Below, one piece after another: positions 1 to 64,000 of a stretch of 64,000 nt of DNA; positions within the stretch are counted from its first letter, which is position 1, and each line of letters begins with the position of its first letter. The translations under genes were made by a program, and so were the position numbers. Location: NCBI RefSeq assembly GCF_000186865.1, contig NW_008705561.1:62001-126000 (forward strand). Reading direction: 5' to 3'. The DNA comes from Aureococcus anophagefferens (Eukaryota; Sar; Pelagophyceae; Pelagomonadales; Pelagomonadaceae). Below the pieces are notes generated by a model. That model was not told where the DNA came from. It made no database searches and worked only from the letters and a program-made list of their open reading frames with translations.

Positions 1-13
1 CGCGCGTCCGTAG

Positions 14-674
14 GCGGACGCCGTCGTCGGCGGTCTACGTGAGCCACTGCGTCCCCTGGCGCGCGGCGTTCCTCGCGGAGCTCGAGGCCGCGGGCGTCGC
101 CCTCGAGCGCCACGGCGCCTGCGCGCCCGGCCGGCGGCGCGAGGCCTGCGGCGCGCGGACGGACTTCAACAAGCGCTGCAAGATCGACGGTCTCGCCGCG
201 CACCCCTTCGCGATCACCAGCGTCCTTGCGGCCGTGACGATTTTCGAGAGATTTGGGGTGGGAACACAGCGAGAAATTGTCATGCTTGGCAGGCGATCAC
301 GGTCGAGAACTCGCTCCTCGACGCGCGTCCGCCGGCGCCGGTCCCTCCGCGAGGCCCGACGCGCGCCCTCGCAGGACTACGTCACCGAGAAGTGGAGCCA
401 CGCGTGGGCCTCGGGCGCCGTCGTCGTCTACGTCGGATCGCCGCTCATCCACGAGCGGGAAGCGGACTACCCGCCCTTCATCAACGGGCTCGACTTCGCC
501 GGCCCGGGCGCGCTCGCCGCCTACCTCCACGAGGTCCTCGCGAACGACACGCTCTGGCGGCGCTACGCGGCGCGCGGCCCGCCGCCGAACGCGACGCGCG
601 CGTCGGGGCGCCACTGGGGCGGCATCACCCTCGACCGCCACGTCTGCGACGCGTGCTTGGCTTTTTACGGGTGA
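14..674 (+). CDS. GT10 alpha-1,3-fucosyltransferase, 5'-truncated, three visible exons
   Basis: C-terminal part of a family GT10 fucosyltransferase, a Golgi enzyme that moves fucose from GDP-fucose onto glycans. Visible exons are about 14-209, 293-322 and 375-674; a CGTAG acceptor at 9-13 suggests an intron continuing left of the window. The first exon reads YVSHCVPWR...AAGVALERHGAC, matching the SNC...GxC part of the GT10 fold. Splicing the three exons restores AITVENSLLD-DYVTEK, the donor-binding signature with the family's three-residue spacing between ENS and DYVTEK. It is followed by GSPL, PPFINGLDF, and an AAYLHEVLANDTLWRRY stretch, all typical of the C-terminus. The middle exon is only 30 bp, lying between an introner and a 52-bp intron. 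The gene is convergent with the esterase-like gene starting at 702. The family call is strong; the acceptor sugar is unknown. Confidence 0.85.
210..300 (+). mobile_element. Introner element, family A copy 1 (intron 210-292)
   Basis: A 75-bp element (218-292) sits between two copies of GCGATCAC (210-217 and 293-300), an exact 8-bp target-site duplication. It is about 85% identical by eye to the element at 24091-24170. Removing 210-292 joins ...HPF to AITVENS in frame and restores the GT10 motif. The intron then starts with GC from the first TSD copy and ends with the element's own CAG. A GT inside the element (CAGC|GTCC) would also stay in frame but would leave a duplicated AITS in the protein, so it is the less likely donor. 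Confidence 0.85.
323..374 (+). other. Short GC-AG spliceosomal intron (52 bp)
   Basis: Begins GCGCGTCC and ends CTCGCAG. Its removal gives ENSLLD-DYVTEK with the exact GT10 spacing. A GT donor further in would leave only a 34-bp intron and add six residues inside the conserved motif, so the GC donor is preferred. Confidence 0.8.
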
Positions 675-712
675 TTTACGGCGGTCAAACCTCGGCCTGA
701 TTCACGGCGGTC
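672..712. repeat. Direct repeat spanning the stop codons of two convergent genes
   Basis: TGATTTACGGCGGTC at 672-686 recurs as TGATTCACGGCGGTC at 698-712 (period 26). The first copy begins with the fucosyltransferase TGA. The second contains the reverse-strand stop of the gene ending at 702. Confidence 0.8.
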
Positions 713-1733
713 GGTTCCAAAACTCGGCCTCGCGCTCCGCGGCGAGCCCGTCCTCGGCGAGGCCGTCGTTCGCGAGCACGGCGAAGAGGAAGTCGCGCTC
801 GTCGTCCGGGAGGCCCGGCAGGCACGGGTGGCCGTCGTCGTCGTATTTCGCGTTCGTCGCCCCGTACAAGAAGCCGACGTCGCGGAGCATCTGCTTCTGC
901 ATCGTCGCGCGGACGCGGCCGAAGTCGACGTAGGCGAGCTCGCGCGCCGCGGGGCAGGCCGCCGTCGCCGCGCGGCGGAGCCGCGCGACGTGCGTGTGGC
1001 GCCGCTTCTCGCTCGGGTGCGACAGGCCGCAGAAGTCGTTGCAGACCAGCGCGTCCATCTCCGCGAGCTCGAGGCCGAGCTTCGACCGGAGGATCTCGCC
1101 GATGGGCTCGACGTAGGCCCAGGGCCGGAAGACGAAGAAGATGGAGAGCTCGTCCCCGAAGTCGACGCGCGCGGCGTTGTCGCCGCAGTCGCCGCCGCCG
1201 ACGGCCGCGCCCTTGTACCACTTGTCCGGCGCCGGCCCGTGGCACGGCGGCGGCGCCGCCGAGACGCGCGCGAGGACGACGTCGCTCGCGTTGCTCCGCG
1301 TGCCCGCGCGCAGCGCCGCGATGTCCATGCGCGGGCCGCGGGCCTGCACGAGGCCGCCGGCGACGCGGTTTTGCCACGCGCAGGCCATGGACTCGAAGAC
1401 CTGGCGCATCAGCGAATTCCCGAGGACGACGACGTTCGCCGGGCGCGTCGCGTCGCCGCAGCGCCGTAGGCGCTTCGCGACGTCGAAGTGGCCGCCCCTC
1501 CGGCCGACGAGCGCGGCCCAGGTCTCGTTCGCCGCGGAGACGTGGGTCCACGCGTGCGCGACGGGGCGCCGCGGGTCGTCCTTGCAGTTGTAGCTCGCCT
1601 TCATGAGCCAGCAGGTCCAGTCGTACTCGGCGCGCGGCGCCGCCTCGACCCAGCGGCCGCCCTTGAGCGACACGGTCGCCGCCGCCGCCGCGGCGACGAC
1701 GAGCGACGCGCGGAGCGCGCCGCCGCCGCTCAT
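702..1733 (-). CDS. PC-esterase/SGNH-like secreted protein
   Basis: A 343-residue protein with an alanine-rich hydrophobic N-terminus that could be a signal peptide. VVVLGNSLMRQVFESMAC near residue 100 resembles the block I GDS motif of PC-esterase/TBL-type enzymes, with GNS in place of GDS. DDDGHPCLPGLPDD near the C-terminus resembles the D..H.CLPG..D block. These families add or remove acyl groups on cell-wall or secreted glycans. The Asp-to-Asn change beside the nucleophile Ser is odd and may alter activity. The ATG lies 13 bp beyond the stop of the upstream Pcc1 gene on the same strand. Family membership is moderately supported and the substrate is unknown. Confidence 0.6.
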   Translation of the reverse strand: MSGGGALRASLVVAAAAAATVSLKGGRWVEAAPRAEYDWTCWLMKASYNCKDDPRRPVAHAWTHVSAANETWAALVGRRGGHFDVAKRLRRCGDATRPANVVVLGNSLMRQVFESMACAWQNRVAGGLVQARGPRMDIAALRAGTRSNASDVVLARVSAAPPPCHGPAPDKWYKGAAVGGGDCGDNAARVDFGDELSIFFVFRPWAYVEPIGEILRSKLGLELAEMDALVCNDFCGLSHPSEKRRHTHVARLRRAATAACPAARELAYVDFGRVRATMQKQMLRDVGFLYGATNAKYDDDGHPCLPGLPDDERDFLFAVLANDGLAEDGLAAEREAEFWNRPP

Positions 1734-1746
1734 CGGGCCACGGCGC

Positions 1747-1989
1747 TCACGCGAGCAGCTCGACGGTCTCGGCGGCCACCTCCGCCATCTCGAAGAAACT
1801 GCCCACGCTCACGCGCAGCTGCTTCGCGTCCACCGCGCGGAAGTTGACGACGACGACCTTGCCCTCGACGCGGCTCGAGCGCTCGCAGGACTCGGGCGAC
1901 AGCTCCTTGTCCACCGCGAGCGACTCCTCGACGACGACCGCGATGCGCTCCGTCGCGAACTCGAACGACACCTCGGCGGAGTAGCGCAT
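1747..1989 (-). CDS. PCC1: KEOPS/EKC complex subunit Pcc1
   Basis: An 80-residue protein that matches the whole Pcc1/LAGE3 fold: SAEVSFEFATERIAVVVEES, then a central VEGKVVVVNFRAVDAKQLR strand pair, then VSVGSFFEMAEVAAETVELL. Pcc1 is the dimerisation subunit of KEOPS, which makes the universal tRNA modification t6A. I use the ATG at 1989 because longer readings would begin with GTG; the 80-residue size is normal for the family. It is divergent from the sulfotransferase at 2201 and lies only 13 bp upstream of the esterase-like gene, so that gene's promoter may lie inside it, or the two may share a transcript. Confidence 0.85.
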   Translation of the reverse strand: MRYSAEVSFEFATERIAVVVEESLAVDKELSPESCERSSRVEGKVVVVNFRAVDAKQLRVSVGSFFEMAEVAAETVELLA

Positions 1990-2200
1990 GCGGTCCCAGC
2001 GGTGGTGCTGGCTGCGCGACGCAACGACTCGGCGACGCTTGCTCGACGCTTGCGCCGGCACAAGAGCGGCAGAGAGCGACGCTGAGTGAGTTCAAGGTGC
2101 AGCTCAACATAGACTCAGTCAAAAGGCGCCACGGGTTCGGCCGCCGCGATGATGCTTGCATTGTACTTCGCTTGTTAGGCAGCCTCGGCTGGTCGACGTG
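1990..2200. promoter_or_regulatory. Divergent intergenic region, Pcc1 and sulfotransferase
   Basis: A 211-bp gap between two divergent start codons that must hold both promoters. No TATA box or other motif is convincing. It is more AT-rich than the coding DNA around it. Confidence 0.5.
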
Positions 2201-4078
2201 ATGCGTCCCGTCCTGGGCGCCGCCCTCGCAGCGGTGCTGGTCCGGTCGGCCGCCGAGTCCGCCGCCCCGGCGCTGTACGTGTCCATGACTGAATATCACG
2301 GGGGCAGCACCTTCTTCTCGGGGGTGATGGATACGCACCCGTGCGTGTGCGACATGGGCGAGCACTTCACGGGCAAGGGAGGCGTGGGCGTGAACTTGCA
2401 CAAGAACAACAGCTTCATGTTTCAGGTGGCGCAAGGTCCGGACGCGATGCGCGCGTACTTTTTGTGGCTGTTCGCGAGCCACGAGCGATGCGCGTCGGTG
2501 CCGAAGACGTGTCCCGTCGGGTCGCCGCGGGCCTTCGGCATCAAGCTCCAGCTCCTGCGGTACTTCAAGATCGACCAGATCGGCCAGGTCGCCGCCGCGC
2601 TAGTCGGCGCCGGCATCCGCGTGTTCTTCCTGAACCGCGAGAACAAGCTGGACCGGGAGATCAGCAAGCACTCGTCGACCCTCCACTGCCCCGCGCTCGG
2701 GGAGGCGAGGCACGACCCGCTGTGCCTGGCGACGATCGCGAGTCGACCGCCGGCGAGGCTGGACTGCGCGACCACCGTCTCCGGCATGCGGTCGTCCATG
2801 TCCCAGTGGGCGGCGACCTACAAGGCGTTCGCCCGCGCCAGCCAAAACGTCGCGACCCCGTTGACGCTGGATCTCACGTACGAAGCCCTCGTCGCCGACC
2901 CGAGGGAGTGGGAGCGGATCGTCGAGTGGGTCGGTATGGCGCGCTCGACGGCCTGCGAGCTCCGGGCGCGCCTCGAGAAGAAGCAGACCAAGTCCCAGCG
3001 CGACGCGGTCGGGAACTACGACGACATCGAGGCCTGCCTGCGGGACGCGGACCAGAGGAAGAACCCGAGGGACGCGGACGTCGCGCCCTTCCTTCGCGGG
3101 CGCGTGCCCTCGCCGGCCGCGAGGTTCCCGTCCGAGGACCCCGAGCTGTGCCCGGGCTTGGGCGACGCGTCCGCGCGGTCCCCGCCGCCGTCGCCCGCGC
3201 CCGCGCGGCCCTGCGGGGACGACTGGAGCGGCGGCGACGCGTGGATCTACGAACCGACGCCGCAGCTTCGCACCTTCAATTTCTGCAAGAAAGTCGTCCA
3301 GCTCTCGCGCTGGCCGCTCGTCCGGGGCGACATGCTCCTGGTGACGACCGGCGGGCTGCGGGGCGCCGTCTTCCAGCGCGTCTCCGAGGGCGGCTTCGAC
3401 CCGGAGACGCGGGCCTTCGACGGCGTCCTGCGGATCGAGCGCGCGGCCGGCGGCGCGGCCACGGGGCGCCCGCTCCACTTCGAGACGCAGGACCGGAACC
3501 ACTCGAGGGCGGCCCTCGACGACCTCCGCGGCTGCTGGCGGCAACCGACGCCGGCGCCGGCCCCGGTCTTCGCCTTCGTGTCCGACCCCCTCGACAACTT
3601 CCTGCGGGGGTTCGCGCAGCTCATGGCCAGCAGCGCCGAGAAGCGCAGCAGGGGCGAGTCGGCGACCCAGGCGATCTCGCGCCGCGCCTTCCCGTCGCCC
3701 GCCGCCCGCCTCGACGCGTGGCTCGAACTCCATCGCGTCGGACGCGAGACGACGGGCCTCGACCGGCGCGTCGCGCTCCAGTCCTGGTTCCTCGCCTACG
3801 ACGCTCGCGTCGCCGACCAGCGCTTCCAGGTCGCCGCCCTCTGGGACGCCACCAAACTCGACGACGTCCTCGCGGAGGCCGGCTACAACGTCAGCGCGCG
3901 ACCCCCCCGAAGGAGCCCCCCGAAAGAGGCCGCGTTCCTCGTGGACCGCGCCGACCTGAGCGCCTTCGCCTGGGCCGCCCTCTGCGGCTACCTCGCCGAC
4001 GACTACGGGTGCCTCGCGTACGAGGTCCCGCCCGAGTGCGCCCGCCCGCCGGCGGCGCCGCGTAGCGTCCTGCTCTAG
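2201..4078 (+). CDS. Two-domain sulfotransferase-like secreted protein
   Basis: A 625-residue protein whose start at 2201 gives a clear signal peptide (MRPVLGAALAAVLVRSAAES). The N-terminal half has SMTEYHGGSTFFSGVMDTHP near residue 28, like the 5'-phosphosulfate loop of Stf0-type sulfotransferases, then VFFLNRENKLDREISKHS near 140 and LTYEALVADPREWERIVEWVG near 222. The C-terminal half contains a second sulfotransferase-like block, FAFVSDPLDNFLRGFAQLM near 456, and ends LCGYLADDYGCLAYEVPPEC, a tail shared with the fusion protein at 13182-16553. The C-terminal half has no visible 5' PAPS loop, so it may be non-catalytic or a captured tail. Likely acts in the Golgi on carbohydrate. Confidence 0.65.
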   Translation: MRPVLGAALAAVLVRSAAESAAPALYVSMTEYHGGSTFFSGVMDTHPCVCDMGEHFTGKGGVGVNLHKNNSFMFQVAQGPDAMRAYFLWLFASHERCASVPKTCPVGSPRAFGIKLQLLRYFKIDQIGQVAAALVGAGIRVFFLNRENKLDREISKHSSTLHCPALGEARHDPLCLATIASRPPARLDCATTVSGMRSSMSQWAATYKAFARASQNVATPLTLDLTYEALVADPREWERIVEWVGMARSTACELRARLEKKQTKSQRDAVGNYDDIEACLRDADQRKNPRDADVAPFLRGRVPSPAARFPSEDPELCPGLGDASARSPPPSPAPARPCGDDWSGGDAWIYEPTPQLRTFNFCKKVVQLSRWPLVRGDMLLVTTGGLRGAVFQRVSEGGFDPETRAFDGVLRIERAAGGAATGRPLHFETQDRNHSRAALDDLRGCWRQPTPAPAPVFAFVSDPLDNFLRGFAQLMASSAEKRSRGESATQAISRRAFPSPAARLDAWLELHRVGRETTGLDRRVALQSWFLAYDARVADQRFQVAALWDATKLDDVLAEAGYNVSARPPRRSPPKEAAFLVDRADLSAFAWAALCGYLADDYGCLAYEVPPECARPPAAPRSVLL

Positions 4079-4474
4079 CCCCCCAGGTCCAGGAACCCGC
4101 GCGGTGTCCGGGCGTCGCCTAGGGGCCAGGCCGCCTTGCTCGCCGTACGACTCGGACTCCGAGTCCATAGTATTATTATTATTATTATTATGGGTGCTTT
4201 AACGTGGGGACTTAGCGCCCTCCATCATGCTGAAAGCCGCGAAAGTGTGGCCGATTACCACAAGGACGCTCTCCCAGCCGCCAGTCGACGGCGACCTCAA
4301 CTGGGCGACCTCGTATTTCGAGACCGCACCGTAACACCGAATCGATATCGTCGCCGCCCGCGCGCCTGGTCGGAGCTTTCCTCGACTTGCAGAGGTGTTG
4401 CAGCTCATTAGCATGGGCAGCTCGCATTTGACACAATGTCACACCTCCGATCGATGATGGGCAGCATGTGACAC
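4079..4474. repeat. Intergenic region with a palindrome and (ATT)n microsatellite
   Basis: No gene seen. It holds a 15-nt palindrome, ACTCGGACTCCGAGT at 4150-4164, directly followed by about seven ATT units at 4170-4191, then AT-richer sequence up to the next start. Confidence 0.8.
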
Positions 4475-5870
4475 ATGCGAGTCCTCGTCCTCGTCCTCGC
4501 CGCCGCCGCCGCCGCCGCCGCGACGACGAACGCGACCTTCGTCTGCGTCCCGCGCCGCGCGCAGCTGCCGGCGGGCTACGCGCAAAAGCATTACTGCGAG
4601 CAGACGCCGACGCGAGGCCGCAAATGGGGCAGAAAATGCGAGACGGCGAGCGACACGTGCGCGCGCTCGCAGCTCTGCGCTCCCTGCGCGGCGCCGGCGC
4701 CGGAACCGCCGCGCGCCGCGGCGTGGAACGCGTCGTCGCGGGCCGTCCTGCTGCACCGCGTGCACAAGGCCGGGTCGAGCACGATGACGGGCTTCTTCGA
4801 GGGCGTCGCGTCGCTCGCGCCGGGGCTCTGCGTGCTGACGACGTTCCACGCGGCCCTCGACGCGCGGTGCCTCTTCCCCGCGGCGCTCCACCGCGACGGA
4901 CGCCAGCACGCGTCGGAGCGGCGCTGGACCGACTGGCTCGACTGCGCGGACCGCGAGCCGACCTTCTTCGACGAGGCGCGACCGGCGCGCGCCCCGAACG
5001 CAACGGACCGACGTCCCGCGCCGCGTAGGAGGACCACTTCACGAACCCGTTCACGCGCGTCTTCGGCCTCGCGTCGGCGCCGGGCCGCGCGTGCCGCGCC
5101 TGGCCCGCCGACGCCTGCGGCGGCTGCGACCCGGCGCGCGCGGAGTGCCGCGTGTCCGGCCCGGCGCTCGGCCGCGACGACCTCGAGCGGTGCCCGGCGT
5201 CCGCGCGGCTCCGGCCCCTGAGCCGCGAGGACCTCGCGGCCGCGCGCGACGCGCTCGGCCGCTTCGACGCCGTCGTCCCCGTCGAGGCCTTCGACGACGA
5301 GGCCGAGGGATGGCTCCTGGCCAAGCTCGGCCTCGGCGCGCTCGACGCCGACCGCGTGCCCATCCTCTGGAAGGGCCGGCCGCCGCCGAAGCCCACGAAG
5401 CGCGGCCGCGCGCCGGGCCCCGCGCCGCTCGCCGTGAACCGGAACGTGCGGAAGTCGCACCTGGCGCGAGACCGGCGTCGCGCGTCCGAGGGATTCCGGG
5501 GACCCGTCGCGCGGCGTAGGCCGAGGACGCGCTCCCGCCGGAGGCGCTGCGCCCGCGGATCCTCGAGGACCTCTGGCTCGACGTCGAGCTCTACTGCGAA
5601 GCGGCGCGCGCGTGGCGGGCCGCGCTCGACGCCTGGCGCGGCGAGCCTCCCTCCGCGGCGAGCGCGCGCGGCTGCGCCGAGCTGCTCGAGGAGACCCACG
5701 GCGCGGCCGGCGTCCGCGCGCGGGACCGCGCGCCGGCGACCCGGGACGCGGCCCTCGCGCAATGCCCGCGCCTCTCGAACGGCACCGCGTGCTGCACGCA
5801 CGCGACGGACAAGCTCGCGCACCAGCTCGTGGGCAACGCGACCTGCCACCGCGGACACCCCTGGACCTAA
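4475..5870 (+). CDS. Sulfotransferase-like protein with two short introns
   Basis: Exons 4475-4975, 5029-5463 and 5520-5870 splice in frame to 428 residues. The start gives an alanine-rich signal peptide (MRVLVLVLAAAAAAAA). AVLLHRVHKAGSSTMTGFFE near residue 90 is a 5'-PSB loop of the HxPKxGxT type seen in Golgi carbohydrate sulfotransferases. VVPVEAFDDEAEGWLLAKLG in exon 2 resembles the mid-domain region where these enzymes hold the 3' phosphate of PAPS, but the RDP motif is not obvious. The protein is cysteine-rich, as expected for a lumenal enzyme. Without splicing the frame shifts twice and the motif order is lost, which supports the introns. Next gene starts 47 bp downstream. Confidence 0.7.
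4976..5028 (+). other. Short GC-AG intron (53 bp)
   Basis: Starts GCGCGACC and ends CGCGTAG. Removal joins ...FFDE to EDHFTNPF in frame. The only GT in it is near the 3' end and too close to the acceptor to serve as donor. Confidence 0.7.
5464..5519 (+). other. Short GC-AG intron (56 bp)
   Basis: Starts GCGCGAGACC and ends GGCGTAG. Removal joins ...VRKSHL to AEDALPPEALR in frame; the internal GT dinucleotides would shift the frame. It resembles the other introns here that open with GCGCG. Confidence 0.7.
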
Positions 5871-5916
5871 CCTTGCATCGATGGTGCATGTGCTATTGCA
5901 GTTCTCGAGGTGGACG

Positions 5917-7443
5917 ATGGGCTGCTCTCCCAGGCATGACGGTCGTCGGCTGCTGGCGGCGGCGCTGCTGGTCATCGGCGTGTGCGCGCAGCGCGCCAGC
6001 GTCCGCACGGCCAGCGGCCGCGTCGTGGCGCCGCCGGGGTTCTATGCCATCGGCTGCACCAAATGCGGCACGTCGACGCTCCACTCGATATTACTCCACC
6101 ATCCCGACGTCGCTTCCACGTGCAAGTCGACGACGTGGGTCCGCCGCATGCACTACGTCGCCAACGCGACGCTCGCAACGCACCCGGCGCGCGTCGCGCC
6201 CGCGTCGGCGACGGGCAACAGGCGCGCGTACGCGGCGTGGATCGAGGCGGCGCGCGCGCGAGCGGCGGACCTAACCGCCTCCGCCCGCGACGGCGCGGGG
6301 CTCGACGAGGCCTTCGCCGCGTGGTACATGTACGACAAGGTCGCCACGGACCTGCTCTGGCGCTGGGACGCCATCGCCGGCGACGGCGACGACGGCGCGC
6401 TCCGGGCGTCGACGCTCGCGAACCTCGCGGCCGCCGCGGCGCCGCGCGGGAGCGTGACGGCCGCGCTGCGGCGCGACGAGGCGGCCCATTTCCCCGCGGC
6501 GCGCGACCCGCCGGCCGCGGCGCGCGCGTCCGAGGACGAGTACGCCGCGCAGCTCGCGCGCGCCGCGCGCTACGCGGGCACGCGGAGCGCGGCCCTCTGC
6601 CGGCCCGAGGCCTGGGCCCTGCTCTGCAAGGAGCCGCGCTTCTATGGGTCGCCGCAGCGCGTCAAGGGCTACGACGCCTACCTCGAGGACTTCGCGCCGG
6701 CGCTGGAAAGCCCGCGCGACCGCGCGGACCCGCCGCTCGTCGGCGACTTCACGGCGTGCCTCTTCTACGGCTGCGACTCGCGGGACCCCGCGGCGACGGC
6801 CGCGGACATTCTGGCGACGTCGCGGGCGCCGCCGAGGTTCGTCGTCGTCGTCTGCGAGCCCGCGCGGCGCGCGCGGTCCTACCTGCGCATGACCTGCGCA
6901 AGCGTCGGCTCGCCGAAGCGCCACGCCTGCGCCGACGGGCTCGCGGGCCAGGCCGCCGTCGCGCGCGCGCAGCTCGCGCGCGCGGGCTGCGGCGCGGAGA
7001 TCTACGCGGCCGACGGCGGCGCGTCGTGGCGCGCCAAGGGCTGCCTCGCCCGGGCCTACCGCGCCGCGGGCAACGCGCTCGTCCGGGGCTTCTACGGCGA
7101 CTGGCTCGAGGTCTGGCTCGCCGCGACGGACCGCGTCTACGTCGCGCAGCTCGAGGCGCTCGACGCCGCGGCGCTCGACGCGCTCCACGACTTCCTCGGC
7201 CTCGCGCGGCACGCCTACAGCGACGTCGTCCTCGCGGAGCGCCTCAACGTCGCCAAGGCGCTCCGCGCCGACGGCGCGACGCGCTTCGAGGCCGGCCCCG
7301 TCGAGGCCGTGCCCGACGCGGACGCCGCGGCGCTCCGCGAGCTCCGGGAAAACGTCTTCGCGGCGCCCCTGCGCCACTTCTGCGCCACGGTGCGCGCCGC
7401 GAGCGCGGGGCCCCTACCGCTCTGCGCGAGGAACGCGACTTAG
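5917..7443 (+). CDS. Sulfotransferase domain protein
   Basis: A 508-residue protein. The ATG at 5917 gives a signal peptide (RRLLAAALLVIGVCAQ); an upstream in-frame ATG at 5881 is less attractive. PPGFYAIGCTKCGTSTLHSI near residue 44 is a clear 5'-PSB loop (IGxxKCGTSxL), followed by LLHHPDV. PRFVVVVCEPARRARSYLRM near residue 307 fits the 3'-PB motif (REPxxRAxS), with Cys in place of Arg. It should transfer sulfate from PAPS to a glycan in the Golgi. The family is secure, the acceptor unknown. Its stop overlaps the stop of the convergent methyltransferase gene. Confidence 0.8.
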   Translation: MGCSPRHDGRRLLAAALLVIGVCAQRASVRTASGRVVAPPGFYAIGCTKCGTSTLHSILLHHPDVASTCKSTTWVRRMHYVANATLATHPARVAPASATGNRRAYAAWIEAARARAADLTASARDGAGLDEAFAAWYMYDKVATDLLWRWDAIAGDGDDGALRASTLANLAAAAAPRGSVTAALRRDEAAHFPAARDPPAAARASEDEYAAQLARAARYAGTRSAALCRPEAWALLCKEPRFYGSPQRVKGYDAYLEDFAPALESPRDRADPPLVGDFTACLFYGCDSRDPAATAADILATSRAPPRFVVVVCEPARRARSYLRMTCASVGSPKRHACADGLAGQAAVARAQLARAGCGAEIYAADGGASWRAKGCLARAYRAAGNALVRGFYGDWLEVWLAATDRVYVAQLEALDAAALDALHDFLGLARHAYSDVVLAERLNVAKALRADGATRFEAGPVEAVPDADAAALRELRENVFAAPLRHFCATVRAASAGPLPLCARNAT

Positions 7444-8453
7444 GCGTCGCCGCGCTTTCGGTGCTCCGCGCGGACGTGCGCGGCTCGCCGCTTCCGGTGC
7501 GGCGCGCCGAAGGACGGGTGGTCGTAGTAGCGGAGCATGCGGTCGCCGTCGGCGATGCGCTCCCGGGAGGCGCCCGCGGGGTCGCGCTTGACGAGGTCGA
7601 AGACGACGCTCGACGACCGCGGCGCCTTCCGGCCCGGCGCGGCGTGGCTCGCGGACCGCTTGACGAGGCCCTTGTCGAAGTTGATGCGGTGGAGCGCGGG
7701 CGTCGCCGCGTCGCCGCCGTAGTACTCGTAGAAGACGGCGCCCTCGAAGGACGAGCCGTAGGCGAGCCGCTCGACGAGCGCGTAGTCCGTGAACGTGACG
7801 TGGCGCGGGTTCGTCGCGTCGGGCAAGCCGAGCCGCAGGCCCTCGTCGCGCAGGGGCGCGTGCCTCGGGTGGCCGTAGTCGGGCACGGCGACGCGGGCCC
7901 AGCCGCCGGGCCGCAGGACCCGGTGGAACTCCTCGAGGAGCGCCGGGAGCCGCGTTTCCGGGATGTGCTCGAGCACGTGCTCGCAGAGGATGTGGGCGAC
8001 GGTCGCGTCGCCGAGCGGCAGCGGCTTCGCCGCGTCGTAACACACGCAGTGCGAGCCGCACCAGGGGAAGGACGCGGCGCAGTGGCCGCCCATGGTCGAG
8101 GCCTCGTCGCCGAGCGCCTCGACGGCGACGTAGCCCTCAAAGTTCGCGCGCGGGTGCTTGTCCCGGCCGCCGCCGAAATTTAATTTGATGACGTCGAGCG
8201 CGCGCACGGCCTCCCACGAGCTCACGTCGTAGCTGCCCTCGGGATAGGGGCTGCCCTCGTAGGGCCACTCTGCGATCCTCCCGCCGACGCTATCCCAGGT
8301 GAAGCCGCGGAAGAACGTGACGTTGTCGGCCTCGAGGCACGACCGCGGCGGCAGGACGACCTCGACGCGCTTGTCGGCGTGCTTCCGCATGAGCGTGCAA
8401 CCCTCGACGAGCGCGATGAGCGCGAGCAGGCGCCGCCTCGAAAGGCTGCCCAT
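7440..8453 (-). CDS. Class I SAM-dependent methyltransferase (Methyltransf_11-like)
   Basis: A 337-residue protein. LPLGDATVAHILCEHVLEHI followed by LPALLEEFHRVLRPGGWARVAVPD is the post-motif region of the UbiE/Methyltransf_11 fold. LDVIKLNFGGGRDKHPRANFEGY is a variant motif I (NFGGG for the usual GxGxG). The N-terminus (MGSLSRRRLLALIALVEGC) could be a signal peptide or anchor, so it may act in the secretory pathway, perhaps O-methylating a polysaccharide as the neighbourhood suggests (inference). Its TAA overlaps the TAG of the convergent sulfotransferase. It is divergent from the SGNH gene, with only 48 bp between the two starts. Confidence 0.75.
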   Translation of the reverse strand: MGSLSRRRLLALIALVEGCTLMRKHADKRVEVVLPPRSCLEADNVTFFRGFTWDSVGGRIAEWPYEGSPYPEGSYDVSSWEAVRALDVIKLNFGGGRDKHPRANFEGYVAVEALGDEASTMGGHCAASFPWCGSHCVCYDAAKPLPLGDATVAHILCEHVLEHIPETRLPALLEEFHRVLRPGGWARVAVPDYGHPRHAPLRDEGLRLGLPDATNPRHVTFTDYALVERLAYGSSFEGAVFYEYYGGDAATPALHRINFDKGLVKRSASHAAPGRKAPRSSSVVFDLVKRDPAGASRERIADGDRMLRYYDHPSFGAPHRKRRAAHVRAEHRKRGDA

Positions 8454-8501
8454 CGTTCAAACTTCAAAGTGCATGCAAAAAATCAACCGTAGGCTTGTAC
8501 G

Positions 8502-9551
8502 ATGGGCTGCCTGCGCGCCGCCATCCTGGCGGCCTCGCTGCTCGCCGCAACGTGCGACGACGAGGCGCTGTGGTTCTTCGGCGCGGACGCGGAGTGGACG
8601 GGCCCCGTCGGCTACCTGAAGAACCTGATGCCCGACGCCGAGGCCGTGGCGCGGGCCGGCACGGACGCGCGCTGGTCCGCGAACGCGAGCGCCTGCGGCG
8701 CGCCGCCGCTGAACCACACGTGCTCGCCGTCGCGCCTCGCCGCGCCGGCGCTGCCGCGGACCGGCGACCTCTGCGCGGCCGTCGACGGCCTGTCGATCCT
8801 CGTCGTCGGCGACAGCTACGCGCGGCACGTCTACGTCGCGCTCGCGCTGCTCCTGAGCGGCGACCTGCGCGCGGGCGCGCTCAAGGCCGGCGCCGACGGC
8901 GCGGCGAACTGCCACTACGCGAAGCAGTTCGGCGAGCACGCCAAGGAGGCGCGCCAGGCCTGCCGGCTCTTCGTCGCGAAGCGGCTGTCCGTCTGCGGCG
9001 GCCGCGCGCGGCTCCGCCTCGCGGAGGCCGCGTGCCCCGAGGTGACGCTCGTGAACCTGCGGCGCAACCAGGTCGTCGCCTACGGCCTCGGCGCGCACCC
9101 CTGCGCGCGGGGCGGCGCCAAGGGCCCGAAGCACCTGAGCTACAACGCGACGGCGTTCGAGGCGGGCTTCGCGCGGCCGCTCTGCGGCGGCGACGCGGAG
9201 ATCCGGGACCGCGCCGCGGCCCAGCTCTTCTGGCTCGACACGCACTTCCGGCCGTCGAGCTTCGGGCCCTACGACGGCCCGGACCGCGTCTTCGACTTCC
9301 ACGCGCGCGCGGCCGCGGCGATGCGCGCCGCGTGCGCCGCGCCGACGGTGTCGGCCTACGACGACACGCGCGCCCTCGTCGCGACGCCGGGGTCGCAGTG
9401 GCGGCGCATGACCTTCGACGGCGTCCACTGGGGCCTCCAGGTCAACGCGCTCAAGGCGCTGCGGCTCCTCGACCGCGTCGCCGCCGTGCCCGCGGCGCGG
9501 CGCGTCGCGGAGCACCGCGTCGACCGCCGGCCGGGCCGCGTAACGCCTTAG
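8502..9551 (+). CDS. SGNH/PC-esterase-like secreted hydrolase
   Basis: A 349-residue protein with a signal peptide (MGCLRAAILAASLLAATC). ILVVGDSYARHVYVAL near residue 98 is the block I GDS motif with the nucleophile Ser. MTFDGVHWGLQVNALKALRLL near residue 303 supplies the DxxH pair of block V. Several Cys residues and N-glycosylation sequons fit a lumenal protein. Unlike the gene at 702-1733 it keeps GDS intact. Probable role: acyl esterase or acyltransferase on carbohydrate. Convergent with the next gene, overlapping at TTAG. Confidence 0.7.
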   Translation: MGCLRAAILAASLLAATCDDEALWFFGADAEWTGPVGYLKNLMPDAEAVARAGTDARWSANASACGAPPLNHTCSPSRLAAPALPRTGDLCAAVDGLSILVVGDSYARHVYVALALLLSGDLRAGALKAGADGAANCHYAKQFGEHAKEARQACRLFVAKRLSVCGGRARLRLAEAACPEVTLVNLRRNQVVAYGLGAHPCARGGAKGPKHLSYNATAFEAGFARPLCGGDAEIRDRAAAQLFWLDTHFRPSSFGPYDGPDRVFDFHARAAAAMRAACAAPTVSAYDDTRALVATPGSQWRRMTFDGVHWGLQVNALKALRLLDRVAAVPAARRVAEHRVDRRPGRVTP

Positions 9552-10753
9552 CGGTCGCCGAAGCGCGCGTGGCGCCTCGGCTCGAACGTGTCCGAGAGGC
9601 AGCAGCGGAGGCAGCGGCAGATGAGCTTGGGCGCCGTCGCGTTCGCCGGCGGCGCGGGCCGCCGGAGGAACCGCTGCTGCGCGAAGTTGGAGAAGGTCGA
9701 GTGCCAGAGGCCGACGAAGTTGCGCGCGCCGAGGAGGAGGCCGAGCTCCGCGGCGGCGTTGAGCTCGCGGTGCCTCGACCGCGCGCCGCTCTCGAAGAAC
9801 GCGTGCGCCGGGAGCGCGCGGCGGTACGCGTCGAGGACCCAGGCCGTCTGCTCGTGGCCGACCTTGCCGATGGGCGTCACGAGGAGCCAGGGGGCGTCGC
9901 CGCCGACGCCCGCCGTCGCCCGCGCGTAGCTCGCGGCCATGGCGGCGCCGAGGCGCGCGAGGTCCGCGTCGCCGCCGCCGCACAGCGCGCGCGCCATGGC
10001 CTCCGGGTGGCCCTTGCGCCGGTAGGCGTTGAGCCGGTTGCGCGTGCCGTTGCGCCGCTCGAGGTAGAGGAGCCAGTCGCAGTCGAGGTTGAAGTGGACC
10101 GCATCGTAGGGCGCGGGCGGCGGCGGCCGCGCGCGCGCGGCCGCGACCGCGGGGCCCAGCGACAGGGGCAGCGTCTGCTTGAGGTCGAGGGCCAACGGCG
10201 CCTTGCCCCAGTCCATGGAGGCGTGGCACCGCGTCGCGTTGATGTGCCGCGCCGCGCAGGACGCGGGCAGCACGCGCGTCCGCGCGCAGTCGCCGCGGCC
10301 GCGCAGCGCCGCGTTCACGGGGTCGAGGTCGAAGAAGGCCTCGACGGGCAGCGCCGGCGTCGTCTCCCGCTTCGCCGTGCCGTCGACGAGGAAGCCGCCG
10401 TAGAGCAGGTGCTCGCCCGCGGCGCACGCGGCCGCGAGGTGGCCGACGAAGTCGTTCAGCGCCGTCGTGAAGCCGTACTGCAGCCCGCCGGGCGCGACGA
10501 GCACGCCGCGGCCCGGCGCGCGCGCCAGCACGGCGTCGCAGGACTCGGCGGCGGCGTCGGCGTCGCAGGCGCAGCGCGCGTCGTCGACCCACCGCGCGGC
10601 GCCGCCGCCGGCGCAGCCGCAGCTCGACGCCACGGACCGCGCCGACGCGAGGCAGGACGCGACGCCGGCGGCGTCGACGACGAAGCCGTCCATCGCCGTC
10701 GTTCCTTGGGAGAGGACGACGAGCACGATGACGAGGGCTCTCGATGCAGCCAT
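9548..10753 (-). CDS. O-fucosyltransferase-like glycosyltransferase
   Basis: A 401-residue protein with a signal peptide (MAASRALVIVLVVLSQGTTA). APGGLQYGFTTALNDFVGHLAAA resembles the N-terminal GGxNNxR/LxDxV region of POFUT-type enzymes. The C-terminal ELNAAAELGLLLGARNFVGLWHSTFSNFAQQRF matches the donor-site strand with the conserved STFS. The clear HxR of POFUT1 is not seen, so this is a divergent member of the GT65/GT68/plant O-FucT superfamily. Many Cys and N-x-S/T sites fit a lumenal enzyme. Confidence 0.6.
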   Translation of the reverse strand: MAASRALVIVLVVLSQGTTAMDGFVVDAAGVASCLASARSVASSCGCAGGGAARWVDDARCACDADAAAESCDAVLARAPGRGVLVAPGGLQYGFTTALNDFVGHLAAACAAGEHLLYGGFLVDGTAKRETTPALPVEAFFDLDPVNAALRGRGDCARTRVLPASCAARHINATRCHASMDWGKAPLALDLKQTLPLSLGPAVAAARARPPPPAPYDAVHFNLDCDWLLYLERRNGTRNRLNAYRRKGHPEAMARALCGGGDADLARLGAAMAASYARATAGVGGDAPWLLVTPIGKVGHEQTAWVLDAYRRALPAHAFFESGARSRHRELNAAAELGLLLGARNFVGLWHSTFSNFAQQRFLRRPAPPANATAPKLICRCLRCCLSDTFEPRRHARFGDR

Positions 10754-11656
10754 CGTGCCGGGGTATTTACTCTGAGTTTGTCCCCTGTTGAAGCGGCACA
10801 GTGCAGCAAAAGCCGTCGTTGCATGGGCTTTCTTCGCGGCGCTCGCGATGGCGTCTGAGCGTTATGCGCCGGGATCGGCACTGGGGAAGGTGTCTCGCTG
10901 CCGCCCCAAACGCCCTCGTTCGGGCGTCGACCCGCCACGACGCGGATCCAGCGCGGTTGGGGCGGCGTCGACCATGCGGAAGCCGTCGAACCCGACGTCG
11001 GTCGGCTCGAGGTCCCGAGGGGCAGCCCGAGGCGCCTGGGGTGGGCCCACGCCGCCCGAGATGGTCTGGACCCGACCCCATGGTGGTATGGAACGGATCG
11101 AGACCATGTCCGGCGGCAGGGGCAGCCCCAGACACCCCACGGCCACCGTCGGGACGAAACGCCGTCAGAGCTCGGCCCGGTGGACTCGACGATTTCGGGC
11201 TCCCCCGAGGAACCTGCCGCGCTGGACGCGACGGGGTCGATGACGAACGATCTCCGCTGCTGCGATGGCTCGAAAACTATGTTAGAGGGGTCGCGAGGGG
11301 GCAGCGCGTCGCTTCCCACCCACTCTACCTCCCCGTTCCAGTCGCCACGCGGTCGTATGAGCGTCGCGTCTTCGCATGTGCCTCACCCTCGTCCTTGCGG
11401 CCCTCGCAGCTGCTGGGATCGTTGCACAATTCTGCATATTCGCGGAGCGGCGGGCCCTCAAAGACGGCCATCCCATCGCAGCGCGCCGCCAAAACGCTGC
11501 ACAATGTCGATCATGAAGCACGGAGGACATTCGCTCGATTTTACCCCGGCGGGCTCTAAGTTTGACTGCAATGTTGTGAGGTTGAAGTCAATGAAGAAGC
11601 TTTTAGCGCACACAGTCCTCAGCGTCGTCCGGGACTACCGCGCCGAATTTAATGGA
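10754..11656. other. Unassigned stretch, no supported gene
   Basis: About 900 bp with several overlapping open frames on both strands but no recognisable motif. Base and codon composition is more mixed than in the neighbouring genes, which would fit decayed coding DNA. An imperfect inverted repeat lies at 11061-11107 (ATGGTCT...AGACCAT). The part after about 11500 is AT-richer and may be the 3' flank of the next reverse-strand gene. Confidence 0.5.
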
Positions 11657-12946
11657 CTAGGGCGTGTGCTGGGAAAACCGGAGGCCGGCGTCGTCCTCGC
11701 CCGGGTGGAGCTTGACGTGCTCGTGCTCGACGCGGATGAGCGCCCACTGGAAGCGGCGCGCGACCTCGACGACGCCGAGGAGCAGGATCACGTGCTGGGC
11801 CACGAGGGTCTGGTCCGGCGACACGTAGACGGCCCAGCCGAGGCGCGCGGCGAAGTTCGTGCCCACGGCGACGGCGTAGAACGGCGCCGGGAACTTCTTC
11901 GGTCGGCCGCGGCCGAGGCCCCAGTCCATGAAGACGTCCCAGAGGAAGTTGCAGAGCGTCGACGCCAGCGCGAGCGCGAGCCAGGCCCGCGCGTAGAACG
12001 CGTCGCCGGGGCTCCCCTTCTTCAGCACGGACGCGGCGACGAGCGCGACGGCGAGGAGGTACTTGGCCGCGTTCGCGGCGTTCTTCCGCCGGCCCGCCGG
12101 GTCGTCGCGGAAGGCGCGCGCGCTCTGGCCCAGGCGAATCAGAAAGGGCCCGACCTGCAACAACACGGCGACGCGCGCGTAGGCGAGGCCGGGCCCGCAC
12201 GTCGCCGGCGCGGCGCGCAGCGTGTCGCCGGCCGGGTCCACGAGCCACGCGCCGAGCGCGCAGGTCGCGTACTGCATGTCCGCGAAGATCTTGGGCATGG
12301 AGCAGAGCACGTCGGCGACGAAGGTCCGCGCGAACGTCGCGCGGCGGAACGGCCCCGCGAGCACGGGCAGGAGCAGGTCGAAGACGAGGCCCCGGCGCGC
12401 GGCCACGGCGCCGGGCGACGCCGCGAGGCTCAGCGGCGCGCGGTCCGCGGGCCAGGCGAGGAAGAGCGCCGGCGCGAGGAACGCCAGCGCCGGCAGCGCG
12501 TCGCGGAACGCCGAGACGTCCGCGCCGAGCGCGCCGGGCGCCATGAGCAGGAGCGCGTAGACCAGGAACGCCGAGAAGACGGCGATGAAGCACGCGTAGG
12601 CGTAGGCCAGGACCGTGTCGTAGGTCACGAACGGGGACACGTCGAGCGCGCTCCGGTAGTCGACCTTGCACCGCCGCCACGCGAACAGCGTGCCGCCGTA
12701 GAGCAGCCCGCAGAGGCAGAGCAGGAACGACGACCGGAAGAGCGGGTAGGGCCAGCCGCAGATCTCGTGGATGCCGCCGCTCGCCGGGTCGTAGCTGAAC
12801 ATCATGACCAGGATCGACACGCAGAACAGCGTCAGCGTCGAGCCGGAGCTCAGGCCCAGCACGAACATGCGCGTCTTGACGCTGTCCATGTAGGCGTGGT
12901 GCGCCGCGTCCTGGAGCAGGTGGCTCATGCGCCGCGGGGTGGCCAT
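11657..12946 (-). CDS. EXS-domain multispan membrane protein (ERD1/XPR1/PHO1 C-terminal type)
   Basis: A 429-residue protein with about eight hydrophobic segments. FVADVLCSMPKIFADMQYATC, then RLGQSARAFRDDPAGRRKNAANAAKYL, then LCNFLWDVFMDWGLG, and RRFQWALIRVEHEHVKLH at the end are the ordered landmarks of the EXS domain. No SPX domain precedes it, so it is of the stand-alone type like ERD1 rather than full XPR1/PHO1. Proteins of this group move phosphate or retain Golgi enzymes; a Golgi role would suit the surrounding glycan genes (inference). Confidence 0.8.
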   Translation of the reverse strand: MATPRRMSHLLQDAAHHAYMDSVKTRMFVLGLSSGSTLTLFCVSILVMMFSYDPASGGIHEICGWPYPLFRSSFLLCLCGLLYGGTLFAWRRCKVDYRSALDVSPFVTYDTVLAYAYACFIAVFSAFLVYALLLMAPGALGADVSAFRDALPALAFLAPALFLAWPADRAPLSLAASPGAVAARRGLVFDLLLPVLAGPFRRATFARTFVADVLCSMPKIFADMQYATCALGAWLVDPAGDTLRAAPATCGPGLAYARVAVLLQVGPFLIRLGQSARAFRDDPAGRRKNAANAAKYLLAVALVAASVLKKGSPGDAFYARAWLALALASTLCNFLWDVFMDWGLGRGRPKKFPAPFYAVAVGTNFAARLGWAVYVSPDQTLVAQHVILLLGVVEVARRFQWALIRVEHEHVKLHPGEDDAGLRFSQHTP

Positions 12947-13079
12947 GGCTGTGCGATTGCCTCAACGCGTCCTAATTCTGGCTGCCATAAGAGTTTGCGA
13001 TTTCCGCCTGTGCAACGTTGACGTCAAGTTAGCGGGCGACAGCGGCCCACGCAGCGGCCGCGGGGCCAAGGTGCGGGGC

Positions 13080-13172
13080 CCCGCGCGGCTCGGACGGCTC
13101 CTGCCGCGGATGATGCGCGCGGACCCCCGCGACCGGCCGTCGTTCTCCGCGCTGCTCCGGGAGCTAGGCTAG
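13080..13172 (+). pseudogene. Orphan protein-kinase C-terminal fragment
   Basis: GPARLGRLLPRMMRADPRDRPSF then SALLRELG and a stop look like the end of a protein-kinase domain (the xML..DPxxRPSF..LL..L helix). No other kinase motif lies upstream, so this is probably a relic or a last exon whose partner exons are gone. Short, so a chance match is possible. Confidence 0.3.
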
Positions 13173-13181
13173 CTAAGGACA

Positions 13182-16100
13182 TCAGCAGGAGCGCACGCGC
13201 AGCAGGCGGAACTTCGCCGGCGGCGACGCCGGCGACCGCGGCGGCCGGGGTACGACGTGGAGCGCGTGGGTCCCCGGCGCGGCGAAGCGCGACCCGGGCC
13301 GGAGGACGAAGGTCCGCACGGGGACGCGCCGCGTCGGCGGCGCGAGCTCCGCGCGCTCGAAGAACACGGACGTGCGCGGCATCGTGGACCGGTCGCGCCA
13401 GGCGCCGCGGACGACGTGGGGCGCGGGGCTCAGGCCCGCGGCGAAGGCCGCGCACTCGGGGAGCTTCTCCGCGCAGGCCTCGCGCGGGCCGCAGGGCTTC
13501 GGCGCGCAGAAGTCCTCGAGGGCCTCCGTCGCCGCGAGGGCCGCCTCGGCGGCGGCGACGTCGTCGTCGAGCCAGAAGACGCCGTCGGCGAAGGTCTCGT
13601 AGGACGCGAGCGCGGTGACGAGGAGCGCGGGCCGCGGGCCGAGGCGGACCTCGAGCGAGAGCCGGCGCGCCGCGTCGCGGAGCCGCGACCCCGCGGCGCC
13701 CGCGGCGGCCTCGACGCCCGACTTGGACCCGTTGGCGACGAGGCGCCAGGCGGGCCCCGCGGCGGCGAGGTCCGCGGCCGCGAAGTCGGACAGGTAGCGG
13801 CCGCCGCAGGCCGCGACGGCCGCGCCGAGCCGCGCCGTGAAGTTCCGCGGCGGCAGCGGCGCCGGCGCCGCCGGAGCTCCCTCCCCGACGGTCCGCCGCG
13901 CGGCGGCCTCCCAGGCGTAGGCCATCGCGTCGGCCATGAGCTGGTGCGGCCACCAGTTCGGGTGGTGCCGCGTCGGATGCCAGAGGAGGCCCGGGTCGAC
14001 GGCGCCGGCGTCGCCGCGCCGGCGCCGCGCGGCGACGGACCGCACCGCGTCGCGGTACGAGACGACGGGGAAGCCGTAGTAGCGCGCGTTCGGCGCGACG
14101 ACCTCGGCCTGGTAGCCGTCGTCGACGTCCGCGAGCTTGCGCATCGCGACGAAGACGACGAGGACGGCGCCCTCCGATAGGACGAGCCGCGCGAGGCTCT
14201 CCGTCGCGTCGCGCGCCTCGGCGTAGACCGCGCCGTCGCCGTCGTCGTTGACGCTGAAGTCGACGACGACCATGGCCGCGCGCGCGACGGCGTCGGCGAC
14301 GTCGGCCCAGTTGACGACGCGCCAGGCCGTCGTCGTCGAGCCCTCGAAGCGGTTGACGACGCGGAGCCCCGGGCACCGCGGGTAGCGCCACCGGAGCCAC
14401 GCCTCGAACCGGTGCCACGCGGAGCAGTTCGCGCCCTCGTCGAAGGGAAACGTCGGGTTCCAGCAGCTCCGGCCGCCGGTCACGGACCCGCCGAAGACGA
14501 CGACGTCGAAGGCGCCGCGCGCGTCCGCGTCGCACCGCTCGACGCCGCGCGCGAGGCGCGCCCACGCGTCGAGGCGGCTCCCGTCGCCGTCGAGCGCGAG
14601 GGCCGCCGCCCAGTCCGCGGCGGAGAACGGCACCTCGCCGGAGAATCGCCCGTATTTCCCGTCGTAGCGATCCACGGACGCGAGCAGGCCGTCGAAGTGC
14701 GCGACGCGCACGACGGCGCAGCCGGCCGCGTCTGTGTCGGGAGGCGTGGTGTTGCGTGTGGCCGCGACGACCGTCACGCACCGCTCGGCGCCCGCGAGGC
14801 GTCGCCGCGGCGCGTCGCCCGGCCGCGTCGGCGCGTCGCCCGGCCGCCGCGGCGCGTCGCCCGCGTAGGGCAGGTACCAGGGCCGCGCGGGGCCGTACGT
14901 CAGCAGGCAGCGCGCGAGCGGCGCGGCTCGCGCGCGGCGGCTGTGGCCGTGCGCGACGAGCGCGGCCACGAGGTTCGACGCCGTCGAGCTCACGGTCGCG
15001 ACGAGGCCGTCCGTCGCCGCCGCCGCGACGGCGAGGTCCGCGAAGAAGGCCCGCGACGGCCCGTGCTCCGCGAAGTCCGCCTCGTCCGCCGCGGCGCCGA
15101 CGGCCGCGGTCTTCGCGGCGCAGCCGAGGGCGCGCGCGAAGGCCGACACGTTCGCGCGCGTCGCGGCGCGGTCCGACATGATGCGCACGACGCAGGGCCG
15201 CCGCGCGGCGCCGACGACGCGCGCGAGGCACGCGGCCTCGCGCGACACGTCGGCGCCGTCGTCCGCCGCGCGCGCGCGGTGCCGCGAGTGCAGGGCCACG
15301 GAGAAGCCGGCGTCGGCGTCGACGGGGACGGGCCGGGCCAGCTCGAAGGCCGCGTGGAATAGCACGCCGTAGGCGAGGTCGAGGCCGCCGCGGAACAGCG
15401 CCGCCGCGCGGCGCCGCGCGGCGGCCCCCAGGCACCGCGCGGCCTCGGGCATGGCCGCGGCCGCCGCGTTGTGGCCGTACATGACGCCAAAGTCCACAAA
15501 AGTCGCCGGCAGCTCGTCGAGGCCCGGCGTCGCCAGGATGTGCGCCTCGGCCGTCTGCTTCGCGGGCCAGCCCGGTACCGTCGACCAGTTCGCGGCGCCG
15601 TCGTCCCGCGCGACCCAGCGCCGCAGGCGCAGCGCGGCGCCGCAGGCGGCCTCGCTGTTGCCCGCGAAGTCAGGCGGGCTCGCGAAGCGCGCCACGAGCG
15701 TCCGGTTCGTGACGACGGCGAGCGCGAAGGCGTTGAGGAAGCCGAAGACGCCGTTGCCCGCCTTGAGCGGGCAGAAGTAGGTCGCGCGCGCGAACGTGCC
15801 CACGGGGCCGCGCCGGTAGGCCTCGAGGAGCGCCTCGGCCTCGGCGCGGCTCGCCGGCGCGTCCCTCGCCGCGGCGGGCAGGCCGTGGGCGCCGTCGACG
15901 ACGCCGCCGGCGCACTCGCGCGGCGTCTCGTAGCCGAGGCACGCGTAGTCCGCGGCGAAGGCGCCGCAGAACGGCGCCCAGAAGCCGAGGGAGATCGGTC
16001 GCGGCCGCGGCGCGAACGCCGGCGCCGTGCGATTGTCCTCGACGCGGCGCAGGGCGACGGCGGCGACGGCCCGGGGCCAGCCGCCCCGCCTCGCGCGCGC

Positions 16101-16553
16101 GGCGACGGGCTGCGTCGCCGCGTGGCGGAACCCCGCGGCGACGTCCCGGGCGTAGGCCGCCGCGGCGTCGCCGGCGTCGAAGGCGGCGCGGCCGCGGCTC
16201 GCGCGCCAGGCGGCCCAGGCGCGCGCGTGCGCCGTGCCCGGCGCCGTCGCCTGCGCGACGCCCGCGAGGAACCGGTCGACGGGCTCGCGGACGACGACCG
16301 CCACGGTCCGCGGCGGCGTCGCGCACGGCGCCCAGTCGTCCGCGGCCTCCGGCGCCGCCTCGTCGACGCGCGCAGCGACGGAGACGCCATGAGTGACGGA
16401 TGGGCAGTAGCCGGAGCGACCCAACCAGTCATCCATGATGCCCGGGTTGCGCCAGGCCAGCACGCCGAGCGCCGCCTCGCAGGCATCGCGCGGCCGCTGC
16501 TTCTTCGCACGGATGGTGCACCATGTTGCCAGCAGGAGACGCGCAACTCGCAT
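13182..16553 (-). CDS. Three-part fusion: sulfotransferase-like, glycosyltransferase-like, SGNH-like
   Basis: A 1123-residue single-exon protein; the ATG at 16553 gives MRVARLLLATWCTIRA. Residues about 50-220 contain VAVVVREPVDRFLAGVAQA (sulfotransferase 3'-PB-like) and FCGAFAADYACLGYETPREC, the same tail as the gene at 2201-4078, but no 5' PAPS loop. Residues about 250-600 contain FCPLKAGNGVFGFLNAFALAV, VALHSRHR, VRIMSDRAATRANVSAF and VATVSSTASNLVAAL, a layout like fucosyltransferase-type GT-B enzymes. Residues about 680-880 contain FDVVVFGGSVTGG, VVVDFSVNDDGDG and LLWHPTRHHPNWWPHQL, the three blocks of an SGNH hydrolase with GGS in place of GDS. The C-terminal 250 residues are unassigned. 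It would link glycosyl transfer with esterification in one lumenal polypeptide. Confidence 0.6.
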   Translation of the reverse strand: MRVARLLLATWCTIRAKKQRPRDACEAALGVLAWRNPGIMDDWLGRSGYCPSVTHGVSVAARVDEAAPEAADDWAPCATPPRTVAVVVREPVDRFLAGVAQATAPGTAHARAWAAWRASRGRAAFDAGDAAAAYARDVAAGFRHAATQPVAARARRGGWPRAVAAVALRRVEDNRTAPAFAPRPRPISLGFWAPFCGAFAADYACLGYETPRECAGGVVDGAHGLPAAARDAPASRAEAEALLEAYRRGPVGTFARATYFCPLKAGNGVFGFLNAFALAVVTNRTLVARFASPPDFAGNSEAACGAALRLRRWVARDDGAANWSTVPGWPAKQTAEAHILATPGLDELPATFVDFGVMYGHNAAAAAMPEAARCLGAAARRRAAALFRGGLDLAYGVLFHAAFELARPVPVDADAGFSVALHSRHRARAADDGADVSREAACLARVVGAARRPCVVRIMSDRAATRANVSAFARALGCAAKTAAVGAAADEADFAEHGPSRAFFADLAVAAAATDGLVATVSSTASNLVAALVAHGHSRRARAAPLARCLLTYGPARPWYLPYAGDAPRRPGDAPTRPGDAPRRRLAGAERCVTVVAATRNTTPPDTDAAGCAVVRVAHFDGLLASVDRYDGKYGRFSGEVPFSAADWAAALALDGDGSRLDAWARLARGVERCDADARGAFDVVVFGGSVTGGRSCWNPTFPFDEGANCSAWHRFEAWLRWRYPRCPGLRVVNRFEGSTTTAWRVVNWADVADAVARAAMVVVDFSVNDDGDGAVYAEARDATESLARLVLSEGAVLVVFVAMRKLADVDDGYQAEVVAPNARYYGFPVVSYRDAVRSVAARRRRGDAGAVDPGLLWHPTRHHPNWWPHQLMADAMAYAWEAAARRTVGEGAPAAPAPLPPRNFTARLGAAVAACGGRYLSDFAAADLAAAGPAWRLVANGSKSGVEAAAGAAGSRLRDAARRLSLEVRLGPRPALLVTALASYETFADGVFWLDDDVAAAEAALAATEALEDFCAPKPCGPREACAEKLPECAAFAAGLSPAPHVVRGAWRDRSTMPRTSVFFERAELAPPTRRVPVRTFVLRPGSRFAAPGTHALHVVPRPPRSPASPPAKFRLLRVRSC

Positions 16554-16676
16554 CGTCCATAAGAGGCACGCTGCCCCGTGTTTGAACTTCAACAAAGCCA
16601 ACTGGCGCGATGGGCTTCGCGAGGGCTGCGTGTTTGAGCCATGTTCTGCGTGCACCATGATCTGCGTGCATGCGCC
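16554..16676. promoter_or_regulatory. Divergent promoter region
   Basis: A 123-bp gap between the fusion gene and the sulfotransferase-like gene. It holds two near-identical runs containing CTGCGTGCA(C/T) just before the start at 16677; no core promoter motif is clear. Confidence 0.4.
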
Positions 16677-17447
16677 ATGATCTGGCTCTTACTGCTGCTC
16701 GTTCCCGCGGGAACGGCGCGGGAGACGCTGATCCAGTACGGCCCGCCGCGCTCCGCGACGACGTTCCAGTTGCAGGTCATCCGCGCCGCGGCCTGTTTGA
16801 GGGATGGCGCGCCGCCGGAGGTCGTCAAGGCGCACAAGGAGGCGCAGCTCCGCGGCGCGCTGCAGAAGGCCAACGCGACCGGGTTCCTGCTCTTCGCGAC
16901 GGCGCGCGGCGGCGGCGGCCGGCGGCCGCGCTGCGCCGACGCGGGCCGCGACGCGGAGCGGGCGCGCGCCGAGCTCTCGGAGACGCTCGGCGCCGCCGTC
17001 GCCCACGTGCAGCTCTACGAGTACCTCGAGCGCTGCGGCTCGAACGTGCAGATCTTCGCGTACGCGGAGAAGCTCGGCCTCGACGACGGCGCGGGCGACG
17101 ACGTCCTCGAGTACATGCGCTACTGGTCCGTGCTGCGGCGCTGCTGCGGGCCGCAGATGAGCTTCGACTACCGCGCGCGGCTCCTGGGCCTCCCGCGTGC
17201 GGACAACGCCAAGGCGCGCGCGCGCAACGACCCCGCGTACGACGCCTGCGAGACCTACAACCTCACGGCGGTCGAGCGCCACGTCCTCCGGACGCGCGTC
17301 GTCCGCGCCTGCGGCCCGTCCATGGCCCAGCTCTCCCACAAGCTGCCCTTCGCCAACAACATCACCGTCGGCGCCTGCGCCCGCTACGAGGCCGCGGTCG
17401 TGACGCAGCGCCTCCGCTTCAACCGGCCGCCCGCGGACCCGTGGTAA
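16677..17447 (+). CDS. Small sulfotransferase-like protein
   Basis: A 256-residue protein. The ATG at 16677 gives a short signal peptide (MIWLLLLLVPAGTA); an in-frame ATG at 16641 exists but adds a polar leader. TLIQYGPPRSATTFQLQVI near residue 17 is a PAPS-loop-like motif of the PRSATT type. The rest is Cys-containing and has no clear 3'-PB motif, so it could be a divergent or minimal sulfotransferase. Its stop is 4 bp from the stop of the convergent gene, in a shared TAATGAATTA. Confidence 0.5.
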   Translation: MIWLLLLLVPAGTARETLIQYGPPRSATTFQLQVIRAAACLRDGAPPEVVKAHKEAQLRGALQKANATGFLLFATARGGGGRRPRCADAGRDAERARAELSETLGAAVAHVQLYEYLERCGSNVQIFAYAEKLGLDDGAGDDVLEYMRYWSVLRRCCGPQMSFDYRARLLGLPRADNAKARARNDPAYDACETYNLTAVERHVLRTRVVRACGPSMAQLSHKLPFANNITVGACARYEAAVVTQRLRFNRPPADPW

Positions 17448-17451
17448 TGAA

Positions 17452-18444
17452 TTACGGCGGGTACGGCTCCGCGAAGAGGCCGAGGCCGTTGAAGAAGGCG
17501 AGGTCGTCGGCGACGGCGCGCGTGATCGCGGCGAAGAGCTCGGCGCTGTAGGTCTCGACGGCGTCCGTCGTGCGCGAGCTGTGGACGTGGCTCGAGGCGC
17601 GGTGCCGCGGCGACAGGAACTCGACGCCCGAGAGCGACGCGCCGGGGCCGAAGCGCCGCCGGTTCCAGGACCGCGCGTCCGGCACGATCGTCGCGAGGCT
17701 CTCGATGTCCGCCGCGTCGCCGAACCTCAGCAGCCGCGTCCGGTTCGCCATGCCCGGCAGCTGGAACGCGCAGAAGCAGCGGAGCGCGCGGAAGTGCTGG
17801 TTCACGAGGACGCGCTGCGCGTCGCAGGGCAGGCGCTGCTGGTCGTAGAGGTCGTGCGTCGCGTACTGGAGGTAGATGGCCTGGAGCCGCAGGAACTTCG
17901 TCGGCAGCTTCGCCGTGGCCGCCTTGAAGGCGCCGGTCTGGCAGCTCGGGCAGAACTCCTGGCTGCCGAACGCGCGCAGCGACGAGAGGATGCGCTCCAC
18001 GGGATGGCGCAGGATCGCGACGCGGACGCGGCCCGCGTCCTCGAGCCACGCACCGACGGCGCGGTGCGTGTCGTCGGGCATCCTCGTCGGGTCCGTCTCG
18101 ATGCCGTCCCAGCGGAGCTTCGTCGACTGGCCCCACCACTCCAGCCGCCGCCCGCGCAGCACCTCGAGCACGGCCATGCTGCCGCACTTGGGGGGCACGC
18201 AGACGAGCGCCGTGCCCTTGGTGTTGTTCTGGACGACGCGCATCGCGCTGCCGGCGCCGCGATCCTGCGGGAAGGAGAGGAACCAGCTCGACGTCGCGAA
18301 ATCGCCCTTGACGGTCCAGCTGTAGGCCGTCGGCTGCGGGCTCGGCGCCGGCGTGCCGCGCTTGTGCGGCACGCGCTGCGGCAGGGTGCCGCGGAGTCGA
18401 GCGCTCGCGCACACCATGAGCAGCAAAATGCTGCCCCGCATCAT
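17452..18444 (-). CDS. Carbohydrate sulfotransferase-like protein
   Basis: A 330-residue protein with signal peptide MMRGSILLLMVCASA. TALVCVPPKCGSMAVLEVL near residue 78 is the 5'-PSB loop. RVRVAILRHPVERILSSLRAF near residue 140 is the 3'-PB motif with its Arg and Ser. The ending LFAAITRAVADDLAFFNGLGL is typical of the sulfotransfer_2 (HNK1/chondroitin ST) C-terminus. Both cofactor motifs are present, so it is likely active in the Golgi. The upstream DNA shares a motif with the sulfotransferase gene at 20163-21272. Confidence 0.8.
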   Translation of the reverse strand: MMRGSILLLMVCASARLRGTLPQRVPHKRGTPAPSPQPTAYSWTVKGDFATSSWFLSFPQDRGAGSAMRVVQNNTKGTALVCVPPKCGSMAVLEVLRGRRLEWWGQSTKLRWDGIETDPTRMPDDTHRAVGAWLEDAGRVRVAILRHPVERILSSLRAFGSQEFCPSCQTGAFKAATAKLPTKFLRLQAIYLQYATHDLYDQQRLPCDAQRVLVNQHFRALRCFCAFQLPGMANRTRLLRFGDAADIESLATIVPDARSWNRRRFGPGASLSGVEFLSPRHRASSHVHSSRTTDAVETYSAELFAAITRAVADDLAFFNGLGLFAEPYPP

Positions 18445-18496
18445 GATGCGATCGCGGCTTCACGATGCTGCCATATGCATCACAAGACCCTTTCAG

Positions 18497-18517
18497 ATTC
18501 GCAAACCTTGAATGTCA
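18497..18517 (+). promoter_or_regulatory. Conserved upstream motif, copy 1
   Basis: TTCGCAAACCTTG followed by AATGTCA, 53 bp upstream of the sulfotransferase start at 18444. It matches 20 of 21 bases at 21318-21338, at almost the same distance upstream of the sulfotransferase starting at 21272. Flanking GCTGCCATA and a CCCT(T/C)TCA run also match. Confidence 0.5.
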
Positions 18518-18674
18518 CGATGCCTTCACGACTCTGCGACCTTTCACTGTAATTTCAACGATGTCATTAAAAACCTGACCATTATTGCAGAGCATTCGTC
18601 CCTAACCCAGCGTTGCCGGCACTCGCTGGGCCCCCGGCGACGCGCTGCGGGAGACGGGCCTGCGTTTCGCAGCG

Positions 18675-18862
18675 ATGCTTTTGCTCACCGTCGCGCTCGC
18701 GGTCCGCGCCGCAAGCGCCGAAACCACGCCTCCCCTCGACTCGCGCCGCCGCCTCGACGCGCGTTCGGCCCAGCTCCTACTCGAATCCACCGCATCCAAC
18801 GGCGGCTGGACGACGCCCGACCGCTACCCGGCGGGCTTCAAAGAGACGAAGGAGGAGCAACG
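18675..18862 (+). other. Possible truncated secreted-protein 5' exon
   Basis: The frame from 18675 starts MLLLTVALAVRAASA, a good signal peptide, then a polar stretch ending TPDRYPAGFKETKEEQ. It then runs into the antisense of a sulfotransferase fragment, so whatever gene began here appears cut at about 18860. It could be coincidence. Confidence 0.25.
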
Positions 18863-19130
18863 GCCCGACCGGCACGTGCGCCGCGACGACGTCGTAGCCA
18901 CGAAGCGCATCCCAGTACGCGTCGCTCGCGTCGTGATATTTCACGCCTCGCGTGATGGGACACCGCCTCAGACCGACCGTGCAGGCGTAGTAGTGAAGCG
19001 CCGTCGAGACAGTGGACCCGCCGGTGCCGGGAACATGCAAGTAAAACGCCCCACTCGGCTGACAGCGCGCGTCCTGTGCCACCCAAGCCACAAAAGCGAC
19101 GCGGAGCCACGGGCCTGGAAGGCCCGCCAT
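18863..19130 (-). pseudogene. Truncated sulfotransferase (5' part only)
   Basis: From an ATG at 19130 the reverse strand encodes a leader (MAGLPGPWLRVAFVAWVA), then GAFYLHVPGTGGSTVSTALHYY, then RGYDVVAAHVPVG. This is clearly related to HIPGTGGSSLMTALRRYG and AAYDVVASHLPSVD of the gene at 20163-21272. Similarity stops at about 18863, before the 3'-PB motif, and the frame runs into unrelated sequence. Best read as a broken tandem duplicate; an unseen downstream exon cannot be excluded. Confidence 0.6.
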
Positions 19131-19223
19131 CCGGCATCTACATCCGGCAGCCTGCATCCATCATGGGTATAGCTTCGACTTGAAGCCTTCACGACCCCTT
19201 CACGTGCGGTGCATCTTCGCGCG

Positions 19224-20126
19224 ATGGGCTGCTTGCTCATGGTAGCGGTGCTCAGCGTGGTGCAGTCGACCCTCGCGCCGTCGTCGACGCTTGTTCCCAG
19301 CTATGCGCCCTCCAGCTATTCCCCCACCACTGCCGTTCCGAGCTACGCGCCGTCGCCGGTCCCATCGTGGCGACCGAGCGCCTCGCCGACGCGGCCGCCG
19401 ACGCAAACGTACACGCTCGAGGCGCGGCGCTGCTACGACAAGGTCGACTTGCGAGAAGCCAAGACGGACTTGTACTGCGACGGCCGCGATCCCGCGGACT
19501 GCCGCGGCCTCGACGTGGGAGATTGCTTGGCGTACTGCGCCGACGCGCCCGTCATGGCCCTCGCGTCCGACAGACACGGCGCCGTGCTCGAGTGCTCCTG
19601 CGCGACGGCGCGCCGCGGGAGCTGCATCCGCGTCTCCGGCGCCAGCGAGCCCTTCGACGTGACGAGCCTGTCGGTCGTGCTCGTCGAGGGCGGCCGCGCG
19701 TTCGAGGGAGTGTGCGTCATGGCGGAGGTAGACGTCGGCGTCAGCGAAGTCTGCGAGATCTTCTCGCACGGCAGCGACGACGACGAGGGCGAGGACGAGG
19801 GCGAGGAGGAGGGCGAAAAGTACCCGCCGTCGTACTGCCCGACGTACGAGCCCTCTTCGGCGCCCGCGACGAACCGCAGCGCCGCGGCGGCGCCGCCGCC
19901 GGAGCGCGAGGTGATCGTGCGCCGCCGCTCCGCGGTCGGATTGAAGGTCGCCGCCGCGGTCCTCGTCGCGGCGGTCGCCGGCCTCGTCGCCCTGCTCGCG
20001 AGGCACTACGCCGACCGGCGGCGCCATCGGCGCATGGCGACCAGCATGGACTCCGCCGCCGAATTCGCGCCGCTCGGCGACACGCGGCGCGTCGAGCTGA
20101 CGACGGCGCCTAGGGAGTTCATCTAA
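19224..20126 (+). CDS. Single-pass surface protein with PSYAPS-rich stalk
   Basis: A 300-residue protein. The ATG at 19224 gives signal peptide MGCLLMVAVLSVVQSTLA. Next comes a stalk of P-S-Y-A-P-S type repeats, then a Cys-rich domain of about 130 residues (RRCYDK...LYCDGRDPADCRG...CLAYCADAP...LECSC), which resembles small WSC-like carbohydrate-binding modules but is not a clear match. An acidic run (DDDEGEDEGEEEGE) and a second PSYCPTYEPS stalk follow. The membrane helix is VAAAVLVAAVAGLVALLARHY near residue 243, with a short basic cytosolic tail. Function unknown; topology is well supported. Confidence 0.65.
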   Translation: MGCLLMVAVLSVVQSTLAPSSTLVPSYAPSSYSPTTAVPSYAPSPVPSWRPSASPTRPPTQTYTLEARRCYDKVDLREAKTDLYCDGRDPADCRGLDVGDCLAYCADAPVMALASDRHGAVLECSCATARRGSCIRVSGASEPFDVTSLSVVLVEGGRAFEGVCVMAEVDVGVSEVCEIFSHGSDDDEGEDEGEEEGEKYPPSYCPTYEPSSAPATNRSAAAAPPPEREVIVRRRSAVGLKVAAAVLVAAVAGLVALLARHYADRRRHRRMATSMDSAAEFAPLGDTRRVELTTAPREFI

Positions 20127-20164
20127 CCGGGGCTTCGTTTAACCGGGAGTTCGTCTAACGCGTT
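20117..20164. repeat. Three 16-bp tandem repeats between convergent genes
   Basis: GTTCATCTAACCGGGG, CTTCGTTTAACCGGGA and GTTCGTCTAACGCGTT follow each other from 20117. The first contains the TAA of the surface-protein gene. The last runs into the reverse-strand stop of the sulfotransferase gene. Confidence 0.85.
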
Positions 20165-21272
20165 AGTCCGGGGCCGCCGTGCAGTTGGCCGCGAACTGGA
20201 ACGGGGACCCCCGGGCGCAAGACGCGCCGCCGCCCTCGCGGTGCGCATTGGCCCGGCGGTGCGCCGCGAGCCGCGACGCGAACGTCGCACCGTGGCGGGC
20301 CCAGTCGTCGCCGTCCGCGTAGTCGGCCAGTGCGGCGACGACGAGCGCGACGTCCGCCGGAAGCCGGAGGTCCGCGTCGTCGACGAGCCGCGCCGCCGCG
20401 CGCAACCGCGCGGCGGCGTCGCCGCCCGGGCCGAGCGCCGCGCGCAGCGCCGCGCGGGAGCCGTTGCGCCACGCTTCGCCGAGCCCGACCACGAACGCGT
20501 CGACGCGGCGCTCGTGCGCCGCGGCGTTCGGCGCGGGGCGGAGCTCGTTCGCGAGGAGGCCCCACGACCGCATCTCGCGGCTGCGGCCCCCGAGGCGCCG
20601 CGGCGCCGCGCATTCGTCGCGGACGTTGCGCCGCACGTACAGCAGCGCGTCGGGCTCGCCGCTCAGCGCCAGGCCCGCGCGGATCACGAACGCGTCGAAG
20701 AGGTGGGTCGCGGTGCCCGCGCCGAGGACGCCGACGACGTCGAAGCGCGCGCGCAGGAACGCGCGCGCGTCCGCCGGGGACATCTCGGCCCGCGGCTCGG
20801 CCGCCGCGTCGCGCCGCCAGCCGTGGCGCAGGTACTGGTACTGCGCGTCGAGGCGCGGCGCGGCGCCGGGGTCGTGCTTGTGCGCGTAGACGACCGGATC
20901 GCGCAACACCGTGAGGACGCGGCCGCCGGGGTGAGATAGTCTCCACGCGTCCGCCGCGTCGACGCTCGGCAGGTGCGACGCGACGACGTCGTAGGCCGCG
21001 ACGGAAGCCCAGCGCGGGTCCTCGGGGCCGTGCTTCCGCACGCCGCCGACGACGGGGCACAGCGACAGGCCGCGCGCGCAGCCGTAGCGGCGCAGCGCCG
21101 TCATGAGCGACGAGCCGCCGGTGCCAGGGATGTGCTGGAAGAGCACGGGCCGATCGGCGTCGCCGGGTGGCGCGAGGAGAAGCAGGAGGAGGATGGGCTT
21201 GACGGAGGTCGCGGCCCTGCTGGAGCACGACGCACTCGCCCGACGCGTCGTCCTCCACGAGCCCCGCATCAT
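20163..21272 (-). CDS. Sulfotransferase-like protein (HIPGTGGS type)
   Basis: A 369-residue protein. The N-terminus is basic followed by ILLLLLLAPPGDA, a signal peptide or anchor. RPVLFQHIPGTGGSSLMTAL near residue 42 is the 5'-PSB loop (HxPKTGGTS class, with Gly for Lys). GRVLTVLRDPVVYAHKHD near residue 118 is a 3'-PB-like RDP motif. The loss of the loop lysine, which normally contacts the PAPS phosphates, is shared with the broken copy at 18863-19130, so it is a trait of this subfamily. The acceptor is probably carbohydrate. Convergent with the surface-protein gene. Confidence 0.65.
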   Translation of the reverse strand: MMRGSWRTTRRASASCSSRAATSVKPILLLLLLAPPGDADRPVLFQHIPGTGGSSLMTALRRYGCARGLSLCPVVGGVRKHGPEDPRWASVAAYDVVASHLPSVDAADAWRLSHPGGRVLTVLRDPVVYAHKHDPGAAPRLDAQYQYLRHGWRRDAAAEPRAEMSPADARAFLRARFDVVGVLGAGTATHLFDAFVIRAGLALSGEPDALLYVRRNVRDECAAPRRLGGRSREMRSWGLLANELRPAPNAAAHERRVDAFVVGLGEAWRNGSRAALRAALGPGGDAAARLRAAARLVDDADLRLPADVALVVAALADYADGDDWARHGATFASRLAAHRRANAHREGGGASCARGSPFQFAANCTAAPD

Positions 21273-21317
21273 CTATCCAATACCGAGGGCTGCCATAGCA
21301 TCATATCACCCTCTCAC

Positions 21318-21338
21318 ATTCGCAAACCTTGTATGTCA
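21318..21338 (+). promoter_or_regulatory. Conserved upstream motif, copy 2
   Basis: TTCGCAAACCTTG followed by TATGTCA, 46 bp upstream of the start at 21272; see the copy at 18497-18517. Two related genes sharing it could mean common regulation, or simply recent duplication. Confidence 0.5.
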
Positions 21339-21467
21339 AGGTGCACAATTGCTGCAACTGCTGCACGGTTCTTTCAAGAGGTCGTGAGTGCCCCTGGCCA
21401 GCGCATAGGAGCTCGGACATGACGCATGATGAAAGTGTCTAGACGCCCCTCTTGATCGAGTACCCAA

Positions 21468-23378
21468 ATGCGCACGACGCCATCGCGGCCGCAGCCGGCG
21501 GCGCCGGCCTCCACAGCAACACCGTCCGCCGCGGACTGCGCGTACGGCGCGGTGCCCGGCGTCGAACTACGACGACCGCGCCCGCGGCCCTGGCACTGCC
21601 TGCGGCGGCGCCACGGCGTGCTCGCCTTCGCGGCGCTGGCCGTGGCGCTGAGCTGCGCGCGCTTCGGGCGCGCGCTGGCGGCCTTCGTGTCGCGGCGAAG
21701 GACCTGCGACTTCGACCGCCCGGACGTCGCGGTCGTCGGCGGCGGCGCGGCCGGCAGCGTCGTCGCCGCGCGGCTCGCGGCGGAGCGGCCCGGCTGGTGC
21801 GTGCTGGTGTTGGAAGCCGGCGGTCCCTACCGCGGCAACTCGCACGAGCTCGGCGCCGTCTGGACCGAGGCGCGCGTCGCGCCGCCGAGCGGCGACGAGA
21901 CCCCTTCGTCGCCGCTCGACGTGCCGCGGCTCTGGTCCGACGTGGGCCGCGTGGCCGCGCTCCACTGGCCCATCGTCAACGGCGTCGTCGCGCGCGTTTT
22001 AGGCGGCAGCGGCGCGCACAACGCCATGCTCTACGTCCGCGCGACGCCGCGGGACGTCGAGGCGTGGAACGCGACGGGCTGGACGTGGCCCTCCGTCGAA
22101 AAGCGCTACGCGGCGCTCGAGCGCCTCGTCGGCGGCCGCAACGGCACGTCCGCGCGGGGTTTCCGCGGCCCCGTCGCGACGCGCCGCGCGCCGTGCCTCG
22201 CGTCGGACGCGCTCGCGGCCGCGTGGCTTGCGGCGTGCGGCGCCGCGGGCCTCCGCCGCGTCGACGACTTCAACGCGGACCCGACGACGCGCTACGCGAA
22301 CGTCGCCGGGCCCTACCATTTCAACATCGACGAGCGCGGCCGCCGCGCGTCGGCCTACGCGGCGCTCCTCGAGCCCGCGCTGGGGCTCGCGAACCTGAAA
22401 GTCGTCGCCGGAGCGACGGCGCGCCGCGTGCTCGTCGACGACGACCGGCGCGCCGCGGGCGTCGAGTACGCGGCCCCCGGCGGCGGCGTCGTCGCGGCGA
22501 AGGCCCGCCGGGCCGTCGTCCTCGCCGCCGGCGCGCTGAACACGCCGCGGCTCCTGCTCGCGTCGGGCCTCGGCGGCCCGAAAGTCGGCGAGGGCCTCCA
22601 CGACCACCCGGCCGTTGCGCTCGAGCTCGAGCTGAGGAGCGACGCCTTCTGGCGCGACCCGGGCCCGCTGGCGGCCTTCTTCGGCGCCCGGGGCGGCGAC
22701 TCGCTCTGGGCGTCGCCGGGCACGTCCGTCGGCGCGTTCCTCCGGTCTTCCGCGTGCGACCCGCGCGAGCCCGCGGACCTCCAGCTCACGCTCTTCTCGC
22801 CGGGCCAGAGCGAGCCCCACGTCGACGAGCTCGGCCGCGGCGTCTGGACGGCGCGGAACACGGCGCTGGTCACCGTCGCGCTCCTGCGGCCCGAGGCGCG
22901 GCACCGCGTCGTCCTCGACGCCGCGGACCCCTACGCGCCGCCGATCATCCGGCGCGGGCCGCGGAACGCGTCCTGGTACGCGGCGCCCCGCTGCGAGGGC
23001 TGCCGGCCCGACACGGCCTGGGTCACGAGCGCCGACGCCGCCGCGCTCCTCGAGGGCGTCGACTTCCTCGGGCGGCTCGCGAGGACGGAGCCCCTCGCGG
23101 CGGCCGTCGCCTTCGTCGACGCGCCGCCGGAGCGGGGCGCCGACGCGCGCCACGCCTGGATCCGCGCGCGGTCGCTCGCGAATTCGCACTGGGTCGGCAC
23201 GGCGGCCATGGGCGACGACGACGCCGCCGTCGTCGACGCGGACCTCAACGTCCGCGGCGTGGCCGGCCTCGTCGTCGCCGACGCGTCCGCGATCCCGCGC
23301 ATCCCCAACGGCAACGTCCACTCGACGGTCCTCGTCTTCGCGTCGAGGGCCGCGGACACGGTCCTTAAGGAGAGGTGA
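21468..23378 (+). CDS. GMC-family FAD oxidoreductase
   Basis: A 636-residue single-exon protein. A hydrophobic segment (GVLAFAALAVALSCARF, near residue 50) may anchor the N-terminus. DVAVVGGGAAGSVVAARLA near residue 86 is the Rossmann ADP-binding motif, followed by VLVLEAGG. RVLGGSGAHNAMLYVRAT near residue 178 is GMC signature 1. AAGALNTPRLLLASGLGG fits signature 2. The C-terminus has NSHWVGTAAMG, GLVVADASAIPRIPNGN and VHSTVLVFASRAAD, including the catalytic His region. The family oxidises alcohols (choline, glucose, others) or acts as lyase; the substrate cannot be read here. The start at 21468 is the only good ATG. Confidence 0.9.
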   Translation: MRTTPSRPQPAAPASTATPSAADCAYGAVPGVELRRPRPRPWHCLRRRHGVLAFAALAVALSCARFGRALAAFVSRRRTCDFDRPDVAVVGGGAAGSVVAARLAAERPGWCVLVLEAGGPYRGNSHELGAVWTEARVAPPSGDETPSSPLDVPRLWSDVGRVAALHWPIVNGVVARVLGGSGAHNAMLYVRATPRDVEAWNATGWTWPSVEKRYAALERLVGGRNGTSARGFRGPVATRRAPCLASDALAAAWLAACGAAGLRRVDDFNADPTTRYANVAGPYHFNIDERGRRASAYAALLEPALGLANLKVVAGATARRVLVDDDRRAAGVEYAAPGGGVVAAKARRAVVLAAGALNTPRLLLASGLGGPKVGEGLHDHPAVALELELRSDAFWRDPGPLAAFFGARGGDSLWASPGTSVGAFLRSSACDPREPADLQLTLFSPGQSEPHVDELGRGVWTARNTALVTVALLRPEARHRVVLDAADPYAPPIIRRGPRNASWYAAPRCEGCRPDTAWVTSADAAALLEGVDFLGRLARTEPLAAAVAFVDAPPERGADARHAWIRARSLANSHWVGTAAMGDDDAAVVDADLNVRGVAGLVVADASAIPRIPNGNVHSTVLVFASRAADTVLKER

Positions 23379-23447
23379 GCGTGTCGAGACAACGAGCGGG
23401 TTCGTTTGCACGGGCGCCTGGCGTCGTCGTTTGACCAGTCTCCGGCC

Positions 23448-25710
23448 CTAGACGACGTCGACGGCGCCGCCCGCGGTCCGGAGGTCGGCGGCGTCCTGGC
23501 GCGCGGCCGCGAGCGCGCCCGAGATCCAGTGCGCGTAGTAGGCGCCGTCGTCCCGGCCGTGGAGCTCGACGTCGTGCGACGGCGCGTCGTGGGCCTCGTC
23601 GCGTGTCGCCGGGATGACCATCTCGCCCGCGTCGAGCACCCCGCGGAAGAAGGTTCCGCGGTCGCGCTGGACGCGAACGTCGTCGATCTCGTCCGGGACG
23701 AGGATGTCGATCGCCGTTTGGATGGAGAAGAGCGCGTACTGGAAGATGATGAAAATCCAGAGGCGGGCCACGGGCGTCAGCGCGTCGAGGTAATTGATGC
23801 TCGACACGTAGACGAGGAGCGCGGCGTTCGTGACCACGGAGATCCGCGTCATGAGGTCGAAGATCGTGTTGAAGTTCCCGATGCCCTCGGACGCGCGCGG
23901 CATGGCCCGCCGGCTCCGGTACATCAACACGTGCGCGTTCGACCGCAGGGACACGCAGCCGTTGACGTAGGACAGCAGCGGCGCGAGCGGGAACGCGGCC
24001 ACGAAGAGCGTCACGTAGCCGAATTCGACGACGACGGCCGCCATCGCGTTCACGTGGAACAGCTCCGGGTCGATCTCGCCGAGGAAGAGCCTACCAAGCA
24101 CGACGGTGACAATTTCTCGTCGCGTTCCCACCCCAAATCTCTCGAAACTCGTCACGGCCACAGGACGCTGGGAAGCGCTCGAGCTCCGCTCGCGAGAAGC
24201 GCACCTCGGCGCCCGCGTCGCGCCGCACGCCCCGGCTCTCGGCCCAGCGCCGGTAGTGCTCGATCGCGAGGGGCACCGCCTGCTCCGTGACCTTGGAGAC
24301 GAAGATCTGCGACAAATAGAGCACGAGGAGCGACGAGGAGAGCAGGTGGATGCAGGCGTCGCCCGGGCTCCCGGCGACGGCGCCGTCGCGGTCGCCGTCG
24401 CAGCCGCCGTGGCCCACGTAGGGCCGCACGAACGCCGTAAAGTAGAGCGGCGAGAACGAGTTGACGAATTGAAACAGGAACATGCGCAGGATCAGCGCGT
24501 CGGCGTGCTCCTGGTCCGTCCTCCAGTTCTCGCGGTTCGTCAGTTTCACCGCGAGCTTCGCGTAGGCCAAGTTCAGGATCTGAATGGACACGGCGTTGAC
24601 GACGGCCGGCGCGAGCGACGCGCCGCCCCGCTCGTCCGCGAGGCGGAATTTCAGGAGCGTGATGCCCCAGAAGCTGAGGCCGAAGATCGCGATGAGAGCC
24701 AGGGCCGGCGCGAGATTCTCCGCGACCTTGCGCCGCCGCCGGTGGGGCGCGAAGAAGAGCTCCGGCAGGCCGTCGACGGGCGACGGCCGCAGCGCGCCGT
24801 GGAAGCCCGCGCGCGGCAGCTTCCGCAGCCGCGCGTCCTGCACGCCCCACTTCATGCGGTTCGTCGACTCGACGCGGCGCCAGAGCTGCATGCAGACGAC
24901 GCCCCAGATGGCCGACGCGGCCGCGAAGCTCGCGGTCCACCACGAGCTCACGTCGCCGCGCGCCGTCGTCGCGGCGTAGACCACGACGCCCCAGAGCGCC
25001 AGCGGCGTGAGCGACGTCGTCAGGTGCTGGCGGAAGGAGAAGATGAAGCCCAGCTGCTCCCCAAAGTACTCGTTGATCATCGACACGTCGAGCCGGTTCG
25101 GCAGGAGCGCGCGCGACCGCACGAAGTCGCGCGACAGCGCCTCGAGCTCGCGCGCGTCGTGGAGCACGAGGTAGCCGGCGATCGTGCCGCGGCTGAGGCG
25201 CCGGAGCACGCCGAAGCCCGCGCCGCCGGCCTCCTTCGGCGCGTCCATGAGGAGCTTCAGCAGCGTCGCGCGGTGGAGCGCGCCGAAGGGGTGGCCGACC
25301 CCTCGAACTTCCCGGTACAGGGCGCGGTGCTTTCCGCGGTAGGGCCCGCGCTGGTACTTGAAGGGCTTGAAGCGCGTCGCCTTCCTCGGGACGGCCCAGC
25401 CCTCGAGGCCCGCGGCCTCCGCGGCGCCGCGCATCTCCGCCTCGAGCTTCGACGCGTTGAACTCGACGGGGTGGTCGATGCGCTCCGCCCAGGCCTCGAG
25501 GACCGCCAGGCTCGCGCGGATCTTCACGAAGACCTCGTCGTTCTGGATGGACGCGTAGGCGAAGCACTCGATGCCGACGTCCTGGAAGCGCCGGATCCAC
25601 TTGCGCCAGACGTCGTCGTCGCAGCAGTCCTTGCCGCGCTCGAAGACGAGCACGACGTCGTAGCCGTAGCCCTGCGCCGCGACGAGCTCCGCGGTCGACG
25701 GGGCTGCCAT
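23448..25710 (-). CDS. Anoctamin/TMEM16-type membrane protein, one introner intron
   Basis: Exons 24179-25710 and 23448-24090 (reverse strand) splice in frame to 724 residues. INEYFGEQLGFIFSFRQHLTTSLTPLAL matches the first anoctamin transmembrane region. LTNRENWRTDQEHADALILR followed by MFLFQFVNSFSPLYFTAFV matches the TM3-TM4 hallmark. Exon 2 gives VEFGYVTLFVAAFPLAPLL, FNTIFDLMTRISVVTNAALL and the last helices. The family comprises Ca2+-activated chloride channels and lipid scramblases; the acidic Ca2+ ligands were not located with certainty. The splice point lies just before LFLGEIDPELFHVN, within the conserved core, so unspliced RNA would give a truncated protein. Divergent from the MscS gene. 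Confidence 0.85.
24083..24178 (-). mobile_element. Introner element, family A copy 2 (intron 24091-24178)
   Basis: An 80-bp element (24091-24170) inserted in the anoctamin gene. Read on the coding strand, the flanks are GCGCTTCC and GCTCTTCC, an 8-bp target duplication with one mismatch. It aligns end to end with the element at 218-292, including the shared GAGAGATTTGGGGTGGGAAC core. Splicing from the GC of the first flank to the terminal TAG restores ELE-LFLGEI in frame. Use of the internal GT would also keep the frame but add four residues. Confidence 0.85.
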
Positions 25711-25731
25711 GCTTGCGATCTAGGCTGCTAC

Positions 25732-25765
25732 GTTGAACTACTCGCGGCCAAAGGTGAACTACTCG
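25732..25765. repeat. Short direct repeat between divergent genes
   Basis: GTTGAACTACTCG at 25732-25744 and GGTGAACTACTCG at 25753-25765, period 21, between the anoctamin and MscS starts. It could be a pair of regulatory sites or a slippage duplication. Confidence 0.5.
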
Positions 25766-25781
25766 TTGACATGGAGGTGTG

Positions 25782-27137
25782 ATGGCAATGGCCACGCTTC
25801 GCAGAGCAGCAGTGCTGCTACTAATGGCACACACCGCCGCGTTCACGGCGCCGCGGTCGCGCGCGCCGTCGCTGACGACGGCGCGGGCCGTGGCGCCAGC
25901 CGTCGAGGCCTTCGAGGCCTTCGAGGCGGCGGCGATCGTGGGCGGGGCGGTGAAGCTCGTGGAGGGCCTGCTGAAGGGCGGCGGGGCCCGCGGCGAGACC
26001 CTGGCGGCCATCACGGAGCTCGTGGAGCCGTTGGACGTGCTGGCCATCGCGCTGCTCTACGCCGTCGCGACGCCCAAGGGCCTCGCGGCGCGCGCGTCCG
26101 CCGTCGCGCGGCGCGCGGCCGGCCCGCTGCGCCGCGGCCTCGCCGACGACGAGGAGAAGCGGTTCCGGCGCGAATTTTCCCTCGTGCGGGCCCTGGGGCG
26201 GCCCCTGCGCACGCTCTTTTGCACCTGGTACCCCCTGTTCTACGCCGTGGACCTCGGCTGCGCCGTGTGCCGGCAGGCGCTCGGCGTGCCCGTGCCGGCG
26301 TTCCTGCAGCCCGTCGTCGCCGCCGTGGGCTACGCCTTCGCCGGCGGCCTCTTCGTCTGCGGCCTCAAGCGCGTCTTCCTCGCGCGGTCGCTGTCCTGGG
26401 CGCGGCGCCAGCGCGCGAGGTTCGACACGCTCGACCGCGTCGCGTCCGCGGCGTGCTGGGCCCTGGTCTGGACGCTGTGCCTGGAGAACGTCTGCGCGCG
26501 CACGGGCCTGAACCTCCAGAGCGTGCTCGCCTTCGGGGGCGTCGGGTCCGTCGTGCTGGGTTTGGCGTGCCAGACGCCGCTCTCGAACGTCGTCTCGGGC
26601 ATCCTCGTCGCCGTCACGGACCCCTTCGAGGTCGGCGACGAGGTCGACCTGGGGGACGGGCGGGCGGGCTACGTCGAGAAGATGGGCTGGTACACGACGG
26701 AGATGCGCGGCTACGACAACCGCGCCATCACGATCCCGAACGCGCAGATCGCCGAGGCGACGACGATCAACTACAGCCGCGTGCACCACCAGCTCCTCAA
26801 GACGAAGCTCCGGCTGCGGCGCGCCGACGCGCCGCGCGTCGACGCCCTCGTCACGGACATCCGCAAGACGCTCGCGGCGACGGACGGCGCCGTCGACGAC
26901 CGCGAGAACAAAAACGCGATCCGCGTCTACCTCGAGGGCTACTGCCCGGACACGGGCAGCCCGGAGATCGACGTCGAGTGCCACTACCTCGGCTCGGACA
27001 CGGACGAGTTCCTCGAGTGGCGCGAGGGCGTCCTCCTGGCCATCTACGACGCGGTCCAGCGCGCGGACTGCGAGCTCACCTGGAAGACGAGCCTCGAGGT
27101 GCGCCGCCAGTTCGCCGACGGCGTCGGGGACGTCTAG
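25782..27137 (+). CDS. MscS-like mechanosensitive channel, probably plastid-targeted
   Basis: A 451-residue protein. The leader RRAAVLLLMAHTAAFTAPRSR is a signal peptide ending in an A-F junction followed by a Ser/Arg-rich stretch, the bipartite plastid-targeting pattern of algae with red secondary plastids. SVLAFGGVGSVVLGLACQ then TPLSNVVSGILVAVTDPFEV near residue 247 is the MscS pore helix and start of the beta domain; RAITIPNAQIAEATTINYS fits the next conserved block. About four hydrophobic segments precede the pore. Plant and algal MSL channels in plastids release ions under osmotic stress. The ATGs at 25782 and 25788 are both possible. Confidence 0.85.
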   Translation: MAMATLRRAAVLLLMAHTAAFTAPRSRAPSLTTARAVAPAVEAFEAFEAAAIVGGAVKLVEGLLKGGGARGETLAAITELVEPLDVLAIALLYAVATPKGLAARASAVARRAAGPLRRGLADDEEKRFRREFSLVRALGRPLRTLFCTWYPLFYAVDLGCAVCRQALGVPVPAFLQPVVAAVGYAFAGGLFVCGLKRVFLARSLSWARRQRARFDTLDRVASAACWALVWTLCLENVCARTGLNLQSVLAFGGVGSVVLGLACQTPLSNVVSGILVAVTDPFEVGDEVDLGDGRAGYVEKMGWYTTEMRGYDNRAITIPNAQIAEATTINYSRVHHQLLKTKLRLRRADAPRVDALVTDIRKTLAATDGAVDDRENKNAIRVYLEGYCPDTGSPEIDVECHYLGSDTDEFLEWREGVLLAIYDAVQRADCELTWKTSLEVRRQFADGVGDV

Positions 27138-27503
27138 GTCGGGGGGGGGGGGGGGGGGCGCCGCTAACGCCGCGCACGGCTCGGGTGCGGCGCCGCCGCG
27201 TCGGGGGACGCCCCCTCGGAATCGACGATTTTCGACGCGGCGCGCGCCTGCGCCGCGGCGGCGCCGGCTTTGACGCCTGCTTCAATGTGGGTTCCGATGG
27301 AAAAGGATACTTTATTCAAATTCAATATCTCGACCTATTTTTTCCGATCTTTCTTGCAGATGGTACTACAGATTGGCTGATCGGCTGCCGACTTGGCGGC
27401 TTCGAAGACGATCTGAGCTCGTGATGCCCCGGGCGCGCCCCGGTGCGTAAAAGGCAGCCCCCCGCGGTCCCCGCGAACTCTCCTGGCGCGGGCTCGCCCC
27501 CCC
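27138..27503. other. Intergenic region with a run of 18 G
   Basis: G18 at 27141-27158 directly after the MscS stop, then GC-rich sequence, then an AT-rich patch around 27300-27375 that may contain the promoter of the next gene. No gene seen. A missing 5' exon of the next gene could lie here, because that gene's N-terminus has only a weak signal peptide. Confidence 0.5.
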
Positions 27504-30500
27504 ATGGCGCCCCCCGCGCCCCGGCGGACCTCCGCGGGGCGGGGGCTCGCCCTCGCCCTGCTTTCGCGCTCGGGCGCCCACGAGCGCGACGCCCCCCTGG
27601 ATTTGGCGCTGACGGGCGACGACGTGGGGCTCGTCGCCTGGATGGACCTCGCCCTCCACGCGTCCGGGGGCGCCGACGACCTCGTCGCCGTGAGCACGCC
27701 CGGGGGGGGCCTCGCGGCCGCGGAGGTCTGCGCGGGCTACGGCGCGGCGGCGATCTCCGCGGACGCGGCGGGCTGGGTCCCCAACGCGACGACGACGCCC
27801 TGCGAGACCTACGGCGGCCGGGGCTGGCCCGTGGTGCGCTGCGCCGCGGGCGCCTGCGACGAGACCTTCTCGGGCGCCGTCGTCTGGATGCCCGTGGCCT
27901 TCGACGAGCTCGTCTTCGTCGCCCGGCGCGACTCGGACCTCGCGGCCTGCGTCGAGGCCGGCGGCGGCCTCGACCGCGAGGGCCTACGGGGCGCGCTCTG
28001 CGGCGGCAACGGCACGTGGCTCGACGCCGCGGCGGGCCCGAGCTCGAAGAACGGGTGCGCCGCGCTGCTCGCCGCGACGCCGCTGCGGCTCGCGGGCGGC
28101 CGCGACCCGGCGTCGGGCCCGGCGCGCGTGCTCACGCAGGCCCTGGGCTGCGCGCCGCGGGCCCACGACGAGACCTGGGTCGCCGCGGGCGCGGGCGAGC
28201 GCGCCGTCGACGTCTTCGCGGCCGCGCTCCAGTCGCCGGGCGCCGTCGGCGTCGTCGGCGCGTCCGCCGCGGCGGTCTGGGCCCAGGCCGTCGCGCCCCT
28301 CACCGTCGCCGGCGGCGGCAACGCCACGGGCGCGCCCTGGCTCGCGCGGACCGTGCGGCTCGGCGTCCTCAAGTCCGCGCTCGACGCGTGCGCCGACGCG
28401 TGGTCGCCCGCGTGCGTCGCCACGGACGCGCTCCTCGGCGACGGCGCGCTCCAATACCTGAGCGACATGTTCTTCACACGGCCGAGCGCCGCGGACCGCG
28501 CGGCGAGCCGCGCCTACGCGGGCATCGGCGCCGCGCCCGCGGGCCGGCCCAGCTATGACCGCGACTCCGTCGACCACCACGGGAGCCGCGGCCGCGGCGC
28601 GCGCGTCGACTTCGCGCGCCTCGACGACTTCGCGCCGCTGGCCCTCGACGGGTCGCCCGCGGCGCTCCCCGCCGTCGAGGCTCTGGCGAAGCTCTGGACG
28701 GCGGCGGACGACCACGTCGCCGCCGCGTTCCTCGGCGCGCGCGGCTCGACGGCGGGCCTCGCGGCCGTCTGCGACCGCCGCGTCGCCGGCGCGGCCCTCG
28801 CGCGCGCGCCCATCGCGGGCGTCGAGGTCGAGGCCGCCGGCGACGACGGCGCTCTCGAGTGCGTCGCGGGAGCGCGGTCCGACGTCTGGGAGACGGAGGC
28901 GCTGTGCTCGGGGAAGGGCTGCGCGTTCCGCAACGAGCAGGCGGCGCAGGCCCACGCGGAGGCCTTCCCCGGCTGCGGCTACGGCGAGCGCGAGCCCGGC
29001 GCGGCGGACCGGCTCGAGCGCGTCGCCCTCGCGACGGCGACGCTCGGGCGCGCGCCCTTCGTCGTCGTCGCGCGCGCCGGCGGCGCGGCCGCGGCGTGCC
29101 TCGGCGGCGGCGCCGCGGCGCGCCGGCTCCGCGGCGGCGACGGCGGCGCGCCGCCGGCGGCCATCGCCACGTCCCAGCTCCGCTGGGCGCTGTCGGCCTA
29201 CGACGAGGCGCGGCTCTACCGCGACGGCGTCGACGTCGCGGACGTCGCGCCGCACAACGACGGCGACGGCCGCGCGGAGTGGAGCGACCTCGGCGGCGAC
29301 GCCTGCGCCGAGGCGCCCATCGCGGTCCACGGGCCCGACGCCGCCGACAGCGGCGCCGCGGACGACTTCGCGTCCGCCGTGCTCCGCCGCGACGACGAGC
29401 GGCTCCGGGACGACGCGTACGCGGCCCACGTCGACCCGGCGGACGTCCTCGCGGCCGTCGCGGCCGACGGCGGCGCCCTCGGCCTGGTGCCGGCCGCGGC
29501 GGCGGCGCCGGGCCTCGCGTCGGGCGCGCTCGTCGCCGTCGACGTCGTCAAGGCGCACGCGCGGGGCCCGGCCGCGGACGCCGCGGACGCGCCGCGCGCG
29601 GCCTTTGGCGCGCCGCTCGTCTTCGCCCTGCGCGACGAGCCCGGCGCCTGGCGCGCGGCCGGCGACGCCATCGCCTGGGCCCTCGACGACGACGGCCGCG
29701 CGGCGCTCCGCGCCGCGGGCGTCGAGCCCGCGGACGGCGACGGCGCCGCGGCGGCCGCGGCGCTCGTCTGCGACGCGATGGCGCGCCACGGCTTCGAGCC
29801 GTTGCGGCCCGTCGACTGCGGCGCCGCCGGCGCGGCGTCGTCCGACGCCCGCGGCGTCGACGTCGCCGCGGCCGCCGTCGCCGCGGCCGTCGTCCTCGCG
29901 GCGTCGCTCGCGGCCGCGGCTTTCTCGTTCGTGACGCGGCGCCGCCGGCCGCTGCCGTCCAAGGACAAGGAGTTCGGCGGCTCCGCCCAGGACTGGTCCG
30001 CCAAGGGCGAGCTGTCGCTGCTGACGTGCGCGCGGCCCCGGTCCATCGTCCTCGTCCGCGGCAGCGGCAGCGGCGACCTCGGCGGCGACCTCGCGAACCT
30101 GTCCAAGGAGCTCCGGGCGGTCATGCGCTGCGCCAAGGCCATGAACGTGCGCATCGTCGAGTGCGAGAACCTCGCGGACCTCGACGACTGCCTCCACGCG
30201 GCGACGCGGTGGCCCGCGGGCGACTTCCCCGAGGGCGTCGCGACGCGGATCTGGATCCACCTCGCGGGCCACGGCTGCGCGAACCACCTCTTCGGCGACC
30301 GCGTCACGGGCCCGACGGGCGAGAGCGCCAAGCCCCTCGTCGCCGAGTCCGTGCAGCGCGTCGTCACGACGATCTCGCGCTACCGCGACGAGGTCGAGGT
30401 CGTCGTCTGCAACTCGTGCCAGTCGTCGACGCTCGCGGGCGCGATCGCGGGCGCGGGGCTCAGCGCCATCGGCTGGCGGACGGAGTGCACGGACCACGGC

Positions 30501-32486
30501 GCGGCGCTCTTCGCCGCGGCCTTCTACGCGACGGCGTTCCGCGAGGAGCCCCGCGGGTCCCTGTCCGCGGAGCGCGCGGCGTTCCTCAACGCGAAGGCCT
30601 TCCTGCTCGCGCCGCGCGACGCGGCCCTGGCCGTCGTGCCCGCGGCGGACGTGCCCGCGCGCTACGCGACGCGCGTGCTCGGCGTCGCGCGCGACGGCCG
30701 CGACGAGCTCGTCGTCGTCGACGGCGACTCGCCGGACCACTCCGCGAGCGAGCTCGGCAGCGACGCGGGCGACCCCGGGCCCGCGTGGCGCTTCGCGTCG
30801 TCCGGCGCGCCGTCGCCCGGCGCGTCCACGGGCGGCGGCAGCGGCCTGTCGTCGCCGGACCACCTGCCGAGCGAGCTCAGCAGCGACTACAGCGACCATC
30901 CCTGCTGGCCCTACCGGTCGCGCCTCGACCCGAACGCCGCGCGCCGCGGCGACGACGACGCCGCGGGGCCCTACGAGTCGTCGAGCAACGACGGCGACTC
31001 CGCGTCCCACGCGGGCAGCCACGACGACGCGCCCGCGCCCGCCGCCGCGGCGGACCGCGCGCCCGCGGCGAAGCGGCGCCTCGACGCCGCGCCGCGCGCC
31101 GTGAGCCTCGCGCCGGCCGTCGCCGCGCGCTACAGCTTCGTCGACCCCCGGGCGGCCCACGTGGACCGCGCGACGGGCCGCGAGCGCGTGCGCGACGTCG
31201 ACGGCTCCGTCTTCGTCCAGACCATGGAGGAGGTCGACGACTTCGAGTTCCTGAGCTGCCTCCTGGAGATCGACGCCGCGCCCTGCTTCAAGAAGGTCAA
31301 GTGCGAGGCCGACCGCTTCCAGGAGCGCAAGGAGGCGCCGCCGGCGGACGACGCGCCGCCGCCGCCGCCGCCGTCGCCCGAGCGCGGCGCGGACCGCGCC
31401 GCGCCGGCCGCGCCGCCGCCGCACCGCGACGGGGGCTCGGGCTCGGGCTCGGGCGTCCGCGTGACGGCCGTGCCGCCGCCGGCCTACGCGGGGCCGCCGC
31501 CGCCCCGCCGGGAGGCGCCGCGCGCCGCCGCGGCGGCGGCGCCGCCGTCCGCGGCGGCGGCGCCGCCGGACTACGCGGCGGCGCCGCGCCGCGCCTACGA
31601 CGACTACGGCCGCTACGACCGCGGCCCGCCGCCCTACGGCTACCTGCGCGACGCCCGCGACCACGTGCCGCCGCCGGCCCACGACCCCTACGCGGCGCCG
31701 GACCACGCGACCGCGTGGGCGCGGTCGCGCGCGTTCTCCGACCCGCGGCAGCACCGCGTCATGGACCACGCGCGCCAGCGCGGCCCCGTGGACCCGGCCG
31801 ACTACTACCTCCGGGCCCACCACGGCCCGGCCTACGCCGAGCGCCGCGCGCTCGCGCCGGCCTACTACGACATCGTCGCGCGCGACCGCCTCCGCGACCC
31901 CGCGGCCGCGTACGCCGGGCCCGTCGCGCTCGGCGTGCCCGTGCTCTACGACGTGCCCGTCTGCTACGACTACGGCCGGCCGCCGGCGCCCGCGGCCCAC
32001 GCCGCGCCCCGCGACCGCGACGCCTACGGCTTCGACGGCCGCGGCGACGCGGCCCGCGCGGCGCTCGACGGCCGGGCCTCCTTCGAGTGCGCCTACGACG
32101 GCCGCGGGCCCTCGGTGGACTCGCGGTCCTCCGCGTCGTCCTACGACGGCGCGCCGCCGCCGCCGCCGCCGCCGCCGGCCTCGCCGCGCGACCCGCTCGA
32201 CTGCCCCCTGGACCGCGCGACGCTCCAGGGCCTCGGCCCGAAGAAGGTCTCGCGCCTCGCGGCCGTCAACATCCACACGGTCCACCAGCTCGCGACCGTG
32301 GACGTGACGAACCAGGAGCTCGTCGTCATGGCGACGTCGAACCGCCGCTTCGACCGCGCCGTCTCGACGCTCTCCAAGTGGAAGAACGAAGCCCAGCAGT
32401 ACCTCGAGCGGCGGAAGCAGGGCCTCGAGCCGAAAGAAAAGGCCTTCGCCCGGGCCCGTCCCAAGCCCCCGCCCTGGGCCCAATGA
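27504..32486 (+). CDS. Receptor-like protein: two PstS-like binding domains, membrane helix, CHAT/caspase-like domain, HhH-like tail
   Basis: A 1660-residue single-exon protein. Residues about 40-330 form one periplasmic-binding-like domain (VVWMPVAFDELVFVARR). Residues about 385-770 form a second, with APIAVHGPDAADSGAADDF near 603 and LAAVAADGGALGLVPAA after it, the PstS phosphate-binding layout. One membrane helix lies at about 785-809, followed by RRRRP. The cytosolic part at about 845-1060 has the caspase-fold pair IWIHLAGHG (His near 918-922) and EVVVCNSCQSSTLAGAI (Cys near 966-970), then LSAIGWRTECTDHGAALFAAAFY, as in CHAT peptidases. A 500-residue Pro/Tyr/acidic-rich linker leads to a C-terminal HhH-like domain (LQGLGPKKVSRLAAVNIHTV). 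The start at 27504 gives a poor signal peptide, so an upstream exon is possible. Confidence 0.7.
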   Translation: MAPPAPRRTSAGRGLALALLSRSGAHERDAPLDLALTGDDVGLVAWMDLALHASGGADDLVAVSTPGGGLAAAEVCAGYGAAAISADAAGWVPNATTTPCETYGGRGWPVVRCAAGACDETFSGAVVWMPVAFDELVFVARRDSDLAACVEAGGGLDREGLRGALCGGNGTWLDAAAGPSSKNGCAALLAATPLRLAGGRDPASGPARVLTQALGCAPRAHDETWVAAGAGERAVDVFAAALQSPGAVGVVGASAAAVWAQAVAPLTVAGGGNATGAPWLARTVRLGVLKSALDACADAWSPACVATDALLGDGALQYLSDMFFTRPSAADRAASRAYAGIGAAPAGRPSYDRDSVDHHGSRGRGARVDFARLDDFAPLALDGSPAALPAVEALAKLWTAADDHVAAAFLGARGSTAGLAAVCDRRVAGAALARAPIAGVEVEAAGDDGALECVAGARSDVWETEALCSGKGCAFRNEQAAQAHAEAFPGCGYGEREPGAADRLERVALATATLGRAPFVVVARAGGAAAACLGGGAAARRLRGGDGGAPPAAIATSQLRWALSAYDEARLYRDGVDVADVAPHNDGDGRAEWSDLGGDACAEAPIAVHGPDAADSGAADDFASAVLRRDDERLRDDAYAAHVDPADVLAAVAADGGALGLVPAAAAAPGLASGALVAVDVVKAHARGPAADAADAPRAAFGAPLVFALRDEPGAWRAAGDAIAWALDDDGRAALRAAGVEPADGDGAAAAAALVCDAMARHGFEPLRPVDCGAAGAASSDARGVDVAAAAVAAAVVLAASLAAAAFSFVTRRRRPLPSKDKEFGGSAQDWSAKGELSLLTCARPRSIVLVRGSGSGDLGGDLANLSKELRAVMRCAKAMNVRIVECENLADLDDCLHAATRWPAGDFPEGVATRIWIHLAGHGCANHLFGDRVTGPTGESAKPLVAESVQRVVTTISRYRDEVEVVVCNSCQSSTLAGAIAGAGLSAIGWRTECTDHGAALFAAAFYATAFREEPRGSLSAERAAFLNAKAFLLAPRDAALAVVPAADVPARYATRVLGVARDGRDELVVVDGDSPDHSASELGSDAGDPGPAWRFASSGAPSPGASTGGGSGLSSPDHLPSELSSDYSDHPCWPYRSRLDPNAARRGDDDAAGPYESSSNDGDSASHAGSHDDAPAPAAAADRAPAAKRRLDAAPRAVSLAPAVAARYSFVDPRAAHVDRATGRERVRDVDGSVFVQTMEEVDDFEFLSCLLEIDAAPCFKKVKCEADRFQERKEAPPADDAPPPPPPSPERGADRAAPAAPPPHRDGGSGSGSGVRVTAVPPPAYAGPPPPRREAPRAAAAAAPPSAAAAPPDYAAAPRRAYDDYGRYDRGPPPYGYLRDARDHVPPPAHDPYAAPDHATAWARSRAFSDPRQHRVMDHARQRGPVDPADYYLRAHHGPAYAERRALAPAYYDIVARDRLRDPAAAYAGPVALGVPVLYDVPVCYDYGRPPAPAAHAAPRDRDAYGFDGRGDAARAALDGRASFECAYDGRGPSVDSRSSASSYDGAPPPPPPPPASPRDPLDCPLDRATLQGLGPKKVSRLAAVNIHTVHQLATVDVTNQELVVMATSNRRFDRAVSTLSKWKNEAQQYLERRKQGLEPKEKAFARARPKPPPWAQ

Positions 32487-32516
32487 TCCCCCCGAAGCGA
32501 CGATCACCCCGAAGCG
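32483..32516. repeat. Direct repeat spanning a stop codon
   Basis: ATGATCCCCCCGAAGCG (32483-32499, containing the TGA) is followed at once by ACGATCACCCCGAAGCG (32500-32516), period 17. Confidence 0.8.
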
Positions 32517-32603
32517 CGCCCCCGAGGTCGACGCGCCAGCGCCGCGGCACCAGCGCCGCGGCCCGCCACATGCGCGGACCTTTTCAATCCTTGCATGATC
32601 ACC

Positions 32604-32717
32604 CCTTCCCAACGTCCGCGTCAGGACCTCGGGCGCCTCGCTTCCAAATTGAATGAACCCCCCTCCCAACGTCCGCGCCAGGACCCCGGGCGTCTCGCCT
32701 CCAACAACAAGACCCCA
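32604..32717. repeat. Two 57-bp imperfect tandem repeats
   Basis: Each unit contains CCCAACGTCCGCG, then CAGGACC, CGGGCG and CTCGC(T/C)TCCAA. They differ mainly by C/T changes and by a variable AT-rich end. They lie in the 350-bp gap 32487-32836, which holds no gene. Confidence 0.8.
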
Positions 32718-32836
32718 CCCACAAACGCGAGGCCTCCGCCCCTAGCCGGACCCTGCAGCGTAACTTTCCCCCCTCTTCGCGAGTAGGTGATCATGGGGTG
32801 GGATGCCAATGGGGTCCCGGTTCGTAGACTAAGAAT

Positions 32837-35722
32837 TTACGCGGCGGCGCCGAGGTCGCGCGTACTCTCGAAGCCCGGCAGGTCGAAGTCCTCGTCGACG
32901 TTCCAGTAGTCGCGGCAGTTCTCCATGTACGCGAGGGGACAATCTTCCACGCGCTGCATGATGACGATGGGGAAGGTCTCGGCGTCGTTGATGTTGTCGT
33001 CGTTGACGCCGCCGAGGAAGCCCGCGTCCGCGAGCTCCTCGATGCGCGAGTAGTACATCCGAAAGTCCATGCCGTCGGCCTGGCTCCCGAGGGCCCAGCG
33101 GCAGAGGCGCTCGAACTCGTCCTCGTCGAGGCCCGCGTCGCCCTGGTCGAACTTGAAGAAGGCGTCCGTGAGGCTGAGCTGGTGCGACTGGACCGCGAGG
33201 CCCGTGTGCTCGAGGATCGTGAAGATGACCGCGTCGAGGTTCAGGCCCTTGCGCACGGGCGCGGAGCCGCCCGTCTCCGGCACGGCGCTAATCTCCTCGA
33301 GCTGGCCGACGGCGCTGATCAAGCTCTGGATCGCCGTGTTGGACATCATGCGGTTCAGCACGGTCCGCCGCCACGTCGACGGGTCCTGGAGCTTGCACTT
33401 GTCGTCCAAAACGCCCGACGACCCGATCATGCCGTGGAGCACGCGCGACCGCTCGAGCACGCAGCCGTCGGGCGCGTAGTTCGCGAGGAACTCGCCGATG
33501 CCCGTCGCCGCGGCCGCGTCGAAGATGTTCGCGAGGACGTCGAAGACGGCCGCGGGGATCCACGGCACCCAGGGCACGGGCTCGCCGTCGAGGTAGTTCG
33601 GGCTCAGCCCGATGAGGTAGGCGAACCAGGTCACGCGGCAGTGCGTGTCCACGTAGTTCGACACGCCCTTGACCATCTCCGCGATCTTCTTCTTCGCGAG
33701 CTTCTTGAGCCCGACCTTCTTGTGCCAGTACTCCTTGACGAAGGACGCGAAGGGCTCGGAGACGGCGCCCTGGCCCCGCGCCGCGTGCTCGGCGATGACC
33801 TTCTTCTCCACGATGTCGTAGAGCGTCGCCGTGACGCCCGTCACGGGCAGCAATCGCCGGTTCTGGCCGACCTTGGTCTCCGCGAGCTGGCCGAGCATGG
33901 ACGTGCGCCGCCGCTTCATCTGCGCCTGCTCGTCGACGACGAACTGGGACTTGGGCGTCGCCGTCTTCTGGCCCCGCGACCCCTGGGACGCGTAGGACCG
34001 GTCGTCGGCGGACCCCGCGTCGCCGCCGCGCCGCGCGCCGCACGTCGGGCAGACGCCGTCGCCGAGCGCGGGCAGCTCCGCGCGGTCGTCGCCGTCCGTC
34101 TGCGCCGCGGCGTGGTGCTCGACCTTCTTCGCCTCGATGCCCGCGGCGATCTTCTCGTTCTTCGTCAGCGTCTGCGTGCCGAAGTGGCGCGGCCGCGGCG
34201 GCTCGGCCTGGACGGCGACGTCGGCCTTCTCCGCGTAGACGATGGCCTCGAGGCGCTCGAGCTCCCGGCGGAGGCCGAACTCGATGGAGTCCTTCTCCGC
34301 GCAGCGCGCGTGGCACTCCTGGAGCTGGCGCTCGAGCACGCGCAGCCGCGCCTCCAGCGACCCCATCTCGTCCTCGAGCATCTTGCCCGCGAACTTCAGC
34401 CGCTCGCACTGCCGCTCGGAGCCGCCGAGCTTGTTCCGCATGTTTGCGCCGTCCTCCTCGTGCTGCGTGATGCGCCCCCGCAGCGTGGAGATGATGCCCA
34501 GGTGGCGGCTGTGCTCGTCGTCGAGCTTGTTGCGCTCGCTCTGGTGCGCGCCGCAGAACGTCACCGGCGGCGGCCGCCAGCCGAGGCGCGCGTTGAGGTC
34601 CTCCGCGAAGCGGTCCGTCCGCGCGTACTTGCCCAGGATCGCCGCCATGGCCTTGCCCGTGATGTTCGGCTGGGCGATCTGCAGCAGGTGGCTCAGCCGC
34701 GACAGGGGCAGCCGGTGCGCCTGGCTGAGCTTTAGTGTGTGGCAGAAGAGGCACTTGGGGTGGTCGAAGAAGATGCACGGCCCGCAGTAGGGCGTCTCGT
34801 AGTCCGCGAACTGGGGCACGACGCGGTGCGTGAGGTGCTTCGGCACGTAGGCGCCGGGCGACAGGGGCGGGCCGTCGAAGCGCAGGAGCGGGTCGCCGAT
34901 GTCGACGCCCCCGCGCGCCGCGGGCGCCGCCGCGGGCCGCGGCGCGCCCGCGGGCGACTCGGGCCGCTCCGGCGCCGCCTCGGGCTCCGGCGACGGGCTC
35001 GCCGAGTCGCGGAACAGCGCCTCGCGGAAGGGCGCCGCCTCCTCCGCGAGCCGGTCCACGTCCTCGCAGAGCGCGGGCGCGCGGTTCACGCCGTCCTCGT
35101 AGAAGAGCACGTCCTGGCCGCCGTTGTCCGCCGCGTCCGCCGCGCGCTCCGAGAGGAGGCTCCCCACGGTCTTGGCCCGCGGCCCGGGCGGCGCCTGGGC
35201 GTGGCGCGCGAGCGCGACGACGCTCTCGAGGTGGGCCGCGTCGTCCTTGCGCCGCTCCGCGTCCGCGGCGGCTTCGAAGAGCAACCGCGCGAGGGGCTCG
35301 TCGGAGCGGCCGCCGGCCGTCTTCGGCCGCGCGACGTGCGCGGGCGACGCGGGCTCGAGCGTGCGCGGCAGCAGCGCCGTCTTCGGCCGCAGGTCCGCGA
35401 GCTTGACGTCCTGCGGCGGCAGCGCGCGCAGGTCGCTCAGCGACGGCGGCCGCGGCGCCCTCGCGGGGCTCCGGCTCCGGCCCGACGGCGACGGCGACCG
35501 CGACCCGCCCGAGCTCACGCCGTCGCGCGAGCTCCGGCCCCGGCCCCGCGACGGCGGCGGCGTCGACATGGACGCGAGGCCGATGGTCGACGCGCCGCTG
35601 CCCACGCTCGCCGTCTGCAGGCCGAAGATGTTGGCCTTGGGCTTCTCGCGCTTGAAGAAGGCCTTCTTCCGCACGGGACTGTTCCAGCGGCCGCCGCCGA
35701 AGTCGGGCAGCCGCGACGCCAT
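32837..35722 (-). CDS. Uncharacterised coiled-coil protein with Cys pairs
   Basis: A 961-residue single-exon protein I do not recognise. Residues 1-270 are low-complexity, rich in Ser, Pro and Arg. Near 305 lies a compact Cys/His region, ETPYCGPCIFFDHPKCLFC, that could bind zinc. Residues about 395-500 are a strong coiled coil (SERNKLDDEHSRHLG...LRRELERLEAIVYAEKADV). A CPTCGARRGG pair lies near 567. The C-terminal third is globular and less GC-biased in residue use, with KVIAEHAARGQGAVSEPFASF, and a region near 890 (FFKFDQGDAGLDEDEFERLC) that resembles a degenerate EF-hand without the canonical ligand spacing. Possibly cytoskeletal or ciliary; no function is assigned. Confidence 0.75.
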   Translation of the reverse strand: MASRLPDFGGGRWNSPVRKKAFFKREKPKANIFGLQTASVGSGASTIGLASMSTPPPSRGRGRSSRDGVSSGGSRSPSPSGRSRSPARAPRPPSLSDLRALPPQDVKLADLRPKTALLPRTLEPASPAHVARPKTAGGRSDEPLARLLFEAAADAERRKDDAAHLESVVALARHAQAPPGPRAKTVGSLLSERAADAADNGGQDVLFYEDGVNRAPALCEDVDRLAEEAAPFREALFRDSASPSPEPEAAPERPESPAGAPRPAAAPAARGGVDIGDPLLRFDGPPLSPGAYVPKHLTHRVVPQFADYETPYCGPCIFFDHPKCLFCHTLKLSQAHRLPLSRLSHLLQIAQPNITGKAMAAILGKYARTDRFAEDLNARLGWRPPPVTFCGAHQSERNKLDDEHSRHLGIISTLRGRITQHEEDGANMRNKLGGSERQCERLKFAGKMLEDEMGSLEARLRVLERQLQECHARCAEKDSIEFGLRRELERLEAIVYAEKADVAVQAEPPRPRHFGTQTLTKNEKIAAGIEAKKVEHHAAAQTDGDDRAELPALGDGVCPTCGARRGGDAGSADDRSYASQGSRGQKTATPKSQFVVDEQAQMKRRRTSMLGQLAETKVGQNRRLLPVTGVTATLYDIVEKKVIAEHAARGQGAVSEPFASFVKEYWHKKVGLKKLAKKKIAEMVKGVSNYVDTHCRVTWFAYLIGLSPNYLDGEPVPWVPWIPAAVFDVLANIFDAAAATGIGEFLANYAPDGCVLERSRVLHGMIGSSGVLDDKCKLQDPSTWRRTVLNRMMSNTAIQSLISAVGQLEEISAVPETGGSAPVRKGLNLDAVIFTILEHTGLAVQSHQLSLTDAFFKFDQGDAGLDEDEFERLCRWALGSQADGMDFRMYYSRIEELADAGFLGGVNDDNINDAETFPIVIMQRVEDCPLAYMENCRDYWNVDEDFDLPGFESTRDLGAAA

Positions 35723-35965
35723 GGCGGCGTCGACGACGGCGGCGCTTCGAGAGAGCTTTGGAGTTACAATCAGCGCTGGTCTTTAATTTGCAGTGCGAGT
35801 GCAGTAATGTTGACGCGCCTAAAGCCGCTTTGCGATGGCAGCCCCCTCGCAGCTGTGCCTGAGCAGCCCCCTCGACGCGCCTTGAGCGGCTGCGAGGAGA
35901 CGCCAACGCCGCCATGAGCAGGCCGGAACGTTAGGCGGTGCGGGCCGCGTCGTCGCGTCGGGCCA

Positions 35966-37285
35966 ATGCTGCGGCGGCTGCTGCTATTGCTGGTCGCCTT
36001 CGCGCGCTGCGAGGTCGTCGACTACTACGCGGTCCTAGGCGTCGCGCGCACGGCGACGACCGCGGAGATCAAGAAGGCCTACCGGGCGCTCGCGCAGGAG
36101 TACCACCCGGACAAGCTCGCCTCGACGCTGTCCGAGGAGGCGAAGGCCGAGGCCGTCGCGAAGTTCGTCGCGCTCGCGCAGGCGCACGAGGTGCTGAGCG
36201 ACGACGACCGGCGGCGGGCCTACGACGCGACGGGCGCCGACGAGCCCGACGCCGAGGCCGAGGCGCGCGCCGCGGAGCAGGGCCCGCCGGAGTACACGGA
36301 GCTGCCCGTCAAGGTCGAGGCGCGGTTCCGCCACGGCGCGTTCCGCTTCTCCTTCGCGGGCACGGGCGTCCGCGCCATGTCGGCGACGCGCGTGCCCATC
36401 ACCGTGACCATGGAGGATCTGCTCGTGGGCGTCACGCGCAACCTGACCCTGAGCCGCCGCGTCAGGTGCCGCGCGTGCGACGGCACGGGCTCCGCGCGGC
36501 CCGCGCGGCGGCCGACGTGCCCGCTCTGCGGCGGCACGGGCCGGGCCCCGGCCCTCGGCGCGGCGGGCCGGCCGCCGTCGCCCTTCCGCCAGTCCTTCGA
36601 GTCGCTCTGCGGCGCCTGCGGCGGCTTCGGCAAGCTCCGGGGGCCGCCGTGCGCGTCGTGCGACGGCGAGGGCATCGCCGCGGAGACGCACGTCGTCACG
36701 GTCGTCGTGCCGCCGGGCGCGCCCGAGGGCCACGAGATCGTGTTCCGCGGCCTCGGCGACGAGCACGCGCACCGCGACGCCGGCGACCTCGTCGTCGTCG
36801 TGGAGGCGGCGCCGCACGGCCGCTTCGCGCGGTCCGTCGACGGCGCGAACGTCTGGTGCAACGCGAGCGTCGGCCTCCTGGACGCGCTCTACGGCTTCTC
36901 GAAGAAGCTGACGGGCCTGGACGGCGCGCGGCTCGACGTGCGCCACGACCGCGTCGCGTTCTCGTCGTTCACGCACGAGCTGCCCGGCGAGGGGCTGCCC
37001 GTCTTCGGCAACGCGACGCAGCGCGGCTCCCTCACGGTCTACGTCGCCGTGTCCTTCCCCCGGAGCCTCAGCGCGCTCCAGCTCCGCGTCCTCCGCCACA
37101 TCGGCCTCCGCCCGGACGAGCTCGACTTCATCCGCGCGCTCCAGCTCCTCATGGCCTACCAGTACGCGACGACGGTCCCCGACGGCTCCGCCGAGCTCAA
37201 GTTCGCGAGCCGGTGCTACGGCGACGCCCTCGACGTCTGCAAGCCGGAGCGGCGCTACTGGACCTGGTGGCGCGCCGTCGTGTAA
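35966..37285 (+). CDS. ER-lumenal DnaJ (HSP40) co-chaperone
   Basis: A 439-residue protein. The N-terminus MLRRLLLLLVAFARCEVVD is a signal peptide running straight into a J domain (DYYAVLGVARTATTAEIKKAY, HPD near residue 47). There is no long G/F region. Four CxxCxG-type zinc motifs follow in order: CRACDGTG, CPLCGGTG, CGACGGFG and CASCDGEG. Next come two client-binding beta domains. This is a type I DnaJ with a secretory leader, like ERdj3, assisting BiP. No KDEL-like tail is present. Its stop is followed by a repeat of its last codons. Confidence 0.9.
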   Translation: MLRRLLLLLVAFARCEVVDYYAVLGVARTATTAEIKKAYRALAQEYHPDKLASTLSEEAKAEAVAKFVALAQAHEVLSDDDRRRAYDATGADEPDAEAEARAAEQGPPEYTELPVKVEARFRHGAFRFSFAGTGVRAMSATRVPITVTMEDLLVGVTRNLTLSRRVRCRACDGTGSARPARRPTCPLCGGTGRAPALGAAGRPPSPFRQSFESLCGACGGFGKLRGPPCASCDGEGIAAETHVVTVVVPPGAPEGHEIVFRGLGDEHAHRDAGDLVVVVEAAPHGRFARSVDGANVWCNASVGLLDALYGFSKKLTGLDGARLDVRHDRVAFSSFTHELPGEGLPVFGNATQRGSLTVYVAVSFPRSLSALQLRVLRHIGLRPDELDFIRALQLLMAYQYATTVPDGSAELKFASRCYGDALDVCKPERRYWTWWRAVV

Positions 37286-37299
37286 ACTTTCGTGTAACT
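37278..37299. repeat. Direct repeat spanning a stop codon
   Basis: TCGTGTAAAC (37278-37287, including the TAA) recurs as TCGTGTAACT (37290-37299), period 12. Confidence 0.65.
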
Positions 37300-37405
37300 C
37301 CGGTCCTTTTCGAGGAACGATCGCGGATCTTTCTTCACGTTTCTTCACAACGGCGGATGTTGCACAGCGCGCTAAATCATCAAAACGACGATAGAATCCA
37401 CGCCG

Positions 37406-38470
37406 ATGGGCGGCGCCGGCCTGGCGCAGCGGCCGCGGCGCCTGTCGTTCCTCGACGACCTCGACGAGTCGCAGGGGGTCGCGGGCGGCGGCATGGGCAG
37501 CGCGACGTCCGCGCGGTTCCAGCAGGAGAAGCAGGAGGGCAAGGAGAAGCGCGTCCACCGCCCCGACGACGCCGCGGCCGCCCCGGAGAAGCGGCCGCGC
37601 CTCGCCGAGGACGCGTCCACGGGCGGTCGCCTCATGCGCACGTTCTGCGGCGTCGCCGAGACCATCGGGAAGAAGCGGACCATGGAGGACCGGTCCAGCG
37701 TGATCCAGCTCGCGGACGGCCGCGTCTTCGTCGGCGTCTACGACGGCCACGCGGGCCCCTGCGCCGCGGAGCACGCGGCGGCGACGCTCCACACGCGGCT
37801 CGACGTCGCGCCGCCCGCGGGCGGCTCCAGCAACGCGGCCATGTGGGAGGCGGCCTACGAGCAGTGCGAGCGCGAGATCCTGAGACGGTTCCGCGACGGC
37901 ACGACGGCGTGCACGGCCGTGCTCCGCGGCGAGGAGCTGAGCCTCGCGAACGTCGGCGACAGCCGCTGCGTCCTCGGCGGCGGGGGGCGGCGGCGGCGCC
38001 TCAGCGAGCGCCTCACGACGGACCACAAGCCCGACGTCCCGGCGGAGCGCGCGCGCGTCGAGGCGCACGGCGGCCGCGTCGTGCACCGCGGCGCCTACCG
38101 CGTCTTCCACGAGAGCTGCCCCCTGCTGTTGGCCGTGTCGCGGTCCCTCGGCGACTTCGCGCTGAAGAAGCACCCGGGCCTCATCTCCGCGACGCCCGAG
38201 GTCACGGACCGGAGCCTCAAGCCCGGCTGGGACGACTTCGCCATCTTCGCCACGGACGGCCTCTGGGACGTCGTCTCCGACGCCGACGCCGTCGGCATCG
38301 TCTACGACACCATCGGCGAGGCCCTCGCCTCGGGCTCCGTCACCCAGGAGCTCTGCACGGAGGCGGCGAGCAAGTGCATCCAGGCCGCGCGCAAGCGCTG
38401 CACCATGGACAACGTCCTCGTCCTCGTCCTCTGCTTCCAGTGGCGCCCCAAGTCCGGCGCCGCCGCCTGA
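37406..38470 (+). CDS. PP2C-type Ser/Thr protein phosphatase (PPM family)
   Basis: A 354-residue protein with a disordered N-terminus carrying a basic EKRPRL stretch that could be a nuclear signal. The catalytic domain starts near residue 78 with GVAETIGKKRTMEDRSSV, then VFVGVYDGHAGPCAAEH (metal-binding DGH), ELSLANVGDSRCVL, LTTDHKP, LAVSRSLGDFALK, IFATDGLWDVVSD (metal-binding D) and CTMDNVLVLVL (DN). All acidic metal ligands expected for PPM enzymes are present, so it should be active. The start is the ATG at 37406, 121 bp after the DnaJ gene. Confidence 0.93.
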   Translation: MGGAGLAQRPRRLSFLDDLDESQGVAGGGMGSATSARFQQEKQEGKEKRVHRPDDAAAAPEKRPRLAEDASTGGRLMRTFCGVAETIGKKRTMEDRSSVIQLADGRVFVGVYDGHAGPCAAEHAAATLHTRLDVAPPAGGSSNAAMWEAAYEQCEREILRRFRDGTTACTAVLRGEELSLANVGDSRCVLGGGGRRRRLSERLTTDHKPDVPAERARVEAHGGRVVHRGAYRVFHESCPLLLAVSRSLGDFALKKHPGLISATPEVTDRSLKPGWDDFAIFATDGLWDVVSDADAVGIVYDTIGEALASGSVTQELCTEAASKCIQAARKRCTMDNVLVLVLCFQWRPKSGAAA

Positions 38471-38698
38471 CCGCAAAAGCCCCCGTACGACCGGGAGGGC
38501 AGCGCGACGCAGCGCGCGGGGCGCTAAGCATCGCAGCCATGCCAGGAGCCATGCGCGTCCGAGGTTCAAGGGCACTTCAAGAGGTATGTGGACTCCATGA
38601 TGAACTTCGAACTATACCGGCGCTGGACGCCGATAAAAGGCGCCGTCGGTGGGCTGCCCCCTTGACGCCGCAGCTCCGGGCGCCTGCGTGCCTCGGCG

Positions 38699-41600
38699 AT
38701 GGCGCGCGTGCGCCGCAGCGTCTCGTTTCATCCATTCCTTGGCGGCGGCCGCAGTCGTTTCGTTTCGTAGGTCCAGCCGACGGATGAGTCCTACGGCGCG
38801 GAACAGGCGGCGGCGCCCGGCTACGAGCAGGGCGCGACGGCCGCGCCGTCGTACAGCGAGCCGGGCTACGCGGCTCCCGACGCGGCGCAGGCGGGCTACG
38901 AGGCTGGAGCGGGCTCGAGCGCCGGCGACGCGTACGCCGGAGCCTCCGGCGCGTCGGCGCCGTCCGCGGGCTACGAGCCGGCCTCCGCCGGCTATTCCGC
39001 GGAGCCGGCGGCGCCGGGCTACGAGCAGCAATCGGGCTACGAGCAGAAAGCGGGCTACGAGCAGCAACCGGGCTACGAGCAGCAACCGGGCTACGAGCAG
39101 AAAGCGGGCTACGAGCCAAAGGCGGAGTACGCGCCGGAGCCGACGCCGGGCTACGCCGCGCCGGAGCCGACGCCGGGCTACGCCGCGCCGGAGCCGACGC
39201 CGGGCTACGCCGCGCCGGAGCCGACGCCGGGCTACGAGCCGAAGGCGCCGGAGCCGACGCCGGGGTACGCGGCGGCGGCCGCGGCCGCGCCGGGCTACGA
39301 GAAACCGTACGAGCCGCCGCCGGTCGCGCCGCCGCCCGAGCCGCCGAAGCCCGACCCGAAGCCCGAGCCGCCGAAGACGGTCGACCCGCCCGCGACGGAG
39401 GAGAAGGCGTCCTACGGCGCGGGCGCGTACGGCTCCGGCTACGGCGCCAAGGGCGAGTTCCGGAAGAAGCTCATGGGCGACGTGACGCCGCTCGAGTACG
39501 TGCGCGACCGCGAGATGAACATCGCCTGCGTGCTCTCCGTCAACGCGGTCCTGCTGCTCGCGGGCGTGGCCCTGGCGATCCTCGGCTTCTACTACTACGC
39601 GACGTTCGGCTTCGGCTACCTCCTGGGCTGCGGCGTCGTCGGCGTCGCCGTCGCGGCCGTCGCGGGCCTCGCCGTCGCGGGCGGCCGGCGCGTCGAGGGC
39701 GACATCAAGAAGTTCTTCCGGGAAAACGCCGGCGAGGTGCCCGCGGACACGGTCGGCCAGGAGCTGCTCGAGGCCTACTTCTACCTCGCGCTCCTCGCGG
39801 GCGCGCTCGCGTTCCTCCTCGGCGTCCTCATGTGCGCGAACACGGCCCACGGCGCGGCCTACGCGTCGTCCATGTACGAGCGCCACCCGGACCGCTTCGA
39901 GCGCGTCTTCGGCGACGTGAGCGAGGGCGACGGCCGCGCGGCCATGGTCGCGGCGATGACGACGGCGGGCGTGTTTCTCGTGCTCGTCGCGGTCCTGACG
40001 GCCGGCGCCGTCGCGGCGACGGCGAAGATCATCACGTTCTACGAGATCATCCAGTCCGCGCTGGAATGGGGCAACGCGTCGCTCGCCGTGCTCGGCGGCG
40101 TCCTCGCGGCGGGCGGCGCCCTCGTGCTGCTCTACCTGAGCGGCCTGGACGCCGCGGGCGTGGACGGGCCGCCCGAGGGGCCCGCGTGGGCCGTCGTCGT
40201 CTTCGGCTGCGCGCTGGTCGCGCTGGGCGTGTTCGGGTTTTGCGTCGCGCACTACGAGAACAAGCAGGGTTTGCGGGCGTACATGGGCCTCGTCGCCGTC
40301 GTCGCCGTCGCCTGGCTGATCCTGATCCTCCTCTTCGCCGCGGGCTTCTACGCGAAGCTCGACGCCGTCGACGACGACTGCTTCGACGTCCTCCAGTTCC
40401 TCACGGAGTCGTGGTGGGACGCGCTCCTCGGCTGCCGCAAGTACGCGAACGACGCGCTCGTCTACGACGCGGCGAGCCTCGCCTACAAGGCGACGCGCGG
40501 GCCCGGCGAGTTCTTCTCCGTGCGGTCCTGCGCCGACGGGTCCGCGCCGGTCTACGCGTGGGAGTCGAACCGCAAGGGCGCGGCCAAATACTCCGCGTGC
40601 GGCTGCAAGGCCAACTACTACGGCTGCTTGAACGGCGACTGCTGCGATTCCCTGAAGGCGGCCCTGGAGGCCAGCGGCCTCGCCGTCGTCCTCTTCGGCC
40701 TCGCCGTCTTTCTGCTGCTCCTCGCGCTGCTTTTCGCGGCCAGGTACCTCGCCAAGGAGATCACGGACGACTCCACGGTCATCTGCCTCCACCGCAACAC
40801 GAAGCGCGTCCTACTCGCCGTGTTCCTCGCCTTCGTCGTCCTCGTCGTCTTCCTCGGCGCCATGACGCGCTGGCCCGCCGCGCGGGGCATCGCGCGCGGC
40901 ATCGGCGCCGGCGACCTCAAGTGCGACTACGACAACGCGGATACGATCGACGTCGTCTGCCCCTTCTGCGCCGACGGCGGCGACGAGGACGACTGCGCCA
41001 TCCCGGACCCCCACGGCGACCCGCGGCCCACGCGGGGCCCGACGCGCGCGCCGACGTTCGCCGTGCCCTACCCCGTCGTCGGCGAGTTCCCGACGCCGCG
41101 GCCGTCGTCGCAGCCGCCGCCGTCGCCCCAGCCGACCCGGACGCCGACGCCGCGGCCCTCGCGGGTCCCGACGGCGAGGCCGACGCCGGCGCCGACGCCC
41201 GCGCCCGGCGAGCCCTCGGCCGCGCCCGTGCTCGCGCCGACGCCGCGGCCGACGCCGCGGCCGACGCCGCGGCCCACGGCCGGCGACCCGACGCCCCGGC
41301 CCACGAGCGCGCCGCGCCCGCGGCCGACGCGCGCCCCGACGCTGTCGCCGACGCCGCGGCCGACGCCGCACCCGACGCCGAGACCGTCGCCGGCGCCGTC
41401 GGCCGCGCCGACGCCCGCGCCGACGCCGCGGCCCTCCCGCACCCCGACGTCGTCCCCCACGCCCCAGCCCACGCCCTTTCCGACGCCCGTGCCCGGCGCC
41501 CCGAGCGCGTCCCCCGTCTTCGCGCCCACGCCGAGACCGACGCCGACGCCGACGCCGAAACCGAGCCCCGCGCCGACCGCGGCGCCGACGGCCGGCTGCG

Positions 41601-44600
41601 ACGTCCGCCTCACGAAGATTTTACAGCGAACGAGCGTCTGCGGCTGCCAGCTCTGGCTCGGCGACGTCGACCCGACCCAGGACGTCTGCACGGGGCTCCA
41701 CGAGGGCTTCGTGACCTGCGCGACGCTGTCGACGATGAACGGCAAGTGCCCCGCGGGCTGGACGTTCTGCGACGAGACGGACGTCGACGACGTCGCCGCG
41801 ACGTCGGGCCGCTGCAAGCGCTACGCTAACGCCTTCGGGCTCGACGTCGGGCGGGCCGCGCGCGACGACGCGCGCGCGACGACCGTCACGGCGACCGTCG
41901 ACGGCTACGGCGAGCTCGCCTTCCAGGACGTCGCGGGCGTCGCGCAGACGTCCGCGGTGAGCGGCCAGGACACGGTCGTCACATTAAGCGGCGCCGCGGC
42001 GGACGTCGCCGTCGCCGTGGCGAACTTCACGTTCTGCCCGCGCTGCGTCGACAAGGTCTACGAGTTCGGCTTCTCGCTGTCGTCCGTCGCCGGCGCCTGC
42101 GACACGAACGTCGGCGACGTCCACACGCTGGAGATCGAGGCCACGACGTCGCTCGCCCGCGTCTACTCGGGCCGCGTCGTCGCCGCGGGCTGCGGCGGCA
42201 ACTGCTGGGCCGACGGCGTCGCGGGCGTCGCCGTCGCGGCCGCCGTCGACGGCGACGACTGCCCGACGTCGTCGCCGACGCAGGTGGCGCAGGTGGCTCT
42301 CGCCTGGGAGCGCCGGCGCCTCTCGGGCTTCGCCGTCGTCACGGACGCCGACGGCTACTACGAGGTCACGGTCCCCTACGCCGCGCGCTACCACCGGGGC
42401 AACGCGACGCTGACGTACTCAAAGGCGGACTACTTCGCGCAGCAAAAGCAGGTCGAGCTCGGCGCCCTGGCGTCCCTCGCCGAGACGGACCGCTACTACT
42501 GGGTGAGCGGCGCCGACGGCGAGTACTGCGAGGACGGCTCCACGGGCACCTGGGCCAGTACGTCCAAGTGCGCGGCCGCGGGCGTCGACACGTGCGCCAT
42601 CTTCGCGGGCCAGTACGGCCTCGACGACAGCTACTGCGGCTGCTGGGACCTCGACGACGACGGTTTGGGCCGCTGCGTCGGCTCCGGGTCCGTCTGCGCG
42701 GGCTGCTACGGCGAGACGTCGGGCGACGACGCGAGTTACGACTTCGGCGACCCGGGGTCCGCGAGCGACGGCGCCTGCCAGGCGAGCGACGGCGCCTGCG
42801 CCGCGGCGCCCTGCGGCGCCGGCGACGTTGCATGCAGCGGCTACCCCTGCGACTGCTCGGCGACGTCCGCGGCGCGGGGCGCACGCATCTCCGCCGTCGT
42901 CTACCTCGCGTCGTCCGCCGCGACGTATGCCCCGACGACGGCCGCGCCCGCGTCGACGGAGCGCCCGACCTACGCGCCGTCGACGGCGAAGCCCACGGTG
43001 TCCCCGACGCCGGGGCCGACCTACGGCCCGACGACCGCGAGCCCCGTGCCGCGTCCGACGCCGAAGCCCACGGCGAATCCGTCGTCGAAGCCGACGCCGT
43101 CGCCGACGCCTTCCCCCGTCGTCGCGACCGTCGCGCCGACGCCCGCGCCGACGCCCGATCCCACGTTCCCCCAACCGACGGTCAACCCGACGACGTCCTA
43201 CTGCCCGACGTCGCTCTATTCCTCCCAGGACGCGGACTTTTGCGACGCCCAGGGCGGCACCGTGCTCCGCTCCGCCGCGGCCTGCGGCGTCGACGGCGGC
43301 GCCCAGTGGAGCGCGTGGACCCGCTGCGGCTGCTGCAAGGCCTACCCGACGCCGCAGCCGACCTACGCGCCGACGACGACGCTCCCGAACTGCGCGCTCG
43401 GCGGGACCGCGTCGCAGTCGTCGACGGACTGGGTCTTCAACGGCGAGACCTTTTACGGGGGCGCGCCGTCGGCCGTCGACGGCGTCGACGCCGGCGGCGT
43501 CTGGGAGCCCTTTGCGCGCACGCAGCCCGCGATGGCTGGTGCGAGCCCGCCGGCGACGTGGTCGGTAGACCTCGGCGCGGACTGCGAGGTCGGCGTCGTC
43601 GACGTCTTCGTCGTGGACCCGAGCTTCGTCGCCGACGTGGGCGACGTCGACGGCGCCGTCGTCTCCGCCGGCGGCGCGACGTGCGGCACCGTGAATTATA
43701 TCGCCGGCGTGCTCCAGTACTCGTTCGCGTGCGGGTCCGCGCGCGCGACGGACGTCACGCTCACGCTCGCGAGCGGCCGGCTCACGCTCGCGGAGGTCGC
43801 CGTGCGCTGCGGCGACTGCCTCGCGCCGTCCGCCGCGCCGAGCGCGCCGCCGACGCTCCACCCGACGACCTTGGTGGGCGTCGAGGCCGCGCTCGTCTGC
43901 GTGGACACGGGCCAGGGCGGCGCCGAGGGGTTCCCGAGCTGCACCGTCGACGTCGAGGGGTCGTCGGCGTCCGCGCCCGCGCCCGGCGTCGGCGGCGACG
44001 TCGAGGCCGCGGTCGAGGTGCCGTCGGCCGTCGAGGACGGGTCGGCCGTCGTGGGGTCCTGCCCCTCGGCGTCCTGCAGCGTCGGCGCCGTGGGCACGAG
44101 CCGGACCGTCGCCGACGGCGCCGTCGCGTCCGCGCTGCTGCCCTTCGTCGGGCCCGTCCAGGACGACGAGGTCGTCTTCGTGCTCGTCTGGGGGCCCGTG
44201 GCCGACGCGGCGGCCTTCGACGACGCCATGGGCACGCCGCTGGACCTCGACCTCGAGCTCACGTTCCTCGCCGACGACGCGAACCGCTGCGTCGTCGCCG
44301 CGGGCGTCAACGACTGCGGCGACGCGGCGCGCTACGCGGACGCGCGGGGCGAGATCACGGTGCCGTCGGCGGCGGCGCCCGCGGCGACGCGGCCCGCGGC
44401 GGACCGCTACGGCGTCGAGGCCATCAAGCTCCACGAGACGCACGACACGACCTACACGCTCTGGGTGCGCCACGGCGACGCCGGCGACGACGGCGCGCAG
44501 CCCGTCGAGGCGACGGCGCCCCAGATCTACGTCTTCACGGCCTCGGGCCTCATCGGCACCTTTTATGCAAATCCGCATGCCTGCACGGCGACCTCGGCCG

Positions 44601-45076
44601 CCGGCGCCCTCGCGGACTGCGCGGCCCAGTACGACTCGCCGAGCTTCGCGACGCCGACGGAGCCGCTCGCGTCCGGCGCCGCGCGGCCCGTGTGGTCCGC
44701 GCCGGCCGCGAACCGGCTCAACGCCGAGTACACGCGCGCGCTCTGCGTGGCCACGTCCGTCGGCGACGACGGCGCCGTCCTCGGCGCGTCGATCTACGAG
44801 TCGCAGAAGCACTTCACGGCCGCGGGCTACAACAACGCGATGCTCTCGACGTCCTGCGGCCTCGACGAGTGCGACGTCTACGGCGACGCGGGCGTCTGGC
44901 GCTGCAGCGAGGTCATCGAGAACGGCATCTACGCCTGCCCCGGCGCCTACGAGCACATGCTCTTCTGCCCCACGGGCACCTACTGCTCCAACGTCAACGG
45001 GCCCACCGACGACGTCACGGACGCCGCGACGGTCCTCGCGGCCATGTGCAACGTGCCCATCGTACCCCTGGACTAA
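38699..45076 (+). CDS. Giant multi-domain membrane/surface protein
   Basis: About 2108 residues if a proposed first exon (38699-38719) is spliced over 38720-38770; the main exon is 38771-45076. The N-terminal 240 residues are GYEQQ and PEPTPGYAA repeats, presumably cytosolic. About seven to eight hydrophobic helices follow (from IACVLSVNAVLLLAGVALAIL), with a Cys-rich loop (CGCKANYYGCLNGDCCDSL) reminiscent of tetraspanin-like topology. The remainder is extracellular: a PTPRPS-type stalk of about 180 residues, a beta-rich region with GFAVVTDADGYYEVTVPYA (CarbopepD_reg-like), Cys-rich segments, a second PT stalk, then an F5/8C-like fold (NCALGGTASQSS, PATWSVDLGADCEVGVVDVF). An unassigned C-terminal domain ends it. 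Likely a cell-surface adhesin or sensor. Confidence 0.65.
38720..38770 (+). other. Proposed 51-bp GT-AG intron at the 5' end of the surface-protein gene
   Basis: The long frame is open upstream of the ATG at 39473 as far as a TAG at 38768-38770 that fits an acceptor (TTTCGTAG). ATG GCG...AGC at 38699-38719 followed by GTCTCG gives an in-frame join, MARVRRS-VQPTDESYG. A GC donor right after the ATG would also work. Exon 1 is a prediction, but the extra 234 residues of ordered repeats make an upstream start very likely. Confidence 0.5.
39017..39240 (+). repeat. In-frame coding repeats (18 bp and 27 bp)
   Basis: Six 18-bp units encode GYEQQS, GYEQKA, GYEQQP, GYEQQP, GYEQKA and GYEPKA (39017-39124). 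Four 27-bp units encode PEPTPGYAA-type repeats starting at 39133, 39160, 39187 and 39214. All stay in frame. Confidence 0.9.
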
Positions 45077-45146
45077 CCCTGTTCCTTGTCGCTTGGAACC
45101 CCTGAAGCCTTCAGTGAAGGGGACTAACCTTGTTTCCTTGTCGCTC
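45070..45146. repeat. Direct repeat with central hairpin between convergent genes
   Basis: GGACTAACCCTGTTCC then TTGTCGCTT (45070-45094) recurs as GGACTAACCTTGTTTCC then TTGTCGCTC (45121-45146). The first copy holds the TAA of the surface-protein gene; the second ends at the reverse-strand stop of the iGluR gene. CTGAAGCCTTCAG- and CTTCAGTGAAG-type palindromes lie between them. Confidence 0.85.
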
Positions 45147-47091
45147 AGGGGGTCGTGGCGTCGCCGTCGCCGTCGGCGGCGGCGTCGTCGTCGATGTCCC
45201 GGAAAGACTTCGACCCGAGCTCGGTCGTCGCCGTCGCGAAGTCGGCGCGTAGCGCGTCCAGCGCGCGGGTGCCCGTGGTTCTCATGGAGAGCAGCGACGA
45301 CGCGCGGCCGACGATGCCGCGGTTCGGGGTCTTGGGCGCCGCGGCGGCCGCGGCGAGGTTGAGCTTGTGGCGCGCGAGCGTCGCGTGGGCCGCGCGGCCG
45401 GCGAGGTCGCAGACGTTCGCGAGCGCGGGCCCGTGGACGCGCTCGAGGTTCTCCGCGACGTCGGCGGCCCGGAGCGACTCGAGCGTGTCGAGGTCGTCGC
45501 GGAGCGCCTCCCAGGACGCAGTGTCGACGTGGAGGAAGTGGTGCAGGAGCGCGTCCCGCAGCGGCGGCAGGGGGCCGTCGGAGTCTTTCAGGTCCGCGAG
45601 GAACGTGTCCATGAGGAAGATCGTCTCGTCGTCGTCGCGCCACCAGCGCCGCTCGGCCTTGAGCGCCGCGAGGAGGCCGCCGGCGTCGCCGCGCAGGCAG
45701 CTGCGGAGCCGCGCGATGGCGGGCGGCCGCGTCGCCTGGTGGACGAGGACGGCGACGCAGACGAAGCCCACGAGGACGAGCGGGATCGCGAACTGCAGCA
45801 TGCCGATCCGCCGCTCGTTGCCCGAGTAGTCCTTCTTGTCGTCGACGCAGTGGTCCTCCGCCCAGTGGAGCCACATATCGTCGATGTTCCATTTGCCGCG
45901 ACACTCCGGGTCCTCGTCGGACGCGCTGCAGTAGCGCAGCTTGGTGATCCAGTAGCTCAGCGCGTCGCGGACGCCGACGTCGAGGCCGTCGCGGACGCCG
46001 ACGGCCATGTCCATGTCGCCGTAGCGGAGGGGCTGCGCCGGGATGACAAGGTTCGCGTCGCAGTTGTCGCGCAGGCCCGCCAGCAGCTCGAGCGTCGCGC
46101 TCGAGTCAACGTAGGCGTCGCAGTCGCCGTCCTCGAGCTTGTCGACGGCCTCCTTGGGGAAGCGCGGGTCGATCTCGACGAGGTCGATCTCCGGGAAGAG
46201 CTCGGGCATGTGGGCCGCGTAGGCCGCGCCGCGCTTCACGCAGGCCTTGAGGCCCCGGCGGTTCATCTCGTCGAGGCTCGAGACGCGCGGGTTGTGCTGC
46301 GAGACGATCATGATCTGCGCGAGGTTGGCCGTGTACGTCGCGATCCAGATCACGGCGAAGAGGCACCAGGTCAGGTTGACGACGGAGCCGCCGCGCGTTT
46401 TCGTGGACGCCTTGTCCATGCTGAACAGCGCGTAGAGGCTCGACGCGAGGGAGGAGGGCCAGTAGCGCCGCGCGGACTTGAGCGTCAGAAATCCGCTCTT
46501 GCTCGCCTTGCGGCCGCGGCCCGACGACTCCGCGACCCAGAGCGCGAGGGACACGAGCACGGCGCTGCCGACCGTGAGGAGCCAGACGTCGGGCGTGAAC
46601 GGCAGGAAGATCTTCGTGACCTCCTTCCAGAGGTCGTCGTCGTCCTCCTTGACGAGCAGGCTCAGGCCGACGTCGCTCAGGAACGGGCTCGTGAACCGCG
46701 ACACGGCCGACCGCCCGACGGTCACGTAGTAGAGCGCCCAGTAGACGTCGGTCGTGCCGAGTTCCGTGACGTCGTCCTGCGCGCAGCCGTACTGCGTCGC
46801 CTTGAGCGCCGGCGAGTCGCCCTCGCGGCACCGGCTCCCGTCGCCCGACGCCGCGTGCAGCGAGTACGTGAAGCCCGCGTGCGCCGCGACGGCGTCGATC
46901 ATGTCGACGAAGAAGCCCGTCCACTCGGTCGAGCTCGTGACCGTCGTGAGGTCCGGCGTGAGCATGTTGATGTACTGGCCGTCGCCGTCGTGGACGCTCG
47001 TGATCTTCAGGTGGACGCCCGTCAGGTCCGTGCGGATGGCGCGAGCGCTCGCGGCGAGCGCGGCGACGAGGACGAGGGCGCGTGCGGGCAT
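45145..47091 (-). CDS. Ionotropic glutamate receptor-like channel
   Basis: A 648-residue protein. Signal peptide (MPARALVLVAALAASARA), then ligand-binding lobe S1 (residues about 25-160: STEWTGFFVDMIDAVAAHAG, then VSRFTSPFLSDVGLSLLVK). M1 is VWLLTVGSAVLVSLALWVAE near 164. A pore-loop region (SSLASSLYALFSM) and M3 (WCLFAVIWIATYTANLAQIM near 245), a recognisable variant of SYTANLAAF, follow. S2 runs to about 420, and M4 is MLQFAIPLVLVGFVCVAVLV near 432. The cytosolic C-tail is about 190 residues, longer than usual, and helical. There is no N-terminal ATD domain, as in many algal and bacterial forms. The ligand is unknown. Shares a promoter region with the CLC gene. Confidence 0.85.
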   Translation of the reverse strand: MPARALVLVAALAASARAIRTDLTGVHLKITSVHDGDGQYINMLTPDLTTVTSSTEWTGFFVDMIDAVAAHAGFTYSLHAASGDGSRCREGDSPALKATQYGCAQDDVTELGTTDVYWALYYVTVGRSAVSRFTSPFLSDVGLSLLVKEDDDDLWKEVTKIFLPFTPDVWLLTVGSAVLVSLALWVAESSGRGRKASKSGFLTLKSARRYWPSSLASSLYALFSMDKASTKTRGGSVVNLTWCLFAVIWIATYTANLAQIMIVSQHNPRVSSLDEMNRRGLKACVKRGAAYAAHMPELFPEIDLVEIDPRFPKEAVDKLEDGDCDAYVDSSATLELLAGLRDNCDANLVIPAQPLRYGDMDMAVGVRDGLDVGVRDALSYWITKLRYCSASDEDPECRGKWNIDDMWLHWAEDHCVDDKKDYSGNERRIGMLQFAIPLVLVGFVCVAVLVHQATRPPAIARLRSCLRGDAGGLLAALKAERRWWRDDDETIFLMDTFLADLKDSDGPLPPLRDALLHHFLHVDTASWEALRDDLDTLESLRAADVAENLERVHGPALANVCDLAGRAAHATLARHKLNLAAAAAAPKTPNRGIVGRASSLLSMRTTGTRALDALRADFATATTELGSKSFRDIDDDAAADGDGDATTP

Positions 47092-47365
47092 GACTGACGA
47101 CCTTCTCGTCCTGGATGCGGTTCGCCTCGTGCTCGATGGACGCGAGGTGGCGCTCGTAGGCCGACGTGGATTTTACGACGAGATCCGTTTTGCGATCTGT
47201 CGAACCGCTCGGTATTGCTCGGCTCTCAACGCTCTCACCTTCGAGACGAGTTGTTTTGTGAAGATGCGTCGAGCGGTGCGAGGCGCAAAGATGCCCTTCG
47301 ATGTCGTCGTTGTCGTCGCAGTGCCGTATGGCAGCCCGGCCTCGACTCCCATTCGCTCGAGGACG
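47092..47365. promoter_or_regulatory. Divergent region between iGluR and CLC genes
   Basis: A 274-bp gap if the CLC start is the ATG at 47366. It is AT-richer than its flanks around 47170-47260. In-frame upstream ATGs at 47264 and 47291 would shorten it. No core promoter motif is certain. Confidence 0.45.
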
Positions 47366-49269
47366 ATGAATGCTCTCTGGGAGCCGCTGGACCCGGCGCA
47401 CGGGAGCCGGCGGCCGTCGTTTTCGGCGTCTTGGCTGGGGCGCGCGTCGAACGACTTCCAGTCGACGCGCGACGACAGCGACGACGACGACGACGACGAC
47501 GCGAGGCGCCGGGGGCGCCAGACGCTCGTCTTCCACAGCGGCGCCCTCGTCGTGGGCATCCTGGCGGGCGCCATGGCGTCGATCTACGACATGGTCCTGC
47601 GCAACATGATCCGCTGCTTCTGGGTCACCGTGCCGCGGCGGCTCGGCGCCGCGACGCCCTGGTGGTTCGCGATCGCCATCTGCGCGGCGACGGGGCTCGT
47701 CGTGTCGCTGCTCGGCGAGTGCCTGGCGTCGCCGTCGAACGTCGACGAGTGGATCGACAGCGTGCACCGCCCGCTAAAGGCGCCGGCGCCGACGCCGAGG
47801 AACTTCATGCCCATGATCGCGCTCACGACGATCACGGCCGCGGGCGGCATCTCCGTGGGGCCCGAGGCGCCCATGGTCACGCTCGGCGGCATCATGGGCG
47901 CGAAGCTCGCGCGCGTCTGGTTCGGCGACCGCGACGCCCACGCCATCCGCGTCATGTCCCTCGCCGGCGGCGGCGCGGCGCTCTCCGCGTTCTTCTCGAT
48001 GCCGCTCGCGGCAGGGCAGCACAAGAGAGCGAAATTCCCAACTTCAAAGGCTCATATCTCGGCCGTTTTCCACTCGTTTCGGCTGATTTTTGGACGAGCG
48101 ATCATCTCTCGGAACGGTCTCGAAGCGTGGATGTTTTTTTCGGAACGAGCGCGCGCGGAACACTCACGTTGAAGCGACGTTGAATCACTCTTGTGCCGCC
48201 CAGGCTCGCGGGCGCGATCTTCGCGCTCGAGACGCCCCACGACGGCGTCTCGGGCATGCAGTACTTCGAGGCGCTGTCGCCGGCGGCCATCGCGTCCGTC
48301 GCCGCGCTCTTCACGCGCTGCCTCCTGCTCCAGGAGGCTTTACGGGGCAAGTACCTCTACAGCCACGAGCAGGCCGAGAGCCCGTTCGTCGACCTCGTCG
48401 TGTCGCTGGGCACGGGCCTCGCCGGCGGCCTCCTCGCCGTGGCGCTCACGGGCCTCTTCCGCTGGAGCAAGTGGGCCGGCGCGGCGGCGGTGAAGCGGGC
48501 CGAGGGCGACCCCGACGACGACGACCGGTGCAAGCCGGGCGGCCGCGCCGCGCGCGGCGCGGCCGCGCGGCTCGCGCTCCGCGTCGCGACGGGCGCCCTC
48601 ATCGGCGCCATCGGCGTCTACTTCCCCCACTCGCTCTTCTGGGGCGACGAGCAGCTCCAGTCCATCATCGACGACGGCAAGACGCCGCTCAAGTGGGTCT
48701 GGCGGTCGGACGCGCTCGACGAGTTCGCGTGGACCAAGTCCGAGGGCCAGCGCATCACGCACACGGGCGCCCTCGGCCTCGCCGCGGCGAAGATCCTCGC
48801 CATCGCCCTCAGCCTCGGCGGCGGCTTCCCGGGGGGCATCATCTACCCCTTGTTCGTCGTCGGCGCGTCGTGCGCGCGGGCCATGCAGCACCTCGTCGCC
48901 CACTCGCGGTCGCCGGCGCTGACGCTCTGCATGATGGCCGCGACGCAGTGCGGCGTCACGCGCACGCCCATCTCCACGGCCCTCATCCTCATCGTCACCG
49001 CGAAGAGCTTCTCGCAGTCCGCCGGCCAGGAGCAGCCCGCGTTCATGCCCGTCGTCTTCCCGCTCCTCGTCATCTCCGTCGTCACGTCCATGCTCGTGTC
49101 CAACTTCTTCACGCCCGTGCGCTACTACGGCAAGCAGCGCCAGCGCGTCGGCATCAAGCGGCTCTTCCGCGACGACGCGCCGGCCGCGGCGAGCCGCGCC
49201 GCGAGCCGCGACGACGCGCTCGACCACGCGGCCCGGACCGCGTCGGCGTCGACCTACAACCGCGTGTAA
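47366..49269 (+). CDS. CLC-type chloride channel/transporter with introner intron
   Basis: Exons 47366-48003 and 48204-49269 join in frame to 567 residues. ITAAGGISVGPEAPMVTLGG near residue 156 is the GxEGPxV selectivity region with the gating Glu kept (GPEAP variant). The spliced AFFSMPLAGAIFALETP is the conserved FxxPLAGxxFxxE block, split exactly at the splice point. LGGGFPGGIIYPLFVVGA matches the GGxFxP region and CGVTRTPISTALILIV helix P. The overall look is that of the bacterial/plant CLC clade; no CBS domains follow. A stretch with seven Asp (STRDDSDDDDDDDARRRGR) precedes the first helix. The start is uncertain among three ATGs. Confidence 0.88.
48004..48211 (+). mobile_element. Introner element, family B copy 1 (intron 48004-48203)
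   Basis: A 192-bp element (48012-48203) between two exact copies of GCTCGCGG (48004-48011, 48204-48211). Its ends are inverted repeats: CAGGGCAGCACAAGAG at the left and the complement of CTGGGCGGCACAAGAG at the right (14 of 16 match). Splicing from the GC of the left TSD to the terminal CCCAG restores MPLAGAIFALE in frame. The interior (CGGCTGATTTTTGGACGA) matches the element at 49839-50042. Confidence 0.92.
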
Positions 49270-49316
49270 TGCTTCTTATCTTCTCGAGACTTGGGCGCGT
49301 CCGCCGGGGGGTATCT

Positions 49317-51443
49317 TCAGGGCGCGGCGTGCGCCGCGTTCTTGAGCGGGCTCTCGTGCGCGATCTTGGCCTTCTTCGACGGCGACTCCTCGTCCTGGGT
49401 CGCGTCGTAGTCGAAGGGGAGCTTCTTCGCCGGGTGGGGCGCGACGGGCGCCTGCGTCGCGTCGTCCTCGTCGTCGAGGACGATGACGTCCTCGGACGAC
49501 GCGCGCGCCTCGGCGACGCGCTCCGCGGCCCGCTGGAGGGGCACGAGGGCCTCGGCGCCGCGGACGCCGCGGAACGTGTTGTCCGCGGGCTGGAACTGGG
49601 TCTCGGCGAGGCCCTGGCTGTCGCCGGGGCCCTGGCTGTCGCCGGGGCCCTGCGTGCCGTCGGCGGGCAGCGCCGGCTGGCTGTCGGGCACGAACGTGTC
49701 GCCCGCGCGGCTGCCGGCCGACTCGGGCTCCGGCGCGGCGGCCTCGTCGAGCTTCGCCGCGAGGGCGTCGAAGGCCGCGTCGAGGGTGCGCTTGAGGCTC
49801 CGCGCGTCGTCGCGCGCGGCGCGCGACAGATCGCGGACCTGTGTGGAAATCAACCACTGGTTTGGGGGGTCCCCGCCAAACTTCAGAATTCTCTAGCTCG
49901 GTCACATCGAAGTCGATTCGGCTAATTTTTGGACGAATCGATTGCTCTCATCGAGTTCTCGAAGCACAGCAGAAAGCCTTGCGTCGAAACGGTCGCATAC
50001 GCGCACATTGAAGTCGGGTTGAAGATTTGATTTCCACACAAGTCGCGGACGGCGTCCGCGACGTCCTTCTGGCGGCCCGCGTCGTGGCGGAGCGTCTCGC
50101 CGAGGCGCCGCGACCGCTGGAGCTCGAAGGCGAGGTCGTCGGCGCTCCGGCGGGCGGCGTCGCAGGCCGCGTTGGCCGCGTCGCGCGCGTCGGCCGCCGC
50201 GGCGCGCTTGCCGTCGGCGTCGTCGCNNNNNNNNNNNNNNNNNNNNNNNNNNNNNNNNNNNNNNNNNNNNNNNNNNNNNNNNNNNNNNNNNNNNNNNNNN
50301 NNNNNNNNNNNNNNNNNNNNNNNNNNNNNNNNNNNNNNNNNNNNNNNNNNNNNNNNNNNNNNNNNNNNNNNNNNNNNNNNNNNNNNNNNNNNNNNNNNNN
50401 NNCGCGCGCGCGTGCTCCGCCGTCGCGCGCATGGCCGACGCCGACGCGGCGACGGCGTCGGACTCCCGGGCGCTGTGCTCCGCGGCCTCGCGCGCGCGTT
50501 TCTGCTCCTTGAGCGCGTCGCGGGCCTCGCGCGCCTCGACGCACGCCTTCTCGCACTCGGCCTCGGCGCTCGCCTTCATCTCCTCGGCGCGCTCGGCGCG
50601 GCGCTCCGCGGCCTCGAGGGACTCCTGGGTCGCGCGCAGCGCCGCGTCGGCCTCGTCCTTGCACCCGGCGAGCGCCGCGCGCTCGGCGTCGCGCGCGGCG
50701 ACGGTCGCGGCGAGCGCCGCGGCCCGGGCCTCCGCGGCGTCGAGGGTCACGGCCCCGGCGCTCGCGCGCGCCTCGGCGTCCTCGGCGCGCTTCGCGGCGG
50801 CCGCGACGGCGAGCTCCGCCGCGTCCGCGCGCGCCCGGAGCTTCTCGCCCGCGGCCTCGGCTTCCTCGGCGCGCGCGTCGCCGCCGCCGCCGGCCTCGCG
50901 GAGCCGCGCGGCCTCGTCGACGGCGCTCTGCTCGCGCTTGCCGAGCTCGTGGAGCTCGCCGTGGAGCCGCTCCGCCTCTTTGCGCGCGTCCGCGAGCTCG
51001 GCGGCGAGCTCGCCGTTCTGCTTCTCCAGCGCGGCGACGAGCGGGCCGCGGCTCGCCTGCGCGCGGTGGAAGACGTAGTCGATCTTCGGGCCCGCCGGGT
51101 TCGTCGCGTCCTTCTTCTCGAAGACCGTGACGACGTCGCCGTCCTGGAGCACCTTGGTCTGGCCCTTGCCGACGTGCGACCCGTTCACCGCCGTGCCGTT
51201 GCTCGACTTGTCCGCGAGCACGACGGTGCCGTTCTCCTTGTGGAGCGAGATGAGGCAGTGCTGGCCCGAGATGACGCTGAAGGGGAGCACGAGCGACGGC
51301 TTCGTGGCGTGGGCCTGGCGGCCGATGAGGTGCACCGGCTCCGTCAGCTCGTAGGTCGACGCGACCTCGTACTCCTCGTAGGGCGCGAGGCCGAACACCG
51401 GGTTCGGCGTGCAGAGCTTCAGCGTGCCCCAGGCCGAGGCCAT
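49317..51443 (-). CDS. FHA-domain coiled-coil protein with SQ/TQ cluster, interrupted by an assembly gap
   Basis: The ATG at 51443 gives MASAWGTLKL. Residues about 35-110 form an FHA domain: HLIGRQAHATKPSLVLP, then SVISGQHCLI and DKSSNGTAVNG, with the GR, SxxH and SxNGT phosphothreonine-binding residues. A long Ala/Glu-rich coiled coil follows, broken by the N run at 50227-50402 and continuing to DVADA. After the introner the C-terminus is disordered with seven SQ/TQ sites (DSQ, GTQ, DSQ, DSQ, ETQ, ATQ, ATQ), a SUMO-interaction-like DVIVLDDEDD, and a basic SPSKKAKI. This layout suggests a nuclear adaptor phosphorylated by ATM/ATR-like kinases (inference). FHA identity is strong; the pathway is speculative. 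Confidence 0.75.
49831..50050 (-). mobile_element. Introner element, family B copy 2 (intron 49839-50050)
   Basis: A 204-bp element (49839-50042). On the coding strand it is flanked by two exact copies of GTCCGCGA, at 50050-50043 and 49838-49831. Its ends are inverted repeats of GTGTGGAAATCAA. The first TSD copy supplies a GT donor and the element end supplies CACAG; splicing gives QKDVADA-VRDLSRAARDD in frame. The interior matches the copy at 48012-48203 but lies in the opposite orientation relative to its host gene. Confidence 0.92.
50227..50402. other. Assembly gap (176 N)
   Basis: A run of N inside the coiled-coil part of the FHA gene. Frames on either side need a gap length of 1 modulo 3; 176 is 2 modulo 3, so the stated size is not exact, or an intron or indel is hidden. 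Confidence 0.95.
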
Positions 51444-51621
51444 GATCGAGTGGGTACGGCGCGCAGTGCGATGCGACGCGCGCGAGCTCGAGCCTCGACG
51501 AGCGCGACGGTTCCCAGGCGCTCGCGCCAAACCAAGTCAAGCGGCACTTCAAGCGGCGGGGTAATATAGTTCAACTAAATTGTTGAAGTGAATTTTTTGG
51601 CTCGATCACCACACATGTGCA

Positions 51622-51682
51622 GCAAAGCACAGCCGACGCGAACTTAGAGTAAGCAAAGCACAGCCGACGCCGAATTTAGAGT
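51622..51682. repeat. Two 31-bp tandem repeats
   Basis: GCAAAGCACAGCCGACGC then GAACTTAGAGTA at 51622, repeated from 51653 with C-to-T and one added C. They lie in the 347-bp gap between the FHA start and the protease stop, which otherwise shows only an AT-rich patch at 51560-51600. Confidence 0.8.
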
Positions 51683-51790
51683 ACATTCGCAGCCAGCCGA
51701 AGCGCGCAAACACGAAGCGGCGCGGGGGCTCTCTTGGAGCTTGGCGGTCCGGGAGCGTCCGGTCGGACGCGTCTCTGGAGGCGGACCCGT

Positions 51791-52834
51791 CTACTTGACC
51801 TTGGCGAAGGTCGCGTCGTTGGCGATGCCGCAGGCGTTCTTGCCCATCTGGACGCGGATGTAGCCCTGGTAGCCCCAGGACGTGCCCCAGGAGTTGCGCA
51901 CGTTCCAGACGCACTTGTCCTTGAGGCCCTTGCCGCAGGCCTTGGCGTCGCCCGTGTAGCCCGTGTAGCCGACGACCTGGACGCAGTGGTCGAGGGCGTT
52001 GGCCGCGTGGGAGCCGCACTGGAGGTTCGTCATGACGCCCTTGGTGTAGGTCTGCCACGCGCCCGCGTTGACGCAGATCGAGGCCGGGCCGTGGCTCGCG
52101 AGCGCGGCGGCCATCTTGTCCTCGTCCTGGTCGTTGCACTTGCCCTTCTTGCACTCGGGGACGACGTAGGAGAAGGACTCGACGTCGCCGCCGGCGGTCT
52201 CGAACTTTTTGCAGCGGCCCGTGTTGCCCGACGTGCCGCTCTTGTAGGGGTAGGCGGACTCGAGCGCCATGCCGCCGGCCTTCTCGACGTAGGCGTAGGC
52301 CGTCTCCGTGTTGCCGCCGTTGCAGCCCTGGTCGACCTTGTCGCACGACACGATCTGCTGCGGGGCGAAGACGAGCGGGTCGTTGCCCGCGAGCACCCAC
52401 TCGGACTCGATCTGCTCCGTCGCGGAGAAGGCCCAGCACGAGCCGCACTGGCCCTGGTCCTTGACGTCGCTGACGACGCCGGACTGCTTCGTGCGCCAGT
52501 CGAGGCTGCCCGGCGCGGCGAAGCCCTCGGGCGCCGCGTAGACGTCCTCCGCGAGCACCTGCTCCGAGGGCACGTAGTTGAGGTACTGGGCCTTGAACTC
52601 AGCCTCCGTGAGGTCCATGAACTGGGTCACGCCGAACTCGGCGTCGTCCTCGTCGACGCGCTGGGCATTGAGGGCCTCGGTCTTGCGCAGGTTGGCCGAG
52701 AAGATCGTGAAGCGCTCGGCCTCGGCCTCCGTGCTGTTGTAGGACTTGACGTAGTCGGACTTGAAGAGCTCGAAGAGCGACTCGTCCGTCAGCGCGGCGG
52801 CGGGCACGAGGAGGAGGGCAGCCTTGAGCATCAT
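51791..52834 (-). CDS. Papain-like cysteine protease (C1A) with inhibitory propeptide
   Basis: A 347-residue protein. The ATG at 52834 gives signal peptide MMLKAALLLVPAAALT. The I29-type propeptide has FELFKSDYVKSYNS, then ERFTIFSANLRKTEALN and FMDLTEAEF. Mature enzyme: SLDWRTKQSGVVSDVKDQGQ followed by CGSCWAFS with the catalytic Cys near 132, CNGGN, catalytic His in ALDHCVQVVGY near 281, and Asn in NSWGTSWGYQGYIRV near 314. All four active-site residues (Gln, Cys, His, Asn) are present. Expected to be lysosomal/vacuolar or secreted. Its codons are less extreme in GC than its neighbours', as in many highly expressed genes here. Confidence 0.95.
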   Translation of the reverse strand: MMLKAALLLVPAAALTDESLFELFKSDYVKSYNSTEAEAERFTIFSANLRKTEALNAQRVDEDDAEFGVTQFMDLTEAEFKAQYLNYVPSEQVLAEDVYAAPEGFAAPGSLDWRTKQSGVVSDVKDQGQCGSCWAFSATEQIESEWVLAGNDPLVFAPQQIVSCDKVDQGCNGGNTETAYAYVEKAGGMALESAYPYKSGTSGNTGRCKKFETAGGDVESFSYVVPECKKGKCNDQDEDKMAAALASHGPASICVNAGAWQTYTKGVMTNLQCGSHAANALDHCVQVVGYTGYTGDAKACGKGLKDKCVWNVRNSWGTSWGYQGYIRVQMGKNACGIANDATFAKVK

Positions 52835-52934
52835 GATCTGACAGCGAGTTTGTTTGGTGGCGCTGGGCAGCCTTCTCAATACACGCATTTTGACAATTGC
52901 ATTTTGAATTCATTCAACCGGTCGCCCCCAAACC

Positions 52935-52976
52935 AGCCAATCACATTACGCGGCGCCCTGGAGCCAATCACATTAC
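52935..52976. repeat. Direct repeat carrying CCAAT, one copy spanning a stop codon
   Basis: AGCCAATCACATTACG at 52935-52950 and AGCCAATCACATTACAC from 52962, period 27. The second copy contains the reverse-strand TAA of the TPR-methyltransferase gene. Both carry CCAAT and lie 100-135 bp upstream of the protease start, so they could double as CCAAT boxes. Confidence 0.7.
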
Positions 52977-55252
52977 ACGTCGCCGTAGTAGTCGCGCCGC
53001 GGCTTGTACTTCGTGTTGCCCTCGGCCTCGCCCGGCTGGCGCGGCTTCTTCGCCGCGAGCTCGGCGACGGCCGTCTCGTGCGCGGCGATCTCTGCGGCGA
53101 CGAGGGCCTCGTGGTCGTCGTCGTCGTCCGAGGGGACGTAGTCGCCGTCCTGCCAATGCTTGAGGAGCGGGATCATGGGCACCTCGTTGCCGTCGTCGTC
53201 GGAGTCGACGTCGTCGGACGGCGGCGGCGCGCGGCCGCGGCGGAAGGAGACCGCGGCCGAGTACGAGTGCGTGTAGTCGGGGAACTCCGGGTCCGCGACG
53301 GCGCGGAAGAGCTCGGGCAGGTCCGCGCGCGAGACCATGAAGCGGGACACCGAGGGAATGGCCTTGCGGTGCCAGCCGCGCGGCGGCAGCCGCGGCTCGT
53401 CGGGCCCGCCCCACGTCGCCGCGTCGTGGCCGACGTCGCTCGAGTCCGGCGGGCCCAGGAGCAGGTACTCCTGGACGCTCTCCTTGTCGCGGACGACGGC
53501 CGTGAAGTCCTGGTTCGGCGCGTGCCAGCAGATGAGGACGAGGTCCGGCCGCTCGACGGCGTCGAGCACGTCGCTGTGCACCGCGAGCGTGACGGGAAAC
53601 GCCGGCTCCGGGTGCGCGACGGCGTCCGAGGCCAGGACGACGATCTGCGGCGGGAGCGCGTGGCGGAGGTGGAGGCAGAGCCGGCCGTCGCCGCTGCCGA
53701 TCTCGAGGAGCGTCGCCGTGCCGCGCGACCGGAGCGCGGGCGCGAGGCGCCGGACGACGTACCTCGCGAGCGCGCGGACGAACTCCTTCGTGTAGAACTC
53801 GTAGACCGGCGCGCCCTTGCGGTTCGCGAAGCGCAGCGCCGGCCGCGTGCCTACGAAGCATCGTCGTTTTCCCGGTCACAAGGCCGGGGGACGCCGCCGC
53901 GCGCCGAGGCGGTCCATCATCGTCCGCGACTGGAACCGCCGCCGCGCCTTGGCCTCGTCGCAGCGGTCCACGTGCTTGCGCTGCGTCCACTCGGCGCGCG
54001 GGAGCACCGGGGGCAGGTTCAGGTCCAGCAGGTCGTTGAGCAGCTTCCGCTTCGGCGGCACCTGCTCGAGGAGCGGCGCCCACGCCTCGCGCTCCTGCTC
54101 CGTCCACTCGACCGTCGCCTCGCCGTGGACGCCCGAGCTCAGCGACTTCTTCAGGTGGTCGTCCCAGTGGCCCTTCCACTCGTTGATGAGCTTGATCTTC
54201 TCCTTGTCCGTCCACGTATCGAAGTCCTTCTTGCCCTTGCGCGTCGAGGGGATCATCGACGCGAAGAGCGCGTTCGCGAACTCCGGGTCGTCCTCGACGA
54301 TGCCCTCGCAGAACGTGCGCAGCCGCTTCGACGCCTTCCAGGTCTCGAGCTCGCGGTCCAGCGCCGCGCGCTCGCGGAACGTGCGCTTCGCCTCCTCCAG
54401 CTTCGCGCGGCACGCGGCCGCCGCGAGCTGCATGTCGGTGACGATCTTCGCGTTGACGTACTCGTCCTCGAGCTCCGCGGCCTTGTCGTAGGCCGCCGCC
54501 GCGGCCTCGAGCTGGTTGAGCTGCTCGAGGGCCTTGGCGCGGCGGAAGTGGAGCTTCGGCCGCTTGTTGTCCGTGTGGCACGCGCTGTCCGCGTCGGCGA
54601 GGGCCAGGCGCGGCTGCGCCGTCGCGAGGTAGGCCGCGCTCCGGTTCCCCAGGAGCGTCGCGTCCTACGTGTTGTCTTCGACCCTCGCTCTTCGCGGCGC
54701 GGCTTTCTTCGACCCTCGCTCTTCGCGGCGCGGCTTTCTTCGAACCTCGCTCTTCGCGGGGAGCTCCCGGATCCCCCGGAAACGCGCGGGGTTCTCGAAT
54801 CCGGACGCCGCCGCGCGACCTGCGGCACGACCTTGAGCGACTCGGAGTAGCACTTGATGGCCTCGGCGTACTTCTTCTTGCCAAAGTACTTGTTCCCCGC
54901 CGCGCGGCCCTCCTCGACCTGGGCGAGGAGCCGCTTCGCCTGGCGCATGCACTCCGCGGCCTCGGCGCGCATGCCCGCGGCCTCGAGGTGCGGGTGCAGC
55001 CGCACCCAGTGCGTGCACGCGGACCTGCGCGGGAAGGCGTCGCGGGCGCGCGGAGCCTCGTAGAACCCCGACGCCGGCTGCCGACGCGAGGTCGCCGCGC
55101 TTCGCCGTCCTGTCGCACTCCTTGAGCTGCTCGCGCAGCTCCTCTTCGGTGTGCTCGCCGACGGCTCCGATGGTCCTTTGCTGTTGTTGTGGCGGCGGCG
55201 GCGGCGGCGCGTCCTCGTCGCCGATGTTGTGGAACTTTGAGTAGTCGACCAT
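52973..55252 (-). CDS. TPR domain - SAM methyltransferase fusion, four exons
   Basis: Exons 55086-55252, 54820-55024, 53905-54664 and 52973-53850 splice in frame to 669 residues. N-terminus MVDYSKFHNIGDED, then TPR repeats: EEGRAAGNKYFGKKKYAEAI..., TLLGNRSAAYLATAQPRLAL..., KLHFRRAKALEQLNQLEAA. A charged helical region follows (KGKKDFDTWTDKEKIKLINE). Exon 4 starts TRPALRFANRKGAPVYEFYT and contains ATLLEIGSGDGRLCLHLRHAL and IVVLASDA, motif I and the end of strand 2 of a class I methyltransferase, then an acidic C-terminus. Exon 4 has no ATG ahead of its SAM site, and without the third intron the TPR part stops at 53876; hence one gene. The substrate is unknown. Confidence 0.65.
53851..53904 (-). 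other. Intron 3 of the TPR-methyltransferase gene (54 bp GC-AG, or 42 bp GT-AG)
   Basis: GCGCGCGG...CTTCGTAG on the coding strand; it contains the TGA that would otherwise end the TPR protein. A GT donor 12 bp further in also keeps the frame, so the exact donor is open. Confidence 0.55.
54665..54819 (-). other. Intron 2 of the TPR-methyltransferase gene, filled by a 31-bp minisatellite
   Basis: A GT-AG intron of 155 bp joining ...SLKVVPQ to DATLLGNRSAAYL in frame. On the + strand it holds about 2.8 copies of a 31-bp unit (54676-54706, 54707-54737, 54738 onward) containing CTTCGACCCTCGCTCTTCGC. Confidence 0.8.
55025..55085 (-). other. Intron 1 of the TPR-methyltransferase gene (61 bp GT-AG)
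   Basis: Donor GTCGGCAG, acceptor CCGCGCAG; joins ...AKRGDLA to SACTHWVRLHPH in frame. Confidence 0.65.
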
Positions 55253-55811
55253 CGTGGGCAGCCTCTGCGCGCCGCGGCTGTCTGCCGAACTTCCCAGAGG
55301 CAGAGCACGCTGCGCTACCACGACGACGGCCGTCTCCGTCGATCTCCGATGAGTGGGCAGCCTCGCTGCGCTTGAAAAGCAAGCGCAAGCTTGACCGACT
55401 GAAGCTTGCAGAGCACGGGGGTTTCAGTTTTGAAGCCCCGAACCTTCTGACTCCCACGTGCTTTGTTCTCCGTGTTCGGACTCAAGAGCAGGGCAACCCG
55501 CGCGGTCCGCCTTCCAGTCTCTCATAGTTTTTTTTAGTTTGGGCACAGTCGAGCACAGGGGTTCAGACGCGGACGGATTCTGACGGGCGGCGCGGTGGGC
55601 GGTCGCGGGCGACGATCTGGTCAACGCGGAGCACGCGGGGCGCGCGACGGACTGCCCGCGGGGCGCGGCCGCGCCGGAAGGCGCGGCGCGCCCCCCGGGA
55701 CTCCGAAGGGCGAGGCCGATGCTCGAGCTTGGGGGACTTGCTTGCTCGGTGCGTGGCGGCGTGGCCTCGGCCGCCCCGCGGACGGGGGGCGGGCCTGGCG
55801 CCGGCCGCAAG
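55253..55811. other. Intergenic region, no supported gene
   Basis: AT-richer near 55330-55560 with a TTTTTT run, then very GC-rich. If the small gene at 55812 is spliced, its further exons would be here; none was recognised. Confidence 0.4.
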
Positions 55812-56048
55812 TCAATGGAGCGGGTCGCGGCGCATCGCCTCGAGCTCGATGAGCTGGATCTGGGCGGTGAGCGCGGCGACGGCCGCCTCGTGCTTGAGCT
55901 TCTCCGGGCTCGCCTTCTTGCCCCAGGAGCTGAAGTTGGACACGCGGCACTTGTGGTACTCGATCATCGCCCGGTTCTTGTCGATGCGCTTCTTCTCCTT
56001 CTTGCGGAGGTAGTTCGCGGGCTCGATGATCTGGTTCTTCTTGGCCAT
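55812..56048 (-). CDS. Small basic helical protein, WBP11 N-terminus-like
   Basis: A 78-residue frame. MAKKNQIIEPANYLRKKEKK followed by RIDKNRAMIEYHK resembles the lysine-rich N-terminal helix of the WBP11 splicing-factor family; the rest (SPEKLKHEAAVAALTAQIQLIELEAMRRDPLH) is amphipathic helix. Residue use is far less Ala/Arg-skewed than in chance frames of this genome, which supports real coding. It may be a complete small protein or a first exon, since WBP11 is much longer. The name is tentative. Confidence 0.5.
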   Translation of the reverse strand: MAKKNQIIEPANYLRKKEKKRIDKNRAMIEYHKCRVSNFSSWGKKASPEKLKHEAAVAALTAQIQLIELEAMRRDPLH

Positions 56049-56495
56049 GGTGAAGGTGTGCGAGGTGCTGGAGGATTGTGTGGGGGCGTGCCTAAAAGGT
56101 TTTGCAGGCTGCCAACGCGCTCTGGCTTCGATCTTGTCTCAGAACATCGTTCGAATCGCGCGCAACTCGGATTTTTTTGGGCACGCGGATGGTGGGAGGT
56201 GTTAGGGAGGTAGGAGAACGGTTGCGAGGGCTGGGGAGTGGTACTCACGGTTTGCGCACGCGCTGCTTCGGTGACACGGGCGGTGTCGAGAGTGCTCGAG
56301 TTTAGTTCTGGCTGCACCAGGCCGAGGAGAGAGAGAGAAGTAACTTAGTTTCGGGTTTTGACCGGGGTCAAAGACTCGGTCAAGGCGACTGGCAGTGCGT
56401 CGCTTGCGACGTCTCCGGTACGCCGGCGGCGGGCATACACGTGCAGAAGCGCGGGAGTTGAGTCGAGCCACTCCCAGGGTTCCAAAAGACACCAA
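56049..56495. other. Intergenic region, no gene seen
   Basis: 447 bp with moderate GC, including a GAGAGAGAGAGA purine run near 56325. Presumably contains the promoter of the small reverse-strand gene and the 3' end of the dioxygenase gene. Confidence 0.5.
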
Positions 56496-57524
56496 TTACC
56501 CACCACCGGCCTCCGCCCTTTCCCCGTCGGCCATGCCCGCGTGCGTGTCCGTGGGCGACAGCGTCCGCCGCTCGGGCCGGAGGACGTCGCGCGGGTCGAC
56601 GCCCTCGGCCGCGAGGATCCACACGGTCAGCGCGTAGCGGCGGTAGGCGTCGTCGCGGTAGGCGCGGACGCTGTGCGCGAGCGTGTCGGCCTCGAAAACG
56701 ACGAGCCGGTCGCCGCGGGGCGCGATCGCGTCCGCGGGCTCGAGGTCCGCGGGCGCGAGCGCGGCGCCGACGTCGCGGCGCCGTCGCCACGGAACAAAGT
56801 GGCCGCCGGCGGCCTCGTCGTAGTCCGGGTTCATGTAGTAGATGGCGCCGTAGACGCGCCGGTCGTCGCCGCCGTGGTTGTCGACGTGCACCGGGAACGC
56901 GCCGCCCGACGCGTAGCAGCTCAGCATGTTCGAGCCGCAGTCGCTCGATAAAGGGAGGCCATGTGCGTCACCTAGCGCGCTCGACAGCGCCGTCGCCAGC
57001 GCCAGCGAGCACGCGACGACGCGCGGGCAGCGCGAAAAGTCCTCCGGGTCGAGCAGCTCCGCGCGCGTCCGCGTGACGTCGTCGGCGAGGTTGCCCGCGT
57101 CGGCCGCGATCTTCCCCGCGTGCACGCCCTCGGCCTCGCGGCGCAGCGCGGCGCAGGCGTCGGCGCCGAGCACGTCGTCGAGCACCGCGACGCCGCCGTC
57201 GACGCCGCGGCCGAGCGCGCCGACGAGCTCGTCCGCGCGGCCCGCGACGCGCGCCTCGTAGGCCGTGCGCGAACCGAGCAGCGCCATCACGGCGCCGAGC
57301 TCGTCCTGCGGCGGCGGCGCGGCGGCTGGAGGCGGCGGCGCGCTCGCCGCTGGCGCAGCCGGAGGTTTCTTCGCTTTCTTCTTCTTCTTCACGGGCTTGC
57401 TCTTCGCGCCGAAGCCGCCGCCGGCGAGCCCTTGCGCTACGGGTGCGAGGCATAGCAGCATGAACAGCGTTCTTCGTCGGCCAGGGCGCGGGCCGGCCAC
57501 GCAAAGCGCTGGAGCTTCCGCCAT
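56496..57524 (-). CDS. 2-oxoglutarate/Fe(II) dioxygenase, prolyl 4-hydroxylase-like
   Basis: A 342-residue protein from the ATG at 57524. The leader GRRRTLFMLLCLAPVAQGLAGG looks like a signal peptide, perhaps a plastid or ER leader, followed by a Lys-rich linker (KSKPVKKKKKAKK) and a Pro/Ala stretch. The catalytic domain has VLDDVLGADACAALRREAEG, then the HxD pair in GGAFPVHVDNHGGDDRR near 210, YGAIYYMNPDY, the distal His in FEADTLAHSVRAY near 281, and the 2-oxoglutarate Arg in DDAYRRYALTVWIL. All three iron ligands and the Arg are present. Closest in style to EGLN/P4H oxygenases; hydroxyprolyl target unknown. Confidence 0.8.
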   Translation of the reverse strand: MAEAPALCVAGPRPGRRRTLFMLLCLAPVAQGLAGGGFGAKSKPVKKKKKAKKPPAAPAASAPPPPAAAPPPQDELGAVMALLGSRTAYEARVAGRADELVGALGRGVDGGVAVLDDVLGADACAALRREAEGVHAGKIAADAGNLADDVTRTRAELLDPEDFSRCPRVVACSLALATALSSALGDAHGLPLSSDCGSNMLSCYASGGAFPVHVDNHGGDDRRVYGAIYYMNPDYDEAAGGHFVPWRRRRDVGAALAPADLEPADAIAPRGDRLVVFEADTLAHSVRAYRDDAYRRYALTVWILAAEGVDPRDVLRPERRTLSPTDTHAGMADGERAEAGGG

Positions 57525-58273
57525 GCCTCGCCCTCGCTTGGCCGGGGGTCCGCGCCCGATCATGCGGCATTCCGCGCGCGCGCCGCGCGCCGCGCACCTC
57601 TCCGCGCCAGCACGTGGTCCGGTGCAGGCGAGGGCGGAGGCCACCCTTCTCGATGTGGCGCGTCAGACGAGCATGTAGTCTCTTTGTCGCGTCTCGGAGG
57701 AGCTGCTTCTGACTCAGGCTCGGACTCCGTTCGGAAGACGAGGCCCTAAAAGAACGCGCGGTCGGTCGACGGAGCCCAGGTTTGCAGCGTGGACATGCTG
57801 AAGGCGCGGGCTTCACGACGAGGCCGACGTCGCGCCGCTCGCCCCACACCCCCGACGAGAGCAGGATGCCGGCGAGCGCGTGCTTGACGGTGCCCCAGAT
57901 CTGCCAGTGCCACTGGCAGTCTATGCTGCCATTATCATACCTGCGGGCGATTATCGACACGTCGACGACGCCGCCTGGCTACCCCGATGGAAAGTTTCAG
58001 TGGCGTTCCGAAAATAGACAGCGGCCGCCGCCGGCGCGGCCTCCGCTACGGAGCTGCTGCGGGGTCTCGGCGATGACACGTCGACGACACGCAGCCTGAG
58101 AGCGGCGAGGGTACCCGCAGCACTGCTGGACGCCTCCGCGAACGCTGCGCCAGACCGCCAGGCGTCGCGCCGCGCGAGCGACGAGGAGGCTACGAGGACA
58201 CGCCAACGGCCAGCCCGTCCTGTTCTGTTTGATCCACAAGCAGTGCTCCCACTCCACGGATCAATGCCATATA
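57525..58273. other. 5' flank of the retroelement, no clear gene
   Basis: 749 bp. The patch at 57880-58030 is AT-richer. I searched by eye for a copy of the sequence downstream of 63628 (an LTR pair) and for a primer-binding site and found neither convincingly. No gag-like frame with a CCHC zinc knuckle was recognised here. Confidence 0.4.
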
Positions 58274-61200
58274 ATGGCCAAGCTCGCTCGCGACTGGAAC
58301 GACACCGACACCGGCCGCGGAAAGGGCCGAGGCCGCGGCCGCGGCCGCGGCAGCAAGGGCCGCGGCGCCGGCGGCTCCCTCGCCGAGGCGTCCCGCGCCC
58401 TCGTGGCTTCGGTCGCCGCGTCGCTCCAGGGCGACGGCACCGCGCTGCCCGACGACCGCTCGGCGCTCACCGACGACCGTTCGATCGGCGACTACAGCCG
58501 GGCCTACGCGGCCGTCGCGGACTGCCTCGCCAACGCCGCCCGCGCGAGCGGCCCCGCGGAGCTCAGCGCCGACGAGGCGCACGCGCTCGCGGCGTGCGGC
58601 AGCCTCCCGCCGTGCCCCGAGGGGTTCGAGCTCAGCTTCGTCGACGGCGGATCGATGGCCCACGCGCTCAAGACCGCGAAGCACGGCCCGCGGCGCGAGC
58701 CGTCGACGCACTGGGCCTCTCCCACAGCCCTGCGCGACGGCGGAGACCGCGCCCACGCCAACCACGGCGTCTACAGCTCCGACTTGGTCACGCCCGACGG
58801 CACGCGCATCCCGGTCGAACGCGACAACCACTTCCCGACCTTCGCCGTCTCCATCTTCAGCGAGGGCCAGCTCGAGGAGCAGGGCTACCGGTTCCACACG
58901 ACGGAGTCCGCCCGGGGCCTCTCCAAGTTCATGATCACGCCCGCGGGCGACGAGGTCAAGCTCATGACCTGGCGGAACCTCAAGATGGTCTACGTCCGGG
59001 CCGTCGCGCCCCAGCCGGCGCCCGAGGGCCTCAGCGCCGCGGCCGTCTCCGAGCCGCCCTGGCCCGAACCACAGCCGCGCGTCGAGGCCATGGAGATCTT
59101 CGCCGGGTCCGGGTCCATGTCGCGCGCGCTGCGGGACGGCGGCGTCTCCATCGTCGCCACCTGCGAGAACGACCCGCGCAAGGCGGGCGCCCTCGCGAAC
59201 AACCTTCCCAGCGTCCACAACTACGGCGACATCCACGACGACTCCATCGTGGGCCACGTCTGGAACCCGCGGAGCGTCAGCGCCATCGCCGCCGGCGTCG
59301 AATGCCAGGACTACAGCAAGGCCGGCGCCCGGCGCGGCCTCGGAGGGCCCAAACGCCGCACGCTCGAACGCTTCGCGCACGTCGTGCGCTGCATCGGCCC
59401 GCACCTGCTGCTCGTCGAGAACGTGTGGCCGTTCGTCGTCATGCTCGGCCTGGCCTACCTCGTGTCGCTCCTCTCCGCCCCCAAGCGGAGCGGCGAGTCG
59501 CGATACATCCTGCGGCTCCCCACCGGCGTCGAGGAGGCGGAGCTCAGCAAGAGCTCGCTGCACGGCCCGGTCTACCGCGACCGCATGCTCGCGTACTTCG
59601 AGCGCGACGACGTCTCACCGCTGCTGCCGCCCCCCGCGCCGCTCATCGCGCCCAAGATCGCGGAGCGACGGACGCTCGTCTCGTGCCTGCGGGCCGCAGA
59701 CGAGGTCCCCGACGACGCGTTCTGGGAAGGACGCTTCGAGCGCCTCTCCACGCCGCGCCGCGCCTACAGCGGGCGCGAGGACAGCCCGCTGGTCGTCGCT
59801 CGCCTCCACTACGACCCGGAGTCGGCCGTGCGCGAGGGGTCCGTCGTCAGACTCCGCGGCGACGGCCGGCGCTGGGTCGTGCTCACCGCCGACGTGACAC
59901 TGCACGTCATCGCCTACGACCGGCGCCACCCGACGCAACGCCGCGGCGTGCCCCGCGAGCGCGTCTCCGAGCACGTCCACTACGCCTACGACGTCTTCGA
60001 CACGACCAAGCTCCTGTCGCCGCGCAAGGACGGCCAGCCGCCGTACGGAGGCACCATGCTCCTCGAGCGGCCGTCCCACCCGGGACGCGCGTCCCGCGTG
60101 CTCCCCGACGAGGCGGCCCGCGCCATGGGCATCGACATCACGGGCATCGCCGAGCACGACGTCCAGTACGTCGTCGGCGACGGCGTCACGGACGTCTACA
60201 AGATGCAGGCCGCGGCCCGCATCATGGAGCGCGCGACGATGCTACACAAGGTCCTCCACGAACGGTCCCACGCGGCGTCGGTCGCCGCGCCGCTCCTGGC
60301 GGCCCCCGCGTCCCCGCCGCTGCGGCACCCCACGGCCGGGCCAAACGCGCCGCCGCTGATGGCGCGCGGCCTCGGCCGGGAAGCGAACGTCGTCCACGCT
60401 GCGATTGGGCACCCGGCCCAGGACCGCTTCCGCGACACGGTCAAGGGGCTGCGCATCAAAGTCGACGGTACCGTCGACTGCGCCGTCTGCAAGATCTCTC
60501 GCATGGTCAAGAGCGGGTCCGCGCGCAAGTCGCGGACCCAGAACCCGCCGGCGGTTCGGCGGCCACCGCCGCCGCCTCATCCGCCCCCGGCACCTCCGGG
60601 CGGCCAGCCCGCGAAGCAGCGGCCGCCGACGCTGCGCCTCGACCTCTTCGGAGCCCACAGCGACATCCCGTCGCGCACGCGGTCCCAGTACTTTCTCACG
60701 GCCACGCTCAACACGAACCCGCCCCACCGCGTCGGCGTCGGCCTCCGCCTCAAGAGCGAGGCCGTCGGCGAGCCCGGCGGCTTCTCCGGCCTCCGCATGA
60801 TCTACAACGCGTACGCCGCGAAGGGCATCCGCGTGCGCATCGTCGAGCACGACGACGGCGGCGAGTTCGTGGGCAACAAGGCCAGCGCGCTCTACGCGCA
60901 GCTCGGCGTCGCGAGCCGGCCCAGACCCTCGGAGCGCCACTGCGAGGCCGCAGAGCGCACGAACCGGGCCGTCTACGGCCTCACACGGGCAATGATGCAC
61001 GCGGGCTCCGTCCCGGACAACCTCTGGGAGGACGCCGCGTGCCACGCCGTCGATTGTTTGAATCTGCACTTTCACGGCGACATCAACGCCCACTACGCGG
61101 CCTTCCAGGAGGACGTCGACCTGTCGACGTTCTACCCCTTCTACGCGCACGTCGCGTTCTTCGACATGCACCGGTCCGAGCGCTTCCGCACTTCCGGAGC

Positions 61201-63628
61201 CCTCGGCCGGTACCTCGGCGCGGCGCGAAACTACGGCTTCGGCGCCATCCGCGTCCAGGTCGGACGTCACGTCCGAATCGTGTCGAGCCACCACTACGTG
61301 GCCGCGCCCGACGTCGAGCTCGACGTCGCCCGCATGGCGCCCATGATTCCGCCGCCGCTCCCGCCGACCCACGCGGCGCCGCACTTCAGCTACCTGCCGC
61401 TGGACACCCTGCCGAACTCGCAGCCCGACACGGACGGCGGCGACCACACGGCGCCCGCAGCCGACGAAGCCGCGGCTCCGGGGGAGCTGCGCTCTCCGCT
61501 CGCGGGGGAGCACGGCCCCGCGCTCGCGGGGGAGCCCGCCGACGGCAGTCCGCCTCCGGGGGAGCCGCCCGACGACGAGCCCCCGCGGCGAAGCCGCAAA
61601 CGCCGCACGCACCTCGACATGGGCAGCGACATCGGCGCGTCGCACCGGAACTGGCGCGACTCCGCCGCCTCAAGCGCCGTGGCCGGCCGCGTCAGCGGCC
61701 TCGCGCTCCTCCCGGTGATGGCGCTCGCCCTCATCGCGTCAGCCGGGCACGAGATGTCGCCGCTCATGCCGTCCCTGTGCAGCTACGCCATGCCCACGGT
61801 GCTCTCCTTCGCGGCCGAGCACGCGGCGCACGGCCTCGCCGCCAGCGCCGTGCCGCGCACGACGGTCTACGATCCCGTCGACACGGAGCTCCACGCTCCC
61901 GACATGCGGCACCTCCACGAGCCGCGCCGCCATGCGCCGCCCCCGACCTACCCCGGCGACCACACCATCGACGGCGACATGACGCTCCGTCAGGCCCTGC
62001 AAGGGCCGGACCGCGGCAAATGGGTGCCCGCGTTCCACAAGGAGCGTCTCGACCTCGCAGAGACGTTCCGGGACGGCGCCGCCGCGCTCACACGGGTCGC
62101 TCTCTCAGAGCTGCCGGCCAACGCGCGCATCTACGACTCGCTGTGCGTGTGCCGCGTCAAACGCGACGGGCGCTACAAAGCCCGGTGGTGCGCCAACGGC
62201 GCGCGCAAGGCCGGCGAACTCCGCGACCCCGGCAGCTCGTCTCCGACCTGCCTGCCCAGCACCCTCTTCATGGCTCTCGCCATGGCGGCACAGCACAGCC
62301 TGGCCGTCTCGCAGTTCGACATCACAGGCGCGTACATGCTCGCTCCGCCGACGAGCCGCTTCTACCTCCAGTACCCCATCGGGTTCGACGACTACCTCCG
62401 AGCCGCCGGCCTGCCCACTTTCGACCCCAACAAGTACGTCCTGCGCGCCGACAAGAACATCTACGGCATGGAGGACGCGGGCCGAGCCTGGTTCGAGCTC
62501 CTCTCGTACCAGGTGCTCGACGTCATGGGGTTCCAGCGGCACCCCGTCGACCGCTGCCTGTTCTGCAAGGCGTTCAATCAGGGCGTCGTCTACGTGCTCG
62601 CGTACGTCGACGACCTCCTCGTCATCGGCACGCCACGCCACCAGGCCGGCGTTATCGACGACCTCAAAGCCGCGTTTCCCATGACCGAGGGCGGCGAGGA
62701 CTACCTCGGGCTGCAGTTCCAAGTCGAGCCCGGGCGCGTCCGCGTCCATCAGGCCGAGTATGCCTCAAAGATCTGCGCCAAGTTCGGCTTCGCCCGCTCG
62801 TCCTCCGTGAAGACACCGTTGTCGACGGACTGGAACGCAGGAAACACCGAGCAGCCCTCGGGCGGCCGGCCGGGCCGCATCACCCGGGAGAACATGGACA
62901 GCGCCCTCGGCGCCATCGGCTACCTGGCCACGCGCACGATGCCATGGCTCAGCTTCGCGTTCGGAGTCCTGAGCACGGTCGCCGGAGCCACCCCGGCGTT
63001 CCCGGACCACCCGACGCCCGGCGCTCTGTCAGCACTCGGGCGCGTCTTCCGCTACGTCAACTCCCACGCCCAGCTCGGGCTCACCTACACCCGCTGCGCC
63101 GAGTTCGCACTCGACGGCTACATGGACGCCTCGCACGGACGCGAGATCCACCGCACGGCGTCCGGCGTCTGCCGCTCGCGCTCCGGCGGCTACATCTTCG
63201 CATGCGGCGCGTCCGTCTGCGCGTGGTCGTCGGTCCAGTACGCGACAGCGATCTCGACCTTCGAGGCCGAGCTGTACGCCCTGGTCGTGCTCGTCCGCGT
63301 GCTCCTGAGCATGCGCTCTCTCGCATCCTTCATGCTCAAGCGCAGCCTCCGGCCGTCGCACGTCTACTGCGACAACGAGTCGGCAATACTCTTCCTTCGC
63401 GGACGCGACCTTTCCGCCCGGGCGCGGCACATTCGGTGCCAGCTCGGCTTCCTCTACGACGCACTCGACTCCGGCGAGCTCGTCCTCCATCACGTCCCAT
63501 CGAAGTTCAACCCGGCGAACACTCTCACTGCCGCCGAGGACGAGGATCGCTTCCGGCGCTCGCTCGCAATGATCGCCGGGCTCCGCGTCAACGACAAGAA
63601 CGAGCTCGTCGACCTTCCTCTCGCCTAG
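58274..63628 (+). CDS. Ty1/copia-type polyprotein carrying a cytosine-5 DNA methyltransferase
   Basis: A 1784-residue uninterrupted frame; the ATG at 58274 precedes a basic RG-rich tract. Residues about 115-265 are protease-like (FVDGGSMAHAL, VTPDGTRIPV, FSEGQLEEQGYRFHT). Residues about 270-655 are a C5 methyltransferase: motif I MEIFAGSGSMSRAL, motif IV GVECQDYSKAG (Cys344, with Glu where Pro is usual), motif VI LLVENVWPF (Glu382), YRDRM (VIII-like), RVLPDEAARAMG (IX-like) and YVVGDGVTDVY (X-like). Then a zinc H..GHP...CAVC (708-740) and integrase (LDLFGAH, EHDDGGEF, CEAAERTNR). Reverse transcriptase has DITGAYMLAPP and YVDD (1444-1447). RNase H has DGYMDAS, TFEAELYAL and VYCDNESAI. The long open frame suggests recent activity. 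No gag is seen. Confidence 0.9.
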   Translation: MAKLARDWNDTDTGRGKGRGRGRGRGSKGRGAGGSLAEASRALVASVAASLQGDGTALPDDRSALTDDRSIGDYSRAYAAVADCLANAARASGPAELSADEAHALAACGSLPPCPEGFELSFVDGGSMAHALKTAKHGPRREPSTHWASPTALRDGGDRAHANHGVYSSDLVTPDGTRIPVERDNHFPTFAVSIFSEGQLEEQGYRFHTTESARGLSKFMITPAGDEVKLMTWRNLKMVYVRAVAPQPAPEGLSAAAVSEPPWPEPQPRVEAMEIFAGSGSMSRALRDGGVSIVATCENDPRKAGALANNLPSVHNYGDIHDDSIVGHVWNPRSVSAIAAGVECQDYSKAGARRGLGGPKRRTLERFAHVVRCIGPHLLLVENVWPFVVMLGLAYLVSLLSAPKRSGESRYILRLPTGVEEAELSKSSLHGPVYRDRMLAYFERDDVSPLLPPPAPLIAPKIAERRTLVSCLRAADEVPDDAFWEGRFERLSTPRRAYSGREDSPLVVARLHYDPESAVREGSVVRLRGDGRRWVVLTADVTLHVIAYDRRHPTQRRGVPRERVSEHVHYAYDVFDTTKLLSPRKDGQPPYGGTMLLERPSHPGRASRVLPDEAARAMGIDITGIAEHDVQYVVGDGVTDVYKMQAAARIMERATMLHKVLHERSHAASVAAPLLAAPASPPLRHPTAGPNAPPLMARGLGREANVVHAAIGHPAQDRFRDTVKGLRIKVDGTVDCAVCKISRMVKSGSARKSRTQNPPAVRRPPPPPHPPPAPPGGQPAKQRPPTLRLDLFGAHSDIPSRTRSQYFLTATLNTNPPHRVGVGLRLKSEAVGEPGGFSGLRMIYNAYAAKGIRVRIVEHDDGGEFVGNKASALYAQLGVASRPRPSERHCEAAERTNRAVYGLTRAMMHAGSVPDNLWEDAACHAVDCLNLHFHGDINAHYAAFQEDVDLSTFYPFYAHVAFFDMHRSERFRTSGALGRYLGAARNYGFGAIRVQVGRHVRIVSSHHYVAAPDVELDVARMAPMIPPPLPPTHAAPHFSYLPLDTLPNSQPDTDGGDHTAPAADEAAAPGELRSPLAGEHGPALAGEPADGSPPPGEPPDDEPPRRSRKRRTHLDMGSDIGASHRNWRDSAASSAVAGRVSGLALLPVMALALIASAGHEMSPLMPSLCSYAMPTVLSFAAEHAAHGLAASAVPRTTVYDPVDTELHAPDMRHLHEPRRHAPPPTYPGDHTIDGDMTLRQALQGPDRGKWVPAFHKERLDLAETFRDGAAALTRVALSELPANARIYDSLCVCRVKRDGRYKARWCANGARKAGELRDPGSSSPTCLPSTLFMALAMAAQHSLAVSQFDITGAYMLAPPTSRFYLQYPIGFDDYLRAAGLPTFDPNKYVLRADKNIYGMEDAGRAWFELLSYQVLDVMGFQRHPVDRCLFCKAFNQGVVYVLAYVDDLLVIGTPRHQAGVIDDLKAAFPMTEGGEDYLGLQFQVEPGRVRVHQAEYASKICAKFGFARSSSVKTPLSTDWNAGNTEQPSGGRPGRITRENMDSALGAIGYLATRTMPWLSFAFGVLSTVAGATPAFPDHPTPGALSALGRVFRYVNSHAQLGLTYTRCAEFALDGYMDASHGREIHRTASGVCRSRSGGYIFACGASVCAWSSVQYATAISTFEAELYALVVLVRVLLSMRSLASFMLKRSLRPSHVYCDNESAILFLRGRDLSARARHIRCQLGFLYDALDSGELVLHHVPSKFNPANTLTAAEDEDRFRRSLAMIAGLRVNDKNELVDLPLA

Positions 63629-63690
63629 GCCTGGCGGCCCGCGACCCTACCGAGCCGACCTGGCCAACGGGCCGCTCCTCCCGCCCGCCT

Positions 63691-63870
63691 CCCTGCACGC
63701 CGCGGCGTGCACAACACTCCCGCGCCTGAGGCCGCGGGCGACCCCGCGGGGTCGCCCGCCGGAGCCCGCGCCTACTTCCTCCCTGCACGCCGCGGCGTGC
63801 ACAACACTCCCGCGCCTGAGGCCGCGGGCGACCCCGCGGGGTCGCCCGCCGGAGCCCGCGCCTACTTCCT
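63691..63870 (+). repeat. Perfect 90-bp tandem duplication rich in palindromes
   Basis: 63691-63780 and 63781-63870 are identical. Each copy holds an 18-nt palindrome TGCACGCCGCGGCGTGCA (63694-63711, 63784-63801) and a 26-nt perfect palindrome (63734-63759, 63824-63849) centred on CCCCGCGGGG. It starts 62 bp after the polyprotein stop. Confidence 0.95.
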
Positions 63871-63936
63871 CCCTACGCCCGGAACAGCGACAACCCTGCG
63901 GGGTTCTACGCCGGTTCCCGCTCTTCAGGCTCAACA

Positions 63937-63959
63937 CGGCGTGCCCGCAGGGCACGCCG
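63937..63959 (+). repeat. Perfect 10-bp-stem hairpin
   Basis: CGGCGTGCCC, loop GCA, GGGCACGCCG. Part of the same palindrome-rich 3' region; possibly a terminator-like or packaging structure of the retroelement. Confidence 0.75.
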
Positions 63960-64000
63960 CACCGCCGTTCCTCCCCGGCGCGGTGCCGTGGCACCCGCCC

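What the first reader, a model, noticed from the sequence alone, without database searches (positions are those of the whole stretch)
59081..60250. Cytosine-5 DNA methyltransferase embedded in a copia polyprotein
Seen: in one open frame, C5-methyltransferase motifs I, IV, VI, VIII, IX and X occur in order between a copia protease and the zinc/integrase domain, with the catalytic Cys (344) and the ENV Glu (382) intact. Known: host-like methyltransferases captured by retrotransposons have been reported in a few eukaryotes (dinoflagellates and a charophyte, from memory), and this would be a separate lineage and architecture. Inference: an element that methylates DNA could silence, mark or protect its own copies, or act in trans on the host. 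The Pro-to-Glu change in motif IV (ECQ for PCQ) is unusual and may change kinetics or mean loss of activity.
Basis: partly seen in the sequence, partly recalled or inferred. Interest (0 to 1): 0.88.

Follow-up and report, generated by a model that had tools for sequence, protein, structure and literature searches.

The report
Copia retrotransposon carrying a cytosine methyltransferase
In what looks like the brown-tide alga Aureococcus anophagefferens, a jumping gene of the copia type carries, inside its own replication polyprotein, an enzyme domain of the kind that methylates DNA, and distant relatives of the element keep such a domain in the same place.

Summary
Observation confirmed. ORF 58229-63628 is a copia Pol (RVT_2, 2.8e-27) with a C5-methyltransferase (PF00145, 2.2e-13) between protease and integrase; motifs I-X are in order and the model matches M.HhaI end to end. 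Host by protein matches: Aureococcus anophagefferens.

The window copy is 5'-truncated. Sister copies show gag, 54-bp LTRs and 5-bp target duplications. A 33%-identical element (C4) and a metagenomic copia ORF (P0011) keep the domain ahead of integrase with an intact PC motif. A second copia lineage (C49/C29/C31) has a very different C5-methyltransferase in the same slot; a DIRS-like ORF carries a relative of the first. The one usable pair (C49/C29) gives dN/dS 0.073, near its integrase (0.059). The window's own close pair shows no constraint.

Class: bacterial Dcm-like by search rank, not tree. Retrotransposon-borne DNMTs are in print for LINE, DIRS and Gypsy (PMC5890265), Dcm-bearing Gypsy/DIRS even for stramenopiles (PMC6338049, passage). 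A described copia case was not found in eight searches. Activity of the window copy is doubtful (ECQ for PCQ); function is inferred.

The parts
58201..64000 (+). 5'-truncated copia element; it continues past the window to C1:126142 (window position 64142), where its 3' LTR ends
   Evidence: Left break shared with the matches in copies C6 and C2; 3' LTR at L006:8089-8142
58229..63628 (+). pol open reading frame, 1799 aa, starting inside the end of gag
   Evidence: gag reads on in frame in copy C6 (coordinates)
58235..58267 (+). remnant of gag zinc knuckle (HKQCSHSTDQC)
   Evidence: motif reading; similar motif in C4 gag
58631..58672 (+). aspartic protease active-site region (DGG in place of D-S/T-G)
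   Evidence: motif reading; no Pfam score
59078..60244 (+). C5-cytosine methyltransferase domain, about 389 aa
   Evidence: PF00145, alignment A1, predicted structure and fold match
59288..59317 (+). motif IV with catalytic Cys (aa 359), AAGVECQDYS, Glu in place of Pro
   Evidence: ECQ in 5 of 5 readable family members
59405..59434 (+). motif VI, ENV (Glu aa 397)
59564..59599 (+). motif VIII (RxR)
60068..60133 (+). motif IX region
60164..60196 (+). motif X (VVGDGVTDV; VGNAI in the C4 relative)
60389..60490 (+). HHCC zinc-binding module before integrase
   Evidence: motif reading
60629..60967 (+). integrase core with D, D, E residues
   Evidence: motif reading; the C4 relative scores rve at 0.019, below cut-off
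62108..62821 (+). reverse transcriptase (RVT_2), FDITGAYM and YVDDLL motifs
63110..63529 (+). RNase H
   Evidence: motif reading; RVT_3 E 0.045, below cut-off
63688..63867 (+). two identical 90-bp tandem units in the 3' untranslated part, matched at other copies too

Best explanation
It is a 5'-truncated copy of an LTR retrotransposon of the Ty1/copia superfamily whose Pol polyprotein contains a full-length, bacterial-Dcm-like C5-cytosine methyltransferase between protease and integrase. Shown: the anatomy, the predicted fold, the sister copies with gag, short LTRs and target duplications, and the recurrence of a C5-methyltransferase in the same slot in other copia lineages. Inferred: the domain is made as part of Gag-Pol, is released or stays attached in the virus-like particle beside reverse transcriptase and integrase, and methylates the new element DNA before or at integration, so that the copy arrives already marked. 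That mark would either hide the cDNA from host responses to unmethylated DNA or set the insert into a tolerated, quiet state. This particular copy is not autonomous and may be enzymatically weak or dead. The family, not this copy, is the functional unit.
For: PF00145 and RVT_2 in one frame. Order PR - methyltransferase - HHCC - IN also in C4; methyltransferase - HHCC - IN - RVT_2 in P0011, whose record begins after the protease active site. Catalytic Cys, Glu and RxR invariant across window, C4 and P0011 (the DIRS-like L009 keeps them too, but in PSCK and LEIT contexts). Methyltransferase about as conserved as integrase between lineages: window-C4 33.5 vs 32.3%, window-P0011 30.5 vs 27.8%, C4-P0011 31.1 vs 34.8%. 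Structural match to M.HhaI. Second lineage: C49/C29 dN/dS 0.073 over 503 methyltransferase codons, 0.059 for 163 HHCC/IN codons, 0.254 for 134 codons on the protease side, in an element whose terminal repeats are 99.7% identical over 330 bp. Family LTRs and 5-bp target duplications in C6 and C2. SymbioDIRS-type retrotransposon DNMTs can methylate CG de novo (PMC5890265, abstract and discussion).
Against: Motif IV Pro is Glu in 5 of 5 readable members of the window family. The only close pair of that family shows 7 nonsynonymous, 0 synonymous changes. RT is more conserved than the methyltransferase between window and P0011 (42.9 vs 30.5%). No full-length copy of the window family was found in this assembly: of 66 DNA matches listed (37 candidates scored, a lower bound) the window copy is the only one spanning the whole methyltransferase. 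No activity, expression or methylation data were available. The window and C4 elements show no CpG depletion (o/e 1.33 and 1.29; GpC 1.12 and 1.02), so no footprint of heavy CG methylation. The tested SymbioLINE-Dnmt did not methylate DNA in yeast (PMC5890265 discussion).
Confidence: 0.55

Rival explanations
1. The domain in the window family is a catalytically dead or near-dead remnant, or a non-catalytic nucleic-acid-binding part of the particle; activity survives only in other lineages.
For: ECQ instead of PCQ in 5 of 5 readable family members; 7:0 nonsynonymous to synonymous between window and C50; in this assembly only truncated, deleted or fragmentary copies among the matches listed.
Against: The other catalytic motifs are intact and the change is shared rather than scattered; the alga's own DNMT5-type protein also lacks Pro before the motif IV Cys (TSC), so Pro is not universal; the frame is open over 1799 codons.
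Confidence: 0.22
2. The domain methylates the element's RNA rather than its DNA.
For: It is translated next to the packaged genomic RNA (inference); DNMT2, an RNA enzyme, is among the nearer PDB relatives; de Mendoza et al. raise this for SymbioLINE-Dnmt, which did not methylate DNA in yeast (PMC5890265 discussion).
Against: Bacterial DNA enzymes M.HhaI and M.HaeIII score better than DNMT2; the domain has a sizeable region between motifs VIII and IX, where DNA target recognition sits in M.HhaI-type enzymes (recalled).
Confidence: 0.1
3. The enzyme acts mainly in trans on the host genome, altering or jamming host methylation.
For: The host is reported to have DNMT5-linked methylation (passage in PMC9998398), so a marked genome exists to interfere with.
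Against: Position inside Pol points to particle-bound action; low copy number (14 RVT_2 and 14 PF00145 matches in 49 Mb, lower bounds).
Confidence: 0.08
4. Assembly chimera or contamination: a bacterial methyltransferase joined to a retrotransposon by error.
For: Dcm-like class by search rank.
Against: Same junctions in proteins of other sequencing projects of the species (protease side in JL722 and SO694, integrase side in JL722 and AURANDRAFT), in the 33%-identical C4 element and in metagenomic P0011; host-like GC (0.713 vs 0.729) and GC3 0.92.
Confidence: 0.01

Closest known systems
KnitGypsy-Dnmt3 of Klebsormidium nitens (PMC5890265)
   Same: C5-methyltransferase inside the Pol polyprotein of an LTR-type retrotransposon; catalytic residues kept; purifying selection reported there (Ka/Ks below 0.2)
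   Different: Gypsy, not copia; DNMT3 class, whereas here the best-scoring known enzymes are bacterial M.HhaI/M.HaeIII; charophyte host
SymbioDIRS-Dnmt3 and SymbioLINE-Dnmt of Symbiodinium (PMC5890265)
   Same: C5-methyltransferase domains carried by retrotransposons; the DIRS form has it in Pol, as the DIRS-like L009 here
   Different: DIRS and LINE elements; that paper says the abundant Symbiodinium copia elements lack any DNMT domain; whether the orphan SymbioLINE enzyme is kin to the present family was not tested, no sequence was to hand
Dam- and Dcm-encoding Ty3/Gypsy and DIRS retrotransposons, mentioned in PMC6338049 (passage)
   Same: Names stramenopiles among the groups with methylase-encoding retrotransposons, so the host group alone is not new
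   Different: Gypsy and DIRS clades; the word copia does not occur in that paper's main text
DNMT3 in LTR Copia and DIRS elements, one sentence in PMC12344493 (2025)
   Same: Names LTR Copia as a carrier of DNMTs
   Different: Cites the 2018 paper, which describes Gypsy, DIRS and LINE; no stramenopile, no architecture in the section read; DNMT3 class
Dcm-type bacterial enzymes (M.HhaI, M.HaeIII; TIGR00675)
   Same: Motif order and fold
   Different: Sequence match mainly in the first 120-180 residues; the rest was matched only by retroelement relatives or A. anophagefferens and metagenome pieces in the searches made; E for P before the catalytic Cys
DIRS elements with Dam-type adenine methyltransferases
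   Same: A retroelement carrying a DNA methyltransferase
   Different: Structurally unrelated adenine enzymes, as stated in PMC5890265

Membership tests
Ty1/copia LTR retrotransposon | RVT_2 reverse transcriptase | tested here: met
   E 2.8e-27
Ty1/copia LTR retrotransposon | Order PR - IN - RT - RH in one frame | tested here: met
   Motif positions; PR, IN and RH by motif reading only, Pfam below cut-off or silent
Ty1/copia LTR retrotransposon | Flanking LTRs with short target-site duplication | tested here: inconclusive
   Window copy has only the 3' LTR, 89 bp past the window end, and no 5' LTR in C1:118001-120200. Met in sister copies C6 (54 bp, TSD CGGCC) and C2 (54 bp, TSD CTATG), read by eye
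Ty1/copia LTR retrotransposon | gag | tested here: not met
   No gag match in the window copy; present in C6, 96% identical to the gag part of P0003, hence truncation of this copy, not of the family
C5-cytosine methyltransferase (PF00145) | Profile match over curated cut-off | tested here: met
   50.8 bits against 22
C5-cytosine methyltransferase (PF00145) | Motif IV Pro-Cys | tested here: not met
   ECQ in the window family; FPCQ and FPCK in relatives C4 and P0011. The Cys itself is kept
C5-cytosine methyltransferase (PF00145) | ENV Glu, RxR of motif VIII, motifs IX and X in order | tested here: met
C5-cytosine methyltransferase (PF00145) | Fold | tested here: met
C5-cytosine methyltransferase (PF00145) | Methyl transfer to cytosine | not testable with these tools
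   needs expression
DNMT3 class, as in published retrotransposon DNMTs | Closest to DNMT3 among known classes | tested here: inconclusive
   Profile search lists HhaI, HaeIII, DNMT2, DNMT1 and no chain named DNMT3 among 52 sequences at E<=1; no tree against DNMT3 references was built
DNMT5 or other host enzyme of this alga | Detectable relation to host DNMT5-type (L016) or Dcm-type (L011) proteins | tested here: inconclusive
   No group A blastp match at E<=0.1 to either; an ORF of unknown nature, L010, matches the motif I region at E 2.5e-5

The most novel reading that the evidence does not exclude
A Dcm-like methyltransferase is a standing Pol module of copia elements in pelagophytes and related plankton, exchanged between copia-type and DIRS-like elements and acquired at least twice into the same protease/integrase slot, where it methylates the element's own cDNA before integration, so that a retrotransposon brings its own epigenetic mark to each insertion.
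Probability: 0.3. Interest if true: 0.82.

Novelty: new variant of a known kind. Interest (0 to 1): 0.58.

Why it matters
Retrotransposons that carry cytosine methyltransferases were described in detail for LINE, DIRS and Gypsy elements of dinoflagellates and a charophyte. This adds the copia superfamily and an enzyme that scores closest to bacterial ones, with two very different enzymes in the same Pol slot and a kindred enzyme in a DIRS-like ORF of the same genome. Repeated presence and retention argues that methylating something during retrotransposition is useful to the element. The genome is small (49 Mb) and holds an element of the second lineage with nearly identical LTRs, so bisulfite or nanopore mapping of element copies is feasible.

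Tried and rejected
Host capture (DNMT5 or DNMT3 origin): not supported by the PDB profile ranking or by blastp to L016 and L011, though absence from a list is not exclusion and L010 gives a short match. No DNMT tree was built, because only about 120 residues align across classes.

Single origin of all methyltransferases in the copia elements: the two groups (A: window, C4, P0011, DIRS-like L009; B: C49/C41, C29, C31) do not match by profile comparison (hhalign Prob 0.6, E 0.094). The RT tree (12 rows; C4 not included because its RT reads N, C63 not included) separates window/P0011 from C49/C35/C31/C41b, yet holding all six as one clade is not rejected (p-AU 0.213). One ancient gain therefore remains possible.

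Viral origin: three scans of viral contigs gave no confirmed relative. Phage matches to the C4 domain (236 records, 10 listed, at most 49% covered, none 80%) and plasmid matches to the window domain (6 records, 5 listed, at most 43%) are generic Dcm matches.

Long LTRs at the window copy: the only repeat of 60 bp or more in C1:118001-128000 was the 90-bp tandem; the family LTR proved to be 54 bp.

Structure of group B: model useless, pLDDT 31.6. Only one pair could be used for methyltransferase dN/dS, computed by my own Nei-Gojobori script without a significance test. The RT and IN ratios of C31 with C63 and C41b (0.157, 0.088) are of another element pair.

Low-GC contigs (C29, C31, C35, C41, C49) as contamination: not excluded. 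C49 carries a 331-bp stretch of the window family at 88% identity, and C41 and C29 carry only 50-64-bp pieces, which weakly favours the same genome. C41 and C49 copies are 99.9-100% identical and may be one locus assembled twice; I count them once.

Full report
What is there. The window lies in a 49-Mb assembly without a name (86 contigs; C1:62001-126000). The nearest proteins in the database are hypothetical proteins of Aureococcus anophagefferens strains, so I take that as the host. The + strand ORF 58229-63628 is a copia Pol polyprotein: protease region, methyltransferase, HHCC module, integrase, RVT_2 reverse transcriptase, RNase H. Pfam gives statistical support to the methyltransferase (2.2e-13) and the reverse transcriptase (2.8e-27). 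The other domains were read from motifs and scored nothing or below cut-off.

This copy. The window copy starts at 58201, inside the end of gag. It has no gag upstream by tblastn and no 5' LTR in the fetched flank. Two internally deleted copies, C6 and C2, explain the family: 54-bp LTRs (CAGAGG...GATCTG), 5-bp target duplications (CGGCC in C6, CTATG in C2, read by eye), and in C6 a gag (96% identical to that of P0003 over 240 aa) whose frame runs on into the pol start. The window copy's 3' LTR lies 89 bases beyond the window end (L006:8089-8142). Of 66 DNA matches listed for the genome, only the window copy covers the whole methyltransferase; C50 covers window 58530-59586. C6 joins window 58505 to 62556 and C2 joins 58352 to 63455, so both lack methyltransferase and integrase and part or all of RT.

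Relatives with the domain in the same place. C4 (L008) has gag, zinc knuckle, protease, methyltransferase (FPCQ, YENV), HHCC and integrase in one frame; its RT region reads N. It matches the window ORF at 29.8% over 937 aa. P0011, a 1729-aa metagenomic ORF with RVT_2 whose record starts after the protease active site, carries FPCK and FENV. C4 is also in strain JL721 (P0010, 92% identical). A second copia lineage (C49, with near-identical C41; C29; C31) has a longer C5-methyltransferase (PF00145 4.7e-11, 2.6e-11 and 3.9e-8 for C49, C29 and C31; motif VI reads EMTP) ahead of HHCC and integrase; a protease motif lies upstream in the same frame in C49 (LLILDSGA) and in another frame in C31. The C49 element is flanked by repeats 99.7% identical over 330 bp; the left one abuts an N-run, so 330 bp is a minimum. 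Finally, a DIRS-like ORF at the end of contig C49 (L009) carries a group A relative aligned over its whole length (22% identity, E 1.6e-13). Its RT scores only 0.17 and its recombinase was recognised by eye.

Loci without the domain. C35 goes, by eye, from protease-like sequence to the part after integrase. C41b, 89.6% identical to C31 in the integrase part, shows neither protease nor methyltransferase in the roughly 270 aa ahead of HHCC; further upstream was not examined. C6, C2 and C15 are deletion copies. Among the copia loci read, I found none with both protease and integrase but no methyltransferase; the searches score only the best candidates, and the loci with both in view are four (window, C4, C49, C31).

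Selection. C49 against C29, Nei-Gojobori: methyltransferase 503 codons dN 0.027, dS 0.368, ratio 0.073; HHCC/IN 163 codons 0.059; protease side 134 codons 0.254. Between deep lineages of group A the methyltransferase is as conserved as integrase (33.5 vs 32.3%, 30.5 vs 27.8%, 31.1 vs 34.8%) but less than RT where RT could be compared (window-P0011, 42.9%). Window and C50 differ by 7 nonsynonymous and 0 synonymous changes, 5 of them in the methyltransferase, which shows no constraint on those two copies.

Mechanism. By position the enzyme should be made with Pol and travel with reverse transcriptase and integrase. I take pre-integration methylation of the element's own DNA as most likely (inference). 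The published test of a DNMT3-type retrotransposon enzyme showed de novo CG methylation, while the tested SymbioLINE enzyme did not methylate DNA in yeast (PMC5890265, abstract and discussion). CpG statistics do not settle it: group B elements, C35 and L009 are CpG-depleted (0.60-0.77, TpG and CpA 1.05-1.37), while window and C4 elements are not (1.33, 1.29; window background 1.41).

Literature. I read sections 6, 9 and 11 of PMC5890265, section 5 of PMC12344493, and passages of PMC6338049, PMC9998398, PMC3145265, PMC2806351, PMC10449503 and PMC12477816. PMC5890265 states that Symbiodinium copia elements lack any DNMT domain. PMC6338049 says that Dam- and Dcm-encoding Gypsy and DIRS retrotransposons occur in stramenopiles among others. 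PMC12344493 mentions DNMT3 in 'LTR Copia and DIRS' elements in one sentence, citing the 2018 paper. Eight searches gave no listed paper whose title, abstract start or read passages describe a copia-borne C5-methyltransferase in Aureococcus or another stramenopile; most listed papers were not opened, and subscription papers are not covered.

Verdict. It is a new variant of a known kind: new element superfamily, apparently different enzyme class, and present in several lineages of one genome. Activity of the window copy itself is doubtful; the relatives C4 and P0011 are the better candidates for an active enzyme.

Noticed in passing
L009:4837-9999 (C49:126528-131690): DIRS-like ORF (RT/RNase H-like, then a C5-methyltransferase-like domain with PSCK and LEIT in place of PCQ and ENV, then a tyrosine-recombinase-like part) cut by the contig end.
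   Followed up: partly
L045 (C2:2853501-2857800) and L046 (C6:1126501-1131500): Deletion derivatives of the window family with short 54-bp LTRs that begin CA and end TG (inverted CAGA/TCTG) and 5-bp target duplications.
   Followed up: yes
C49:87935-98816 (L043, L018, L041, L028, L044): Second-lineage copia element with terminal repeats 99.7% identical over 330 bp, hence probably recent, and an open frame holding a C5-methyltransferase; near-identical sequence on contig C41.
   Followed up: partly
C49, C29, C31, C35 elements and L009: CpG o/e 0.60-0.77 against 1.41 in the window background, with TpG and CpA at 1.05-1.37; these elements are also far lower in GC than the window (0.44-0.55 vs 0.73).
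   Followed up: partly
L011 (C5:41324-42289): Stand-alone full-length Dcm-like protein (PF00145 E 1.6e-51) with an intact motif IV, separate from the DNMT5-type protein at C2:916769.
   Followed up: no
L010:4903-6525 (C5:524903-526525): ORF with a degenerate methyltransferase-like stretch (EIFAGSG, about 38% over about 72 aa to the window domain), nature unknown.
   Followed up: no
L042 (C41:19600-22600): Copia copy related to C31 in which a coiled-coil or gag-like stretch precedes HHCC/integrase in place of methyltransferase.
   Followed up: partly
L006:8450-10000 (C1, just past the window): ORF that reads like an SRP54-type GTPase directly downstream of the element's 3' LTR (by eye, not searched).
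   Followed up: no
window 21468-23378 (+) and 51791-52888 (-): GMC oxidoreductase and papain-family protease with I29 propeptide (Pfam).
   Followed up: no
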